Source: Burkholderiaceae bacterium (GTDB taxonomy: Bacteria; Pseudomonadota; Gammaproteobacteria; Burkholderiales; Burkholderiaceae_C). From it: a stretch of 64,000 nt of DNA. A program made the translations under genes and the position numbers. Positions within the stretch are counted from its first letter, which is position 1. Each line of letters begins with the position of its first letter. The notes under the pieces were generated by a model, which did not search any database, was not told the origin of the DNA, and worked only from the letters and a program-made list of their open reading frames with translations. Positions 1 through 64,000 of the stretch are shown piece after piece. The DNA is taken from NCBI GenBank assembly GCA_023150375.1, contig JAKLLA010000009.1, positions 1 to 64,000 of the forward strand, written 5' to 3'.

Positions 1-774
1 TACCTGCCCGGCGACGAGCCGAGCATGATCGCGCTGGTGGAGCGCGTGAAGGCTGCGGGCTACCGCACGCTGGTGGTGACGGTGGATGCCAACATCGCCT
101 CCAACCGCGAGAACAACATCCGCGCCGGCTTCTCCACGCCCCTGCGCCCCAGCCTCTCCCTGGCCTGGCAAGGCATCACGCACCCGCGCTGGACCCTGGG
201 CACCTTCCTGCGCACGATCGTGTACCACGGCATGCCGCACTTCGAGAACAACTACGCGCGGCGGGGTGCGCCGATCCTCTCGGCCGACGTGCAGCGCGAC
301 TTCTCGGACCGCGGCCACCTGAACTGGGAGCACATCCGCAGCATCCGTCGCATCTGGCCGGGCCAGCTGGTGCTCAAGGGCATCCTGGACGTGCGCGATG
401 CGCGCCTGGCCGTGGACCTCGGCGCCGATGGCATCATCGTCTCCAACCACGGCGGCCGGCAGCTCGATGGCACGGTGTCGCCCCTGAGGGTGCTGCCCCG
501 GATCGTGGCCGCCTGCCCCGAGGTCCCGGTCATGATCGATAGCGGCTTCCGCCGCGGCACCGACGTGCTGAAGGCCCTGGCGCTGGGCGCGAAGTTCGTC
601 TTCATCGGCCGGCCCTTCAACTACGCCGCTTCCGTGGCGGGCGAGGCCGGCGTGCGCATGGCCATCGCCCTGCTGCGCGAGGAGGTCTCGCGCAACATGG
701 GCATGCTGGGCATCACCCAGCTCTCCGAGCTCGATGCCAGCTACCTGCTTCCGGCAGGCAGCCAGAATCCCTGA
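1..774 (+). CDS. FMN-dependent alpha-hydroxy-acid oxidase/dehydrogenase (5'-truncated by window edge)
   Basis: This is the C-terminal part (257 codons) of a member of the L-lactate dehydrogenase / glycolate oxidase / mandelate dehydrogenase family, which oxidises 2-hydroxyacids to 2-oxoacids with FMN in a TIM barrel. The reading frame is open from base 1, so the start lies upstream; full family members have about 380 residues. The FMN and substrate motif SNHGGRQLDG is visible at about 438-467, with the invariant His and Arg. It is followed by the phosphate-binding segment IDSGFRRGTDVLKALALGA and FIGRP. The substrate cannot be read from the sequence; lactate, glycolate and hydroxyglutarate-type acids are all possible. 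An RraA-like gene follows 20 bp downstream in the same direction, so it probably belongs to a hydroxyacid catabolic operon. Confidence 0.9.
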   Translation, partial: YLPGDEPSMIALVERVKAAGYRTLVVTVDANIASNRENNIRAGFSTPLRPSLSLAWQGITHPRWTLGTFLRTIVYHGMPHFENNYARRGAPILSADVQRDFSDRGHLNWEHIRSIRRIWPGQLVLKGILDVRDARLAVDLGADGIIVSNHGGRQLDGTVSPLRVLPRIVAACPEVPVMIDSGFRRGTDVLKALALGAKFVFIGRPFNYAASVAGEAGVRMAIALLREEVSRNMGMLGITQLSELDASYLLPAGSQNP

Positions 775-794
775 TCTTCCAAAGGACACAGAAC

Positions 795-1469
795 ATGGTC
801 GGTTTCCAGATCCTCCAGCGCCGCCGCCAGGTGGACGCCCGCTACGTGCAGGCCTTCGCGGACATCCCCGTGGCCAACGTCAGCGACTGCATGTCGCGCA
901 TGACAGCCGGCGGAGCCAGCCTCCGACCGTTCCACGCCAAGGGAGTTCTTGCCGGGCCGGCGCTGACCGTCAAGGCCCGACCGGGCGACAACCTCCTCAT
1001 CCACAAGGCGATCCATCTGGCCGAGCCAGGTGACGTCATCGTGGTCGACGGCGGTGGCGATCTCACCAACGCGTTGATCGGCGAGTTGATGGTCGCCACT
1101 GCAATCAAGAAGGGCATTGCCGGCTTCGTGCTGAACGGTGCGATCCGGGACGTCGACGCAATCGGGGCTGGTTCGTTTCCTGTCTACGCGGCCGGCGTGA
1201 CCCATCGGGGTCCTTACAAGGACGGGCCGGGCGAGATCAACGTTGCGATCGCGCTGAACGGCATGGTCGTGGAGCCCGGCGATCTGATCGTGGGTGATGC
1301 TGACGGTGTGCTGTGCGTGCCCTACGACGCCGTCAACGAGGTGCTCGATGCCGCCAAGCGCAAGGGTGCTGCCGAGCAGGTGACGATGCGCGAGATCGAG
1401 GAAGGACGGCTCGACATCGCTTGGATCGATGCAACCCTGGGGCGGCTCGGCTGGAAGGGTGACCAGTGA
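795..1469 (+). CDS. RraA family protein (4-hydroxy-4-methyl-2-oxoglutarate aldolase / oxaloacetate decarboxylase type)
   Basis: This 224-residue protein belongs to the RraA/HMG-aldolase fold family. Members are class II (metal-dependent) pyruvate aldolases or oxaloacetate decarboxylases, or in gammaproteobacteria the RNase E inhibitor RraA. The family signature GGGDLTNALIGELM spans residues 86-99, and the catalytic Arg-Asp pair sits in NGAIRDVD at R118-D119, so an enzyme is more likely than the regulator. The ATG is preceded by AAAGGACA. The stop codon overlaps the next start by four bases (GTGA), which points to translational coupling with the dehydrogenase. Neighbouring hydroxyacid oxidation and pyruvate genes fit a role in cleaving a branched or hydroxylated 2-oxoacid, but the substrate is inferred. 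Confidence 0.85.
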   Translation: MVGFQILQRRRQVDARYVQAFADIPVANVSDCMSRMTAGGASLRPFHAKGVLAGPALTVKARPGDNLLIHKAIHLAEPGDVIVVDGGGDLTNALIGELMVATAIKKGIAGFVLNGAIRDVDAIGAGSFPVYAAGVTHRGPYKDGPGEINVAIALNGMVVEPGDLIVGDADGVLCVPYDAVNEVLDAAKRKGAAEQVTMREIEEGRLDIAWIDATLGRLGWKGDQ

Positions 1470-2422
1470 ATATCGTTTTCCTGGATCGCGAGACGCTGTC
1501 TCCGCAGACCGTTCTGCGTGAACCTTCGTTCACACACCAGTTGCACCTTCACGGGCGGACATCGCCTGCCGAAGTGCACGGGCGCATTGCCGACGCCGAC
1601 ATCATCGTCGTCAACAAGGTCCGTCTAGACCAGGCAGCGATCGCGGCGGCCCCCAGGCTGCGGATGGTGGCGGTGGCCGCTACCGGAACGGACAACGTCG
1701 ACATCGCGGCGTGCCGCGAGCGCGGCATCGTCGTGAGCAACATCCGCAACTACGCGGTCAACACCGTTCCCGAGCACACCTTCGCGCTCATCTTCGCGCT
1801 GCGCAGGAGCATCTGTGCCTACCGCGATGCGGTGCGCACCGGCCGCTGGCAGGCGTCGGGCCAGTTCTGCTTCTTCGATCATCCGATCAAGGACATGGCC
1901 GGATCGACTCTGGGCATTATTGGCGACGGCGTGCTTGGTCAAGCGGTGGCTGACCTGGGACGTGCGCTGGGAATGCGCGTGATCTTCGCCGGCTTCAAGG
2001 GCCATTCCGGGCAGGGCATGCTGTACACGCCGTTCGAGAAGACGCTGGCGGAGGCGGACATCCTGACACTTCATTGCCCCCTGACGCCCGAGACGCGCAA
2101 CATGATCGGTGCTCCGGAGTTCGCGCTGATGAAGCGCAGGCCGTTGCTCATCAACACCGCCCGCGGCGGCCTGGTCGATGAAGCCGCAGTAGGACCGGCC
2201 CTCGAGGCAGGGCAGATCGGTGGCGCAGGGTTCGATGTGGTTTCGGTCGAGCCCCCACCGGCCGATCACCCCTTCATGAGGCTGGCTGACCGGCCCGACT
2301 TCATCCTGACTCCGCACGTGGCATGGGCCAGCGACGAAGCAGTCCAGGGGCTTGCGGATCAGTTGATCTACAACATCGAGGCCTTCGTCCGCGGCGAGCC
2401 GAGAAACGTGGTCGGCGCCTGA
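1466..2422 (+). CDS. D-2-hydroxyacid dehydrogenase (glycerate/hydroxypyruvate reductase-like)
   Basis: This 318-residue protein is in the NAD-dependent D-isomer 2-hydroxyacid dehydrogenase family. It interconverts a 2-oxoacid (hydroxypyruvate or glyoxylate are typical) and the D-hydroxyacid. The Rossmann glycine motif GDGVLG lies at residues 153-158. The catalytic triad is visible as R233 (in NTARGGLVDE), E262 (in VEPPPADHP) and H284 (in TPHVAWAS). The start is GTG at 1466, overlapping the upstream stop; no better ATG is nearby. With garK and pyk downstream it plausibly supplies D-glycerate. The exact substrate cannot be read from the sequence. Confidence 0.88.
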   Translation: MNIVFLDRETLSPQTVLREPSFTHQLHLHGRTSPAEVHGRIADADIIVVNKVRLDQAAIAAAPRLRMVAVAATGTDNVDIAACRERGIVVSNIRNYAVNTVPEHTFALIFALRRSICAYRDAVRTGRWQASGQFCFFDHPIKDMAGSTLGIIGDGVLGQAVADLGRALGMRVIFAGFKGHSGQGMLYTPFEKTLAEADILTLHCPLTPETRNMIGAPEFALMKRRPLLINTARGGLVDEAAVGPALEAGQIGGAGFDVVSVEPPPADHPFMRLADRPDFILTPHVAWASDEAVQGLADQLIYNIEAFVRGEPRNVVGA

Positions 2423-2462
2423 TGTCCTGGTGACGCCGCGCGGCAGCGCAGGGCGTCACGAC

Positions 2463-2478
2463 TCGAGCACGTGCTCGA
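2463..2478. promoter_or_regulatory. Perfect 16-bp palindrome, possible operator
   Basis: TCGAGCACGTGCTCGA is a perfect palindrome in the 269-bp gap between the dehydrogenase stop and the Bug-protein start. It sits about 215 bp upstream of that ATG. It could be an operator for the Bug/pyk/garK transcription unit or a short hairpin, and no promoter hexamers are clear next to it. The rest of the gap contains C-rich tracts (about 2519-2537) and nothing else recognisable. Confidence 0.3.
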
Positions 2479-2691
2479 CTGGTGCCGGCAGGTCGGCAGA
2501 CCCCACCTGCGAGCGTTCCGCCCCCCCACCCCCCGAGGTCCAGGGAAGGCGCGGCCTTCATCCGTGGCCACATGGCACTCGTGCGCCATGGGTGCCCGGC
2601 ACCGTTGAACATGAAGTCAGCTGTGGATTGCGGAAATCGAGGCGACCCCACTTCCGAGCATCTCGTATTGCATACCAACACCGGAGACACC

Positions 2692-3672
2692 ATGACCCGA
2701 CTTCCTTTCATCCATATGGCGCTCGCTGCATGCTTGGCCGCTGTGGGCTTTGCTTCGCACGCCCAGGAGTGGCCCTCGAAGAAGGTCATCGCACTGGTGG
2801 TGCCCTATGCCGCTGGCGGCAGTACGGATGCCACCGCCCGTCTCATCGCGGACAAACTGGGGAAGGAACTGGGGCAGCAGGTGGTCGTCGACAACAGGCC
2901 GGGCGCCGGCAGCAATCTCGGCGCTGCGTTTGTGGCGAAGGCGCCTCCCGATGGCTATACGCTTTTGCTCGGTACGAGCGCGGCCGCTACCAACGTCACG
3001 CTCTATAAGAACCCGGGCTTCGATCTGCGCAAGGATCTCGTCCCCGTCGCCCAGGTCGCACAGATTCCTACGGTGCTTGCGGTCAACAACGACGTGCCCG
3101 CCAAGACGCTCCAGGAGTTCATCGCCTACGCACAGCAGAAGAGCGTGCCAGTTAGCTACGGTTCGGCGGGCAACGGTACATCGTCGCACCTGTCAGGCGC
3201 TCTCTTCAACAGCATGGTCAAGGGGAACATGCTGCACGTGCCCTACAAAGGCGGTGCGCCCGCCAACACCGACCTGATGGGCGGCCAGGTCCAGGCGGTG
3301 TTCTCGCCGCTGGTGGAGGTCTTGGCCTACATCGACAGTGGCAAGCTGCGCGCGCTTGGCCTGGCGAGCAAGACTCGCTCGCCGCGATTGCCGAAGGTCC
3401 CCGCCTTGGCCGAGGCTCTGCCCGGCTTCGAAGTGTCGCTGTGGAACGGCGTCTTTGCGCCAGTCGGCACGCCGCCGGCCATCGTCGACAAGCTTGCCGT
3501 GGGAATCAACAAGGTGGTGCAGGATCCCGGCGTGCGCAAGACGCTCGCCGATCAGGGATCGACGCCGGTGGGCAACACCCCGGCCGAGTTCAAGAAGATC
3601 CTGGACGAGGACTTCAGATGCAGGTCTCACGGCAATGCATCGATAGACCCGGAATCATGCTTGAACAGTTGA
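2692..3672 (+). CDS. Tripartite tricarboxylate transporter (Bug) substrate-binding protein, 3' end apparently frameshifted
   Basis: This is a periplasmic solute receptor of the TctC/Bug family (COG3181), about 326 residues as read here. The ATG at 2692 follows GGAGACACC and starts a Sec signal peptide ending near ASHA-QE (residues about 1-24). Family motifs are present: VPYAAGGSTDATARLIA, VVDNRPGAGSNLGAA and PYKGGAPANTDLMGGQV. After DEDF the reading runs into an atypical tail (RCRSHGNASIDPE...). The neighbouring frame restores the expected ending, with QVSRQC and GIMLEQ. A one-base loss in the run ATGCAG near 3618-3621 (ATGGCAG would give R-W-Q-V) explains this. The binding lobes are intact, so it may still work. 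No TctA/TctB membrane genes are in the window. Confidence 0.85.
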   Translation: MTRLPFIHMALAACLAAVGFASHAQEWPSKKVIALVVPYAAGGSTDATARLIADKLGKELGQQVVVDNRPGAGSNLGAAFVAKAPPDGYTLLLGTSAAATNVTLYKNPGFDLRKDLVPVAQVAQIPTVLAVNNDVPAKTLQEFIAYAQQKSVPVSYGSAGNGTSSHLSGALFNSMVKGNMLHVPYKGGAPANTDLMGGQVQAVFSPLVEVLAYIDSGKLRALGLASKTRSPRLPKVPALAEALPGFEVSLWNGVFAPVGTPPAIVDKLAVGINKVVQDPGVRKTLADQGSTPVGNTPAEFKKILDEDFRCRSHGNASIDPESCLNS

Positions 3673-3815
3673 CGGCTCGCATCCCGCACTGAATCCGGTT
3701 TCGAGCAGTTCGAGGCCATTCCGGCTGGTCATGGCCGCGTTGAACGATTGCCATTGGCCACACCTGCAGGCCGCCGATAGAGTTTCCTCACTGTGAATCC
3801 ACAAGGGGAACTTCA

Positions 3816-5231
3816 ATGCAACGCCAGCGCCACGGAAAGATCATTGCGACGCTTGGTCCAGCCAGTTCCGACCGCGACACCATCTGCGCGTTGTTCCACG
3901 CGAGCGCGGACGTGTTCCGGCTGAATTTCAGTCACGGTACTCACGCCCAGCACGAGGAACGGCTGGACCTGATCCGAGCTGTCGAGAAGGATGCGGGCCG
4001 TCCGATCGCCGTGCTGCTCGACCTGCAGGGACCGAAGCTGCGCATTGGCACATTCGAAGCGGGACCGGTCATGCTCGTCCCCGGCGCGCCCTTCCGCCTC
4101 GATCTGGACGAGGCACCCGGCAACGCGTCGCGGGTGCATATGCCGCATCCGGAGATCTTCGCCGTGCTCCGGCCCGGCCATGCCCTGTTGCTCGACGACG
4201 GCAAGCTGCGCCTGCGTGTCACTGCCTGCAGCACGGACCATGCCGAAGCAGTGGTCGTCACCGGCGGCGCGTTGTCCGAGCGTAAGGGCGTGAATGTGCC
4301 TTCGGCGGTGCTGCCGATCTCGGCCTTGACGCCGAAGGATCGCAAGGACCTCGACTTCGGGCTCAGCCTCGGCGTCGACTGGGTGGCGCTGTCATTCGTG
4401 CAGCGACCGGAGGACGTGCAGGAGCTGCGTGACATGGTCGGTGGCCGGGCCGGTGTGCTGTCCAAGCTGGAGAAGCCAGCTGCGATCGAGCGGCTCGAAG
4501 CCATCGTTGAGCTCTCCGATGCCGTCATGGTGGCGCGCGGCGACCTCGGCGTTGAAATGCCCGCCGAGCAAGTGCCAACTATCCAAAAGCGCATCGTGCG
4601 CGCCTGCCGCAAGGCCGGCAAGCCGGTGGTGGTCGCCACCCAGATGCTCGAGTCGATGATCTCGGCGCCGGTACCCACACGCGCCGAGGCGTCCGACATC
4701 GCCACCGCGGTCTATGACGGCGTCGATGCGGTGATGCTGTCGGCCGAATCGGCATCGGGCAAGTACCCGCGCGAGGCCGTCGCGGTGATGAACGCGATCA
4801 TCTCGGAGGTCGAGGCCGATCCGTACTGCCGAACCGTCGTCGAGGCGTCGGGCTTCGCTCCGCAGGCCACCGTGGGCGATGCGATCTGCGCCTCGCTGCG
4901 GCACACCGCGGAGCTGCTGCGCGTCGCCTCGATCGTGACGTTCACGCGGTCCGGTGCAACCAGCTTGCGCGCGGCGCGCGAGCGGCCGCTGGCTCCGATC
5001 ATCAGCGTCACGCCGGACCTCGATACGGCGCGGCGCCTGGCGCTCGCCTGGGGCGTGCACTCGGTCCACGTCGAAGCCGATGTGAACGACGTTCCCGGCA
5101 TGGTCCGCGTCGCAACGGCGCTCGCACGCGAGGAAGGACACGCGGCACCCGGCGCATTCATCGCCATCGCCGCGGGCATGCCTTTCGGTCAGGCGGGTTC
5201 CACCAACCTGCTGCACATCGCCCAGGTCTGA
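3816..5231 (+). CDS. pyk: Pyruvate kinase
   Basis: This 471-residue pyruvate kinase converts PEP and ADP to pyruvate and ATP, the last step of glycolysis. Conserved blocks are all present: [10 protein letters not shown] at the N terminus, [28 protein letters not shown], the catalytic-lysine segment [19 protein letters not shown], and the signature [15 protein letters not shown]. The C-terminal allosteric domain is complete. An AAGGGGAAC ribosome site precedes the ATG. It lies between a Bug receptor and an enolase remnant followed by glycerate kinase. In such clusters pyk commonly serves glycerate or glyoxylate catabolism rather than housekeeping glycolysis; this role is inferred from context. 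Confidence 0.95.
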
Positions 5232-5276
5232 CCGCGGATCGCGCCGCAAACCACAGAGAAGGAACAGGAGAACCAC

Positions 5277-5466
5277 ATGGCACGAATCGTCAACGTGCAG
5301 GGAGTCTAGATCATCGATTCGCGCGGCTCCGGCCGTGGCGGCCAGTGTGCTTGTCGAGTCCGGCACGCGCGGCCAGGCGGCGGCACCATCCCGCGCCGCC
5401 ACCGATTCAAGCGAGGCTTTCGAGCTGCGTGACGGGGACGCCGCGCGCTACGGCGGCGCGACGCGT
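5277..5466 (+). pseudogene. eno: Decayed N-terminal remnant of enolase
   Basis: Directly after pyk, with an intact ribosome site (GAACAGGAGAACCAC), an ATG at 5277 opens [10 protein letters not shown]. It hits an in-frame TAG at 5307 and continues as IIDSRG, the classic start of enolase (family pattern I-x-x-REILDSRG). From 5341, in a shifted frame, the sequence reads [17 protein letters not shown] and then [15 protein letters not shown]. This matches the enolase segment up to about residue 60. Nothing of the remaining roughly 370 residues follows before glycerate kinase at 5553. The stop, the frameshifts and the truncation make it a pseudogene. An intact enolase must exist elsewhere in the genome. 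Confidence 0.85.
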
Positions 5467-5552
5467 TCACTGTCCTTCGATGCGCCTGAGCTGCCCCTGG
5501 CATGAACTCATGCGCTCGCGCTACAGCCCCAGACCTCGACAGAGGAAACCCC

Positions 5553-6755
5553 ATGAAAGTCATCATTGCACCGGATTCGTTCAAGGAAAGTCTCAGCGCG
5601 CTGGCCGTGGCGAACGCCATCGAGGAGGGATTCCGGCAGGTGTTCCCCAATGCGCGATTCGTCAAGGTGCCGGTCGCCGACGGTGGAGAAGGCACCGTGC
5701 AGGCCCTGATCGATGCGACCGGTGGAACCCTTCGGAACCTCGATGTCGTCGGGCCGGCAGGCAGCACCGTGCGAGCCGCGTACGGCTTGAGCGCCCAGAC
5801 CGGGCTCGCGGTGATCGAGATGGCGGCGGCGAGCGGGCTCGAGCTGGTGCCGCCGGCGCAGCGCGATCCACGCAGCACCACAAGCTACGGCACCGGGCAG
5901 CTGATACGGGACGCACTGAATGCTGGTGCCCGGCGCTTCGTGATCGGGGTCGGCGGCAGCGCCACCAACGATGGCGGCGCCGGCATGTTGCAGGCACTCG
6001 GCGTGCGCCTGCTCGATGCCACCGGCGTCGACATCGACCGCGGCGGCGCTGCGCTGGCGCGGCTGGCGCGCATCGACGTAAGCCGGCTCGACGCCCGAAT
6101 CGGCGCGTGCCAGATCGACGTCGCTTGCGACGTTACCAATCCGCTGGTCGGGCCGCTCGGCGCCTCAGCAGTCTTCGGTCCGCAAAAGGGCGCGACGCCG
6201 GAGATGGTGAGACAGCTCGACCAGTGCCTGCAACGTCTGTCTGAAGTCCTGCAGCGCGACCTGGGCGAGGACGTAGCGGGAGTTCCGGGCGCCGGTGCGG
6301 CCGGCGGCCTCGGCGCCGCGCTGCTGGCGGTGCTCGGCGGCCGACTGCGTCCCGGTTGCGAAGTCGTGATGGATGCGATCAACCTGGAAGCCGTTCTCGA
6401 CGGGGCCGATCTCGTCGTCACCGGCGAGGGCCGCACCGACGGCCAGACCGTCTATGGCAAGGCCCCGATCGGTGTTGCGCGGGTGGCAGCGCGCTGCGGC
6501 GTGCCAGTGATCGCGCTGTCCGGCTGCCTGACGCCGGATTCCGCGGCGGTTCACGAGCATGGGATCGCCGCCGTCTTCAGCGCCGTGCGCCGGCCGTGCA
6601 CCGTCGAAGAGGCGCTTCGCGACGCCGCAGTCAACGTGCGCAGCGCCGCCTACAACGTTGCCAGCGCGCTGAGCCTCGGGATGCGCATCGAAGCATCGCG
6701 CCGCGCGCGGCCGGGCATCCAGGCTACAGATACACGGCTGCCGGCCAGACCTTGA
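5553..6755 (+). CDS. garK: Glycerate 2-kinase (GarK family)
   Basis: This 400-residue member of the GarK/GlxK glycerate kinase family phosphorylates D-glycerate to 2-phosphoglycerate. Recognisable blocks are MKVIIAPDSFKESLSA at the N terminus, PVADGGEGT, GVGGSATNDGGAGML, the glycine-rich GAGAAGGLG, and VTGEGRTDGQTVYGKAP. The ATG at 5553 is preceded by AGAGGAAACCCC. The product feeds enolase and pyruvate kinase, and both sit just upstream (enolase only as a remnant). The 3' end overlaps the convergent LysR gene by 32 bases. Confidence 0.93.
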   Translation: MKVIIAPDSFKESLSALAVANAIEEGFRQVFPNARFVKVPVADGGEGTVQALIDATGGTLRNLDVVGPAGSTVRAAYGLSAQTGLAVIEMAAASGLELVPPAQRDPRSTTSYGTGQLIRDALNAGARRFVIGVGGSATNDGGAGMLQALGVRLLDATGVDIDRGGAALARLARIDVSRLDARIGACQIDVACDVTNPLVGPLGASAVFGPQKGATPEMVRQLDQCLQRLSEVLQRDLGEDVAGVPGAGAAGGLGAALLAVLGGRLRPGCEVVMDAINLEAVLDGADLVVTGEGRTDGQTVYGKAPIGVARVAARCGVPVIALSGCLTPDSAAVHEHGIAAVFSAVRRPCTVEEALRDAAVNVRSAAYNVASALSLGMRIEASRRARPGIQATDTRLPARP

Positions 6756-7614
6756 ACAAGGCGTCAAGCAATGCCGCGAACAAGGGCCGCGCGGCATCTT
6801 CCGCACGCAGCACCATCGACAGCGGACAGTTGATCCGCGCGCCGTCCCACAGAAAGATGTTCTTGTGCGGCATGACCTCGAGCGCCAGCCGCTCGCGCAA
6901 AAGGCACAGGCCGATGCCAGCGTGCACCAGGTCGATCATCGAGAATTCCTGATCGGCCTCGACCACGAAGTGCCGCCCCAGGCCGTGCTCCTTCATCAGC
7001 TTGTCCACGATAGCCGCCTGCGAGCTGGCTTTCGGCGTGCCGACCCAGGGCAGCGCCGCGAGCGCCTCCCAGCTGCCGTCCGGAATCCGTTCGCGCCATG
7101 CCGCCGGCACTGCGACGACATAACTTTCGAGGCTCAGCTGGATTGCCTTGAGTTCCGGATCGTCGACTGCGCCGAGGAAGAAGCAGGCGTCCAGTTCCTC
7201 GGCCTGCAGGCGCTCGAGCACCGATCCAGAAATGCCGTGCTCCAGCTTGACGTCGATGCCCGGAAACTGCCGTTGCATCTCGACCAGCAGGTCGCCGAGG
7301 CGAATCGACTGAGGGTCAACGATCGTGCCCAGTCTTAGCGTCCCAGAGATCTGACCCTGCATCAACTTGGCAGCCGACACCAGTTCGGTTGCAGCCTCAA
7401 GCGTGCGCTTGGCCAGCGGCATCAGACGCCTTCCGACTGCGCTTAGTGTCATGCCTGAAGGCGTGCGCTCGAACAGCGATGCGCCGAACTCCTCTTCCAG
7501 GGCCTTGAGCTGCTTGGACACCGCCGATTGCGTCAAGTGCAGTTGCTCGGCCGCACGCGTCATGTGTCCGGTGCGCGCAACGGCGATGAATGCCCGCAGC
7601 TGATAGATTTCCAC
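6724..7614 (-). CDS. LysR-family transcriptional regulator
   Basis: This 296-residue LysR regulator is read from a GTG at 7614 giving VEIYQLRAFIAVARTGHM, which places the helix-turn-helix (TRAAEQLHLTQSAVSKQLKAL) at residues about 17-37. That is the normal position, so I prefer it to the longer frame from 7791. The C-terminal part is a complete periplasmic-binding-like effector domain. The gene is convergent with and overlaps glycerate kinase. It probably controls the hydroxyacid/glycerate cluster or is autoregulated; the effector is unknown. Confidence 0.85.
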   Translation of the reverse strand: MEIYQLRAFIAVARTGHMTRAAEQLHLTQSAVSKQLKALEEEFGASLFERTPSGMTLSAVGRRLMPLAKRTLEAATELVSAAKLMQGQISGTLRLGTIVDPQSIRLGDLLVEMQRQFPGIDVKLEHGISGSVLERLQAEELDACFFLGAVDDPELKAIQLSLESYVVAVPAAWRERIPDGSWEALAALPWVGTPKASSQAAIVDKLMKEHGLGRHFVVEADQEFSMIDLVHAGIGLCLLRERLALEVMPHKNIFLWDGARINCPLSMVLRAEDAARPLFAALLDALFKVWPAAVYL

Positions 7615-7972
7615 GTCGGTCCCCGATGAGCAGGCGGTCCAGCTGGGTCTTGTATCACCGGACCGGTGATGCACTTCTGCGGCTCGCGGCCGGTACGTCT
7701 CGAGTTGGTGGCGACTCGCCGACCCGACGGTCGGCGGGAACGCTCTGCCGACGATTATCGGTCGATGGGTAAAAGGCCCGTCCGCTCGCACCTGCTGCGC
7801 AGGTCAATTGCTCTCGACGGGGCGCGCCTCCAGACGGCCCACCCATGGCTGGGCCAGCCGGCATACCCGCGACTCGCTCGGGCATTGCAACGTCCCAACG
7901 ACTCCAGCGTGTTGGAGACTGCTTGCCTCATTCGACAGCGCCAGCTGGTGCCATGAACACAATCCGCAGACC
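7615..7972. other. Non-coding gap upstream of the LysR gene
   Basis: No open frame here resembles a known protein on either strand. It contains the LysR gene's own upstream region and then unassigned sequence leading into the decayed block. I see no promoter, repeat or RNA that I can support. Confidence 0.4.
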
Positions 7973-8262
7973 TCACGTCCTCCGCGACGGCATCTTCCGT
8001 TGTTCCGTGCCCAGCCGGACCCCAGTAGCGTCGTTGATCAACGGCGAGGGCACCGTGATGGCGAGCTGACCGCCGGTGTCCAGCAGGAAGTCGACCTTGA
8101 TGGCCCCCAGTTGGACTTCGACCACGGGCAAGCCGTCGATCATCCGCACAGGGATCGTTTCAGCCGAACGAACGGCGCCCGAACAGGAGATAGCTGCCGC
8201 CAGAAAAACGCCGACCCGGTAGCCGGCAGATTGGGCAGACTGCCAAGACTGGTACAGGCCGC
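7973..8262 (-). pseudogene. 5' fragment of an aspartyl-protease-family protein
   Basis: On the minus strand a frame ending at TGA 7975-7973 reads a hydrophobic signal-like stretch (YRVGVFLAAAISCSGAVRSA). It is followed by IPVRMIDGLPVVEVQLGAIK and then VDFLLDTGGQLAITVP. The F-L-L-D-T-G-G core is the active-site signature of retropepsin-like aspartyl proteases. Only about 75 residues remain, where family members usually have 250-350, and no ATG, GTG or TTG precedes the signal segment in frame. It therefore looks like a decayed fragment lacking both its start and the rest of the domain. It abuts the recombinase fragment. Confidence 0.6.
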
Positions 8263-8570
8263 TCAGATCAAGATCCTTTCGACGTCATCCAAATTGATGG
8301 GCTCACTGCGTCTATCGTAGAGCCCGGTCGTACGCGACGACTCGTGGTTGGCCATCTTCTGAGCGATCTCCAGCCGTCCACCGTTGCGCAAAAACTCAGT
8401 TATGCCAGTTGCTCGAAAGCTGTGACAGCCAATTCGCGTGAGGACATCGGCAGCCTCCGCGCGACGCCGAACCATACGAAAGACGTCTGCGGACAACATC
8501 GCACGATCTGAGAGATGCCCTGTCCTCCCAGCCACGGTACGAAACAGGCTGCTCTTCTTTTCCCGTGAGC
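8263..8570 (-). pseudogene. C-terminal fragment of a tyrosine recombinase/integrase
   Basis: The minus-strand frame reads LFRTVAGRTGHLSDRAML, then CHSFRATGITEFLRNGG, and MANHESSRTTGLYDRR. These are the H-x-x-R box, the late His and the catalytic Tyr (GLYDRR) of the phage-integrase family. Roughly 100 residues remain out of 300-400, and the catalytic first Arg and the DNA-binding N terminus are missing. The upstream end runs without a start codon into the IS transposase fragment. It is a remnant and not likely functional. Confidence 0.8.
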
Positions 8571-8584
8571 CGAGGCAATCGATG

Positions 8585-8912
8585 CCGCTCGGAGCGCACG
8601 CTGTACAGCACCTGCAGCAGCATGGCGCGCAGCAGCTTCTCCGGCGCTATGCCGGGTCTCCCGCCCTTGACCTCGGCCGCGTACATGGCCGTCAACTCCG
8701 GCCCCAGCTTGGCCAGCGCCGCGTTGGCCATCTTGCGAATCTCACGCAGCGGATGCCGCGCGGGCACAAAGTCCTCCAGCTTGCGCATGGTGAACAGGCT
8801 CTCGGTGAAGGTGTCGGCGCCGCGCATGGGACTCACTCGGATCGGGTGGTCAGATTGTCCTTGTGGCAAGCCGCGCATCGGTGACTGCAGCGCGGTTTTT
8901 CAGCAGCCTGCT
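8585..8912 (-). mobile_element. IS5-like insertion sequence remnant (left end plus transposase N terminus)
   Basis: Reading on the minus strand from ATG 8827, 81 codons match the N terminus of IS5-group transposases: ADTFTESLFTMRKLEDFVPA, HPLREIRKMANAALAKLGPE, RPGIAPEKLLRAMLLQ and LYSVRSER. After SVRSER the match stops abruptly near 8585, where recombinase sequence begins, so the DDE catalytic domain is gone. On the other side the sequence TTTTTCAGCAGCCTGCTAG (8896-8914) resembles the terminal inverted repeat of such elements, placing the element's edge near 8912. The transposase is inactive. The insertion probably interrupted the adjacent NYN gene. Confidence 0.75.
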
Positions 8913-9447
8913 AGAGGCCATGTTCGACCGACGGGCGGACACATTCTGTCTGGTGACCAGTGATTCAGACTTCGCCTACCTGTGCCGGAAGCTGCGCGAA
9001 CGGGGCGCGCAGGTCGTGATTGTCGGAGAGGCGAAGTCGCCTGCAGCGTTGCGCAACGCAAGTGATCAGTTCTTTGAGTGGGCAAGACCGGTGCCGCCAG
9101 GCAATGGCAGTGCTCTGGTCAGCCCTGCAACAGAGATGCCCGCAGCCGACGTTACTGCCGCAGCAAAGCCAGAACTACCCAAACCCGTTCCCAAGCGACG
9201 ACCTCGTTTTGTCGCGGAGGCGGTCGAACTGATGGCTGCCGACACGTCGGATGGGAAAGTTCATTTCGGGGCACTTGGTCAGTATCTCAAGCGCACTGAC
9301 CCAGCGTTCTCACCCAAGATCTACGGCTTTTCCGGGCTGCTGGAAATGGTTCGCACCTATGACTTGTTGATCGTTCAACAGGAACCCGGGGGTCACTGGA
9401 CGGTTCGGCTCAAACCCAAGCTGGATGCAGAAGAGGCGCCGGGCTGA
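8911..9447 (+). pseudogene. 5'-truncated NYN-domain / OST-HTH (LOTUS) protein
   Basis: The frame continuing from the IS end reads LEAMFDRRADTFCLVTSDSD, the second half of a NYN (PIN-like ribonuclease, DUF88) domain with the conserved TSDSDF acidic cluster and ALRNASDQFFEW. A proline-rich linker follows, then a LOTUS/OST-HTH domain (residues from RRPRFVAEAVELM to HWTVRLK). Intact relatives have an extra 70-90 residues carrying the first catalytic Asp (VDAxN region), which is missing here. Translation could restart at ATG 8920 to give about 175 residues, but without the first catalytic segment nuclease activity is unlikely. Confidence 0.7.
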
Positions 9448-9474
9448 CTGAGACGACTAGATGGCTTGCCAGCT

Positions 9475-9655
9475 TCAGGCTGCATAGACAGACTGCCGCT
9501 CGGCGTTCACGCGTTGCCTGAGGTAGGGGTTTATCACCGACCGCTCGACCACCAGATCCACCAGGCGGCCGAGCCGAAGAACTCCAACTGGGGTGCCGGC
9601 GGCAGAGCACAGCGATGTCATCGCGGCGGTCGAGGATGAAGCGGGGCACGACCAT
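9475..9655 (-). pseudogene. Remnant of an MNT-type nucleotidyltransferase (MntA-like antitoxin)
   Basis: From ATG 9655 on the minus strand the frame reads MVVPRFILDRRDDIAVLCRR. A second frame then gives LEFFGSAA, the GS nucleotide-binding motif of minimal nucleotidyltransferases. A third frame gives RLVDLVVERSVINPYLRQRV and ends ERQSVYAA, the usual C-terminal pattern. The segment carrying the D-x-D catalytic pair is deleted, and the pieces are out of frame with each other. Intact MntA proteins have about 100-140 residues and pair with a HEPN toxin; no HEPN gene is adjacent. Confidence 0.6.
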
Positions 9656-9767
9656 GCGTGTATTGAACGGTGATGGCCGGTGAATTGGCATCGCCCGACC
9701 TGTTCCCCACGCTCGGCGCGGGGTAACACGCGACTTTCCGCGCGTGGAGGGTCCGTCGCCACGCCCT

Positions 9768-10061
9768 TCAGTGGCTCTGCCGCCAGGCCTCGATCATTTC
9801 GAGGGTGACGTCGCTCGGGTAGCACAGGGGCTGGCGACCGCCCGGCTTGCTCCAGGCGCTGTTCTTGCCGCAGCGCCGGCCGTTGCGCATGATGTTCTCG
9901 GGGCAGGGGCACTGGCCGCGGTAGGCGGCCAGCGATTCGTCCATCAACTGGTGGCGGATCGCCGCATCGCTGAGGGCCGCCGTGCCGTCGGGCCCCGCAG
10001 CGGCCGGGCCACAGATGAGCGCCGCGGCTGCGCCGAGCAGGGCCGCGCCGGTCCGGAACAT
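9768..10061 (-). CDS. Small secreted cysteine-containing protein of unknown function
   Basis: This 97-residue protein starts at ATG 10061 (a GTG at 10079 would add six residues). It has an N-terminal signal peptide ([20 protein letters not shown], cleavage near AAAG) and a mature part with the motif [20 protein letters not shown] and a later LCYPSDVT. The four cysteines suggest a disulfide-bonded periplasmic or secreted fold. I have seen this Cys-Pro-Cys-Pro pattern in conserved hypothetical proteins but know no function. It lies 28 bp downstream of gyrB on the same strand and might be read through from it. Confidence 0.7.
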
Positions 10062-10089
10062 CGGCGGCCTGCGCGGCACTGCGGCCCGA

Positions 10090-13966
<3,877 letters not shown>

Positions 13967-14081
13967 GAGGGGTGTCTCTCTCGTTCGTCGGGGGAAATCG
14001 GGACGCGGACGCGCGCGCGTGTGCGAGCCTGCGCAAACACGCTATTTTCGCCTGAAAAAGGGACGCCCCTGCCGGACGGCC

Positions 14082-15659
14082 CTAGCCCTTGAGCGTCTGT
14101 TCGAGCACGTGCAGCTGCTGGTTCAGCTCGGTGTTCTTCTGCCGCTCGCCGCCGATCTTGCGCACCGCGTGCAGCACGGTGGTGTGGTCGCGCCCGCCGA
14201 AGAGCTCGCCGATCTCCGGCAGGCTCTTCTGCGTCATCTCCTTGGCCAGGTACATGGCGATCTGGCGCGGCCGGGCGATGCTGGCCGGGCGCTTCTTGGA
14301 GTACATGTCGGCGATCTTGATCTTGTAGAAGTCGGCGACGGTCTTCTGGATGTTCTCGACCGAGATCTGCCGGTTCTGGATCGACAGCAGGTCCTTGAGC
14401 GCCTCGCGCGCCAGGTTGATGCCGATCTCCTTGTGCGAGAAGCGTGCGTAGGCCAGCACCTTGCGCAGCGCGCCCTCGAGCTCGCGCACGTTGGCGCGCA
14501 CGTTCTTGGCGATGAAGAAGGCCACGTCCTCGGGCATCCCGGCGCCCTCGGACTGCGCCTTCTTGAGCAGGATGGCCACGCGCATCTCGAGTTCGGGCGG
14601 CTCGATGGCCACCGTCAGCCCGGCGTCGAAGCGGCTGGTCAGCCGTTCGTCGATGTCCACCAGCCCCTTGGGGTAGGTGTCGCTGGTCATGATGATGTGC
14701 GCGCGCTTGGCCAGCAGGGCCTCGAAGGCGTTGAAGAACTCCTCCTGGGTACGGTCCTTGCCTGCGAAGAACTGCACGTCGTCGATCAGCAACAGGTCCA
14801 GCGAATGGTATTTCGCCTTCAGTTCGTCGAAGGTCTTGCGCTGGTAGTTCTTGACGACGTCGGAGATGAACTGCTCGGCGTGCAGGTAGAGGACGCGTGC
14901 CTGCGGGTTGTGCTGCAGCAGGGCATTGCCCACCGCGTGGATGAGGTGGGTCTTGCCCAGGCCGACGCCGCCGTAGATGAACAAGGGGTTGTACATCTGC
15001 CCCGGTGCGCCCACCACGTGCAGCGCGGCGGTGCGCGCCATCTGGTTGGCGCGGCCGGGCACCAGCGTCTCGAAGGTCAGGGCGGGGTTGAGCCGGCCGA
15101 TGTTGCTGGCCGGGGCCACGTTGGCCGGTCGGGGCGCTGCGGGCGCCGACGCGGCCGCAGCGCCGGCGGCGGCCGGGGGGGCGGCCTGCTCGGCTGCACG
15201 GGCCATGCGCCGCGCCGCGGCGGCACGCGGGCCGCCGGGCGAGCTCGACGTGCTGCCGGCCGAAGCAGCGGCCTGGGGACCGGCGCCCGGTGGCGGGGCG
15301 GCCAGACCCGGATCGAGCATCGCGCCCACCGCCACCGCCGACTGGGCGTACATGCGCGGCTGGCTGTCCGTGCCGGCGGGTGCCGCCACGCGCAGCTCGG
15401 GTCCGCGCGGCAGCAGCGACAGCTCGAGGCGCACCGGCTGGCCGGCCAGCTCGGTCAGTGCCGACTCGATGCGCGCGCCGTACTGGGCGCGGATCCAGTC
15501 GAGCTTGAACCGGTTGGGCACGCGCAGCCCCACCCGCAGCCCGTCGTCCGCCGGCGAGACTTCCGCCGGCGGCAGGGGCTTGATCCAGGTGTTGAATTGC
15601 TGCTCCGGCAGCTCTGCCGCCAGGCGTTCGCAGCCGCGTTCCCACAAGTCCGTGATCAT
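14082..15659 (-). CDS. dnaA: Chromosomal replication initiator DnaA
   Basis: This 525-residue DnaA opens oriC and loads the helicase. The start is ATG 15659 ([20 protein letters not shown]), the normal domain I beginning. A long Ala/Pro-rich domain II linker follows. Domain III has the Walker A motif [16 protein letters not shown], Walker [14 protein letters not shown] and sensor motifs. Domain IV has the DNA-binding signature [15 protein letters not shown]. Upstream in-frame sequence is not conserved and was rejected as coding. It is transcribed away from the putative origin and leads the dnaA-dnaN-gyrB series. Confidence 0.97.
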
Positions 15660-16094
15660 GTTCTTCGATGTGGACAACTCTTCCGAAAGGGGCGCGATTG
15701 TAGCCACATCCCCTGCTCCCAGGGCGTTGTTATCCACAGTTCGAGGCCTGCGGTCAATCCCGCCGCTCGAGTCGGGACACGGGGACTTGCGTTGACGGCG
15801 GCGGGCTTTCTTGCTGTAATCGCGGGTTCCCTGGATCGTGGCCGGGGTGTAGGTGCCTGCGCGGCGAGGACGACAGTCCGGGTTGCGGCGGCACCGGTCG
15901 GGCAGGCGCTGCGGCATGGCGGCAAGCGCGGGTCTGGTCGAACGGTCGCGTCCCCCGAGTCCCTTCGACATCCGGGCGGCAGCCCCGGATCGGTGCGGGT
16001 TCGCGACGGCGTTCCGCCCTTCGAGGCGGTGGTCGGGTGTTCCTGCGCTCCTTTCGCTGCATCACTGCTGCACTTCTGCCTCTGAGGATCCAAC
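15660..16094. other. oriC: Probable chromosomal replication origin (oriC) between dnaA and rpmH
   Basis: This 435-bp non-coding region separates divergent dnaA and rpmH, the standard location of oriC in many proteobacteria. It holds one perfect DnaA box, TTATCCACA at 15730-15738, and a one-mismatch box in reverse at 15669-15677 (TTGTCCACA). Two further near-boxes lie in rnpA (16392-16400 TTGTCAACA; 16427-16435, TCATCCACA in reverse). A relatively AT-richer stretch surrounds 15660-15740. The strand switch of genes here also fits an origin. The box number is low, so the full origin may extend into rnpA or dnaA. Confidence 0.65.
15792..15820 (+). promoter_or_regulatory. Sigma-70 type promoter for rpmH operon
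   Basis: TTGACG (15792-15797), a 17-bp spacer and TGTAAT (15815-15820) match the -35/-10 consensus at five of six positions each. It points toward rpmH, about 270 bp upstream of its ATG, so the rpmH-rnpA-yidD-yidC transcript would carry a long leader across the origin region. Confidence 0.55.
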
Positions 16095-16229
16095 ATGAAA
16101 CGCACTTATCAACCGTCCAAGGTTCGCCGCGCTCGCACCCATGGCTTCCTGGTGCGCATGAAGAGCCGCGGCGGCCGTGCCGTGATCGCTGCCCGTCGCG
16201 CCAAGGGCCGCAAGCGCATCGCGCTCTGA
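16095..16229 (+). CDS. rpmH: 50S ribosomal protein L34
   Basis: This 44-residue basic protein begins [20 protein letters not shown] and ends AKGRKRIAL, the complete and nearly invariant L34 sequence. It is a structural protein of the large ribosomal subunit. A GAGG ribosome site lies nine bases before the ATG. It heads the rpmH-rnpA-yidD-yidC series next to the origin. Confidence 0.97.
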
Positions 16230-16277
16230 CGGTCGCCTTTCAGGCAGGGGCTGCGCCGTGACGCAGCCGGAACCGGC

Positions 16278-16802
16278 TTGGCCCAGACTCTGACCGCCCT
16301 GACCGAGTCCGCCCGTTTCGAGGCGGCGATGGGATGCCGTCCCTGCGCGCGCTCGCTTCATTTCAGCGCGCACTATCTGGGCGAGCAGAAGTTGTCAACA
16401 GGTGTCGAGGCGGCTGCCGTCGGGGCTGTGGATGACCTGCCACCGACCGGGCCGGCTCAGGTGCTGCGCCTGGGGATGGTGGTGCCCAAGCGTCATGCCC
16501 GGCGCTCGGTCACCCGCAGTCTGCTCAAGCGCCAGATCCGAGCCCGCGTGCGCGAGCGCCTGGCCGAGCTTCCGCCGGGGGCTTGGGTGCTGCGGTTGCG
16601 TGCGCCCTTCGATCGGCAGCAGTTCCCCAGTGCGGCTTCGGCAGCGCTGGGCGCCGCGGTTCGTGTCGAACTGGAGGGTCTGCTGGACGAGGCCTTGCGC
16701 CGCGCCGGGCGTGGCGACTCCCGCGGTGCCGGCCGGGCGAACCCCGGCGCGAGTCGCAGGGCGGCTTCCGGGGCGGCTTCCGAGGTGGGGCCGACTCGAT
16801 GA
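16278..16802 (+). CDS. rnpA: Ribonuclease P protein component
   Basis: This is the protein subunit of RNase P, which helps the catalytic RNA trim tRNA 5' leaders. At 174 residues it is longer than the usual 110-140. The N terminus (SARFEAAMGCRPCARSLHFS) aligns with the family, so I take the TTG at 16278 as start rather than ATG 16329. The RNR signature region is ARRSVTRSLLKRQIRARVRE, somewhat diverged at the usual R-N-x-x-K-R. The extra length is a C-terminal Arg/Gly/Ala-rich tail. It overlaps yidD by ATGA. Confidence 0.88.
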   Translation: MAQTLTALTESARFEAAMGCRPCARSLHFSAHYLGEQKLSTGVEAAAVGAVDDLPPTGPAQVLRLGMVVPKRHARRSVTRSLLKRQIRARVRERLAELPPGAWVLRLRAPFDRQQFPSAASAALGAAVRVELEGLLDEALRRAGRGDSRGAGRANPGASRRAASGAASEVGPTR

Positions 16803-17200
16803 CCCGCCATCGAGCCGTGGACGCGGACACGGAGCCCGCCGCCAGCGATGCGGCGCTGTGGCGCGAGCCGCGGCTGTGGCCGCGCGCGCTGCTCATCCTG
16901 CCGGTGCGCGGCTACCGTCTGCTGCTCAGCCCCTGGCTGGGCTCGTCCTGCCGTTTCGAGCCGACCTGTTCGGCCTACACGCTCACCGCGCTGCGTCGGC
17001 ACGGTGCGCTGCGCGGCGGCCTGCTCGGCGCTGCGCGCATCGGCCGTTGCCACCCCTGGTGCGCCGGTGGCCATGATCCGGTGCCGCCTGCCGGCACCGG
17101 TCTGTTCACGGCCCTGCTCGGCCGCCATGGCCGTGCAGGGCCTGCCTCCGACTCCGAGACGTCGGCGGCTGCTTCCGAACCCCGAAAGAACCCCGTATGA
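16799..17200 (+). CDS. yidD: Membrane protein insertion efficiency factor YidD
   Basis: This 133-residue YidD-family protein is a small membrane-associated factor encoded between rnpA and yidC in most bacteria and is linked to membrane-protein insertion. The core is clear: LPVRGYRLLLSPWLGSSCRF, EPTCSAYTLTALRRHG and RIGRCHPWCAGGHDPVP, with the conserved cysteines. The start ATG at 16799 overlaps the rnpA stop, and its own TGA overlaps the yidC ATG. It has extra N- and C-terminal tails compared with the 70-85 residue core. Confidence 0.9.
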   Translation: MTRHRAVDADTEPAASDAALWREPRLWPRALLILPVRGYRLLLSPWLGSSCRFEPTCSAYTLTALRRHGALRGGLLGAARIGRCHPWCAGGHDPVPPAGTGLFTALLGRHGRAGPASDSETSAAASEPRKNPV

Positions 17201-18906
17201 ACGACATGCGCCGCGCCCTGCTCTGGGGCGTTTTCTCGATGTCGCTGGTGATGTTGTGGGACGGCTGGAACAAGCACACCGGTCAGCCCTCGATGTTCGA
17301 CCCGGCGCCCGCCGTGCAGACGGCTCCGGCCGCCGTAACCGGCGCCTCGGCCGCCGCCGGGGCCCTGCCCAGCCCGGTGGGTTCCGCAGCGGCCGCCTCG
17401 GCCGCTGCCCTGCCGGCTGCCGTGCAGGCGCCGCCCTCCGAGACGGTGCAGATCGAGACCGACACGGTGCGCGCGACGCTGGACACGCGCGGCGGCAGCC
17501 TGGTCACCCTGGACCTGCTGGCCTATGCCGACCATGCCGACGACAAGCGCCCGGTGCGGCTGCTGGACCGTTCCGGTTCGCGCGTCTACACCGCCGAGAC
17601 CGGCCTGATCAGCAGCACGCCCGGCACGGCCCTGCCGAACCACTTCACCCCGATGACGCTGCGCCCCGGGCCGCGCAGCCTGGCCGCCGGCGAGAAGGAA
17701 CTGAAGCTGCAGTTCGAGGCCAGCAGCGGTGGCGTCACGCTGGTCAAGACCTACACCTTCCGCCGCGGCGAATACGCGGTGGACGTGCAGCACCAGGTGA
17801 CCAACGCCGGCACGGCGAGCGCCAACGTGCAGGCCTACCTGCAGCTGCTGCGCGACGGCAACCCGCCGCCGAACGAATCGAGCATGTACTTCACCTTCAC
17901 CGGCCCGGCGGTCTACACCGATGCCGGCAAGTTCCAGAAGGTCGAGTTCTCCGACATCGAGAAGCGTGGGGCCACCGAGAAGCCCGACCACGAGGTGCGC
18001 GGCGACAACGGCTGGGTGGCGATGGTGCAGCACTACTTCACCTCGGCCTGGCTGCTGTCGGACAAGACGCAGCGCGAGTTCTTCACGCGCAAGGTCGATG
18101 CGAACCTGTACAGCGTGGGCATGACCGTGCCGCTGGGCGACCTGGCCCCGGGGGCCAGCCGCACGCTGGACGCGCGCCTGTACGCCGGCCCGCAGGACGA
18201 GAAGAAGCTCGAGGCGCTGGCGCCCGGCCTGGACCTGGTGAAGGACTACGGCTGGGTCACCATCCTGGCCAAGCCGCTGTTCTGGCTGCTCGACAAGCTG
18301 CACGGCGTGATCGGCAACTGGGGCTGGGCCATCGTGGCGCTGGTGGTGCTGCTGAAGGCGGCGTTCTACTGGCTCAACGCCAGTGCCTACCGTTCGATGG
18401 GCAAGATGAAGGCCATCGCCCCGAAGGTCACCGAACTGCGCGAGCGCTACAAGGGCGATCCGCAGAAGATGCAGCAGGAGATGATGCGCATCTACCGCGA
18501 GGAGAAGGTCAACCCGCTGGGCGGCTGTCTGCCGATCTTCGTGCAGATGCCCTTCTTCATCGCGCTGTACTGGGTGCTGCTGTCGAGCGTGGAGATGCGC
18601 GGGGCTCCCTGGCTGTACGTGGGCGACCTGGCCCAGGCCGACGCGCTGTTCTTCACCATCCCGTTCCTGGACATGCCGGTGGGGCCTCTGCCGCTGCTGA
18701 TGGTGGCGAGCACCCTGCTGCAGACCTGGCTGAACCCCACGCCGCCCGATCCGGTGCAGGCCCGGCTGATGTGGATCATGCCGCTGGCCTTCAGCGTGAT
18801 GTTCTTCTACTTCCCGGCCGGCCTGGTGCTGTACTGGCTGACCAACAACGTGCTGTCGATCGCCCAGCAGTGGATGATCAACCGCCAGCTGGGGCTCAAG
18901 CACTGA
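17197..18906 (+). CDS. yidC: Membrane protein insertase YidC
   Basis: This 569-residue YidC/Oxa1 insertase folds and inserts inner-membrane proteins with or without SecYEG. It has an N-terminal membrane anchor (ALLWGVFSMSLVMLWDGWNK). A large periplasmic beta-sandwich domain covers about residues 85-340. The C-terminal Oxa1 core of five helices contains WGWAIVALVVLLKAAFYWLN, NPLGGCLPIFVQMPFFIALY and FFYFPAGLVLYWLTNNVLSI. It ends GLKH like other proteobacterial YidC. It is translationally coupled to yidD by ATGA. Confidence 0.97.
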   Translation: MNDMRRALLWGVFSMSLVMLWDGWNKHTGQPSMFDPAPAVQTAPAAVTGASAAAGALPSPVGSAAAASAAALPAAVQAPPSETVQIETDTVRATLDTRGGSLVTLDLLAYADHADDKRPVRLLDRSGSRVYTAETGLISSTPGTALPNHFTPMTLRPGPRSLAAGEKELKLQFEASSGGVTLVKTYTFRRGEYAVDVQHQVTNAGTASANVQAYLQLLRDGNPPPNESSMYFTFTGPAVYTDAGKFQKVEFSDIEKRGATEKPDHEVRGDNGWVAMVQHYFTSAWLLSDKTQREFFTRKVDANLYSVGMTVPLGDLAPGASRTLDARLYAGPQDEKKLEALAPGLDLVKDYGWVTILAKPLFWLLDKLHGVIGNWGWAIVALVVLLKAAFYWLNASAYRSMGKMKAIAPKVTELRERYKGDPQKMQQEMMRIYREEKVNPLGGCLPIFVQMPFFIALYWVLLSSVEMRGAPWLYVGDLAQADALFFTIPFLDMPVGPLPLLMVASTLLQTWLNPTPPDPVQARLMWIMPLAFSVMFFYFPAGLVLYWLTNNVLSIAQQWMINRQLGLKH

Positions 18907-19206
18907 GTCTCGCGGCGACGCAGCCAGTCCGTGGCGACGTGGGCTGTGCACGACGGCTGCAGGCGCGCGCCCCCGGCAGCTGTGGCAGGCCTCACGCCCG
19001 GGGGCTCGGTCGTGCGAACAGGGGGTTGAGCGGGTCCGCGCGAGGGCGCAGCATGTGTCCAGCGGGGCAGACCTGAGGGCCTCGCTGCCTTTCCCGGCCC
19101 CTGGTGGCCGTGGAGGCGCAGCGAGGCACGCAGCTCGGGAGGGTCGAAGCCGGTCGAGCCGGCCGCCTCCCCCCGCGCCACATTCGTCGGGATGAACCGG
19201 GCCCTG

Positions 19207-19240
19207 CGCCCCGCCGGATTCGACTTCGGCGGGGCGTTTG
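19207..19240 (+). terminator. Rho-independent-type terminator downstream of yidC
   Basis: CGCCCCGCCG (19207-19216) pairs perfectly with CGGCGGGGCG (19227-19236) around a 10-base loop, followed by TTTGTGCTT. The 10-bp GC stem and T-rich tail suit termination of the rpmH-yidC transcript just before mnmE. The yidC-mnmE gap (18907-19310) has no other supported feature. Confidence 0.65.
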
Positions 19241-19310
19241 TGCTTCTGGCCGGGCGAGGTCGAGGCCCGGGGCCTGTCGTGCCCCGTCGGGCTGCACCAC
19301 AATCGCGGCG

Positions 19311-20762
19311 ATGCTGCCCCGACATCACGACCCCATTGCCGCCATCGCCACCGCCCCGGGCCGGGGGGCGGTGGGCATCGTGCGGCTGTCCGGCCGCGCG
19401 CTGGACCCGCTGGCGCAGCGCCTGACCGGACGCGCTCTGCGGCCCCGTGTGGCCCATTACGGCCCGTTGCGCGATGCGGCGGGTCGTCCCATCGACCACG
19501 GCCTGGCGCTGTTCTTTCCAGCCCCGCACAGCTACACCGGCGAGGACGTGCTGGAACTGCAGGCCCACGGCGGTCCGGTGGTGCTGCAGCTGCTGCTGGC
19601 GCGCTGCCTGGAGGTGGCCGCCGAACCGGGCGAGGACGGTCTGCCCCTGCTGCCCGGGTTGCGGCTGGCGCGGCCGGGTGAGTTCACCGAGCGGGCCTTC
19701 CTGAACCACAAGCTGGATCTGGCCCAGGCCGAGGCGGTGGCCGACCTGATCGATGCCAGCACCGAGGCGGCGGCGCGCAGCGCGGCGCGTTCGCTGGGCG
19801 GCGAGTTCTCGCGCGAGGTGGCCGGGCTGCGCGACGGGCTGATCGATCTGCGCATGCTGGTCGAGGCGACGCTGGACTTCCCCGAGGAGGAGATCGACTT
19901 CCTCGAGCGCGCCGATGCGCGTGGCCGGCTCGCCCGCCTGACCGCGCAGCTGCGGCGGGTGCTCGACGGCGCCCGCCAGGGCGCGCTGCTGCGCGAGGGC
20001 CTGCAGGTGGTGATCGCCGGCCAGCCCAATGCGGGCAAGAGCTCGCTGCTCAACGCCCTGGCCGGCGCGGAGCTGGCCATCGTCACCGCGATCCCCGGCA
20101 CCACCCGCGACAAGGTCAGCCAGACGGTGCAGATCGAGGGTGTGCCGGTGCACATCACCGATACGGCCGGGCTGCGAGCGCCGGAGCAGGCCGCCGACGA
20201 GGTGGAGCGCATCGGCATCGAGCGCAGCTGGCAGGCCATCGCCGAGGCCGATGCGGTGATCCTGCTGCACGACCTGACCCGGCTGGGTCAGCCGGACTAC
20301 GAGGCCGCGGATCGGGCGATCGCCCGGCAGCTGCCGGCGGGCGCGCGGCTGGTGCACGTCTACAACAAGGCCGATGCCGATGCGGCACCGCCGGGCCCGC
20401 TGCCGCAGGCCGAGGCGCTGCAGGGCTTGCCGGCCGCTGCGCCCGAGGTGCCGCGGCTGCGCCTGTCGGCGCGCACCGGCGAGGGCCTGGAGGTGCTGCG
20501 CCGCACCCTGCTGACGCTGGCGGGCTGGCATGCCTCGCCGGACGGCGTCTTCCTGGCGCGCGAACGCCACCTGCAGGCCCTGCGCGCCGCCCAGGCCCAC
20601 CTCGACGAGGCCGGCGTCCTGGCTGCGCGCGCCGATGCGGCGCTGGACCTGCTGGCCGAGGAGCTGCGCCTGGCCCACGACGCGCTGGGCGAGATCACCG
20701 GCGCCTGCACGCCCGACGACCTGCTGGGGGTGATCTTCAGCCGTTTCTGCATCGGCAAGTAG
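19311..20762 (+). CDS. mnmE: tRNA uridine-5-carboxymethylaminomethyl modification GTPase MnmE
   Basis: This 483-residue MnmE (TrmE) modifies U34 of certain tRNAs together with MnmG. The start ATG 19311 gives [20 protein letters not shown], the canonical N terminus. The G domain shows [14 protein letters not shown] (G1), GTTRD (G2), DTAG (G3) and NKAD (G4). The C-terminal FCIGK with its essential Cys is intact. The alpha-helical domain is complete. It follows yidC after a terminator and probably has its own promoter. Confidence 0.97.
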
Positions 20763-20960
20763 CGCCGCTGTGTGCGCCGCCACTGTGGCGCCGCTGCATC
20801 CGCCATGCGGTGTGCGCAGGGCCATGCACTGCATCGGCGCGTGGCAGGGCACAATGGTGCTGTTGCATTTGCCGGATCCCCGCAGTTTTTCGTGCCGTCG
20901 GCCGTCTGGGGCGTCCGGTCTACCCGCCCGCGCAGTCCCGGGCGGGCTGTGGAGAACCGG

Positions 20961-21428
20961 ATGGGTATCGAGGAACTGGTGCAGGCGGTTCAGTCGCTCA
21001 ACACCGACGACGCCTTCCACGCCAGGCTGGACCTGGCGCAGTGGCGCACGCTGGGAAGCTACCTCACGGGCTATCAGGCCCGTCCGGGGGACCTGCTGAT
21101 CCGGCAGGGCGATACCGACCGCACCACCTATTTCCTGGCGCGCGGCACGCTGCAGGTCTACGTGCAGGGCAAGGCGCCCGCGCTGTCGCGCATCGCGATG
21201 CTGCGCCCGGGCTCGATCGTCGGCGAGACCGGGCTGTTCAGCGATCAGCCGCACTCGGCCAACGTGGAGGCGATGACCGCGGCCACCGTCTGGGCCCTGC
21301 ACCTGCCTCGCTTCGAGGAACTGGTGCAGCGCGCCCCCGCCATCGCGATCGAGCTGATGCGTGCTGCCGGCGGTGTGCTGGTGGCCCGCATGCGCGCCAA
21401 CATGGCGATGCAGGTGGCCGTGGCCTGA
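20961..21428 (+). CDS. Stand-alone cyclic nucleotide-binding domain protein
   Basis: This 155-residue protein is essentially one cNMP-binding (CAP_ED) domain, with PGDLLIRQGDTDRTTYFLAR, GTLQVYV and GSIVGETGLFSDQPHSANVE. It has no helix-turn-helix and no other output domain, so it is not a classical Crp/Fnr regulator. It may sense a nucleotide and act on a partner protein. GGAGAACC precedes ATG 20961. It is convergent with the Kef antiporter. A functional link to that transporter is possible but not shown. Confidence 0.8.
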   Translation: MGIEELVQAVQSLNTDDAFHARLDLAQWRTLGSYLTGYQARPGDLLIRQGDTDRTTYFLARGTLQVYVQGKAPALSRIAMLRPGSIVGETGLFSDQPHSANVEAMTAATVWALHLPRFEELVQRAPAIAIELMRAAGGVLVARMRANMAMQVAVA

Positions 21429-21447
21429 GTCCGGCGGCCCGGACGGC

Positions 21448-23451
21448 TCAGCCGCGCAGCAGCTTGTCCTCGGCGCGTGCCAGCGCCTCCGGCGCGCCGC
21501 TGAGCACCAGCACATCGCCGCCGACCAGGGGCAGGTCGTCGCTGGCCGGCAGCACTTGGCCGCTGGCGCGGCGCAGCGACACGACCGACACGCCCACCGC
21601 GTGCAGGGCCAGCTCGCCCAGATGGCTGCCCAGGTGCGGTGCGCCGGCGGGCAGGGCCACGGAATGCAGGCGTTCGAGCTGCAGCTCCTCCGCCGTGGTG
21701 TCGTCGTCGGCGCCGTGGAAGTAGCCGCGCAGCAGGCTGTAGCGGGCATCGCGGGCATCGCGGGTGATGCGGATGACGCGGCGCATCGGCACGCCCACCA
21801 GTGCCAGCGCGTGGCTGGCCAGCATCAGCGAGCCTTCGATGGCTTCGGGCACCACCTCGGTCGCGCCTGCGGCACGCAGCTTCTCGAGGTCGGTGTCGTC
21901 GATGGTGCGCACCACCACCGGCACATGGGCGGCGTGCTCGCGCACATGCTGGAGCACCTTCAGTGCCGAGGCGGTGTCGTGGTAGCTGACCACCACCGCG
22001 CTGGCGCGCGCCAGGCCGGCGGCAATCAGGCTGGGCAGGCGGGCCGCGTCGCCGAACACCACGCTCTGCCCGGCTGCAGCAGCCTGTCGCACCCGGTCGG
22101 GGTCCAGGTCCAGCGCCATGTAGGGAATCTGCTCCTGGTCGAGCATGCGTGCCAGGTTCTGGCCGCTGCGCCCGTAGCCGCAGATGATCACGTGCGCCTC
22201 GGTGCGGATCGAGCGGCGCGCGATGCTGGTCAGCTGCACCGACTGCAGCAGCCAGTCGGTGGCCGAGAGCTTCATCACGATGCGATCGCTGGCCAGGATG
22301 ATGAAGGGGGTGGCCAGCATGGACAGCACCATGGCCGCCAGCACCGGGCTGATCCAGCGTTCACCGATGAGCTGGTGTTCGGCGCCGAGGGTCAGCAGGA
22401 CGAAACCGAACTCGCCGGCCTGTGCCAGGTACAGGCCGGTGCGCAGCGCCACGCCCGGCGTGGCCGAGAAGGCCCGCGCCAGCAGCGCGATCATGCCCGC
22501 CTTGGCCAGCACCGGCAGCGTCGACAGCAGCAGCACCAGGTGCCATTCGGCCAGCACGGCGCGCCAGTCCAGCTTCATGCCGATGGTGATGAAGAACAGG
22601 CCCAGCAGCACGTCGTGGAAGGGGCGGATGTCGGTCTCGACCTGGTGCTTGTATTCGGTCTCGGCGATCAGCATGCCGGCGACGAAGGCGCCCAGCGCCA
22701 GCGACAGGCCGGCGTGCTCGGTCAGCCAGGCCAGGCTGAGCGTCACCAGCAGCACGTTGAGGACGAACAACTCCTCGCTCTTGCGCCGTGCCACCAGCGT
22801 GAGCCACCAGCGCATCACGCGCTGGCCACCCCACAGCAGCAGGCCCAGCAGCACGGTGGCCTTGCCCAGCGCCAGCCCCAGGGTCAGCCAGAGGTCGCCG
22901 CGGCCCAGCGCCAGCGAGGGGATCAGCACCAGCAGCGGCACCACGGCCAGATCCTGGAACAGCAGCACGCCCATGACGCGCCGGCCGTGCTCGCTTTCCA
23001 GCTCCAGGCGCTCGGCCATCATCTTGGCGACGATCGCGGTGCTGGACATGGCCATCGCCGCGCCCAGTGCCACCGCGCCCTGCCAGTTCAGCTCCCAGAG
23101 TCGGTCGAAGATCAGGGCATACATCCAGGCGAGCGCGACGTTGCCGACCACCGCGCCCAGGATGGTCAGCACCACCTGCCCCATGCCCAGGCCGAACACC
23201 AGCCGGCGCATGCTGCGCAGCTTGGGCAGGTTGAACTCGAGCCCGATCACGAACATCAGGAAGACCACGCCGAATTCGGCCAGGTAGCGCACCCCGGCGG
23301 AGTCCTTCGCCAGGGCCAGCGCGTTCGGTCCGATCAGCACGCCGACGATCAGATAGCCGAGCATCGCCGGCAGCTTCGCCAGACGGCAGGCGACCACGCC
23401 GAGCACGGCGGCCAGCAGATACAGCAGCGCGACTTCGAGCGTGGTGGCCAT
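21448..23451 (-). CDS. Kef/CPA2-type monovalent cation:proton antiporter with RCK (TrkA-N) domain
   Basis: This 667-residue inner-membrane antiporter has about 12-13 membrane helices (residues about 5-390) typical of CPA2 exchangers, including MLGYLIVGVLIGPNAL, FGVVFLMFVIGLEFNLPKLR and AMAMSSTAIVAKMMAERLE. A C-terminal TrkA-N/RCK domain follows (HVIICGYGRSGQNLARMLDQ, about residue 415 on), and then a TrkA-C domain. Such proteins export K+ or Na+ in exchange for H+. The ATG at 23451 is chosen from the onset of the first helix. It is divergent from kdsD across 142 bp. Confidence 0.92.
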   Translation of the reverse strand: MATTLEVALLYLLAAVLGVVACRLAKLPAMLGYLIVGVLIGPNALALAKDSAGVRYLAEFGVVFLMFVIGLEFNLPKLRSMRRLVFGLGMGQVVLTILGAVVGNVALAWMYALIFDRLWELNWQGAVALGAAMAMSSTAIVAKMMAERLELESEHGRRVMGVLLFQDLAVVPLLVLIPSLALGRGDLWLTLGLALGKATVLLGLLLWGGQRVMRWWLTLVARRKSEELFVLNVLLVTLSLAWLTEHAGLSLALGAFVAGMLIAETEYKHQVETDIRPFHDVLLGLFFITIGMKLDWRAVLAEWHLVLLLSTLPVLAKAGMIALLARAFSATPGVALRTGLYLAQAGEFGFVLLTLGAEHQLIGERWISPVLAAMVLSMLATPFIILASDRIVMKLSATDWLLQSVQLTSIARRSIRTEAHVIICGYGRSGQNLARMLDQEQIPYMALDLDPDRVRQAAAAGQSVVFGDAARLPSLIAAGLARASAVVVSYHDTASALKVLQHVREHAAHVPVVVRTIDDTDLEKLRAAGATEVVPEAIEGSLMLASHALALVGVPMRRVIRITRDARDARYSLLRGYFHGADDDTTAEELQLERLHSVALPAGAPHLGSHLGELALHAVGVSVVSLRRASGQVLPASDDLPLVGGDVLVLSGAPEALARAEDKLLRG

Positions 23452-23593
23452 GCGGGGGCGGGGTCTCCTGGAACGCGAAGGGTGGCAGGCGATTGCGCGC
23501 GCCGTCCGCGGTGGGCGGTTCCGGCGCGCGCTCCTAGAATCACGCATCGTAAATCACGGATCGCCGGCTTCCGTCGCGTTCCGCCCCTTCGCC

Positions 23594-24589
23594 GTGACCT
23601 CCGACGCCCTTCCTCCGTTCGACGCCGAGCAGGCATTGCGCATGGCACGTCAGACCCTGCGCATCGAGGCGCAGGCCCTGCTCGCCCTCGAGCAGCAGCT
23701 TGCCGCGCCCTTCGTGGAGACGGTCCGGGCCGTCCTGGCCTGCCGCGGCCGGGTGGTGGTGATGGGCATGGGCAAGAGTGGCCATGTCGGGCGCAAGATC
23801 GCTGCCACGCTGGCCTCCACCGGCACGCCGTCGTTCTTCGTGCATCCGGCCGAGGCCAGCCACGGCGACCTCGGCATGGTCACGCCGGGCGATGTGGTGC
23901 TGGCGATCTCCAACTCGGGCGAAAGTGCCGAGCTGGCGGCCATCCTGCCGGCACTGCGCCGGCTGGGCGTCACGCTGGTGGCGATGACCGGCAAGCCGGA
24001 GTCCACCCTGGCCCAGCATGCCGACCTGGTGCTGTCCAACCGCGTCGAGCAGGAGGCCTGCCCGCTGAACCTCGCGCCCACGGCCAGCACGACGGCCCAA
24101 CTGGCGCTGGGCGACGCGCTGGCCGTGGCGCTGCTGGATGCGCGGGGCTTCCGGGAGGAGGACTTCGCCCGCTCGCACCCGGGTGGGGCGCTCGGCCGCA
24201 AGCTGCTGACCCACGTGCGCGACGTCATGCGCAGCGGCGAGGCGGTGCCGCGGGTGACGCAGGACGCCGGCTTCTTCGACGTGATGCGCGAGATGAGCGC
24301 GCGCGGCATCGGCTGCACCGCGGTGGTCGACGCGCAGCAGCGCCCGATCGGCATCTTCACCGACGGTGACCTGCGCCGCCTGATCGAGCGCGGCGGCGAA
24401 GTCCGCAGCCTGACCGCCGGGGACATCATGCACCCCGGCCCGCGCACCGTCGCCGAAGGCGCCCTGGCCGTCCAGGCCGCCGAGCTGATGGAGCGTGCGC
24501 GCATCCACAGCGTGCTGGTGGTCGACGGCGCCGGCGTGCTGGTCGGCGCGCTGACCTACAACGACCTGCTGACGGCGAAGGTCCTATGA
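23594..24589 (+). CDS. kdsD: D-arabinose 5-phosphate isomerase (KpsF/GutQ/KdsD family)
   Basis: This 331-residue enzyme converts ribulose 5-phosphate to arabinose 5-phosphate, the first step of KDO synthesis. The SIS domain is clear (MGMGKSGHVGRKIAATLAST, AISNSGESAEL), followed by two CBS domains (from about residue 210). The GTG at 23594 gives the family's usual length of about 330. The stop overlaps the kdsC start by ATGA. Together with kdsC and lptC it forms the LPS core-sugar and transport block. Confidence 0.93.
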   Translation: MTSDALPPFDAEQALRMARQTLRIEAQALLALEQQLAAPFVETVRAVLACRGRVVVMGMGKSGHVGRKIAATLASTGTPSFFVHPAEASHGDLGMVTPGDVVLAISNSGESAELAAILPALRRLGVTLVAMTGKPESTLAQHADLVLSNRVEQEACPLNLAPTASTTAQLALGDALAVALLDARGFREEDFARSHPGGALGRKLLTHVRDVMRSGEAVPRVTQDAGFFDVMREMSARGIGCTAVVDAQQRPIGIFTDGDLRRLIERGGEVRSLTAGDIMHPGPRTVAEGALAVQAAELMERARIHSVLVVDGAGVLVGALTYNDLLTAKVL

Positions 24590-25215
24590 GCGCCGTCGAC
24601 CGTCAGGCCGCGCTGCAGGCCCTGCTCACGGCCCCGGCGCGGCCGCTGCGCCCGGTGCTGAACTTTCCACCCGAGCTGCTGCTGCGCGCCCAGGATGTGC
24701 GCGCGGCGGTCTTCGACGTCGATGGCTGCCTGACCGACGGGCGCATCACCCTCGGTGCCGAGGGCGAGCAGGTCAAGGCCTTCAGCACCCTGGATGGCCA
24801 CGGCATCAAGCTGCTGGCGCGCGCGGGCATCACCCCGGTGGTGATCACCGGCCGGGATTCACCCGCGGTGCGGCGTCGCTGCGCCGACCTGGGCATCACG
24901 CAGGCGCTGTTCGGCGTGCACGACAAGCTGCTGGCGGCGGCGCAGCTGCTGGCCGGCATGGGGCTGGGCTGGGAGGCGCTGGCGGTGATCGGCGACGACT
25001 GGCCCGATCTGCCGCTGCTGACCCGGTGTGCCCTGGCCTGCGCGCCGGCCCAGGCCCACGTCGAGGTGCGTGCCGTCTGCCACCATGTCACGGCCACGCC
25101 GGGGGGGCACGGCGCGGCACGCGAGTTCTGCGACCTGCTGCTGGTGGCCAGGGGGGCCTACGCGACGCTGCTGGCGGGGCATCTGGCGACGCTGGACGGC
25201 GTCACGGCCGGCTGA
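24586..25215 (+). CDS. kdsC: 3-deoxy-D-manno-octulosonate 8-phosphate phosphatase
   Basis: This 209-residue C0-type HAD phosphatase removes phosphate from KDO 8-phosphate. The nucleophile motif FDVDGCLTDG lies at about residues 43-52. It is followed by VITGRDSPAVRRR (motif II), a lysine in the HDK segment, and GDDWPDLPLL (motif IV). The N-terminal extension (about 35 residues) is longer than in E. coli KdsC and resembles other betaproteobacterial versions. It is coupled to kdsD by a 4-base overlap. Confidence 0.93.
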   Translation: MSAVDRQAALQALLTAPARPLRPVLNFPPELLLRAQDVRAAVFDVDGCLTDGRITLGAEGEQVKAFSTLDGHGIKLLARAGITPVVITGRDSPAVRRRCADLGITQALFGVHDKLLAAAQLLAGMGLGWEALAVIGDDWPDLPLLTRCALACAPAQAHVEVRAVCHHVTATPGGHGAAREFCDLLLVARGAYATLLAGHLATLDGVTAG

Positions 25216-25229
25216 GGGCCGGGGTCCCG

Positions 25230-25949
25230 ATGGAACTCGACGACGACGGCCCGCTGCCTCTGCCGCCCCTGAGCGGGCGGCCGCCGGGGCCGGCGCCGAC
25301 CGTCGCCCTGCCGCGCTGGCTGCGCTGGCGTGCGGCGCTGGCCGGCTACGTCCCGGTGCTGCTGATGGCGCTGCTGGCCGCGGCCACCGGATGGCTGGTC
25401 GAGCGCACGCCGCTGCCGGATGCGCCGACCCTGCCCGGTCCTGCCGGCCACGAGCCCGACTACGAGATGCGCGGCTTCTCGGTGCAGCACTACACCGAGG
25501 CCGGACCGGCGCGCGGCGTCGTCGAAGGCGATGTCGTGCGGCACTTCCCCGATACCGATGCGCTCGAGATCGAGGGCGTGCGCCTGCGCTGGACCGATCT
25601 GCAGGGCCGGGTGCTGCGGGCCTCGGCCGCGCGTGCCGTGGCGTTGAACGATACCGGCCTGGTCACGTTGGAAGGCGGTGCCCGGGTGACGCGCGATGCC
25701 GATCGCGCCGGGGAGCTGCCGCTCGAGTTCAGCGGCGAGCGCATGCGCTTCGACCTGCGCGCCGGCCGTGTGGCCAGCGACGAGCCCGTGACGCTGCGCC
25801 AGGGCGGCCATGTCTTCACGGCGGGCTCGCTGCGCTACGACCACGAGACCCGCGCGGCCGAGCTGGGCTCGGGCGTGCGTGGGCAGCTGCTGCCCGCGCA
25901 GGGCAGCGGGACTGCGCAGCCTGCCCGGCTGCCTGCAGCGGTGCCGTGA
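25230..25949 (+). CDS. lptC: LPS export protein LptC
   Basis: This 239-residue protein has a single N-terminal membrane helix (LAGYVPVLLMALLAAATGWL, residues about 36-55) and a periplasmic beta-jellyroll. It includes PDYEMRGFSVQHYTEAG and GDVVRHFPDTDALEIEGVRL, the LptC pattern. LptC hands LPS from LptBFG to LptA. ATG 25230 is preceded by GGGGTCCCG, 14 bp after kdsC. An SDR gene follows with overlapping codons. The usual partners lptA and lptB are not next to it here. Confidence 0.85.
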   Translation: MELDDDGPLPLPPLSGRPPGPAPTVALPRWLRWRAALAGYVPVLLMALLAAATGWLVERTPLPDAPTLPGPAGHEPDYEMRGFSVQHYTEAGPARGVVEGDVVRHFPDTDALEIEGVRLRWTDLQGRVLRASAARAVALNDTGLVTLEGGARVTRDADRAGELPLEFSGERMRFDLRAGRVASDEPVTLRQGGHVFTAGSLRYDHETRAAELGSGVRGQLLPAQGSGTAQPARLPAAVP

Positions 25950-26752
25950 ACCGTTCGGACCCTCTGGCCGAGGCGCCGCTGGTGTTCATCACCGGGGCCT
26001 CCAGCGGGATCGGACAGGCGCTGGCGGCGGCCTATGCCGGGCGCGGCTGGCGCCTGGCGTTGCTCGGGCGCCGCCTCGACCTGCTGCAGGACTGGGCACA
26101 GGCGCAGGGCCTGGGGCCGCAGCGCTGCCGCTGCTATGGGGCCGACGTCCAGGATGTCGATGGCGTCGTCGCTGCGGCCCAGCGCTGCCTGATCGAGCAG
26201 GGCCTGCCCCGGGTGGTGATCGCCAACGCAGGCATCAGCGTGGGCATCGACACCGCCGAGCGTGCCGACCTCGACGTGCTGCGCGAGCTCTACGCAACCA
26301 ACACCATCGGCCTGGCGGCCACCTTCCATCCCTTCGTCCGGCCGATGCGCGTGGCCGGTCAAGGCCGGCTGGTGGCCATCGCCAGCGTGGCCGGCGTGCG
26401 CGGGCTGCCCGGGCATGGCGGCTACTGCGGCAGCAAGGCAGCGGTGCTGGCGTACTGCGACAGCCTGCGCGCCGAGCTGCGGCCCGACGGGATCCGGGTG
26501 GTCACGCTGCTGCCGGGCTTCGTCGACACCCCGCTGACCCGCGGCAATCCCTATCCGATGCCCTTCCTGATGTCGGCCGCGGACTTTGCCGAGCGGGCCG
26601 TGGCTGCGATCGACCGGGGTGTGGCGCGGCGCGTGATTCCCTGGCAGATGGGTGGCGTGGCGTTGCTCCTGCGCCTCCTGCCCGACGCGCTGCTGGACCG
26701 TCTGCTGGCCGGGCGGGGGCGCAAGCCCAGGCGCATCCGGCTGGACGGCTGA
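25946..26752 (+). CDS. Short-chain dehydrogenase/reductase
   Basis: This 268-residue classical SDR uses NAD(P)H. The cofactor motif TGASSGIG is at residues about 14-21, the NAG motif is present (IANAGIS), and the active site shows Ser (IASVAG), Tyr and Lys in YCGSKAA. The C terminus is hydrophobic (MGGVALLLRLLPDALLDRLL), suggesting membrane association. The start is GTG 25946, overlapping the lptC stop, so it is co-transcribed with the LPS genes. The substrate is unknown. Confidence 0.88.
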   Translation: MNRSDPLAEAPLVFITGASSGIGQALAAAYAGRGWRLALLGRRLDLLQDWAQAQGLGPQRCRCYGADVQDVDGVVAAAQRCLIEQGLPRVVIANAGISVGIDTAERADLDVLRELYATNTIGLAATFHPFVRPMRVAGQGRLVAIASVAGVRGLPGHGGYCGSKAAVLAYCDSLRAELRPDGIRVVTLLPGFVDTPLTRGNPYPMPFLMSAADFAERAVAAIDRGVARRVIPWQMGGVALLLRLLPDALLDRLLAGRGRKPRRIRLDG

Positions 26753-26863
26753 ACACGCGACGGCCGGATCCCGGCGCCCGAGCGCCCGGCTGCGCGGGGT
26801 GGGGTGGGACTGTCGCACTCCGTCCCCACGCAGTGCACCGGTGCAACTGTGATCCCGAAACGA

Positions 26864-26897
26864 ACAGGGCGGACGATCGAGAGATCGTCCGCCCTGT
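26864..26897 (-). terminator. Strong hairpin terminator downstream of the RRM protein gene
   Basis: A perfect 15-bp stem (26864-26878 with 26883-26897) closes a four-base GAGA loop. On the minus strand it is followed by TCGTTTCGGG. It ends transcription of the glycine-rich RRM gene and may also stop read-through from the SDR gene in the other direction. Confidence 0.7.
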
Positions 26898-26937
26898 GTC
26901 ATCTCACGCCTGCGGGTGCCGCAGCACCCGTCGAGGG

Positions 26938-27429
26938 TCAGTAGCCGCCGCCGCCGTAACCGCCGCCGCCGCCACCACCGTAGCCGCCGCCACCACCGTA
27001 GCCGCCGCGACCACCGCCGCCGCCGCCTTCACGACGGCCGCCGCCGCCGTAGGGGCTGCGGAAACCACCGCCGCCGCCGCCACCGCCACCGCCGCCGTAG
27101 CCGCCGCCACCGCCTTCACGGCGGCCGCCGCCGCCGGCACCGCCGCCGCCGTAGGGGCTGCGGAAACCGCCGGGACGCTCTTCACGGGGACGGGCTTCGT
27201 TGACCACGACCGCACGGCCGCCGATGGCCTGGCCGTTCAGGCCGTTGATGGCAGCCTGTGCTTCGGCGTCGGACGCCATCTCGACGAAGCCGAAGCCCTT
27301 CGAGCGACCGGTGTCACGGTCCATCATGACCTTGGCCGAATTGACCGCGCCGAACTGGGAGAACGCATCGTTCAGTTCTTCGTCGCGCACGCTGTAGGCC
27401 AGATTGCCCACATACAGTTTGTTGCCCAT
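26938..27429 (-). CDS. Glycine-rich RNA-binding protein with one RRM
   Basis: This 163-residue protein has an N-terminal RRM (residues 1-80) with RNP2 LYVGNL and RNP1 KGFGFVEM. A long tail of Gly, Tyr, Arg and Ser follows in which the block FRSPYGGGG...RREGGGGG occurs twice. Bacterial relatives (cyanobacterial Rbp-type and betaproteobacterial homologues) are often cold-inducible RNA chaperones. ATG 27429 follows GAAAGGCGC. The leader may be about 110 bases long, with a -10-like CATAAT (reverse of 27552-27557), which would suit cold-shock style control; this is weak. Confidence 0.9.
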   Translation of the reverse strand: MGNKLYVGNLAYSVRDEELNDAFSQFGAVNSAKVMMDRDTGRSKGFGFVEMASDAEAQAAINGLNGQAIGGRAVVVNEARPREERPGGFRSPYGGGGAGGGGRREGGGGGYGGGGGGGGGGGFRSPYGGGGRREGGGGGGRGGYGGGGGYGGGGGGGYGGGGY

Positions 27430-27639
27430 GGAAGAGCGCCTTTCAAGTAACAAGTACCGACACCGCAGTGCCGGTGAACCAAGTGGCGGAGCTACAGCCA
27501 GCACTCATTCCAGGGAACAGAGAAGGCGCACGCATCCAGACACGAAAGCCCATTATGCGTGAGCATGCAAGCATGGCGTGCCCACCGGGGCAAGAAGTGT
27601 TGTAACCAGGCCCCGCTCCGGGGTTTCTACCGGGGCAGG

Positions 27640-27953
27640 AATGCCACAACCCCAGGGTTAACCCCTTGTCGGGGCCTGCGGCCGAGGCTGCGCCGGCGCA
27701 CTGCGCATGCCCGACCTTGGTGCGGGTAAGCCCGGATGCTGGTTCGGCTGGAGTGCCCTTACAGTGCCGCCACTCGCAACGGATGTCACTTAGTGGACAG
27801 TCCCGCAAGAGCGAGGGACTGAGGAGACAAGCACGCAAGACCGGTCCGGACCGCCCCTGACAACGACGAACATGGTGGCCGGCAGACGTCGATACAACAG
27901 CGCATCAGCGCGGTGAGACAATGAAAAGGCGCCGGTGACCCCGGCGCTTTTTT
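27640..27953 (+). ncRNA. Candidate small RNA ending at an intrinsic terminator
   Basis: No protein-like frame occupies 27430-28000, yet a strong terminator sits at 27929-27953: GCGCCGG (27929-27935), loop TGACC, CCGGCGC (27941-27947), then TTTTTT. No gene on the plus strand ends just before it, so something non-coding probably does. The 5' end is unknown; I see only a weak -10-like TACAGT at 27760-27765. The stem is also followed by TTTTC on the minus strand. The RNA call is an inference from the orphan terminator. Confidence 0.3.
27929..27953 (+). terminator. Intrinsic terminator (7-bp GC stem and six T)
   Basis: Stem 27929-27935/27941-27947, five-base loop, and a T6 tract at 27948-27953. 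It lies 48 bp upstream of the TSUP permease start and isolates that gene from upstream transcription. Confidence 0.8.
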
Positions 27954-28000
27954 CATGCCCGCAGCGCCCGGGCGACCAGGACGCCCTTGACCCTGCACCG

Positions 28001-28762
28001 ATGCCCGATCTGCTGCTCGTCACCCTTGCCTCCGGACTGGCCGGTTTCGTCGATGCCATCGTCGGCGGCGGCGGGCTGATCCTGGTGCCGGCGCTGTTCG
28101 CGGTCTACCCCACAGCGCCACCGGCCACCCTGTTCGGGAGCAACAAGGGGGCTTCGATCTGGGGCACGGCCTGGGCCACGCGCCAATACGCGCGACGCGT
28201 GTCGATGAACTGGGCCACCCTGCTGCCGGCCGCCAGCACCGCGCTGGTGGGCAGCTTCGGCGGGGCCTGGCTGGTCACGCTGGTGCCCGCCACGCCGCTG
28301 CGGCGGGTCCTGCCGCTGATCCTGCTGGGGGTGCTCGTCTACACCCTGCTGCGCAAGGACCTGGGGCGCGCGCATGCCCCCCGGTTGACGCCGAAGGCGG
28401 AGCAGCGCGCGGCCATGGCCATCGGTGCAGTCATCGGCGCCTACGACGGCTTCTTCGGCCCGGGCACCGGCAGCTTCCTGGTCTTTCTGTTCGTGCGCTG
28501 GCTGGGCTACGACTTCCTGCACGCCTCGGCGTCGGCCAAGCTGCTCAACACGGCCACGAATGCAGCGGCACTGGTGCTGTTCGCCGCCAAGGGCCACGTG
28601 TGGTGGGCGGTGGCGGCCTCGATGGCGCTGGCCAACGTGGCGGGCAGCTGGTTCGGGGCCCGGCTGGCGCTGCGCCACGGCACGGGCTTCGTGCGCGGCG
28701 TGTTCATCCTGGTGGTCGGTGCGCTGATCCTGCGCACCGGTTACGACGCGCTGCGGCTGTGA
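28001..28762 (+). CDS. TSUP family (TauE/SafE) membrane permease
   Basis: This 253-residue membrane protein of the TauE/SafE family is often annotated as a sulfite/sulfonate or organosulfur exporter. About eight helices are visible. The two repeated family motifs are VDAIVGGGGLILVPAL near the N terminus and YDGFFGPGTGSFLVF in the second half. ATG 28001 is the start that leaves a typical length. It is flanked by a terminator and by the convergent phosphodiesterase gene. The substrate cannot be read. Confidence 0.9.
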   Translation: MPDLLLVTLASGLAGFVDAIVGGGGLILVPALFAVYPTAPPATLFGSNKGASIWGTAWATRQYARRVSMNWATLLPAASTALVGSFGGAWLVTLVPATPLRRVLPLILLGVLVYTLLRKDLGRAHAPRLTPKAEQRAAMAIGAVIGAYDGFFGPGTGSFLVFLFVRWLGYDFLHASASAKLLNTATNAAALVLFAAKGHVWWAVAASMALANVAGSWFGARLALRHGTGFVRGVFILVVGALILRTGYDALRL

Positions 28763-28820
28763 GCCCGGCGATGCCGGTGCTGTCGGGGTCCCGGCCAGGG
28801 GGGGCGGGTTCGCGATCGGC

Positions 28821-29597
28821 TCAGAAGCGGAAGCGGTCGCCGCGGGCGAGCGGGAAGACGGGCAGGTCCATGCCCAGCGCAGCGATCTGCCCGGTCACTG
28901 CGGCCATCTCGCCGGGCTTGACGTGGGTGATCGCGGTGCGCATGTCGGCATCGAGCTGGGCCAGCTCGGCGGCTAGCATGCTCGGGCAGAGGTGACCACT
29001 GACTTCGGCCAGGGCATGCTCGTCGTCGCTGAAGGCCGTCTCGATGACCAGCTGGGCGATGCGGCGGCCCCGCAGGCGCTGCCAGAGCTCCGCGTTCGGA
29101 CCGGTGTCGCCGGTGTAGACCCACCAGCCCGAGGCCGTCTGAACGGCGAAGCCGCAGGCCGGCACGGTGTGGCGCGCCGGCAGCACCTCGATGTCCAGTC
29201 CGGCCAGCTGCAGATGCTGGCCGACGGCCAGCGGCTGCAGCTGCACGATGGCGCGCTGCGGCGAGGGCAGCCGGGTGAAATCCGGCCAGATCACATCGTT
29301 GAACAGGTGGCGGCGCAGCGCCTCGAGGGTGGCCGGCAGGGCATGCACCTGCAGCGTGCGGAACACCGGCTCCTCCAGGCGACGGCGCAGGATGCTGTCG
29401 GCGATGAGCGGAATGCCGAGCACATGGTCGAGATGCGAGTGCGAGACCAGGATGTGGTCGATGGCTGCGAGTTCGTCAAGGCTCAGGTCGCCCACGCCGG
29501 TGCCGGCGTCGACGAGCACACGATCATCCAGCAGGAAGGAGGTGGTGCGGCTGTCCTTGGCGATCGAGCCGGAGCAGCCGAGCACGCGAAGATCCAT
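28821..29597 (-). CDS. Metallo-beta-lactamase-fold 3',5'-cyclic-nucleotide phosphodiesterase-like protein
   Basis: This 258-residue protein has the MBL metal motif SHSHLDH (residues about 76-82), plus later metal ligands in PARHTVPACGF, VYTGDTGPNAELW and ITHVKPGE. The layout fits the class II cAMP phosphodiesterase / RNase Z-like branch of the fold. The start ATG 29597 gives MDLRVLGCSGSIAKDS, a typical N terminus. A CRP-type palindrome lies upstream, which would fit a cyclic-nucleotide link. The exact substrate is not proven. Confidence 0.82.
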   Translation of the reverse strand: MDLRVLGCSGSIAKDSRTTSFLLDDRVLVDAGTGVGDLSLDELAAIDHILVSHSHLDHVLGIPLIADSILRRRLEEPVFRTLQVHALPATLEALRRHLFNDVIWPDFTRLPSPQRAIVQLQPLAVGQHLQLAGLDIEVLPARHTVPACGFAVQTASGWWVYTGDTGPNAELWQRLRGRRIAQLVIETAFSDDEHALAEVSGHLCPSMLAAELAQLDADMRTAITHVKPGEMAAVTGQIAALGMDLPVFPLARGDRFRF

Positions 29598-29740
29598 CGA
29601 GATTCCAGTCAAGCACGCAGACATCCGACAGGGCGTGCGATCCGCGAACCGGGTCGGCACTCCATGACGGCGGGGCATGTCGCCGGGCGGCGAACCCATC
29701 GCCACCCGATGCCCAGGCGTGAGCCGCGATCCTGCCAAGC

Positions 29741-29766
29741 CCCCCGAACCCCCGCAAGTTCGGGGG
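29741..29766. terminator. GC-rich hairpin downstream of the FHA gene
   Basis: CCCCCGAAC (29741-29749) pairs with GTTCGGGGG (29758-29766) around an 8-base loop. It lacks a clear T tract on either strand. It may end or slow the kinase/PP2C/FHA transcript coming from the right. Confidence 0.4.
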
Positions 29767-29817
29767 CGCGCACTTCCTCACTGCCCGGGGCCTTGTCTGG
29801 CGCGCCGTGACGCGGCC

Positions 29818-29833
29818 CGTGACACAGCTCACA
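29818..29833 (-). promoter_or_regulatory. CRP-type palindrome upstream of the cyclic-nucleotide phosphodiesterase gene
   Basis: CGTGA-N6-TCACA has one mismatch to the CRP consensus TGTGA-N6-TCACA. It lies about 220 bp upstream of the phosphodiesterase ATG, in a 273-bp gap. The gap otherwise contains only the hairpin at 29741. Confidence 0.4.
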
Positions 29834-29870
29834 CTGCCGCTCGTGCAGACACGGGCGGCAGCGCGGGCTT

Positions 29871-30560
29871 TCAGGGCTGCACGAACTGCATCTGCGTGCC
29901 GGCCAGTTCGATCACGTCTCCGTCCTTCAGGTGCACCGGGTCGCCCAGGACCGGCTGGCCGTTGACGGTCGGACGCTGGTTGCCCTCCACATGGGCGAAC
30001 ACGTAGCCGCCGGGCCGCTTGGTGATCGAGGCCACCTGGACGCCGGGCTTGCCGACGGTGGTCACGACCTTGGTCAGCACCACCTCGCGGCCTGCGGCCG
30101 CGCCCGACAGCACCTTGATCGAGGCCTGCAGCACCGTGCCGCCGGCCAGGCTGCCGAAACCCGAGGGCGGCAGGCCGCCCGGCATGGTCGGCGGCAGCGG
30201 GCGGGTCGGCGCCGACATGCTCGGCGGCATCTGGCCGGGCTTGAGAATCATGGTCTTCTCGTAATCCGAGCTGTCCTCGACCAGATACTTGATCTTGTAC
30301 TTGCCGATCTCGACCGTGTCGTTGTGCTGCAGCAGTTGCTTCTTGACCGCCCGGCCGTTGATGTAGGTGCCGTTGGTGCTGTTCTGATCCTCGATGTAGA
30401 CGTCCTGTCCGGCCATCTGCAGCACGGCATGCTCGCCGCTCACGGCGAGGTTGTCGATCACGATGTCGTTGTAGGGGCGGCGCCCGAGGGTCGTCTTGTC
30501 CTTCGTGAGCTGGACTTCCTTGATGACGACGCCGTCGAGCGAAACAACGAGTTTGGGCAT
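29871..30560 (-). CDS. FHA domain protein (phosphothreonine-binding)
   Basis: This 229-residue protein has a canonical N-terminal FHA domain. It contains TLGRRPYNDIVIDNLAVSGE, then HAVL and STNGTYING, the phosphothreonine pocket residues. A Pro/Met-rich linker follows (about residues 107-135). A second, degenerate FHA-like beta-sandwich (VGKPGVQVASITKRPGGYVF, then PTVNGQPV) lies at the C terminus. GAGGTCACGC precedes ATG 30560. It is the third gene of a kinase-phosphatase-FHA set and is probably a reader of the adjacent kinase's output. Confidence 0.9.
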   Translation of the reverse strand: MPKLVVSLDGVVIKEVQLTKDKTTLGRRPYNDIVIDNLAVSGEHAVLQMAGQDVYIEDQNSTNGTYINGRAVKKQLLQHNDTVEIGKYKIKYLVEDSSDYEKTMILKPGQMPPSMSAPTRPLPPTMPGGLPPSGFGSLAGGTVLQASIKVLSGAAAGREVVLTKVVTTVGKPGVQVASITKRPGGYVFAHVEGNQRPTVNGQPVLGDPVHLKDGDVIELAGTQMQFVQP

Positions 30561-30601
30561 GCGTGACCTCTGTGATGGGTGTCGTGCGGTCGGCGGCGGA
30601 T

Positions 30602-31384
30602 TCAGCGTCGGAAGGGCCACCAGGAGCGCGACGCGACAGGCTCGCCGCGGGCGGCCACCAGGATGACGGCGATGTTATCTCTTCCACCGGCCTCGTTGGC
30701 CCCATCCACGAGGGCATGCGCCGCATCGACGATGTTGCTGTGCTGGCGCAGCAACTCGGCCATGCTGTCGTCGTCGAGCATGTCCGACAGGCCGTCCGAG
30801 CACATCAGGAACCAGTCGCCCGGCAGCACGGCGTGCAGGTGCGTCTCGAGCAGCACGACATCCTCGACACCGACTGCGCGCGTGACCAGGTTCTTGTTGT
30901 GGCTGAGCGCGGCCTGCTCGGGCGAGATCAGGCCTGCCTCGATCTGCTCCTGCAGCAGCGAATGGTCGCGCGTGAGCTGCATCAGCTGGCCGTCGCGCCA
31001 GCGATAACCGCGCGAGTCGCCGATGTGTCCCATCAGCACCCGGTTGTGGCGAAACGCGGCCACCACCAGCGTGGTGCCCATGCCCTGGTACTGCGGATTG
31101 GCGTTGGCCGCGTTGAAGATCGCGCGGTTGGCGTTGTCCACGCAGATGTCCATCGCGCGGCGCACGTCGTGGTCGCTGACCTCGGGCGCGGCATCGGCCA
31201 GCCAGCGACCGAGCTCCGAGCGCACGAAGGTGGTGGCCATGCCGCTGGCGACCTCGCCGGCGTTGTAGCCGCCCATGCCGTCGGCGAGCACGGCCAATGC
31301 CACGGCGTCGTCGATGGCGACGGAGTCTTCGTTGTTCGAGCGGGCGCGCCCGCGGTCGGTCACGGCGTAGAACTCGAAGCTCAT
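30602..31384 (-). CDS. PP2C-family serine/threonine protein phosphatase
   Basis: This 260-residue PPM phosphatase needs Mn2+/Mg2+. The metal-binding motifs are intact: TDRGRARSNNEDS, VLADGMGGYNAGE, GHIGDSRGYRW, CSDGLSDML and GGRDNIAVILV. The domain is full length with only a short tail. The start ATG 31384 overlaps the kinase stop by four bases, so kinase and phosphatase are translationally coupled, a common arrangement for opposing activities. Confidence 0.95.
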   Translation of the reverse strand: MSFEFYAVTDRGRARSNNEDSVAIDDAVALAVLADGMGGYNAGEVASGMATTFVRSELGRWLADAAPEVSDHDVRRAMDICVDNANRAIFNAANANPQYQGMGTTLVVAAFRHNRVLMGHIGDSRGYRWRDGQLMQLTRDHSLLQEQIEAGLISPEQAALSHNKNLVTRAVGVEDVVLLETHLHAVLPGDWFLMCSDGLSDMLDDDSMAELLRQHSNIVDAAHALVDGANEAGGRDNIAVILVAARGEPVASRSWWPFRR

Positions 31385-34041
31385 GAGCGGGGCTCGGGCA
31401 CGGTCCATGGGGGTCGGTGCGGCGATTGTGCCCCGTCCGCAGCGCCGCGCGGCGGCGCCGCTGCCGGTGCGAGCGACCCGGGCGCGCAATCGTGCACCGT
31501 CGGGGAAGCCCTGTCGGCTTCCTGGCTGGCCTGACGTCGTTCACGCGCCAGCCAGGCGCCCACCAGGCGCAGGTCCGCGGCCAGCGCGTCGCCATCGGCG
31601 TAGCGCAGCGCGGGGCGCTTCTGCAGCAGGATGTCGACGATGTCGGCCAGCGCCGCCGGCAGCTCCGGGCGCAGACTGCGCAGATCGGGCGCCGGATCCT
31701 GGCTGACGGCCTGGATCATCTCCGCCAGCGTGCGGCCCTGGTGCGGCAGCTGTCCGGTGAGCAGCTGGAACAGCAGCACGCCCAGCGAGTACAGGTCGCT
31801 GCGGCCGTCGACTTCCCGGCCGGTGAGCTGCTCGGGCGACATGTACAGCGGCGAACCCAGCACCAGACCCGTGCGGGTGCGCGCCGCGTCGGTGATGCGC
31901 GCGATGCCGAAGTCGGTGACCTTCACCTGTCCATGTGCCGGATCGATCATCACGTTGGCAGGCTTGATGTCGCGGTGGATCACCCCCTGGCGGTGCGCGT
32001 GCGCCAGGGCGGCCGCCACGCGTGCGCCCACGGCCACCACACTGCCCACCGACAGCAGCGAGCCCGGCTGCACATGGTGGGTCAGGTCGTGACCTTGCAG
32101 CCGCTCCATGGCCAGGTAGGCCAGGCCCCGCTCCTCGCCCGACTGCAGCACGCGCACGATGTCGGGGTGCTGCAGGCGGCTGGCCGCCAGGGCTTCTCGC
32201 TGGAAGCGGGCCCGGGCCTCGCGCAGCGCGAAGCCCTCGAACTCGCGTGCCAGGGCCAGCGTCTTGACGGCCACCTCGCCGCCGTGGCCGATCTCGCTGG
32301 CCAGGTACACCCGGCCCATCGTGCCGCGGCCGATCTCGCGTTCGAGCTGGTAGGCCCCGAGCCTCGGCAGCCCGCCGCGTTCGCCCGGCGGGCTGCGGTA
32401 CATCGCCGCGGGTTCGGTGACCGACCCGGCTTCGCGCGGGTGCAGCGGCTGCGTGGCCAGCAGGGCCGGGTCGGTGACCGGCAGCGGCACCCGTGCAGAC
32501 GGGCCCGCGGAGGCGTCGGGTGCGGCCTGTGCCATCGGATCGACCTGTGCCGACGCCTGGACCGCGGCAGCACGGGCGGCGGCCCGGGGCAAAGCCGGCA
32601 CCGGGGTGGCGGCCTCGGCCGACGCCTGTGCCAGGGTGGGCAGGGCGCCGGGGCCGGCCGGTGCCGGCGCAGAGGGCAAAGGAAGGGGCGCATCGGCCGA
32701 TGCGTCCTGTGCGACCGCCGGCAGCAGCGCGGTGGCGGTGCGGGCCGGTCGGCGCTGCAGCGCGAGCATCGCCAGGTGCCCCGACAGCAGCAGCGCAGCC
32801 GGCAGCACCATCGGGGACCAGACCTGCACGGCACTCAGGGTCAGCTGAGCCGCCAGCAGCAGGCCGAGCGCGCCCAGCACGCTGAGCAGCAGGCCGGACC
32901 CGGCGGTCATGCGCGGGGCCAGCAGCAGCAGGTAGGCCAGGATGCCGAGCGTGAGCAGCCAGGGCAGCCCGGCCGCCCAGGCCGGCTGGGCCACCAGCTG
33001 GCCGGTGAGCAGGGCCGAGGACAGATGGGCCAGGGCCTCCACGGGTGCCAGGGGTTGCCCGTCCGGCGGCCGTACGCCCGTCAGGCGGGCGGCCCGGTCG
33101 ATCCGGCCCACCAGGACCAGCTTGCCGGCCAGGGCCCGGCCCGGCAGAGGGCCTTCGAGCACGCTGCGTGCGCTCAGCAGGGCGAAAGCCCCGTGCGGGC
33201 TGCGCTCGATCGAAAAGATCGGCGCGATGGGGGCCGCATCGGGCCGGGGCAGGCGGGCCGAGGCCGGCATCGCCACGGCGTGCGGGGGGGACGGCGCCGC
33301 CGCATCCGCGTGCTGCCAGGCTTGCACGGCCAGCCAGGCCAGCGAGGCGACCGGCCGGCCGTCGACCTCCTGGCGCAGCGCATGGCGGCGCAGGGTGCCG
33401 TCGCTGTCGGCGGCGAGCTCGAAGTGCCCCACGTCCAGGGCTGCACGCACCAGGGGCAGCGGCGGCCAGGGCGGCAGCGTGGCGCCGCCGGCGGTGGGGG
33501 CCCGCTCGACCAGCGCTGCCGGCGCTTCGTCGGCGACCGTCTCCAGCGGGCCCAGCGCGAGCAGGCTGCGGCCGTGTTCCGCCAGGCTGCGTGCCAGCCG
33601 GGCATCGCCGTCGAGTTGCTCGCGGCTCTCCGACAGCACCGCGGGCAGCTCCGGATGTCGGGCCAGCGCCGGGTCGGCGGCCACGGTGCGGGCGATGCGG
33701 TGCCACTCGGCCAGCGCCTGCGGCGACTCGGGGCCGACGAAGGGTTCGGCCAGTACCACCACCCGGGCACCGGCGGCACGCAGCCGTTCGACGAGGCGAC
33801 CGTGCAGCTCGCGCGACCAGGGCCAGGCGCCCAGACGGGCCTGGCTGGGGGTGTCGATGGCGACCAGCACGATGGCTTCCGAGCCCGGTCGGGCGGCGCT
33901 GGCCAGCGCATGGTCGTAGGCCCGCCGCTCGAGCCACTCGCGCGGGCCCGCTGCGAGCAGCAGAAGGATCAGCAGCAGGACCGCAGGCGGTCCGGGATGC
34001 AGGCGCCCCCGGATCCAGCGCAGCGGCGGCAGGGCAGGCAT
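31381..34041 (-). CDS. CHASE2-domain transmembrane serine/threonine protein kinase
   Basis: This 886-residue sensor kinase has an N-terminal membrane helix (AVLLLILLLLAAG). A large extracytoplasmic CHASE2 sensor follows (about residues 35-330, with AIVLVAIDTPSQARLGAWPW). Three helices (about 345-430) and a long Ala/Pro-rich linker (430-560) come next. A Hanks-type kinase domain starts at GAYQLEREIGRGTMGRVYLA. Catalytic residues are present: the lysine in EVAVKTL, HRDIKPANVM and DFGIAR, with GSPLYMSPEQ in the activation segment. It opens the kinase-PP2C-FHA operon. The sensed signal is unknown. Confidence 0.93.
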   Translation of the reverse strand: MPALPPLRWIRGRLHPGPPAVLLLILLLLAAGPREWLERRAYDHALASAARPGSEAIVLVAIDTPSQARLGAWPWSRELHGRLVERLRAAGARVVVLAEPFVGPESPQALAEWHRIARTVAADPALARHPELPAVLSESREQLDGDARLARSLAEHGRSLLALGPLETVADEAPAALVERAPTAGGATLPPWPPLPLVRAALDVGHFELAADSDGTLRRHALRQEVDGRPVASLAWLAVQAWQHADAAAPSPPHAVAMPASARLPRPDAAPIAPIFSIERSPHGAFALLSARSVLEGPLPGRALAGKLVLVGRIDRAARLTGVRPPDGQPLAPVEALAHLSSALLTGQLVAQPAWAAGLPWLLTLGILAYLLLLAPRMTAGSGLLLSVLGALGLLLAAQLTLSAVQVWSPMVLPAALLLSGHLAMLALQRRPARTATALLPAVAQDASADAPLPLPSAPAPAGPGALPTLAQASAEAATPVPALPRAAARAAAVQASAQVDPMAQAAPDASAGPSARVPLPVTDPALLATQPLHPREAGSVTEPAAMYRSPPGERGGLPRLGAYQLEREIGRGTMGRVYLASEIGHGGEVAVKTLALAREFEGFALREARARFQREALAASRLQHPDIVRVLQSGEERGLAYLAMERLQGHDLTHHVQPGSLLSVGSVVAVGARVAAALAHAHRQGVIHRDIKPANVMIDPAHGQVKVTDFGIARITDAARTRTGLVLGSPLYMSPEQLTGREVDGRSDLYSLGVLLFQLLTGQLPHQGRTLAEMIQAVSQDPAPDLRSLRPELPAALADIVDILLQKRPALRYADGDALAADLRLVGAWLARERRQASQEADRASPTVHDCAPGSLAPAAAPPRGAADGAQSPHRPPWTVPEPRS

Positions 34042-34313
34042 GGGCTTGGTGGGCGTGTCGTGGCTCGGCGGTGCGTCGGCGAAGGTATCACACCGTCACA
34101 GGGGGCGGAGCAGGATGTCGGGCCGGGGCGGCGATGCCTGGGGACCACAGCCGGGTGCCCGGCGACGGAGGTCGGGCTCGCCCTGGGGCGATTCGCCTTC
34201 TCGAGGGGCAGGGCAGGCAGTACCATCTCCCGCCACGGTGCCGAAGAAACGTCAGTGTTAGCGCTGGCAGACGGACAATGGCACGTCGTCAGTCCTAGAT
34301 GGAGAGAGTCAAC

Positions 34314-34649
34314 ATGGCAACTGCAAAGAAAGCCGCTGCGAAGAAGGCACCGGCTGTGCAGAAGGCGGCTGCGGCCGAGACCCCGGCCGCGCCGGCGAAG
34401 AAGACGCCCAACGCGGCCTTCATGAAGGCGATGACCCCGTCGGCCGCACTGGCCGCCGTGATCGGCAAGCAGCCGGCGCCGCGCACCGAGGTCACCAAGA
34501 AGATCTGGGAGTACATCAAGAAGCACAAGCTTCAGGATGCCGCCAACAAGCGCATGATCAATGCGGATGCGAAGCTGAAGGTGATCTTCAAGAAGGATCA
34601 GGTCTCGATGTTCGAGATGACCAAGCTGATCAGCGAGCACCTGTCCTGA
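34314..34649 (+). CDS. SWIB/MDM2 domain protein with lysine/alanine-rich N terminus
   Basis: This 111-residue protein has an N-terminal histone-H1-like segment (repeats of AKKAAAKKAPA, residues 1-37). A SWIB domain follows (TPSAALAAVIGKQPAPRTEV, EYIKKHKLQDAANKRMI, VSMFEMTKLISEHL). Bacterial SWIB proteins are small, are seen mainly in chlamydiae, betaproteobacteria and some others, and may condense or remodel the nucleoid; their function is not settled. GGAGAGAGTCAAC precedes ATG 34314. A bidirectional terminator follows. The upstream gap 34042-34313 holds nothing else recognisable. Confidence 0.9.
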   Translation: MATAKKAAAKKAPAVQKAAAAETPAAPAKKTPNAAFMKAMTPSAALAAVIGKQPAPRTEVTKKIWEYIKKHKLQDAANKRMINADAKLKVIFKKDQVSMFEMTKLISEHLS

Positions 34650-34673
34650 TCGCGCTCCTGCGATTCTGAAAAG

Positions 34674-34695
34674 GCCCGGCACTGCCGGGCTTTTT
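34674..34695 (+). terminator. Bidirectional intrinsic terminator between swib gene and argC
   Basis: GCCCGGC (34674-34680), loop ACT, GCCGGGC (34684-34690), then TTTTT. In reverse the stem is followed by CTTTTC, so it can end argC as well. It sits between the two convergent genes. Confidence 0.85.
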
Positions 34696-34740
34696 CCTGC
34701 CCGCGGGCCGGGCAGCGCCCGGCTCCGGGCGCCCCGGCCA

Positions 34741-35682
34741 TCAGAGGCCCAGGCCCTCGTCCAGCCCCAGGTGCAGGTTCATGCACTGCACCGCGGCTCC
34801 GCTGGCGCCCTTGCCGAGGTTGTCCAGGCGCGCCATGAGCAGCGCCTGCTCGCCCTGGGCGAAGACGAACAGGTCGACCCGGTTGCTGTCGTTGCAGCCC
34901 TGCACATCGAAGAAGCCGCCTTCCAGGGTCGGGCCGTCGTTCAGCGGCATCACGCGCACGAAGCGTTCGCCCTGGTAATGACGCTCGTAGGCGACATGCA
35001 GGTCCTCCGCCCGGGCGCCGGCGCGCAACTGGCCCAGGTGCAGCGGCACCGTGACGGCCAGGCCCTTCAGGAAGTTCGCCACCACCGGCATGAACACCGG
35101 CCGGGTGGTCAGGCCGGTGTGCGCCATCATCTCGGGCAGGTGCTTGTGGGCCAGGCCGAGCGCATAGGGGCGCGGCGAGGTCAGCTTCGCGTCGCCGCCG
35201 GCCTCGTACTGGGCGATCATCGACTTGCCGCCGCCCGAGTAGCCGGTGATCGAGGTGGCGCTCACCGCCGCCTCGGCCGGCAGCAGGCCGGCGTCGACCA
35301 GCGGGCGCAGCAGCAGGATGAAGGCGGTGGCGTGGCAGCCCGGATTGGCGATGCGCTTGGCGCTGCGCAGCCGCTCGCGCTGGCCGGCGGCAAGTTCGGG
35401 CAGCCCATAGACCCAGCCGGCGGCCGTGCGGTGCGCGGTGCTGGCGTCGATCAGGCAGGTGGCCGGGTTGGTCACCATGGCGGCAGCTTCGCGCGAGGCG
35501 GCATCGGGCAGGCAGAGGAAGGCCACGTCGGCGGCATTCAGCAACCGGGCCCGCTCGGCGGGGTCCTTGCGCCGTTCGGGGTCGATGCGCAGCAGCTCGA
35601 TGTCGCCGCGCCCGGCCAGATAGTCGTGGATGCGCAGGCCCGTGGTGCCTTCCTGGCCGTCGACATACACCGCATGCTTCAT
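34741..35682 (-). CDS. argC: N-acetyl-gamma-glutamyl-phosphate reductase (type 2)
   Basis: This 313-residue enzyme reduces N-acetylglutamyl phosphate to the semialdehyde with NADPH in arginine synthesis. It is the short (type 2) form. The N-terminal motif is [18 protein letters not shown], and the catalytic Cys lies in [29 protein letters not shown] and [17 protein letters not shown] follow. The GAGGACGCC ribosome site supports ATG 35682 over an upstream in-frame start. It appears monocistronic and is divergent from the hydrolase gene at 35733. Confidence 0.96.
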
Positions 35683-35732
35683 GGCGTCCTCACTCGATCC
35701 TGCATTCGTCAAAGGGAGCGCAAGAATACGGC

Positions 35733-36350
35733 ATGAATCCCTCGCCCCTTCCTGCGCCGGGCCGCATCGACGGCCTGCGCATCCTGCACCTGCCGGGCTG
35801 GCAGGACTCCGACCCGGCGCACTGGCAGGCGCAGTGGTGGCCGCGGCCCGGGCACGAGAAGCTCGAGCAGGCCGACTGGCACTGGCCGCGGCGCGGCGAC
35901 TGGATGGCGCGGCTGGACGAGGCCCTGCAGGGTGACGACCTGCGGCCGGTGCTGCTCGTGGCGCACAGCCTGGGCTGCCAGCTGGTGGCCGCCTGGGCGG
36001 CGCACAGCCGACTCACCTCGCGCATCCATGCGGCGCTGCTGGTGGCGCCGCCCGACACCGAGCGCGCCGACACGCCGCCGCAGCTGCACAACTGGCGCCC
36101 GATGCGCCGCCAGCGCCTGCCTTTCCGCGCCCTGGCGGTGATCTCCTCGGACGACCCCTACTGCGACGAGGCCCGCGCCCGGGCGCTCTGTGCCGACTGG
36201 GGCGCGCAGGTCTGGGCAGCCGGACCCCGGGGGCATCTGAACAGCGCCAGCGGCCTGGGCGACTGGCCGCAGGGCTGGGCCCTGCTGCAGGCGCTGATCC
36301 GCGGCGAACCCGCGCCGGCGGCGCCCGGGCCGGCGCGCCGGGAGGATTGA
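35733..36350 (+). CDS. RBBP9/YdeN-family alpha/beta hydrolase
   Basis: This 205-residue small serine hydrolase has the [15 protein letters not shown] terminus typical of the RBBP9 family. The nucleophile elbow is VAHSLGCQL (Ser about residue 80). The acid lies in [14 protein letters not shown] and the His in [13 protein letters not shown]. In several Burkholderiales genomes such a gene lies between parA and parB; here it precedes parB by 35 bp while parA is absent. The substrate is unknown. Confidence 0.9.
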
Positions 36351-36385
36351 GGCCACCCGCGCGGCGGATCGCCGACAATCCCGTC

Positions 36386-37303
36386 ATGGTCACGAAGAAG
36401 CCCAAAGGTCTCGGTCGCGGTCTCGAGGCGCTGCTCGGTCCCCAGCTCGGCGCAGCCGGTGCGGCCGACAGCCCGTCGGGTCAGCCCGGTGTGCTCAAGC
36501 TGACCCAGCTGCAGCCGGGGCGCTACCAGCCGCGCACCCGCATGGACGAAGGTTCGCTGTTCGAGCTGGCCGAGAGCATCCGCGGGCAGGGCGTGATGCA
36601 GCCCATTCTGGTGCGTCCGCTGCCGCCGCGCGACGGGCTGCCGATGTACGAGATCATCGCCGGTGAGCGGCGCACGCGTGCGGCCCGGATCGCCGGCCTG
36701 GACGAGGTGCCCGTGCTGGTGCGCGAGGTCCCCGACCAGGCCGCCGCGGCGATGGCGCTGATCGAGAACATCCAGCGCGAGGACCTCAACCCGCTCGAGG
36801 AGGCGCAGGGGGTGCAGCGCCTGATCGACGAGTTCGGCCTGACGCACGAGCAGGCCGCCCAGGCGATCGGGCGCAGCCGCAGCGCCACCACCAACCTGCT
36901 GCGGCTGATCCACCTGGCCGAGCCGGTGCAGCAGCTGCTGATGGCCGGCGACCTGGACATGGGGCATGCGCGCGCGCTGCTTTCTCTGGACAAGGCGCAG
37001 CAGATCCTCTGCGCGAACCAGATCGTGGCCAAGAAGCTCTCGGTGCGCGAGGCCGAGAAGCTGGCGCAGCGCGGCGGCGCCGGCGCGCCGGCAGCCGCTG
37101 CCCAGCAGCGCCGGGCGGGCCGCGAGCGTCCGCGCGACATCGCGCGCATCGAGGAGCAGCTGGCCGACCGGCTGACGGCCCGGGTGGAGATCCGCCTGGA
37201 TGCGCGTTCGCGCGGCGGCACCTCGGGAGAGGTGGCGATCGCCTTCGGCTCGCTCGACGAGCTCAACGGGCTGCTCGACAAGCTGGGCCTGCAGGAGGGT
37301 TGA
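36386..37303 (+). CDS. parB: Chromosome partitioning protein ParB
   Basis: This 305-residue ParB/Spo0J protein binds parS sites and loads SMC. The N-terminal ParA-contact motif KGLGRGLEALLG is present. The CTPase/clamp segment is GERRTRAARIAG and ENIQREDLNPLEEAQ, followed by the helix-turn-helix (THEQAAQAIGRSRSATTNLL). The C-terminal dimerisation domain is complete. It is unusual that parA is not adjacent; the hydrolase gene precedes it and argC is divergent beyond. No parS-like 16-mer (TGTTTCACGTGAAACA) was noticed in the window. Confidence 0.95.
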   Translation: MVTKKPKGLGRGLEALLGPQLGAAGAADSPSGQPGVLKLTQLQPGRYQPRTRMDEGSLFELAESIRGQGVMQPILVRPLPPRDGLPMYEIIAGERRTRAARIAGLDEVPVLVREVPDQAAAAMALIENIQREDLNPLEEAQGVQRLIDEFGLTHEQAAQAIGRSRSATTNLLRLIHLAEPVQQLLMAGDLDMGHARALLSLDKAQQILCANQIVAKKLSVREAEKLAQRGGAGAPAAAAQQRRAGRERPRDIARIEEQLADRLTARVEIRLDARSRGGTSGEVAIAFGSLDELNGLLDKLGLQEG

Positions 37304-37772
37304 TCCTTCCGGACCGTCGACGGTCCCCCATCCAGGCAGGGCTGCACCCGAACTGCGGGCTTGGAAACGCCGTCCTCAGCGGGCAAACTTGTTGCCAGTT
37401 GTATCGAGCATGCCGGGGCGACCCGGGGATGAAACGCAGAGGCCCGGGCCTGGCTCAGGGATTGCTAGGTCAACCGGGACGGGACTTCGAACGTCACGGC
37501 AACATGGGCAGTGAAGAAATGCGCGGCGAGCCGGTTGCGGTTGAAACAGCCGGCCGCTTGCGGGCTTCTTCTCTGGACCTGCCGGGCCGGGTTGAACGAA
37601 GCTGGACCCCGCGAGTCTCAGGAACACGACGAATGCAGAGCGACGGAAAGCTCTGATGGCGCCTCACCCCGCCGGCCCACGCGATGCCGGTCGAGGGGTG
37701 GGACTCCACCAGATCTTCCCTGGTGACGTGGCGTTGATCCCGCCCGTCATCCCCTGACCCCAGGAGGCCTGC
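37304..37772. other. 469-bp non-coding region between parB and prkA
   Basis: No convincing coding frame. It should contain the promoter of the prkA-yeaH-spoVR operon, which in enterobacteria is stress- and nitrogen-regulated, but I cannot pick out clear sigma-70 or sigma-54 elements. An AGGAGG ribosome site (37762-37767) precedes prkA. Confidence 0.5.
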
Positions 37773-39695
37773 ATGGACGTGATCAGCAACTTCGCCGCGC
37801 GCTACGAGCGCACCCGAGAAGAGGAACTCACCCTCGAGGAGTACCTCGCCGAGTGCAAGCGCAATCCCCTGGCCTATGCCACTGCGGCCGAGCGCATGCT
37901 CAAGGCCATCGGCGAGCCGCAGATGGTCGATACGCGCAACGACCCGCGGCTGTCGCGCATCTTCGCCAACAAGGTCATCAAGATCTATCCGGCCTTCGCC
38001 GAGTTCTACGGCATGGAGGATGCGATCGAGCAGGTGGTGTCCTACTTCCGCCATGCCGCGCAGGGGCTGGAGGAGAAGAAGCAGATCCTCTACCTCCTGG
38101 GGCCGGTGGGTGGCGGCAAGAGCTCGATCGCCGAGCGCCTGAAGCAGCTGATGCAGGAGGTGCCCTTCTACGCCATCAAGGGCTCGCCGGTGAACGAGTC
38201 GCCGCTGGGTCTGTTCGACGTGGACGAGGACGGCCCGGTGCTGGAGAAGGAGTTCGGCATCCCGCGGCGTTACCTCAACCGCATCATGAGTCCCTGGGCC
38301 GTCAAGCGCCTGGAGGAGTACGGCGGTGACATCCGCCGCTTCAAGGTGGTCAAGCGCTACCCGAGCATCCTCAAGCAGGTCGGCGTGGCCAAGACCGAGC
38401 CGGGCGACGAGAACAACCAGGACATCTCCAGCCTGGTCGGCAAGGTCGACATCCGCAAGCTCGAGACCTACGCGCAGGACGACCCCGACGCCTACAGCTA
38501 CAGCGGCGGCCTGTGCCTGGCCAACCAGGGCCTGCTCGAGTTCGTCGAGATGTTCAAGGCGCCGATCAAGGTGCTGCACCCGCTGCTCACCGCCACGCAG
38601 GAAGGCAACTTCAAGGGCACCGAGGGCTTCGGCGCCATCCCCTTCGACGGCGTGGTGCTGGCGCACAGCAACGAGAGCGAGTGGAAGGCCTTCCGCAACA
38701 ACAAGAACAACGAGGCCTTCCTCGACCGCATCTACATCGTCAAGGTGCCGTACTGCCTGCGCGTGAGCGAGGAGGTGAAGATCTACGAGAAGCTGATCCG
38801 CGGCTCCTCCCTGGCCGAGGCCAAGTGCGCGCCGGGCACGCTGAAGATGATGAGCCAGTTCGCCATCCTCACGCGGCTCAAGGAGCCGGAGAACTCGTCG
38901 CTGTTCTCCAAGATGATGATCTACGACGGCGAGAACCTGAAGGACACCGACCCGCGCGCCAAGAGCTATCAGGAGTACCGCGACTACGCCGGTGTCGACG
39001 AGGGCATGAGCGGCATCAGCACCCGCTTTGCCTACAAGATCCTGTCGAAGGTCTTCAACTTCGACAGCCAGGAGGTGGCGGCCAACCCGGTGCACCTGAT
39101 GTACGTGCTCGAGCAGCAGATCGAGCGCGAGCAGTTCCCCGCCGAGGTGGAGCAGAAGTACATCGCCTACATCAAGGAGCTGCTGGCGCCGCGCTACGCC
39201 GAGTTCATCGGCAAGGAGATCCAGACGGCCTACCTGGAGAGCTACTCCGAGTATGGCCAGAACATCTTCGACCGCTACGTCACCTACGCCGACTACTGGA
39301 TCCAGGATCAGGAGTACCGTGACACCGACACCGGCGAGGTGTTCGATCGTGCCAGCCTGAACGCGGAACTGGAGAAGATCGAGAAGCCCGCCGGCATCGC
39401 CAACCCGAAGGACTTCCGCAACGAGATCGTCAACTTCGTGCTGCGCGCGCGGGCCAACAACCAGGGCAAGAACCCGGTCTGGACCAGCTACGAGAAGCTG
39501 CGCACGGTGATCGAGAAGAAGATGTTCTCCAACACGGAAGAGCTGCTGCCGGTGATCAGCTTCAACGCCAAGGCCAGCGCGGACGAGGCGAAGAAGCACG
39601 AGAACTTCGTGCAGCGCATGGTCGACAAGGGCTACACGCCCAAGCAGGTGCGCCTGCTGTGCGAGTGGTACCTGCGGGTGCGCAAGTCTTCCTGA
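37773..39695 (+). CDS. prkA: PrkA-family serine protein kinase (YeaG)
   Basis: This 640-residue protein has an N-terminal AAA-like PrkA domain with Walker A GPVGGGKSS (residues about 110-118) and a C-terminal kinase-like region ending LRVRKSS. Homologues are stress-related serine kinases (Bacillus PrkA, E. coli YeaG). It is first in the conserved prkA-yeaH-spoVR operon, with an excellent AGGAGG site. The length matches the family. Confidence 0.95.
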   Translation: MDVISNFAARYERTREEELTLEEYLAECKRNPLAYATAAERMLKAIGEPQMVDTRNDPRLSRIFANKVIKIYPAFAEFYGMEDAIEQVVSYFRHAAQGLEEKKQILYLLGPVGGGKSSIAERLKQLMQEVPFYAIKGSPVNESPLGLFDVDEDGPVLEKEFGIPRRYLNRIMSPWAVKRLEEYGGDIRRFKVVKRYPSILKQVGVAKTEPGDENNQDISSLVGKVDIRKLETYAQDDPDAYSYSGGLCLANQGLLEFVEMFKAPIKVLHPLLTATQEGNFKGTEGFGAIPFDGVVLAHSNESEWKAFRNNKNNEAFLDRIYIVKVPYCLRVSEEVKIYEKLIRGSSLAEAKCAPGTLKMMSQFAILTRLKEPENSSLFSKMMIYDGENLKDTDPRAKSYQEYRDYAGVDEGMSGISTRFAYKILSKVFNFDSQEVAANPVHLMYVLEQQIEREQFPAEVEQKYIAYIKELLAPRYAEFIGKEIQTAYLESYSEYGQNIFDRYVTYADYWIQDQEYRDTDTGEVFDRASLNAELEKIEKPAGIANPKDFRNEIVNFVLRARANNQGKNPVWTSYEKLRTVIEKKMFSNTEELLPVISFNAKASADEAKKHENFVQRMVDKGYTPKQVRLLCEWYLRVRKSS

Positions 39696-39764
39696 CCGCA
39701 GGCACAGACCCGGCGCGGGTGGGCGCGACGCCCGCCCGTCACGCCAAGGACGGACCGAGGCCCT

Positions 39765-41054
39765 ATGCAACAGATCATCGACCGCCGCCTGGCCGGCAAG
39801 AACAAGTCGATCGGCAACCGCGAACGCTTTCTGCGCCGCTACAAGGAGCAGATCAAGGGGGCGGTGCGCCGGGCGATCGACGGCCGCGGCATCCGCGATC
39901 TCGAGCGCGGCGAGGACGTGCACATCCCGAAGAAGGATGTGAGCGAGCCGGTCTTCCACCATGGCTCGGGCGGCAAGCGCGAGATGGTGCACCCGGGCAA
40001 CCAGGAGTACGTCGCGGGCGACCGCATCGCCCGTCCCAAGGGCGGGCAGGGCGGCGGCGGCTCCGGCAGCGGGCAGGCCAGCGACTCCGGCGAGGGCGAG
40101 GACGACTTCGTCTTCACCCTCAGCAAGGAGGAGTTCATGCAGGTCTTCTTCGAGGACCTGGCCCTGCCGCACCTGATCCGCACCCAGCTGGCCGAGACGC
40201 CGGAGTGGAAGAGCCACCGCGCCGGCTTCACCAGCGACGGCACGCCCAACAACCTGCACGTGGTGCGCTCGATGCGCGGCGCGCTGGGACGGCGCATCGC
40301 ACTGGGCTCGGAATCGCGCCGCGAGCTGCACCGGCTGGAGGCGCAGCTGGAACAGCTGCGGCGCCATCCGCACCCCACCGATGCCCTGGCGCACAAGGAG
40401 GTCGCCGAGCTGGAAGCGCGCATCGCCGAGCTGCGCGGCCGCCTGGCGAAGATCCCCTTCCTCGATCCGATCGACCTGAAGTTCCGCAGCCGGGTGAAGA
40501 CCCCGGTGCCCACCAGCAAGGCGGTGATGTTCTGCCTGATGGATGTGTCCGGCTCGATGGACGAGCAGCGCAAGGAGCTGTCCAAGCGCTTCTTCATCCT
40601 GCTGTACCTCTTCCTGACCCGGCACTACGAGAAGATCGACATCGTCTTCATCCGCCACCACACCCAGGCGCAGGAGGTCGACGAGCAGGGCTTCTTCCAC
40701 TCCACCGAGACCGGCGGCACGGTGGTGTCCTCGGCGCTGGTGCTGATGGAGGAGATCATCCGCGCGCGCTACCCCAGCGACCAGTGGAACATCTACGGCG
40801 CACAGGCCAGCGATGGCGACAACTGGCACCACGATTCGGGCCGCTGCCGCGAGCTGCTCGAGCAGAAGATCCTGCCGCTGGTGCGCTACTACGCCTACGT
40901 GCAGGTCGCCGAGCCCGAGCAGAACCTCTGGGACGAATACGCCCGCCTGGCCGAGACCGCCGGGCCGCACTTCGCGATGCGCAAGGCCGTCGACGCCTCG
41001 CAGATCTACCCGGTGTTCCGCGACCTGTTCAAGAAGGAAGGGGCTCCCGCATGA
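39765..41054 (+). CDS. yeaH: DUF444 family protein YeaH
   Basis: This 429-residue YeaH homologue has no known enzyme activity; it is coupled to PrkA in stress responses. The N terminus is basic (QQIIDRRLAGKNKSIGNRER), and a Gly/Ser-rich stretch lies at residues about 86-110. A von Willebrand A-like fold occupies the second half, with the MIDAS-like MFCLMDVSGSMDEQRKE and a later TGGTVVSSALVLM. It starts 70 bp after prkA, and its stop overlaps the spoVR ATG. Confidence 0.93.
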   Translation: MQQIIDRRLAGKNKSIGNRERFLRRYKEQIKGAVRRAIDGRGIRDLERGEDVHIPKKDVSEPVFHHGSGGKREMVHPGNQEYVAGDRIARPKGGQGGGGSGSGQASDSGEGEDDFVFTLSKEEFMQVFFEDLALPHLIRTQLAETPEWKSHRAGFTSDGTPNNLHVVRSMRGALGRRIALGSESRRELHRLEAQLEQLRRHPHPTDALAHKEVAELEARIAELRGRLAKIPFLDPIDLKFRSRVKTPVPTSKAVMFCLMDVSGSMDEQRKELSKRFFILLYLFLTRHYEKIDIVFIRHHTQAQEVDEQGFFHSTETGGTVVSSALVLMEEIIRARYPSDQWNIYGAQASDGDNWHHDSGRCRELLEQKILPLVRYYAYVQVAEPEQNLWDEYARLAETAGPHFAMRKAVDASQIYPVFRDLFKKEGAPA

Positions 41055-42613
41055 CCTCCGTGCTGCAGATGAAGGACCTGGCCGCCGGCCCGCTGCCGCT
41101 GGCACGTCGACCCGAGCAGCCTCTTCCCGGGCCCAGCGACTGGAACTTCGAACTCGTCGAGCAGTACCACGCGGCGATCCGCGCCACCGCGCAGCGCTTC
41201 GGCCTGGACACCTATCCCAACCAGCTCGAGATCATCACTGCCGAGCAGATGATGGACGCCTACGCGTCCGTGGGCATGCCGGTGAACTACCGCCACTGGA
41301 GCTACGGCAAGGAGTTCATCGCCACGGAGAAGAACTACAAGCGCGGCGCGATGGGGCTGGCCTACGAGATCGTCATCAACTCCAACCCCTGCATCAGCTA
41401 CCTGATGGAGGAGAACACGATGGCCATGCAGGCGCTGGTCATCGCCCATGCGGCCTACGGGCACAACAGCTTCTTCAAGGGCAACTACCTGTTCCGGATG
41501 TGGACGGACGCCTCGTCCATCATCGACTACCTGGTCTACGCCAAGGACTATGTCGCCAAGTGCGAGGAGAAGCACGGCCTGGAGACGGTGGAGCTCTTCC
41601 TCGACAGCTGCCACGCGTTGATGAACCAGGGCGTGGACCGCTACCGCCGCCCGAGCAAGCGCACGCTGGCGCAGGAGCTGGCCGAGCGCAAGGAGCGCGA
41701 GGCCTATGCCCAGCAGCAGGTCAACGACCTGTGGCGCACCCTGCCGCGCCGGGCCGACAAGGCCGAGGAGCAGCAGGAGGCGCGGCGCTTTCCCGAGGAG
41801 CCGCAGGAGAACCTGCTCTACTTCGTCGAGAAGAATGCCCCGCTGCTCGAGCCCTGGCAGCGCGAGATCGTGCGCATCGTGCGCAAGATCGCCCAGTACT
41901 TCTACCCGCAGCGGCAGAGCCAGGTGATGAACGAGGGCTGGGCCACCTTCTGGCACCACCGCATCCTCAACTCGATGTACGACGACGGCTTCCTGACCGA
42001 CGGCGTGATGATCGAGTGGCTCAAGTCGCACACCAACGTGGTCTACCAGCCCCGCGTGGGCGACCGCGGCTACGGCGGCCTGAATCCCTATGCGCTGGGC
42101 TTTGCGATGTACAGCGACATCGAGCGCATCTGCCGCGCCCCCACCGAGGAGGACCGGCGCTGGTTCCCGGACCTGGCCGGTTCGCCCTGGCTGCCGGCGC
42201 TGGACCATGCGATGCGCAACTTCAAGGACGAGAGCTTCGTCGGCCAGTACCTCAGCCCCAAGCTGATGCGCGACCTGCGCCTCTTCGCCATCGTCGACGA
42301 CGACAAGAAGAGCGAGATCGAGGTCGCCGCGATCCACGACGAGTCCGGCTACCGCCAGGTGCGCGAGGCGCTGTCACGCCAGTACGACCTGGGCAGCCGC
42401 GAGCCCAACATCCAGGTCTGGAACGTCAACCTGCGCGGCGACCGCAGCCTCACGCTGCGGCACTTCCAGCACAACAACCGCCCGCTGGCCGACAGCGCGC
42501 TGCAGGTGCTCAAGCATGTCGCCCGGCTCTGGGGCTTCGCGGTGCACCTCGAGAGCGTCGACGGCAAGGGCGACATCACCAAGCGCTGGACGGTGCCGGC
42601 GCCGAGTCACTGA
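41051..42613 (+). CDS. spoVR: SpoVR family protein (YcgB)
   Basis: This 520-residue SpoVR-like protein is conserved from Bacillus (cortex formation) to proteobacteria, with unknown biochemistry. Its landmarks are YPNQLEIITAEQMMDAY, GMPVNYRHWSYGKEF, MNEGWATFWHHRILN and NPYALGFAMYSDIER. No membrane helices are seen. It overlaps yeaH by ATGA and completes the three-gene operon, so the three probably act together in a starvation or stress response. Confidence 0.94.
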   Translation: MTSVLQMKDLAAGPLPLARRPEQPLPGPSDWNFELVEQYHAAIRATAQRFGLDTYPNQLEIITAEQMMDAYASVGMPVNYRHWSYGKEFIATEKNYKRGAMGLAYEIVINSNPCISYLMEENTMAMQALVIAHAAYGHNSFFKGNYLFRMWTDASSIIDYLVYAKDYVAKCEEKHGLETVELFLDSCHALMNQGVDRYRRPSKRTLAQELAERKEREAYAQQQVNDLWRTLPRRADKAEEQQEARRFPEEPQENLLYFVEKNAPLLEPWQREIVRIVRKIAQYFYPQRQSQVMNEGWATFWHHRILNSMYDDGFLTDGVMIEWLKSHTNVVYQPRVGDRGYGGLNPYALGFAMYSDIERICRAPTEEDRRWFPDLAGSPWLPALDHAMRNFKDESFVGQYLSPKLMRDLRLFAIVDDDKKSEIEVAAIHDESGYRQVREALSRQYDLGSREPNIQVWNVNLRGDRSLTLRHFQHNNRPLADSALQVLKHVARLWGFAVHLESVDGKGDITKRWTVPAPSH

Positions 42614-42614
42614 C

Positions 42615-42673
42615 CTGACCCACCCCCCGTTGCGGCTCGCGCCGCTCCCCCCTCCAGGGGGGGCTGCCAGCGG
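42615..42673. repeat. Dispersed palindromic intergenic repeat (Burkholderiales-type)
   Basis: The segment contains CCACCCCCCGTTGCGGC, then CCCCCCTCCAGGGGGG (42647-42662), then CTGCCAGCGG. This closely resembles a short repeat scattered between genes in Comamonadaceae-type genomes. The C6/G6 hairpin lies between convergent spoVR and the flavoprotein gene and may act as a terminator. Confidence 0.55.
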
Positions 42674-42718
42674 ACCGGCCGGGCCGGATCCGCGGCCGCT
42701 GCTGGAGAAGACGCGCGC

Positions 42719-44128
42719 TCAGAGTGCGAAGATCTTCCCGGGATTCAGGATGTTCTGCGGGTCCAGCGCGCGCTTGACGCTGCGCATCAGGGCCACCGTG
42801 CCCTCGCCGGCCTCCTCGACCAGGAAGTCCATCTTGTGCAGGCCGATGCCATGCTCGCCGGTGCAGGTGCCGCCGCAGGCGATGGCGCGCTGCACCACCC
42901 GGGCGTTGAGCGCCTCGGCGCGTTCGCGCTGCTCGGGCCGGGCGGGGTCGACCAGGTAGGCGATGTGGAAGTTGCCGTCGCCGACATGGCCGACGATGTA
43001 GTGCGGCAGTCCGGCCGCCTCGGCCTCGCGCTTGGCGGCCACCACGCAGTCGGCCAGTTGCGAGATCGGCACACAGGTGTCGGTGGTGACGGTGCGGCAG
43101 CCCGGGTTCAGGTGCATCGCCGAAAAATAGGCCTTGTGCCGCGCCGCCCACAGGCGTGAACGCTCCTCCGGCGTGGTGGCCCACTGGAAGTCCTCGCCGC
43201 CGTGCTCGCGGGCGATCTCCTGCACCGTCTCGGCCTGCTCCTGCACGCTGGCCGGGCTGCCGTGGAACTCCATCAGCAGCATCGGCGTCTCGCGCAGACC
43301 GAGCTTGCTCTGCAGGTTCACGCCGTGCACCGCGTTGGCGTCGAGCAGCTCGCAGCGGGCGATCGGCACGCCCAGCTGGATCAGTGCGATGGTGGTCTGC
43401 ACCGCGGCGCCCTCGCTGGGGAAATGGCAGATCGCCGCGGATACCGCCTCGGGCAGCGGATAGAGCTTGAGCGTGATCTCGGTCATCACGCCCAGCGTGC
43501 CCTCGCTGCCGACGAACAGGCGCGTCAGGTCGTAACCCGCCGAGGACTTCTTCGCCCGGGTGCCGGTGCGGATCACCTCGCCGCTGGCGGTGACCACCTC
43601 GAGGGCCAGCACGTTCTCGCGCATGGTGCCGTAGCGCACCGCGTTGGTGCCGCTGGCCCGGGTGGCGGTCATGCCGCCGATCGAGGCGTTGGCGCCGGGG
43701 TCGATGGGGAAGAACAGCCCGGTGTCGCGGATCTCGGCGTTGAGCTGCTCGCGTGTCACGCCCGGCTGCACGGTGGCGCTGAGGTCTTCGGCGTTCACGC
43801 GCAGCACCCGGTTCATGCGCGAGAGGTCCAGGCTCAGGCCACCCTGCACCGCCAGCAGGTGGCCCTCCAGCGACGAGCCGACGCCGAAGGGGATCACCGC
43901 CACGCCGTGCGCGGCGGCCAGGCGCAGTGCATCGGCCACGTCGGCCGTGCTCTCGCAGAACACCACCGCGTCGGGCGGGGTGACGTCGAAGGGCGACTCG
44001 TCGCGGCCGTGCTGCTCGCGCACCGCCGCGGCCTGGCTGCAGCGCTCGCCGAAGCGCGCCTGCAGCGCGCTCAGCAGCTCGGCCGGGAAGGGGCGCGGGC
44101 GGATCGTGGGCAGGGCGGTGGCATGCAT
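42719..44128 (-). CDS. FAD-linked D-lactate dehydrogenase / glycolate oxidase-type flavoprotein
   Basis: This 469-residue member of the GlcD/Dld family has a PCMH-type FAD-binding domain (VIPFGVGSSLEGHLLAVQGG, IDPGANASIGGMTATRASGT, YDLTRLFVGSEGTLGV). A C-terminal FAD-oxidase domain follows, with the conserved HVGDGNFH and GEHGIGLHK. It oxidises a D-2-hydroxyacid, usually D-lactate, and passes electrons to quinone or cytochrome. It stands alone here and is divergent from a Crp/Fnr gene across 137 bp. Confidence 0.92.
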   Translation of the reverse strand: MHATALPTIRPRPFPAELLSALQARFGERCSQAAAVREQHGRDESPFDVTPPDAVVFCESTADVADALRLAAAHGVAVIPFGVGSSLEGHLLAVQGGLSLDLSRMNRVLRVNAEDLSATVQPGVTREQLNAEIRDTGLFFPIDPGANASIGGMTATRASGTNAVRYGTMRENVLALEVVTASGEVIRTGTRAKKSSAGYDLTRLFVGSEGTLGVMTEITLKLYPLPEAVSAAICHFPSEGAAVQTTIALIQLGVPIARCELLDANAVHGVNLQSKLGLRETPMLLMEFHGSPASVQEQAETVQEIAREHGGEDFQWATTPEERSRLWAARHKAYFSAMHLNPGCRTVTTDTCVPISQLADCVVAAKREAEAAGLPHYIVGHVGDGNFHIAYLVDPARPEQRERAEALNARVVQRAIACGGTCTGEHGIGLHKMDFLVEEAGEGTVALMRSVKRALDPQNILNPGKIFAL

Positions 44129-44265
44129 CGGTGCTCTCCGGGCCGGGCGGCCGATATCGGACAGGATGGAATGGACGACGATTCTAGGAGCGCTGCCTTC
44201 TGTTCTTGCCGCCTACACTGCCCCCCGGCGGCTGCCGCCGCCATGCCCTCACGTCCGTACCGCCC

Positions 44266-44955
44266 ATGTCCGCCGCTGCCCCTGCTCCGTCTCCACTGGC
44301 CGAACGGCTGGCCGACCTGTACCCTGTGCTGCGCGAGGATCCGCCGCCCGGCTGGCAGGACGATGTCGCCGCGCTGGGTCAGGCTCTGCAGGTGCCGGCC
44401 GGGGCAGAACTCTTCCACGAGGGCCGGGCCTGCCAGGGCTTCCCGCTGCTGCTCGACGGCGATGTGCGGGTGGCCCGGGGGGCGCCGCAGGGCCGTTCGA
44501 TCGAGCTCTACCACGTGCTGCCCGGCGAGGTCTGCCTGGTCAGCGCGTCCTGCCTGCTCGGCGACAGCCTGCTGGCGGCCCACGGCGTGGCCGCACGGCC
44601 GTGCGAGCTGCTGCTGCTGCCGGTGTCCACCTTCATGCGCTGGAGCGCCCACGAGCCGTTCCGGCGCTGGGTCTTCGGCGTCTTCGCGCAGCGCCTGGCC
44701 GAGCTGATCGCGCTGGCCGAGGCGGTGGCTTTCCAGCGCCTGGATCAGCGCCTGGCCGCCGCACTGCTCGGCCGGGGCACGGTGCTGCACCTGACGCACC
44801 AGCAACTCGCCGACGAACTGGGCACCGTGCGCGAGATGGTCACCCGCCTGCTGCGCCGCTTCGAGCGCGACGGCTGGGTGCGGCTGGGGCGCGAGCGCAT
44901 CGAGCTGCTCGATCCGGTGCCGCTGCGCCGCCTGGCCGGGCAGAACGCTTTGTGA
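44266..44955 (+). CDS. Crp/Fnr family transcriptional regulator
   Basis: This 229-residue regulator has an N-terminal cNMP-binding-like sensor (PAGAELFHEGRACQGFPLLL, then DGDVRVARG and GEVCLVSASCLLG). The C-terminal winged HTH is LTHQQLADELGTVREMVTRL. Four Cys occur in the sensor (positions about 55-125) but not in the N-terminal FNR cluster pattern, so oxygen sensing by 4Fe-4S is not evident; redox sensing through cysteines is possible. ATG 44266 is preferred to an upstream in-frame ATG. A perfect CRP-type palindrome overlaps its stop codon and precedes the next gene. Confidence 0.9.
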   Translation: MSAAAPAPSPLAERLADLYPVLREDPPPGWQDDVAALGQALQVPAGAELFHEGRACQGFPLLLDGDVRVARGAPQGRSIELYHVLPGEVCLVSASCLLGDSLLAAHGVAARPCELLLLPVSTFMRWSAHEPFRRWVFGVFAQRLAELIALAEAVAFQRLDQRLAAALLGRGTVLHLTHQQLADELGTVREMVTRLLRRFERDGWVRLGRERIELLDPVPLRRLAGQNAL

Positions 44956-44966
44956 CCGAAGTCACA
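44951..44966. promoter_or_regulatory. Perfect CRP-type palindrome upstream of the DUF2892 gene
   Basis: TGTGA-CCGAAG-TCACA matches the CRP/FNR-superfamily half sites exactly. It spans the regulator's stop codon and lies 65 bp upstream of the next ATG, a good position for an activator site. The adjacent Crp/Fnr protein is the obvious candidate to bind it. Confidence 0.65.
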
Positions 44967-45031
44967 GATGCCAACCCCTCCTCGACCCACACTCGGTGCC
45001 AGCCGGCGCGGTGCCGGCACGAGGAGTTGCG

Positions 45032-45229
45032 ATGAAGACCAACGTCGGCGGCATCGACCGCATTGCCCGCATCGTCGTGGGCGCCCTGCTGATCCTGCTC
45101 GCCCTGCTGGGCACGATCGGGGCCTGGGGCTGGATCGGCATCGTGCCGCTGGCCACCGGACTGCTGAAGACCTGCCCGCTCTACTCGATCCTGGGCATGA
45201 ACACCTGCCCGACGAGCAGCAAGAGCTGA
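45032..45229 (+). CDS. DUF2892 family small inner-membrane protein
   Basis: This 65-residue protein has two membrane helices (IARIVVGALLILLALLGTIG and WIGIVPLATGLLKTC) and ends CPLYSILGMNTCPTSSKS with two cysteines. It matches the DUF2892/YgaP transmembrane module, often fused to rhodanese domains and tied to sulfur or redox metabolism. GAGGAG precedes ATG 45032. It is probably activated from the CRP-type site at 44951. Confidence 0.9.
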   Translation: MKTNVGGIDRIARIVVGALLILLALLGTIGAWGWIGIVPLATGLLKTCPLYSILGMNTCPTSSKS

Positions 45230-45244
45230 GGGGCTTGCGCGGCC

Positions 45245-46003
45245 TCAGGCGGCCGCCGTGTCCGGTTCCTCCCGGTAGGCCGCGAACACGTCGCGCACTG
45301 GGGCGGCCTGCGCTCCGGGGGTCGTGACCGCGGTCTCCAGTTCCTGCAGGTGACGGCGCATCTCGGCCGCGGCGGCGGCACGTGGACCGGTGAGCGCTTC
45401 CAGCAGTTCGACGTGACGGTGCGCCACGCAGACGGGGCGCCCGGGCTGCTGGTACAGCGCCATCAGGATGGAGGTGGTGGGCAGGAGTTCGTCGAGCATG
45501 CGCGCGAACACCGGGTTGCCGCTCATCTCCGCCAGCGCCCGGTGGAACTCCCCGGACAGGCGAATGGCCGTCGAACGGTCGCCGCGGGCGTCCGCCGCGG
45601 CCTCGTCCTGGACGAGGCGACGCAGCCGGTCGAGCTGCAGCGCATCGAGGGTGCCTGCCAGACGCCGGGCCACTTCACATTCCACGACTCGCCGGGCATC
45701 GAAGACATGGGCGGCCTCGTCCCGCCCGGGCAGGGGGACCTGAGCACCCCGGTTGTGGTGCAGTTCGATGATGCGGTCCTGCGCCAGCCGGTGCAGCGCC
45801 TGGCGGATCACGGTGCGCGAGACCTGGAAGCTGGCCGCCAGCTCTTCCTCGCGCAGCCGCGTGCCCGGGCTCAGGCGCAGTTCCAGGATGGCGGCATAGA
45901 TGGCGTCCACCACCCGTTGCGTCGCGGTGACCACGGGCGCAGTCGACGCGACGGCGGGCGGCGTGCGGCGGGTGCGGGCGGGCGTGGAGCGGCTGCGGGG
46001 CAT
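45245..46003 (-). CDS. GntR-family regulator (FadR/FCD subfamily)
   Basis: This 252-residue regulator has an N-terminal winged HTH (LSPGTRLREEELAASFQVSR, then TVIRQALHRLAQDRIIEL). A C-terminal FCD ligand-binding domain follows with the metal-type histidines (EFHRALAEMSGNP, HRHVELLEAL). It is the last gene of the ABC transporter operon, 7 bp after the second permease. Repressors of this subfamily bind short palindromes like TTGTATGCAA, which occurs twice in the divergent promoter region at 50.2-50.4 kb, so it is the likely local repressor. Confidence 0.93.
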   Translation of the reverse strand: MPRSRSTPARTRRTPPAVASTAPVVTATQRVVDAIYAAILELRLSPGTRLREEELAASFQVSRTVIRQALHRLAQDRIIELHHNRGAQVPLPGRDEAAHVFDARRVVECEVARRLAGTLDALQLDRLRRLVQDEAAADARGDRSTAIRLSGEFHRALAEMSGNPVFARMLDELLPTTSILMALYQQPGRPVCVAHRHVELLEALTGPRAAAAAEMRRHLQELETAVTTPGAQAAPVRDVFAAYREEPDTAAA

Positions 46004-46010
46004 GGTCGCG

Positions 46011-46886
46011 TCATTGTCCGCGACGGCGTTGCCACAGCCACAGTGTGGCCAGCGTGGCTCCCATCACGGCGAACGACACGACCGTCGTCACAGTACCCAG
46101 GGCATAGATCACCGGCGTCGTGACGGTGGTGGTCAGGCCCTGCAGTTCCAGTGGCAGGGTGTTGAGGTCGCCCATCGCCTGGGAGCTGCGGGCGATCTCG
46201 TCCCAGCTCAGCGTGAAGCCGAACATGCCCACGCCCACCAGGCTGGGGCCGATCAGCGGCAGCAGCACGTGCCGGAAGCTCTGCCAGGGCGAGGCGCCCA
46301 GGTCGCGGGCCGCCTCCTCGTAGGCCGGATCGAAGCGGTTGAAGACCGCGAACATGATCAGCAGGCCGAAGGGCAGCGTCCAGGTCAGCTGCGCGCCCAG
46401 GCCGGAAGTGAACATGCCCATCGTCGTCGTGAAGGCCTCCAGCAGGTCGGGCGCATGCGCCTCCAGCAGCGTCTTCAGACCGGTGTCGAGCAGCCGGAAC
46501 ATCAGCCCCACGCCGAGCGAGACGATGATCGAGGGCATGATCAGACTGGCCACCACGACGTAGAACAGTGCCGTGCTGCCCGGCAGCCGCTTGCGGTAGG
46601 CCAGGCCGGCCAGCAGCGACAGCGCGACGGTCAGCCCCATCACCACGGTACCCAGCGCCAGCGAGCGGCGGAAAGCCGCACCGATGTCGATGACGCCGAT
46701 GCCCTCCCAGAGCTTGTGGAACCAGTGCAGGGAGGCGCCGCGCATCGGGAACGTCAACCCGCCTTCCGGGCCCTGGAAGCTGAGCACGAAGATCGCCAGC
46801 ATCGGGCCGTACAGAAACAGCACGAAGGTGGTGAACAGCAGCGCCAGCGGCCAGAAGCCGGGGGCCCGTTTTCGAGTCGGCGCCAT
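46011..46886 (-). CDS. ABC transporter permease (PotC-like)
   Basis: This 291-residue inner-membrane permease has six helices and the EAA loop EEAARDLGASPWQSFRHVLL. It belongs to the spermidine/putrescine-type group (PotC, COG1177). ATG 46886 shares its A with the stop of the upstream permease. It probably pairs with that permease to form the translocation channel. Confidence 0.92.
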   Translation of the reverse strand: MAPTRKRAPGFWPLALLFTTFVLFLYGPMLAIFVLSFQGPEGGLTFPMRGASLHWFHKLWEGIGVIDIGAAFRRSLALGTVVMGLTVALSLLAGLAYRKRLPGSTALFYVVVASLIMPSIIVSLGVGLMFRLLDTGLKTLLEAHAPDLLEAFTTTMGMFTSGLGAQLTWTLPFGLLIMFAVFNRFDPAYEEAARDLGASPWQSFRHVLLPLIGPSLVGVGMFGFTLSWDEIARSSQAMGDLNTLPLELQGLTTTVTTPVIYALGTVTTVVSFAVMGATLATLWLWQRRRGQ

Positions 46887-47773
46887 CAGAGTTCCTTGCG
46901 CAGGTTCACCAGCCGCATCAGCGCGACGATCATCAGCAGCACCACCGCCAGCAGGATGACGGCGTTGGCCGCGGCCATCGGGAACTGCAGGTAGTTGGTC
47001 TGCACCTGGATGACCTTGCCCACCGAGGCGATCTGCTGGCCGCCCATGACGCCGACGGTGACGAAGTCGCCCATCACCAGCGCGAGCACGAAGATCGAGC
47101 CGATGATCAGCCCGGTGCGGCACAGCGGCAGCACCACGTGGACCACCGTCTGCCAGGGCGTGGCGCCGTTGTCGCGCGCGGCCTCGATCAGGCTGCGGTC
47201 GATGCGCATCATCGAGTTGAAGATCGGCACGATCATGAACATCGTGTACAGGTGCACGAAGGCCAGCACCACCGAGAAGTCGGAGAACAGCAGCCACTCC
47301 ACCGGCTCGGCCACCAGGCCCGAGCCGACCAGCAGCTGGTTGACCAGCCCGTTGCGCCCCAGCAGCGGCACCCAGGAGATCATGCGGATCACGTTGCTGG
47401 TCCAGAAGGGCACCGTGCAGACGATGAACAGCAGCGTCTGCATCAGCGTGCCCTGGACGTGGAAGGCCAGGAAGTAGGCGATCGCGAAGCCCAGCACGGC
47501 CGTGATCAGCCAGGTCAGGACGCCGAACTTCAGCGTCGACAGATAGGTCTTGGCGGTGACGCAGAGGTCCCCGTCGGCGGTCACCGGGCAGCCGGTGAAC
47601 ACGTCGAGGTAGTTCTGCGCCGTGAAGGCCGGCAGCAGCTCGTACTCGCTGGCCTGCCAGAAGCTGACCATCACGACGAGCGCCAGCGGCAGCACGAAGA
47701 ACAGCGCGAACACCGCCGTCAGCGGCGCGGCCTGGAGCCAGGCGAAGGCGGCGGAAGTCCGGCTGTTCCTCAT
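46886..47773 (-). CDS. ABC transporter permease (PotB-like)
   Basis: This 295-residue permease has six helices and the EAA motif EAARDNGATPWQTVVHVVLP, in the PotB (COG1176) group. A periplasmic loop after helix 1 holds a Cys pair (TGCPVTADGDLC). It follows the binding-protein gene by 32 bp and is coupled to the second permease. Confidence 0.92.
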   Translation of the reverse strand: MRNSRTSAAFAWLQAAPLTAVFALFFVLPLALVVMVSFWQASEYELLPAFTAQNYLDVFTGCPVTADGDLCVTAKTYLSTLKFGVLTWLITAVLGFAIAYFLAFHVQGTLMQTLLFIVCTVPFWTSNVIRMISWVPLLGRNGLVNQLLVGSGLVAEPVEWLLFSDFSVVLAFVHLYTMFMIVPIFNSMMRIDRSLIEAARDNGATPWQTVVHVVLPLCRTGLIIGSIFVLALVMGDFVTVGVMGGQQIASVGKVIQVQTNYLQFPMAAANAVILLAVVLLMIVALMRLVNLRKEL

Positions 47774-47805
47774 GGGGTCAGGGTCCGATCAGGCGGGATG
47801 CGGGG

Positions 47806-49119
47806 TCAGGCGGCGACGAATTCGTTCCACTTCTGGACCATGTAGGCGTTCTCGTCCATCACCGCGTTCCAGCAGGCGATGCCGCCCATGCGCGCCTCGT
47901 AGCTGCCGCCGTCGCGCACGGCGCCCTTCTTGGCCAGCACGTCGCCGTTCGGGCTCTTGATGTCCTGGGCGGCCGGCTTGCCTTCCATCCAGTAGGCCCA
48001 CTCGTAGGCCTCCATCTTGGCCTTGGCGGTCTCCAGCACGGCGCTGTAGTAGCCCTGGCGGTTCAGGTAGGCACCGGCCCAGCCGTCGAGGAACCAGTTG
48101 ATGAACTCGTAGCAGGCGTCCAGCTTCTTGCCGGTCGTCGTCTTCGGCACGCCGAAGCCGGCCGCCCAGGCGCGATAGCCTTCCTTGAGCGGCTGGAAGG
48201 TGCAGTCGATGCCCTTGGTACGCACGGCGGTCACGGCCGGCGACCACATCGACTGGATCACCACCTCGCCCGAGGCCATCAGGTTGACCGACTCGTTGAA
48301 GTCCTTCCACAGCGCGCGGAACTGGCCGGCCTTTTTGGCCTCGATCAGCGTCTTGATGGTGAGGTCGATTTCCTTCCTGGTCATGTTGCCCTTGTCGGGG
48401 TACTTGTACAGGCCCATCGCCTCCACGACCATCGCCGCGTCCATGATGCCGATGGACGGGATGTTCAGGATCGCCGCCTTGCCCTTGAACTCGGGGTTCA
48501 GCAGCTCGGCCCAGGAGTTGATCGGGCGCTTGATCAGGTCGGGGCGGATGCCCAGCGTGTCGGCGTTGTAGACGGTGGGGATCAGCGTCATGAACTGCGT
48601 CGGCTCCTTGGCGAAGGTCTTCGCGGTGCCGCCGGGCAGGTACATCACCTTCTTCGGTGCGGTGCCCTGGTCACCGACCTTCTTGCCGGCCACCTCGCCC
48701 TTGGTGAAGAGCGTCGTGATCTTGTCGGCGTTCTTGATGCGCTTGACGTCCATGCCGAGCAGGTTGCCCGTCGGGATGATCTTCTTGAGCGAGAAGTACT
48801 CGGTGTCGATCAGGTCGAAGGAGTTCGGCGCGGTGACGGCGCGCTTGGTGACATCGTCGGTGGTGACGGGGATGTACTGGATCTTGATGCCGGTGTCGGC
48901 CTCGAACTTCTCGGCGATGGCCTTGTCCTGGTTCACCGCCGTGCCCAGGTAGCGCAGCACGATCTTTTCCTGCGCGTGCACGAAGGGAAAGCCGGTGATG
49001 CCGGTGGCGGCGACCCCGGCGCCGGCGGCGCTGCGCAGGAAGCCGCGGCGTTGCAGTTCGGGCGTGTCGGTGGTCGGCGCGGCGGCGGGGGCGTTCTGCG
49101 GGTCGAGATCAGCGGACAT
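47806..49119 (-). CDS. ABC transporter substrate-binding protein (PotD-like, Tat-exported)
   Basis: This 437-residue periplasmic receptor of the COG0687 type has a twin-arginine signal (LQRRGFLRSAAGAGVAATG) before the cleavage site near VHAQ-EK. The mature part has the two-lobed periplasmic-binding pattern (LRYLGTAVNQDKAIAEKFEA, FDLIDTEYFSLKKI, QSMWSPAVTAV). Relatives bind polyamines or other small organic amines/amides. The neighbouring racemase suggests a hydantoin- or amino-acid-derived ligand, but this is inferred. Confidence 0.9.
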   Translation of the reverse strand: MSADLDPQNAPAAAPTTDTPELQRRGFLRSAAGAGVAATGITGFPFVHAQEKIVLRYLGTAVNQDKAIAEKFEADTGIKIQYIPVTTDDVTKRAVTAPNSFDLIDTEYFSLKKIIPTGNLLGMDVKRIKNADKITTLFTKGEVAGKKVGDQGTAPKKVMYLPGGTAKTFAKEPTQFMTLIPTVYNADTLGIRPDLIKRPINSWAELLNPEFKGKAAILNIPSIGIMDAAMVVEAMGLYKYPDKGNMTRKEIDLTIKTLIEAKKAGQFRALWKDFNESVNLMASGEVVIQSMWSPAVTAVRTKGIDCTFQPLKEGYRAWAAGFGVPKTTTGKKLDACYEFINWFLDGWAGAYLNRQGYYSAVLETAKAKMEAYEWAYWMEGKPAAQDIKSPNGDVLAKKGAVRDGGSYEARMGGIACWNAVMDENAYMVQKWNEFVAA

Positions 49120-49215
49120 GGCGAGAGCTCCAGGGTTGGGGGTCGGGTGAACTGAGGATGCCCGCCAGGGCGGGCATGGCAGAGGGCGTGGGCACGGCAG
49201 GGTGGCGGTCCTGTC

Positions 49216-50214
49216 TCAGGCCGCCAGCGGATGGGCATCGGCAGGCCGCCAGCGCAGTGCGACGCGCCGGCCGGGCTCGATCGGCGCGGCGTGGAAATCG
49301 GCGTCCGGCAGCGCGGCGGTCCAGGCGGGCGTGCGGTCCCCGTTGGCGTCGGGCGTGGCCAGATGCACCAGCACCTGCGCGCCCTGGTATTCGACGGCCG
49401 CCACCTCTGCCTGCACGTCGCTGCCGTCGGACTCGACCAGTTGCAGCCGGTCGGTGCGCACCGCGATCCGGCCGGCCGGCGTGTCGATGACGTTGTGCGC
49501 GCCGATGAAGCGGGCGACGAACTCGGTGCGCGGGCGCTCGAAGACCTCGCGAGCGCTGCCGGCCTGCTCGATGCGGCCGTGGTTCATCACGACCACCAGA
49601 TCGGCCAGCGCCATCGCCTCTTCCTGGGAGTGCGTGACATGGATGAAGCTCATGCCCAGCTCGCGGTGCCAGCGCTTCAGTTCGGCGCGCATGCGCACCC
49701 GCAGGAAGGGGTCGAGCGCCGACAGCGGCTCGTCGAGCAGCAGCACCTTGGGGCTCAGCATCAGCGCGCGCGCCAGCGCCACCCGCTGCTGCTGGCCGCC
49801 CGACAGCGCCGCGGGCAGGCGCGCGGCGTAGGGCTCCATGTGGACCAGCTCGAGCAGTGCCAACGCGCGGGCATGGCGTTCGGCCTTCGCGACGCCCTTC
49901 ATGCGGGCGCTGAAGGCGACGTTGTCCAGCACCGTCAGGTGCGGGAACAGCGCATAGCTCTGGAACATCATGGCCGTGCCGCGCTCGGCCGGCGACAGAT
50001 GCGTGATCTCGCGTCCACCCAGCACGATGGCGCCGTCGGTGGGCTCCTCATGGCCGGCGATCATGCGCAGCGTCGAGGTCTTGCCGCAGCCCGAGGGACC
50101 GAGCAGGCAGCAGTAGCTGCCGGCGGCAATCTTCAGGTCGATGCCGGCCACGGCCAGCGAGTTGCCGTAGTCCTTGACCAGTCCGATCAGCTCCAGGTCG
50201 GTGCGTTCTTTCAT
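49216..50214 (-). CDS. ABC transporter ATP-binding protein (PotA-like)
   Basis: This 332-residue ATPase has Walker A LLGPSGCGKTSTLRMIAG, Q-loop MFQSYALFPH, signature LSGGQQQRVALARAL, Walker B VLLLDEPLSALD and H-loop IHVTHS. A C-terminal TOBE-like regulatory domain follows (VDTPAG-type to the end). ATG 50214 is chosen because conserved sequence starts nearby; an operator copy lies 7 bp before it. It is the first gene of the minus-strand transporter operon. Confidence 0.93.
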   Translation of the reverse strand: MKERTDLELIGLVKDYGNSLAVAGIDLKIAAGSYCCLLGPSGCGKTSTLRMIAGHEEPTDGAIVLGGREITHLSPAERGTAMMFQSYALFPHLTVLDNVAFSARMKGVAKAERHARALALLELVHMEPYAARLPAALSGGQQQRVALARALMLSPKVLLLDEPLSALDPFLRVRMRAELKRWHRELGMSFIHVTHSQEEAMALADLVVVMNHGRIEQAGSAREVFERPRTEFVARFIGAHNVIDTPAGRIAVRTDRLQLVESDGSDVQAEVAAVEYQGAQVLVHLATPDANGDRTPAWTAALPDADFHAAPIEPGRRVALRWRPADAHPLAA

Positions 50215-50221
50215 GGGCAGG

Positions 50222-50234
50222 TTTGTATGCAATC
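50222..50234. promoter_or_regulatory. GntR operator copy 1
   Basis: TTTGTATGCAATC contains the inverted repeat TTG-TATG-CAA. It lies immediately upstream of the ABC ATPase start codon. An identical 13-mer lies at 50419. Confidence 0.6.
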
Positions 50235-50418
50235 CATGTGCCCGCTCGTTCGAGCCCCGGCCTCCGTCTTGCACCCCTTCGACGTCCGGCCCGGTGATTG
50301 CTCCTGGGACCTGCGTGAGAAGATGCAGGTCGATCGCCTTCGAAAACATCCCGCGCCGTCGGCGGGAACGGTCGGCGGCACCGCCACGGGATGCACCGGC
50401 CTGGGGTTGTGTGCATGC

Positions 50419-50431
50419 TTTGTATGCAATC
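50419..50431. promoter_or_regulatory. GntR operator copy 2
   Basis: This is a second exact copy of TTTGTATGCAATC, 36 bp upstream of the racemase ATG. Two copies about 197 bp apart flank the divergent promoters, so one regulator could repress both directions, perhaps by looping. The 253-bp intergenic region holds no other clear feature. Confidence 0.6.
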
Positions 50432-50467
50432 TGCACCACCTCGATCTATCGACACACCCAGGAAACC

Positions 50468-51205
50468 ATGAAGCTGTTGCTGATCAACCCGAACACTTCC
50501 ACCGCGATGACGGCAGGCATCGCTGCTGCAGCCCGTCTGGTCGCCGCACCGGACACCGAGGTGCTGCCGGTGCAGCCGACCTTCGGGCCCCGTTCGATCG
50601 AGGGCCACTTCGACGAGGCGATCGCCGCAGCCGGTGTCGCCGAACAGGTGCGGCGGGCGCCGCCGCACGACGCGGTGGTGATCGCCTGCTTCGGCGACCC
50701 CGGCCTGGATGCCGCGCGCGAGGCCACCCGTGCACCGGTGCTCGGCATCGCGGAGGCGGCCTTCCACGTCGCCAGCTTCCTGGCCACCGGCTTTTCCGTG
50801 GTGACGACGATGACGCGCACCTGCGTGATCGCGGAGCATCTGGTCCACAAGTACGGCTTCGAACGCCGCTGCCGTGGGGTGCACGGCACCGACATTCCCG
50901 TGCTGGCCCTGGAGGACGGGGGCGCGGACTGCCTGGACGCCATCGAGGCGGCGGCGCGCGAGGCCCTGGCGCGCGACCGCAGCGGGGCGATCGTGCTCGG
51001 CTGCGCGGGCATGGCCGCGCTGTGCGCGAGGCTCACCGAGCGCCTGGGTGTGCCGGTGATCGACGGCGTGTCCGCTGCGGTCAAGCTGGCCGAGGGTCTG
51101 ACGGCACTCGGCCTGCGCACCAGCGCGCGGGGGGACTACGCCGCACCGCTGCCGAAGGAATACACCGGCTGGGCCGCGCCGCTGCGCTGGTCCGCACAGG
51201 ATTGA
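50468..51205 (+). CDS. Hydantoin racemase / Asp-Glu racemase family protein
   Basis: This 245-residue cofactor-independent racemase has the N terminus KLLLINPNTSTAMTAGIAAA, diagnostic of the HyuE/allantoin racemase group. Its two catalytic cysteines are in VIACFGDPGL and VLGCAGMAAL. It would racemise a 5-substituted hydantoin or related ureide before hydrolysis. No hydantoinase or carbamoylase gene is adjacent. It is divergent from the ABC transporter operon and shares the GntR operators. Confidence 0.9.
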   Translation: MKLLLINPNTSTAMTAGIAAAARLVAAPDTEVLPVQPTFGPRSIEGHFDEAIAAAGVAEQVRRAPPHDAVVIACFGDPGLDAAREATRAPVLGIAEAAFHVASFLATGFSVVTTMTRTCVIAEHLVHKYGFERRCRGVHGTDIPVLALEDGGADCLDAIEAAAREALARDRSGAIVLGCAGMAALCARLTERLGVPVIDGVSAAVKLAEGLTALGLRTSARGDYAAPLPKEYTGWAAPLRWSAQD

Positions 51206-51232
51206 CGCGGGCCCCCGGGGGCAGAAGGTGAC

Positions 51233-52123
51233 TCAGTCGAACACCGGCACCTGACCGTCGCGCAGGCCGCCGCGGCGCTGCTCGTAGTCGGGCATCACCG
51301 CGCGCAGCACCTCCCAGAAGGCGGGGCCGTGGTTCATCTCGCGCAGGTGCGCGAGTTCGTGCGCGACCACGTAGTCGATGGTCGGCAGTGCGAGGTGGAT
51401 CAGCCGCCAGTTCAGCCGCACGGTGCCGTCGCTGCTGGCACTGCCCCAGCGGGTCCGGGCCGAGCTCAGGCGCAGGCGGCGCAGCCGCTGGGTCACGCCC
51501 ATCGCCATGGCGAAGCGCGCGCAGCGCTGTTCGAACAGCGCCAGGGCCTGGCCCTGCAGCCAGCCCTGCACGGCTTCGCGCAGGCGCTGCGCATCGGCGT
51601 CCTGCGGCAGTCCGACGTACAGCTCGCGGCACCCGTCGGCGCCCTCGACCAGCCGCATCGCGCCGTCCTGCGGCGCCAGGCGCAGGCACAGGTCGCGACC
51701 GAGATAGGGCAGCACCGCGCCGTCGCGCCAATCCACCCGCGCCGCGGCGAGGCGGTCCTGGCGGGCCTGCTGGTCGGCCAGCTTGCGCAGGATCCAGCCG
51801 GCCTTGCTCTGCAGGGCCTGATCGATCTCGCCCTGCCCGACCCAGCGCGGTGCGCGCACACACAGCCCTTCACGGCCGACGACGAAGCCGATGCTGCGGC
51901 GCCGGGCGCGCTGCAGCTCGTAGCCGATGCGGTGGCCGCCGAGTTCGGCCTCGCGGTTGCTGCGCAGATGGCGCCACAGCACCGGCGGGGCTGCGGGCGC
52001 CGCCGCGGACGGACCCGGACGCAGGGGGGCGGCCTCCGGCGCCCCGACCGGGGGATCGAACTGCGGCAGCAGGACCTGACCGCCGCCGGTGGCGTCCTGC
52101 GGGCTGGGGCGGCGGCCGGGCAT
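51233..52123 (-). CDS. YgjP-like metal-dependent hydrolase (DUF45, M48-type HExxH)
   Basis: This 296-residue protein has the zincin motif VAHELAHLREMNHGPAFW near its C terminus, with the third His in place, and the LSSARTRWGSASSDGTVRLN block typical of the YgjP/DUF45 family. The N-terminal 50 residues are Pro/Ala-rich and poorly conserved. ATG 52123 is the first good start after the plsC stop. Relatives are annotated as peptidase-like or UTP pyrophosphatase; the activity here is uncertain. Confidence 0.9.
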   Translation of the reverse strand: MPGRRPSPQDATGGGQVLLPQFDPPVGAPEAAPLRPGPSAAAPAAPPVLWRHLRSNREAELGGHRIGYELQRARRRSIGFVVGREGLCVRAPRWVGQGEIDQALQSKAGWILRKLADQQARQDRLAAARVDWRDGAVLPYLGRDLCLRLAPQDGAMRLVEGADGCRELYVGLPQDADAQRLREAVQGWLQGQALALFEQRCARFAMAMGVTQRLRRLRLSSARTRWGSASSDGTVRLNWRLIHLALPTIDYVVAHELAHLREMNHGPAFWEVLRAVMPDYEQRRGGLRDGQVPVFD

Positions 52124-52143
52124 CGCGTGGGCCAGGAGGCGGC

Positions 52144-52911
52144 TCAGGCCTGGGCGGTGGGGGCCGGTGCGTCCCGGTAGGCCTCGGGGTCGAGGCGGCG
52201 CATCTCGGCCTCGATCCAGCGCTCCACCTCGCGCATCAGGTCGTCGGGGCGGCGACCGGCGGGCTCGATGGGTCGGCCGATCGAGATGTCGATCACCCCC
52301 GGGCGCAGCAGGAAGCTCTTGCGCGGCCAGCAGCGTGCCGAGGTCACCGCGATCGGCACCAGCGGCACCTTGCAGGTGATCGCCAGGCGCGAGGCGCCGG
52401 TCTTGTACTCGCCCTGGCCCCCGCGCGGCGCGCGGGTGCCCTCGGGAAACATGATCATCCAGTTGCCCTGGCCCATGATGCGCTTGCCCTGCTCGGCCAC
52501 CTTGCGCCAGGCCTCCGAGGCCCGGCCGCGGTCGATGTGCACCATGTCCAGGCGGCCGATGGCCCAGCCGAAGAAGGGGATGTAGAGCAGTTCGCGCTTG
52601 AACACATAGGCCAGCGGGTGCGGCATCAGCGCCGGGAAGGCGAAGGTCTCCCAGGTCGACTGGTGCTTGGGCACCAGGATGACTGCCGCCTTGGCGTTGG
52701 CTGCCGTGGGTACGTTCTCCAGGCCCTGGATGCGCCAGCGCACGCCGCAGATCCATTTCGCGCCCAGGATGGCCACGTGCAGCCACTTCGCGCAGACCCA
52801 GTACAGGCGGGTGCTGGAGACGAAGGGCGAGAGCAGCACGACGAACAGGCTCCAGGGCACCACGGTGAGCGTGAGCCAGAGCAGGAACAGGGCGGAGCGC
52901 AGGTAGATCAT
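52144..52911 (-). CDS. plsC: 1-acyl-sn-glycerol-3-phosphate acyltransferase
   Basis: This 255-residue acyltransferase makes phosphatidic acid. One N-terminal membrane region (SALFLLWLTLTVVPWSLFVV) is present. The catalytic motif is KHQSTWE (H-x4-E in place of the common H-x4-D, as in other betaproteobacteria), and the glycerol-phosphate motif is MFPEGTRAPRGG. It lies in the conserved glyQ-glyS-gmhB-plsC-ygjP order. Confidence 0.93.
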   Translation of the reverse strand: MIYLRSALFLLWLTLTVVPWSLFVVLLSPFVSSTRLYWVCAKWLHVAILGAKWICGVRWRIQGLENVPTAANAKAAVILVPKHQSTWETFAFPALMPHPLAYVFKRELLYIPFFGWAIGRLDMVHIDRGRASEAWRKVAEQGKRIMGQGNWMIMFPEGTRAPRGGQGEYKTGASRLAITCKVPLVPIAVTSARCWPRKSFLLRPGVIDISIGRPIEPAGRRPDDLMREVERWIEAEMRRLDPEAYRDAPAPTAQA

Positions 52912-52946
52912 CGCAACAGGTCGGGGCGGTGGGGGCCGCGCAGGGG

Positions 52947-53561
52947 TCAGCGGCGGCCCTCGGCGCGCGTGTCGCCGGGCCGGCGGGCGTGCCCCCCCAG
53001 CAGCAGGGCGTGGGCGAAGGCCGCCAGGTCGGCGTGCACCGCCAGGCCCGGCAGCTGTCCGCGCAGCCGCTGCACGCCCGTCTCGTCGAGCGGTTCGCCG
53101 TCGTCGCTGAGCAGCAGATGCGGGCTGCAGCCGGCCGCCGCGCCGGCCAGCAGGTGGCGCGGCGTGCTGCTGGCGGTGGGCACGCCGGCCAGCTCGATGC
53201 CGTAGCGCTCGGCGATCTGGTGAAACAGCCCCGGCTGCGGCTTGCGGCAGTCGCAGTGGTCGTCGGGCGCGTGCGGGCAGAAGAAGATCGCGTCGATGCG
53301 CCCGCCCACGCGGGCCAGCGCCTCGTTCATCTTCAGGTGCATCGCGTTCAGGGAGGCCATGTCGAACAGGCCCCGGCCCAGCCCGGACTGGTTGGTGGCC
53401 AGCACCACATGCCAGCCGGCCTGGTGCAGTCGGGCGACCGCTTCCAGGGCGCCCGGGATCGGGTGCCATTCCTCGGCGGTCTTGACGTAGTCGTCGCGAC
53501 CCTCGTTGATCGTGCCGTCACGATCGAGGATCACGAGCTTCAGCGGGCTGCGTTCGGGCAT
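52947..53561 (-). CDS. gmhB: D-glycero-beta-D-manno-heptose 1,7-bisphosphate 7-phosphatase (GmhB-like), motif IV degenerate
   Basis: This 204-residue HAD phosphatase is read from ATG 53561; ATG 53588 would add nine residues. The nucleophile motif LVILDRDGTINEG, motif II TNQSGLGRG, the Cys/His zinc loop CPHAPDDHCDCRKPQPG with the catalytic Lys, and the overall length fit GmhB. Where VGDSLRD (motif IV, Mg-binding aspartates) is expected after AGVP, the sequence reads TASSTPRHLLAG, without acidic residues. It may be inactive or altered. The operon position (glyS-gmhB-plsC) is conserved. Confidence 0.85.
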   Translation of the reverse strand: MPERSPLKLVILDRDGTINEGRDDYVKTAEEWHPIPGALEAVARLHQAGWHVVLATNQSGLGRGLFDMASLNAMHLKMNEALARVGGRIDAIFFCPHAPDDHCDCRKPQPGLFHQIAERYGIELAGVPTASSTPRHLLAGAAAGCSPHLLLSDDGEPLDETGVQRLRGQLPGLAVHADLAAFAHALLLGGHARRPGDTRAEGRR

Positions 53562-53634
53562 GGTGGCAGGGCGTTCGTCCGCGATCATCGTGGCCTGCGG
53601 CCCAGGCCGCAAGCCCGGGGCGCCGGTCCGGTGT

Positions 53635-55788
53635 TCAGGCCGCCAGGCGCGACAGGTCGGCCACGCGGTTCATCGCCTTGTGCAGGGTCTCGAGCAGACC
53701 CAGCCGGTTGGCGCGCAGGGCCGGGTCCTCGGCGTTGACCATCACGGCGTCGAAGAAGGCGTCCACCGGCGCCTTCAGCACCGCCAGCGCCTGCAGGCTG
53801 GCGGTGTAGTCGTGCAGCTCGAACAGGCGGTCGGCCTGCGGCTGCACCTCGGCCAGCGCGGCGGCCAGCTGCTGCTCGGCGGGTTCCTTCAGCAACGCGG
53901 GATCCACCGCGGCCTGCACCTCGCCCGCGGCCTTCTTCAGGATGTTGGACACCCGTTTGTTGGCCGCAGCCAGGCTGGGCGCCTCGGCCAGCGCGGCGAA
54001 GGCGCGCACCGCCGCGAGGCGCTTGGGGACGTCGCCCAGGCGCTCGGGCTGCAGGGCGAGCACCGCGTCGACCTCCTGCGCGCTGTAGCCCTGCTCGCGC
54101 AGGCTGACGGCCAGGCGGTCCTGGAAGAAGTCCTGCAGCGCCTGGCGCGGGTCCTCGATCAGCTCGCCGAAGGCGGGGATCGCGGCCGCCAGCATCTCGG
54201 GCAGCGACAGCGGCAGGTTCTTCTCCACCAGCAGGCGGATCACGCCCAGCGCGTGGCGGCGCAGCGCGAACGGGTCCTTGTCGCCGGTGGGCAGCTGGCC
54301 GATGCCGAACAGGCCGACCAGGGTCTCCAGCTTGTCGGCCAGCGCCAGCACCGTGCCGCTGTGGTTGCGCGGCAGCGCATCGCCGGCGAAGCGGGGCTTG
54401 TAGTGGTCCTCGATGGCAATCGCCACCCCATCGCGCAGGCCTTCGTGGCGGGCGTAGTAGCCACCCATGATGCCCTGCAGCTCGGGGAACTCGCCGACCA
54501 TGTCGGTCAGCAGGTCGGTCTTGGCCAGCTGCGCGGCCAGGTCGACCTTGTGCTCCAGCATCTGCAGCTCGTCGTGCGACTGCACCGAGGCCGGCTGGTG
54601 CGCACCCAGCTGGTGGACGATGGCGTGGCCGATCGCGCGCACGCGCTCCATGCGGTCGCCCTGGCTGCCCAGCTTGCCGTGGTACACGACCTTGGACAGG
54701 CCCGGCACGCGGCTGGCCAGGGTCTTCTTGCGGTCCTGGTCGAAGAAGAACTTGGCGTCGGCCAGGCGCGGGCGCACCACGCGCTCGTTGCCCTGGATCA
54801 CCGCACTGGCGTCGGCCGGGCGGATGTTGCTGACGATGAGGAACTTGTTCGTCAGCTTGCCGTGGCGGTCCAGCAGCGGGAAGTACTTCTGGTTGGCCTT
54901 CATCGTCAGGATGAGGCACTCCTGCGGCACTTCGAGGAACTCCTTCTCGAACTGGCAGGTGAGCACGTTCGGGCGCTCGACCAGGGCGGTCACCTCGTCG
55001 AGCAGCGCGTCGTCCTCGATGGGCTCGAGGCCTTCGGCCGCCGCGGCGGATTCGAGCTGGCGCACGATCTCGGCGCGGCGCTCGGCGAAGCTGGCGATCA
55101 CCGCGCCCTGCTCGCGCAGCTGGTGGGCGTAGCTGTCGGCGTCGTCGATCGCCACCACCGGCGTGGTCGCCTCGAAGCGGTGGCCCAGCGTCTCGCGCCC
55201 GGCCTTCAGGCCCAGCGCCTCGACGTGCACCACGTGCGCGCCGTGCAGCGCGACCAGCCGGTGCGCCGGGCGCACGAACTTGACGTCGCTCCAGCCGTCG
55301 GCCAGCTGGTAGGTCATGACCTTGGGGATCGGCAGCCTGGCCAGCGCCTCGTCGAGCGCCTTCTGCAGGCCCTCGGTCAGCGTGGCGCCGGGCACCACGG
55401 AGTCGAGGAAGAGGGCTTCCGCCTTGCCGTCGGGCTGGCGCTTGAGGCTCGGCACGACGGAGGCATCGGCGCCGACGGTGGCGAGCTTCTTCAGCAGCGC
55501 GGGGGTGGGCTGGCCGTCGGCGGTCAGGGCGACCGACACCGGCATCAGCTTCTGCTGCACCGCGCGATCGGCCGCGCGCGAGGCCACGCCGGCGACCTGC
55601 ACCGCCAGGCGGCGCGGCGAGGCGTAGGGGGTGACGGCGGCGTCGGCGGCAGCCAGGCCGCTGGCTTTCAGGCTGGCGGCCAGCGTGCCAGCGAAGGATT
55701 CGCCCAGCTTCTTCAGCGCCTTGGGCGGCAGTTCCTCGACGAAGAGTTCGACGAGCAGGGTGTCAGCGTTCATGGTGGGACTCGTCAT
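53635..55788 (-). CDS. glyS: Glycine--tRNA ligase beta subunit
   Basis: This 717-residue beta subunit of the tetrameric GlyRS helps charge tRNA-Gly. The N terminus LLVELFVEELPPKALKKLGE is diagnostic, and the later tRNA-binding/HD-like domain is complete (CLILTMKANQKYFPLLDRHG, RVLADAKFF-type segment). ATG 55788 lies 5 bp after the glyQ stop; ATG 55773 is an alternative. Confidence 0.95.
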   Translation of the reverse strand: MTSPTMNADTLLVELFVEELPPKALKKLGESFAGTLAASLKASGLAAADAAVTPYASPRRLAVQVAGVASRAADRAVQQKLMPVSVALTADGQPTPALLKKLATVGADASVVPSLKRQPDGKAEALFLDSVVPGATLTEGLQKALDEALARLPIPKVMTYQLADGWSDVKFVRPAHRLVALHGAHVVHVEALGLKAGRETLGHRFEATTPVVAIDDADSYAHQLREQGAVIASFAERRAEIVRQLESAAAAEGLEPIEDDALLDEVTALVERPNVLTCQFEKEFLEVPQECLILTMKANQKYFPLLDRHGKLTNKFLIVSNIRPADASAVIQGNERVVRPRLADAKFFFDQDRKKTLASRVPGLSKVVYHGKLGSQGDRMERVRAIGHAIVHQLGAHQPASVQSHDELQMLEHKVDLAAQLAKTDLLTDMVGEFPELQGIMGGYYARHEGLRDGVAIAIEDHYKPRFAGDALPRNHSGTVLALADKLETLVGLFGIGQLPTGDKDPFALRRHALGVIRLLVEKNLPLSLPEMLAAAIPAFGELIEDPRQALQDFFQDRLAVSLREQGYSAQEVDAVLALQPERLGDVPKRLAAVRAFAALAEAPSLAAANKRVSNILKKAAGEVQAAVDPALLKEPAEQQLAAALAEVQPQADRLFELHDYTASLQALAVLKAPVDAFFDAVMVNAEDPALRANRLGLLETLHKAMNRVADLSRLAA

Positions 55789-55793
55789 GGTCG

Positions 55794-56744
55794 TCAGGCG
55801 GCCTTCTTGGCGTCGTTCTTGGCAGCCTTCTCGGCCTCGGCATCCAGCTTGGCGATGACCTCGTCGGCCCAGGCCTTGGGCGCCATCGGGAAGCCCAGGC
55901 GCTTGCGGCTGTCCAGGTAGGCGGCGGCCACGCTGCGCGCCAGGTTGCGGATGCGGCCGATGTAGGCGGCCCGCTCGGTCACCGAGATGGCGCCGCGCGC
56001 ATCCAGCAGGTTGAAGGTGTGCGCGGCCTTGAGCACCTGCTCATAGGCCGGCAGCGCCAGTTGCTGCTCCATCAGGTACTTGGCGTTGCCCTCGTGCGCG
56101 CCGAAGGCGCCGAGCAGGAACTCGACGTTGCTGTGCTCGAAGTTGTAGGTCGACTGCTCCACCTCGTTCTGGTGGAAGACGTCGCCGTACTTCAGCCCGT
56201 CGGCGTAGACCAGGTCGTAGACGTTCTCCACGCCCTGCAGGTACATCGCCAGGCGCTCCAGGCCGTAGGTGATTTCGCCGGTGATGGGCTTGCAGTCGAT
56301 GCCACCGACCTGCTGGAAGTAGGTGAACTGGGTCACTTCCATGCCATTGAGCCAGACCTCCCAGCCCAGGCCCCAGGCGCCCAGCGTGGGGTTCTCCCAG
56401 TCGTCCTCGACGAAGCGGATGTCGTTCTTCTTCAGGTCGAAGCCCAGGGCTTCGAGCGAGCCGAGGTAGAGCTCCAGGATGTTCGCGGGCGCCGGCTTCA
56501 GGACGACCTGGTACTGGTAGTAGTGCTGCAGGCGGTTGGGGTTCTCGCCGTAGCGGCCGTCCTTGGGGCGGCGGCTGGGCTGCACGTAGGCGGCCTTCCA
56601 GGGCTCCGGGCCCAGCGCGCGCAGGAAGGTGGCGGTGTGGCTGGTGCCGGCACCGACTTCCATGTCGTAGGGCTGCAGCAGGGCGCAGCCCTGGCGGTCC
56701 CAGTAGTCCTGCAGGCGAAGGATGAGTTGCTGGAAGGTCAGCAT
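55794..56744 (-). CDS. glyQ: Glycine--tRNA ligase alpha subunit
   Basis: This 316-residue catalytic alpha subunit contains class II synthetase motifs, with [20 protein letters not shown] at the N terminus, [40 protein letters not shown] and [12 protein letters not shown]. It has a Lys/Ala tail. It forms the glyQ-glyS operon. Confidence 0.97.
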
Positions 56745-56862
56745 GGCAGGCGGCGGGCCGGCCAGGCCCGCGTGTCGATGGACGGTGGGAGTTTGCGCGC
56801 GCGGCGCAGGACAAAGCCCCGGATTCTAGGAGGGTGGCCGCAGGCCCCGGTCGGAAACCGGC

Positions 56863-57735
56863 TCAGCCATGCGCGCGGCGGGGCGGATAGACGGGGGCAC
56901 CGAGATCGCCGGGGGCGCTGATCTGCAGGGTGTCGGGGCCGGTATCGGGCGGCATCTCGGCGCCGGGCGCGGGCCAGCGGCCGAGCCGGTAGACCTCGCG
57001 GGGTCGCGCGCGCCGCAGGTCGGCCAGCTCGCGCTGCAGGGTCCGCTCACGGCTCTCGATCGGGCGGCGCAGGCCGGGCTCGCGGCGCACCTGGCGCCGC
57101 ACCAGCAGCGACTGGCGCCGCTCGCGCTCGGCGCTGCGCTGGCGCTGTCGCAGGAAGCGGGCGGCCCGCTCCACCGCGGCGCGCCCGCTCAACCAGTCGG
57201 TGCGGGGCAGCTTCACAGCCCGGCCGTTGTGCAGTTCCAGCGCCAGGTAACAGCTGCCCAGCGGCCGGCCGGCCCAGCGCGCGATCCAGCCATGACGGCG
57301 CGCCAGTTCGCGCTCCACCAGGTGCACGCGCGCCACCTGGGTGAGCGGCAGGCGGCGGATGCTGCGCTGCCAGCCGCGTCGCCAGGCCACCTGCCAGGGG
57401 CTGACGGCCACGCATTCCCAGTGCGCCAGGTCCTGCTGCAGGGCCCAGGCCAGCAGCAGCACGGCGGGCAGCCAGAACAGCCCGTGCCAGAGCAGCGCCA
57501 GCGTGGCGGCCAGTCCGGCCGCGCCCAGCAGCACCCACAGTCGGCGTACGGCCCGGCTGGCGAAGGTGAGCAACGAGCGCTGGTAGAAGATGGCGTTGTC
57601 CAGGCTGGAGACCAGCGGATCGCGCCGCAGCCGCCAGCCGCGCAGCGACCAGGAGAGCGCCTGCTGCAGCGCCACGCTGCCGAGCAGGGCAGCCAGGAAC
57701 ACCAGAAGGCCCCGGATCAGTTCGGTGATCGGCAT
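56863..57735 (-). CDS. Conserved membrane protein of unknown function
   Basis: This 290-residue protein starts MPITELIRGLLVFLAALLGS and has about three membrane segments in the first 110 residues (helices near 8-25, 68-90 and 92-105). A basic cytoplasmic region follows with Arg-rich coiled segments (RQRQRSAERERRQSLLVRRQ). A part between residues 110 and 190 looks like a beta-rich PH-like fold. I do not recognise a family. It overlaps the upstream nucleotidyltransferase gene by 19 bp. Confidence 0.7.
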   Translation of the reverse strand: MPITELIRGLLVFLAALLGSVALQQALSWSLRGWRLRRDPLVSSLDNAIFYQRSLLTFASRAVRRLWVLLGAAGLAATLALLWHGLFWLPAVLLLAWALQQDLAHWECVAVSPWQVAWRRGWQRSIRRLPLTQVARVHLVERELARRHGWIARWAGRPLGSCYLALELHNGRAVKLPRTDWLSGRAAVERAARFLRQRQRSAERERRQSLLVRRQVRREPGLRRPIESRERTLQRELADLRRARPREVYRLGRWPAPGAEMPPDTGPDTLQISAPGDLGAPVYPPRRAHG

Positions 57736-58574
57736 GGCGCCGGCCTCGGGACATGCGGGGTTTCATCGTCCGGCCGTTCCGGCGCCTGCTGCAGGGCCTG
57801 AAGCTGGGCGGGGGTGCCGACGTTCTCCCACCATCCCGTGTAGGGCAGCAGGGCGATGCGGCCGGCGGCCATGCCGGCGTGCAGCAGAGGCCCCAGCGGG
57901 GCGCGGGTGCCAGGGGCGATGCCGGCGCACAGGCGGGTGCGCATCAGCGCCAGGTTGGCGTAGGTGACGGTCGACCCGGCGGCCCTGGCGTCTTCGCCGG
58001 CCGCGGCCGCGCTGCGTCCCAGGACCGCTGCAGCGCCCAGGTCTTCCCGGGCGGCGCCGCAGGCAAAGTCGCCGCGTGGGTGGAAGGCCGGGTTGGGCAC
58101 GGTCCAGAGCAGCGCATCCAGGTCGCTGGCGACGAAGCGTGCGGCCTGTGCCGCATCGAAGCGGAAGTCCGGGGCCCAGATGTCGGCCGAGACCACCCAG
58201 AAGGCCGGTCGGCCGCCTTCGCCCAGCCAGGCCAGCGCGGTGGCGATGCCGCCGGCCGTCTCCAGCGCGCCGCCCCAGTCGCGGCCCTCGGTCGAGTAGC
58301 GGATCGACAGCCCGAAGCGGCGGCCGTCGCCCAGCAGGGCGGGGAACTGCGCCTCCAGCCAGGCGGTGTTGATCAGGACTTCGCGCACCCCGTCGCGGGC
58401 CAGCGCGAGCAGGTGCCATTCGATCAGCGGCCGACCTCGCACCGCCAGCAGCGGCTTGGGCGTGTGGTCGGTGAGCGGGCGCATGCGCTCGCCCCGTCCG
58501 GCCGCGAGCACGATGGCACGCAGGGGGGGCGATGCGGCAGACGCCGCGGGGCAGGGCGAAGAAACGTCGTTCAC
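57717..58574 (-). CDS. murU: MurU-like sugar-1-phosphate nucleotidyltransferase
   Basis: This 285-residue NTP-transferase has LRAIVLAAGRGERMRPLTDH, the nucleotide-binding signature. PKPLLAVRGRPLIEWHLLAL, a D-x-D-like VVSADIWAPDF metal site and the WWENVGTPAQLQAL ending follow, as in MurU. It would activate MurNAc-1-phosphate to UDP-MurNAc in peptidoglycan recycling. The GTG at 58574 is chosen; a GTG at 58598 is possible. The usual partner amgK is not adjacent, so the symbol is tentative. Confidence 0.8.
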   Translation of the reverse strand: MNDVSSPCPAASAASPPLRAIVLAAGRGERMRPLTDHTPKPLLAVRGRPLIEWHLLALARDGVREVLINTAWLEAQFPALLGDGRRFGLSIRYSTEGRDWGGALETAGGIATALAWLGEGGRPAFWVVSADIWAPDFRFDAAQAARFVASDLDALLWTVPNPAFHPRGDFACGAAREDLGAAAVLGRSAAAAGEDARAAGSTVTYANLALMRTRLCAGIAPGTRAPLGPLLHAGMAAGRIALLPYTGWWENVGTPAQLQALQQAPERPDDETPHVPRPAPCRSPN

Positions 58575-58612
58575 GGCCCCCGCAGTGTAGGGGGGCACGG
58601 GCGCGAATCAGT

Positions 58613-59197
58613 TCAGAGCGGAGCCCCCAAACCGATGGGGGCCGGGGCGTTGTTGACGATGAAGCTGAAAAGCTTCTCGTACTCGGCCTCCGGCTTGTGG
58701 CCGGTCAGGGGGTCGCGGTTCTCGGCGAAGGCCGCGTCCAGCTGCTGCCAGTCGTCCTCGGAGAGCACCTTCAGCGCCAGCGGCAGCACCACGTCCTCTT
58801 CCAGGCGCATGTGGGCGCGATAGAACTCCAGGTAGCGGTCCATCGCCGCCGAGAAGGCCTGGGCACGCGGTTCCCCCATCATTTCGTAGGCGATCAGCGC
58901 ATGTTCCAGGTCGCGGATGGCGCGCTCGCCGTTGGCATGGTCGCGGTCGAGCTTGTCCAGCACGTCGGCGGCTTCCGGGCTGTTGCGGCGGATGGCGGGG
59001 AAGAGCAGTTCGCTCTCCTTGCGATGGTGCAGCCGCTCGGGGTACTCGTCGATGTAGAAGAGCATGGCGCGCAGCACGTCGAAAGGCGGGGGCACGCCCT
59101 TGCGGCGGTGTTCGGCGATCAGCAGGGTGATCGAGCTGAGCATGGCCGCCAGGGCCTGGTGCTCGTCGCGGATCACTTGGAAGGAGGTGTGGCTCAT
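58613..59197 (-). CDS. Hemerythrin HHE cation-binding domain protein
   Basis: This 194-residue four-helix protein has the iron ligands of hemerythrin in order: the early IRDEHQ, then HHRKESELLFPAIRR, DRDHANGER and HMRLEEDVVLPLALKV. Such proteins bind O2 or protect against NO or iron stress. ATG 59197 is preferred to upstream starts because conserved sequence begins there. An Fnr-like box lies 110 bp upstream. Another overlapping frame in this interval is a shadow. Confidence 0.9.
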   Translation of the reverse strand: MSHTSFQVIRDEHQALAAMLSSITLLIAEHRRKGVPPPFDVLRAMLFYIDEYPERLHHRKESELLFPAIRRNSPEAADVLDKLDRDHANGERAIRDLEHALIAYEMMGEPRAQAFSAAMDRYLEFYRAHMRLEEDVVLPLALKVLSEDDWQQLDAAFAENRDPLTGHKPEAEYEKLFSFIVNNAPAPIGLGAPL

Positions 59198-59306
59198 GGC
59201 GATGTCCGGTCGGAACGGCGTTCGGGTGGGAGACGGGGCCGAGGCACACGCAGTCGGGGCAGTCCGTCGGCACCTGTGAAGGCTCGCAGTTTCCCGCGTC
59301 CGGACC

Positions 59307-59320
59307 TTGATGCCGGTCAA
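59307..59320 (-). promoter_or_regulatory. Fnr/Anr-like operator upstream of hemerythrin gene
   Basis: TTGAT-GCCG-GTCAA differs by one base from the FNR consensus TTGAT-N4-ATCAA. It lies between the divergent hemerythrin and tkt genes, at a distance from the hemerythrin ATG compatible with a -41.5 activator site. Confidence 0.45.
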
Positions 59321-59488
59321 GCAGGACGCGCGAGCGGGCGCGCCGCGCGGTCATCGTGGGGCCGCGGCGCGAGGCCCGCGCGCGGCGCGGCGAAGCCGCC
59401 GGGGCCGGGTGTGCCCGCCGTCGCGGGAGCCTCGGTGGCGTGCCGGTAAACTTCGGCGTTTGCCGACTTCTTCCTGCCCGATCGCGCC

Positions 59489-61540
59489 ATGGCCACCAAG
59501 AAATCCCCGACCTCCCTGCAACTGGCCAACGCGATCCGCGCCTTGGCCATGGACGCCGTCCAGCAGGCCAACTCCGGCCACCCGGGCGCGCCGATGGGCA
59601 TGGCCGACATGGCCGTCGCGCTGTGGCAGCGTCACCTCAAGCACAACCCGGCCAACCCGCAGTGGGCCGACCGCGACCGTTTCGTGCTGTCCAACGGTCA
59701 CGGTTCGATGCTGATCTACGCGCTGCTGCACCTGAGCGGCTACGACCTGCCCATCGAGGAGCTGCGCAACTTCCGCCAGATGCACAGCAAGACCCCGGGC
59801 CACCCGGAGGTCGGCATCACCCCGGGCGTGGAAACCACCACCGGCCCGCTCGGCCAGGGCATCACCAACGCGGTGGGCCTGGCGCTGGCCGAGAAGCTGC
59901 TGGCCAGCGAGTTCAACCGCGATGGCCACGCCATCGTCGACCACCACACCTACGTCTTCCTGGGCGACGGCTGTCTGATGGAGGGCATCAGTCACGAGGC
60001 CTGCGCGCTGGCGGGCGCCTGGAAGCTCGACAAGCTGATCGCCCTGTACGACGACAACGGCATCTCGATCGACGGCCAGGTCGCGCCCTGGTTCATCGAC
60101 GACACCGCCAAGCGCTTCGAGGCCTATGGCTGGAACGTCATCGGCCCGGTCGACGGCCACGATGCCGATGCGGTCGACGCCGCCATCGTCACCGCCCGCA
60201 ACAGCGCCGACAAGCCCAGCCTGATCATCTGCAAGACCTCGATCGGCAAGGGCTCGCCCAACCGCGCCAACACCGCCAAGGCGCATGGCGAGCCGCTGGG
60301 CGCCGAGGAGATCCGCCTGACCCGCGAGGCGCTGGGCTGGACCGCCGAGCCCTTCGTGATCCCGGCCGACATCGCCGCGGCCTGGAATGCCCGGGCCGCC
60401 GGTGCCAAGGCCGAGGCTGCCTGGGACAAGCGCTTCGCCGCCTACGCCAAGGCCTACCCCGAGCTGGCTGCCGAGTTCACCCGCCGAATGGCGGGCGCGC
60501 TGCCCGCCGACTTCGCCGAAATCGCCGTCGAGGCGGTGGCCGCCGCGCACGAGAAGGCCGAGACCGTGGCCACCCGCAAGGCCAGCCAGATCGCGCTGGA
60601 GGTGTTCACGGCGAAGCTGCCCGAGCTGCTGGGCGGCTCGGCCGACCTGACCGGCTCGAACCTGACCAACACCAAGTCCACGCCCAACCTGCGCTTCGAT
60701 GCCGCCGGCGCGGTCGTGAAGAACGACGCCGGCGTGGGTGGCCGCCACATCAACTACGGCGTGCGCGAGTTCGGCATGGCCGCGATCATGAACGGCGTGG
60801 CGCTGCACGGCGGCTACATCCCCTACGGCGGCACCTTCCTGACCTTCAGCGACTACAGCCGCAACGCCATCCGCATGGCCGCGCTGATGAAGCAGCGCGT
60901 CATCCACGTCTTCACCCACGACTCGATCGGCCTGGGCGAGGACGGCCCGACCCACCAGTCGGTCGAGCACGCCGCCAGCCTGCGCCTGATCCCCGGCCTG
61001 GACGTCTGGCGCCCGGCCGACACCTGCGAGACCGCGGTGGCCTGGACCATGGCGCTGGCCAACAAGAACCGCCCCAGCGCGCTGCTGCTCAGCCGCCAGA
61101 ACCTGCCCTACGCCCCGAAGACCGACGCGGACGTCATCACCCGCGGCGCCTACATCCTGGCCGAGCCCAGCGAGGTCGGCTTCAAGGAAGGCAAGAAGCC
61201 CGACGCGGTGATCATCGCCACTGGCTCCGAAGTGCAGCTGGCCCTGCACGCCCAGGCCGAGCTGGCCAAGCTGAAGATCGCTGTGCGCGTGGTCTCGATG
61301 CCCAGCACGACGGTGTTCGACCGCCAGGACGTCGCCTACAAGACCGAGGTGCTGCCGGCCAAGCTGCCGCGCATCGCGGTGGAAGCCGGCGTGACCGACT
61401 TCTGGTGGAAGTACGGCTGCGCCGCGGTGGTCGGCATCGACAGCTACGGCGAGTCGGCGCCGGCGGGCGTGCTGTTCCAGCACTTCGGCTTCACGGCGGA
61501 CAACGTCGTGGCCACCGTGCGGAAAGTACTATCGAAGTGA
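59489..61540 (+). CDS. tkt: Transketolase
   Basis: This 683-residue thiamine-diphosphate enzyme of the pentose phosphate / Calvin pathway transfers two-carbon units between sugar phosphates. The TPP-binding motif [18 protein letters not shown] is present, and [10 protein letters not shown], the substrate His in [12 protein letters not shown] and [15 protein letters not shown] are intact. The family length is normal. It is followed by gap in the same direction, 111 bp apart. Confidence 0.97.
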
Positions 61541-62650
<1,110 letters not shown>

Positions 62651-62704
62651 TCGCCGACCGACTTCCGGGTCGATCCCCGGCTCGACCCTCGTCCGGTCTT
62701 CCTG

Positions 62705-62720
62705 TGTGACTTCTGTCACG
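62705..62720. promoter_or_regulatory. CRP-like palindrome downstream of gap
   Basis: TGTGA-CTTCTG-TCACG has one mismatch to the CRP consensus. It lies between gap and the EEP gene, 131 bp upstream of that gene's ATG. Confidence 0.35.
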
Positions 62721-62731
62721 CGGGGATCACG

Positions 62732-62753
62732 CAACGGCCCTTCGGGGCCGTTG
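62732..62753 (+). terminator. UUCG-loop hairpin terminator after gap
   Basis: CAACGGCCC (62732-62740) pairs with GGGCCGTTG (62745-62753) around TTCG, a very stable tetraloop, followed by TCGTTGG. It lacks a long T run but is well placed to end the tkt-gap transcript. Confidence 0.55.
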
Positions 62754-62851
62754 TCGTTGGTGAAATCGGCGCGGACCGCGCCCGAACCGGCGCGCCGCCC
62801 TCACGCGTTGCCACCCCACGGTGCGGCCTCGAGCTGCCTGCCCCTGCGTTC

Positions 62852-63898
62852 ATGAGCCCGTCCTCCTCTCGTTCCTGGATGCGCCCGCTGCTGCGCGCCG
62901 CCGTCGTTGTCTCGCTGCTGGCCGCGGTGGGCCTGAGCCTGGCCTTCACCCTGGACCGCGGCCCCAATGCCTGGATCGAGCTGCTGCGCTACGTGCCCTA
63001 TCCGGCCTGGCTGGCGCCGGCCCTGGCGGTCTTCCTCGCCGCCTGGGCACTGGGCTGGCGCTGGCGGCTGGCGGCGGCCCTGTCGCCGCTGCTGATCGCC
63101 GGCGTGGTGATGGACCCCGCCTGGGGCGAGCCCGACAACGGCAGCGGCCGGCTGCGGATGATGACCTACAACATCAAGTCCTACCTCGCCGAGGAGCAGG
63201 CGGGCGGTTTCGATCGGCTCGGCCAGGAGATCGCCCGCCACGATGCGGACCTGATCGTGATGCAGGACGCCGACGAGTTCAACAAGCCCGGGGCGCGCCT
63301 GCCGGCGCCGCTGCAGGCGGCCCTGCAGGGGCGCCAGCTGGTGCAGCGCGGCGAGTACATGATCGCCAGCCGGGTGCCGCTGCGCGACTGCCGCACGCCG
63401 CCGATGCCAGGCAAGCGCAGCGCCGACCATTACCTGCGCTGCGTGATCACCGTGGAGGGGCGCGAGATCGACCTGGTCACGCTGCACCTGTTCTCGCCGC
63501 GCTCGGGCCTGAACGCGGTCCGGCACGACCGGCTGGCCGGCCTGGACGAGTGGCAGTTCAACCTCGACGTGCGGCGCAACCAGGTCCGCGCCGTGGTGGC
63601 CGATCTGGCGCGCCAGCCGCGGCCCCTGATCGTCGCGGGCGACTTCAACCTGCCGCAGGCCTCGCCGCTGATGCGTCAGCTGCTCGACGCGGGGCTGCGC
63701 GATGCCTTCTCCAGCGCCGGGCGCGGCTATGGCTTCACCCACGGCCACTCGCTGCGGCCCTACATCAGCTTCCTGCGCATCGACCACATCCTGGTCAGCC
63801 CGGACATCGGCGTGCGCGAGGCCTTCGCCGGCGGCAGCGAGGGCTCGGCGCACCGGCCGGTGATCGCCGACCTGCTGGTGCAACGGCTGGCGGACTGA
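62852..63898 (+). CDS. Membrane-anchored endonuclease/exonuclease/phosphatase (EEP) family protein
   Basis: This 348-residue protein has about three N-terminal membrane helices (AAVVVSLLAAVGLSLAF, LAPALAVFLAAWALG, LAAALSPLLIAGVV). An EEP domain starts at MMTYNIKSYLAEE, with IVMQDADEFN, TLHLFSPRSG, VAGDFNLPQ and RIDHILVSPDI as metal and catalytic motifs, ending with SAHRPVIADL. Relatives include membrane-bound phosphodiesterases and sphingomyelinase-like enzymes; the substrate is unknown. Confidence 0.88.
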   Translation: MSPSSSRSWMRPLLRAAVVVSLLAAVGLSLAFTLDRGPNAWIELLRYVPYPAWLAPALAVFLAAWALGWRWRLAAALSPLLIAGVVMDPAWGEPDNGSGRLRMMTYNIKSYLAEEQAGGFDRLGQEIARHDADLIVMQDADEFNKPGARLPAPLQAALQGRQLVQRGEYMIASRVPLRDCRTPPMPGKRSADHYLRCVITVEGREIDLVTLHLFSPRSGLNAVRHDRLAGLDEWQFNLDVRRNQVRAVVADLARQPRPLIVAGDFNLPQASPLMRQLLDAGLRDAFSSAGRGYGFTHGHSLRPYISFLRIDHILVSPDIGVREAFAGGSEGSAHRPVIADLLVQRLAD

Positions 63899-63920
63899 GG
63901 CTGGTCAGCCGGGCGGGCAC

Positions 63921-63954
63921 AGGGGCGGACAGAGGGGCGGACAGAGGGGCGGAC
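63921..63954. repeat. 12-bp tandem repeat, about 2.8 copies
   Basis: The unit AGGGGCGGACAG repeats from 63921, 63933 and 63945 with the last copy truncated. It lies just after the EEP gene stop and before the end of a minus-strand frame, and may be a variable spacer. Confidence 0.7.
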
Positions 63955-64000
63955 TCAGGTCGGCGCGGGGCAGGCCAGCCAGCGCCGCAGGGCCTGCGCC
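63955..64000 (-). CDS. C-terminal tail of a gene running off the window (minus strand)
   Basis: From the window edge a minus-strand frame reads AQALRRWLACPAPT and stops at TGA 63957-63955. The composition fits a real C terminus, but only 14 residues are visible, so neither identity nor coding status can be confirmed. Confidence 0.3.
   Translation of the reverse strand, partial: AQALRRWLACPAPT

Follow-up and report, generated by a model that had tools for sequence, protein, structure and literature searches.

D-Glycerate is converted to 2-phosphoglycerate, phosphoenolpyruvate and finally pyruvate by glycerate 2-kinase, enolase and pyruvate kinase. Gene clusters that pair a glycerate kinase with a pyruvate kinase are known, they include the tartrate operons of Agrobacterium vitis and the glyoxylate clusters of Pseudomonas (PMC2063504). 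In the accessible part of that paper the two genes adjoin and lead from glycerate to pyruvate, as in the locus described here. That part names no enolase, whereas our locus combines a class I glycerate kinase gene (garK) with a former enolase gene. Among open-licence PubMed Central papers we found none whose title concerns an enolase gene clustered with tartrate genes or with glycerate kinase and pyruvate kinase. The question of why operons form can be tested naturally on operons that include their own copy of a central glycolytic gene. Candidate reasons are self-sufficiency on transfer, flux insulation and co-regulation.

The stretch of DNA analysed, which we call the window, is the first 64 kb (64,000 nucleotides) of contig 40 of a Burkholderiaceae genome of 4.63 Mb in 43 contigs. 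Between its pyruvate kinase (pyk) and glycerate kinase genes lies the start of an enolase gene. This relic is very probably what remains of a dedicated enolase (eno2) in a glycerate-to-pyruvate catabolic cluster. The labels ttuC, ttuD, gckA and eno2 are working names that rest on family matches.

The cluster and its enolase relic

The cluster contains the following features, given as positions in the window.

1..774, + strand: FMN-dependent alpha-hydroxy acid dehydrogenase/oxidase, C-terminal part (PF01070, 8.4e-83)
795..1469, + strand: RraA-like aldolase/decarboxylase family protein (PF03737, 5.2e-47; NF004850, 2.5e-96, over cut-off)
1466..2422, + strand: D-2-hydroxyacid dehydrogenase (PF02826, 3.8e-49; NF005069, 1.1e-107, below cut-off)
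2692..3672, + strand: TctC/Bug-type solute-binding protein (PF03401, 1.1e-69)
3816..5231, + strand: pyruvate kinase (pyk), full length (TIGR01064, 2.5e-145, over cut-off)
5257..5276, + strand: ribosome-binding region of the enolase relic (sequence, computed anti-Shine-Dalgarno energy)
5277..5457, + strand: enolase relic, residues 1-61 (Enolase_N profile, tblastn, alignment to G713)
5458..5552, + strand: spacer without significant similarity, with a candidate garK ribosome site (AGAGGA)
5553..6755, + strand: garK/glxK-type (class I) glycerate kinase, full length (TIGR00045, 2.2e-150, over cut-off)
6724..7680, - strand: LysR-type regulator (same place in relatives)

The product of pyk scores 484.6 bits against the pyruvate kinase model TIGR01064 (cut-off 306.4), and GarK scores 500.9 bits against the class I model TIGR00045 (cut-off 168.45). 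The module defined by the order and orientation of the four genes pyk, eno2, garK and lysR is present in the window, where eno2 survives as a relic. The N-terminal part of the oxidase is found on another contig (C24), which shares the first 140 bases of the window as an exact overlap. This contig also carries an iron-type alcohol dehydrogenase and an aldehyde dehydrogenase, both with family matches below the cut-offs, and parts of a TRAP transporter that were identified by reading the translations. A search at 1e-15 over 4.5 kb around pyk gave no match to ttuC or gckA, and this neighbourhood lacks the tartrate dehydrogenase and class II glycerate kinase genes of a ttu-type tartrate operon. The D-2-hydroxyacid dehydrogenase may, at a guess, be a hydroxypyruvate reductase. 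Further along, the reverse strand has an open frame at 8396-8878 that matches a transposase domain (DUF772, E=1e-5) and lies between the cluster and a gene with an NYN/OST-HTH domain (8863-9447). Beyond that gene are gyrB- and dnaN-like frames, recognised by reading their translations.

A preliminary description of this DNA had placed a decayed enolase between pyruvate kinase and glycerate kinase, at 5277-5466. The Enolase_N profile, tblastn and the gene order all agree with this. The start of the proposed span holds, its end does not, as significant tblastn similarity stops near 5457. Frame 0 opens with an ATG at 5277, continues for 10 codons to a TAG at 5307-5309 and then reads IIDSRGS, so that the in-frame stop at 5307 and the IIDSRG start are both as first described. 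The frame change that had been noted corresponds to a net loss of 2 nt near 5327 in a DNA alignment with the intact gene of a relative (G713). The +1 frame then gives 43 readable residues, placed at 5329-5457. When aligned to enolase the translated pieces fit residues 1-61, in keeping with the original proposal. Everything after YGG is missing; about 370 C-terminal residues are absent and about the first seventh of the gene survives. Relic and G713 gene differ at 12 first, 7 second and 21 third codon positions over 43 codons, a coding signature therefore remains in the relic.

The Enolase_N domain (PF03952) matches 5320-5463 in the shifted frame, with E=1.3e-8 in a search of one genome. The score of 36.7 bits exceeds the curated cut-off of 35 and the match covers model positions 13-60 of 131. 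A local enolase profile search gave E=1.4e-12 for the relic, and in tblastn the genome's own enolase is 58% identical to it over residues 10-61 (E ~1e-9). The catalytic barrel domain (PF00113, Enolase_C) has no match at the relic, which is therefore a relic and not an enzyme. The sole Enolase_C match in the genome belongs to its one complete enolase (C13:269063-270328), this is the other copy that the preliminary description had expected.

The sequence directly 5' of the relic's ATG is AGGAACAGGAGAACCAC. Its computed anti-Shine-Dalgarno energy is -7.4; for 1000 random 20-mers the 25% point is -5.9 and the 5% point -8.8, so the value lies between the two. The ribosome site and ATG that had been reported are thus present, and the site is of fair strength, good and not exceptional. 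The spacer that follows the relic possibly begins with a scrap of the C-terminal part of enolase (RDAFTVLR, compared with RDAFPLLR of G713); the similarity is not significant, its score was equalled by 19 of 200 shuffles and by 66 of 300 other stretches of the window. A blastn search of plasmids found no match to the relic DNA, and a 30-base piece of it found none in viral contigs.

The same cluster in relatives

The garK gene is rare in the family: 11 of 349 genomes, the window's among them, have it at E<=1e-60. Within the window's genus it occurs in one of 13 genomes, the window's own (1e-40). Another genus of the family has garK in five of six genomes, always after pyk of the window's type. 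Three relatives (G713, G574 and G744) carry pyk, a full enolase gene and garK, followed by lysR on the opposite strand. The order and orientation are those of the window, where the enolase is a relic; pyk is 78-80% identical to that of the window (80% for G744 and G713) and garK 74-75%. The three also differ upstream, where they have an oxidoreductase resembling inositol 2-dehydrogenase (below cut-off), the window has instead the hydroxy acid oxidase, the RraA-like protein and the D-2-hydroxyacid dehydrogenase. An intact enolase gene exactly between pyk and garK is what had been predicted for relatives, and these clusters support the earlier view that the window's cluster once held glycerate kinase, enolase and pyruvate kinase together.

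In a fourth relative (G476) the enolase between pyk and garK (locus L155, 7535-7990) has two in-frame deletions of 765 and 75 nt. Residues 1-43 remain, as does much of the C-terminal region, and the product is without catalytic stretches that are present in the others. The shortened gene is an open frame with its stop just before the garK start. A fifth relative (G745) has 15 nt from the pyk stop to the garK start and no enolase match. All five relatives also have a separate enolase, and where relatives carry the clustered enolase it is a paralogue distinct from a housekeeping-like one.

Half of the six clusters (window, G476 and G745) thus have a broken enolase or none, counting garK clusters with the window's type of pyk. 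The pyk tree places the window outside the five relatives, with support of 98/97 for the six and 98/98 for the five. The three clusters without a whole enolase are not grouped in the pyk and garK trees and three changes are needed, two of which are forced by well-supported branches. The losses, one each in G476, G745 and the lineage of the window, appear to be independent. The window branches outside the five and still carries its relic at the corresponding position, so by parsimony the enolase gene was probably already present in the ancestor that these clusters share. Among the relatives found to carry the cluster, the nearest is about 80% identical in pyk.

In seven of the 11 family genomes with garK (G152, G527, G654, G516, G485, G665 and G017) there is no pyk of the window's type and no enolase within about 1.5 kb at 1e-6, and for G152 none within about 7 kb. 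Four of five other genomes of the order with garK (1e-130) have no pyk or enolase match within 1.5 kb. The genome G293 (L161/L167) has garK (64%) followed directly by a 41%-identical pyk of another type with no enolase match between them, which we regard as a separate garK-pyk pairing.

The first 7,700 nucleotides of the window, which hold the cluster, have a G+C content of 66.4%, compared with 70.3% for positions 10000-64000. Stretches of 7.7 kb taken every 2 kb from the latter range from 67.8 to 72.1%, and the cluster is lower than all of them. The low G+C and the presence of garK in a single genome of the genus suggest that the cluster was acquired by the window's species.

Function of the cluster and alternative explanations

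The window's cluster probably turns glycerate into pyruvate. In the ancestral route GarK would have phosphorylated glycerate, the dedicated enolase would have formed phosphoenolpyruvate and Pyk would have completed the conversion to pyruvate. The upstream oxidase, RraA-like protein, dehydrogenase and solute-binding protein may feed this route, from a hydroxy acid through hydroxypyruvate to glycerate. The eno2 gene would have been dispensable because the housekeeping enolase performs the same conversion, and may have decayed through a nonsense mutation, a minor frameshift and the deletion of about 1.1 kb. The dN/dS ratios relative to G713 are about 0.19 for pyk and 0.23 for garK; selection would still act on both genes, which would now both depend on the central enolase. 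If the route runs, the remaining enolase must supply the step now that the private one is gone. From the pathway, the genome's single housekeeping enolase presumably does so, as the preliminary description had concluded.

The sources consulted disagree on the product of class I glycerate kinases. A table in the part of PMC2063504 available to us names 3-phosphoglycerate as the product of one E. coli class I kinase; if this were the product of GarK, a mutase would be needed as well. The window's GarK scores 473 bits against a glycerate 2-kinase model and 443 bits against a 3-kinase model, both below cut-off. A clustered enolase would point to 2-phosphoglycerate for a class I glycerate kinase. 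It argues for this product here, and GarK would then make 2-phosphoglycerate.

By itself the relic is an ordinary decayed paralogue. It is very unlikely that the fragment derives from a housekeeping enolase gene that was copied into the space between pyk and garK without ever having functioned in the cluster. The residues fit this alternative as well as they fit a dedicated enolase. Over 43 residues the mean identity of the relic is 25.8 to 14 pyk-adjacent enolases and 26.7 to 12 housekeeping enolases, which gives no discrimination, and the comparison leans to the housekeeping type because 11 of these 12 sequences were fetched by DNA similarity to the relic stretch. As it stands, the residue comparison gives eno2 no advantage. 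Against the alternative, the relic has its own ATG and ribosome site where relatives carry a full eno2, and its DNA is slightly nearer to the G713 eno2 than to the genome's own enolase gene (40 and 48 mismatches in 129 positions, a small difference). It is gene order, and not these 43 residues, that separates the two types of enolase.

The relic might instead retain a function, as a short leader of 10 residues or as a spacer that affects the translation of garK. The survival of the relic's ribosome site agrees with such a function, and the shortened enolase of G476 offers a parallel. Its deletions are both multiples of three and its stop lies just before garK, which it might affect by translational coupling. 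On the other side, the 10-codon frame of the relic stops 243 nt before garK, which possibly has a ribosome site of its own, and two in-frame deletions would occur by chance about 1 time in 9. The Shine-Dalgarno energies of garK are -5.5, -1.9 and -8.7 in the clusters with an intact enolase and -6.0, -12.3 and -7.6 in the others. Shine-Dalgarno strength does not split the six clusters cleanly and was rejected as a predictor of enolase loss. We consider a retained function very unlikely. Chance similarity or an assembly error, for which the broken frame is the one point in favour, is a negligible explanation given both profile E-values, the enolase at the same place in relatives and the absence of about 370 residues, which is beyond the reach of base errors.

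Dedicated enolases beside pyruvate kinase

The explanation as a dedicated enolase agrees with the wider distribution of such genes. One branch with support of 100/99 splits the 14 pyk-adjacent from the 12 housekeeping enolases, in a tree that omits the shortened G476 copy and Cupriavidus sp. P-10 and in which one sequence (L131) forms a long branch. Twelve of the 14 pyk-adjacent enolases have all seven motifs that were checked, L131 and L199 each miss one.

We compared 112 pyk loci, selected for similarity rather than at random, with a reach of 4.5 kb at 1e-15. An enolase lies within reach of pyk in 16 of them. Seven of these 16 have ttuC and gckA, one has gckA only, four have garK (G713, G574, G744 and the shortened copy of G476) and four have none of these. 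The gckA gene occurs without enolase in 34 loci, in four of these with ttuC, and a class II kinase gene is near pyk of the window's type in 42 of the 112. Two garK loci are without an enolase match at this threshold, the window and G745, and 60 loci have none of enolase, gckA, ttuC and garK within reach. We also scanned 143 loci, with repeats removed by their first 300 bases, using an enolase profile over as much as 2.5 kb after pyk; this gave 15 full and two partial enolases (G476 and the window). The scan found no further relics among these loci, some of which end at contig ends, so that absence of enolase is not always shown.

Enolases of the eno2 group also occur in tartrate operons. In L201, L206 and Cupriavidus sp. 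YR651 (L064), for example, the operon comprises ttuC, a transporter, gckA, pyk and eno2. These share with the window the type of pyk and an eno2-group enolase directly after it. They differ in that a class II kinase gene precedes pyk and a tartrate dehydrogenase gene is present, neither of which turned up in the 4.5-kb search around pyk of the window (1e-15). In L206 the neighbouring genes score over cut-off against the tartrate dehydrogenase model TIGR02089 and against DctA models, and the class II kinase of L064 resembles glycerate 2-kinases without reaching the cut-offs of their models. The annotation of a Paraburkholderia caledonica plasmid lists tartrate dehydrogenase, glycerate kinase, pyruvate kinase and an MFS transporter and no enolase.

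Dedicated enolases thus recur next to this type of pyk, and they have been lost at least twice and in different ways. The relic is best read as a decayed gene of this recurrent catabolic module. The module is seen with its enolase intact, shortened in frame, absent and as a relic, which could allow a direct comparison of the cost and benefit of an extra copy. We tentatively suggest that the enolase could be a portable but expendable part of glycerate-to-pyruvate modules, in which one lineage of dedicated enolases travels beside pyk of this type, makes a newly arrived cluster self-sufficient from glycerate to pyruvate and is shed repeatedly once the host's enolase covers the step, the manner of loss being limited by garK translation; taken as a whole this reading is doubtful.

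Some further loci lie at the edges of this survey. In Aromatoleum evansii (L131, near 8001-10960) a distant pyk (57%) is followed by the long-branch enolase, beside parts of a TRAP transporter recognised by reading translations. This is possibly a separate pairing of pyk and enolase. The next nearest pyk genes after those of the six clusters, in L207 and L208 (G568 and G460; 74% and 72%), are without adjoining enolase or garK matches. In L208 the gene after pyk resembles a phosphoglycerate mutase by reading of its translation.
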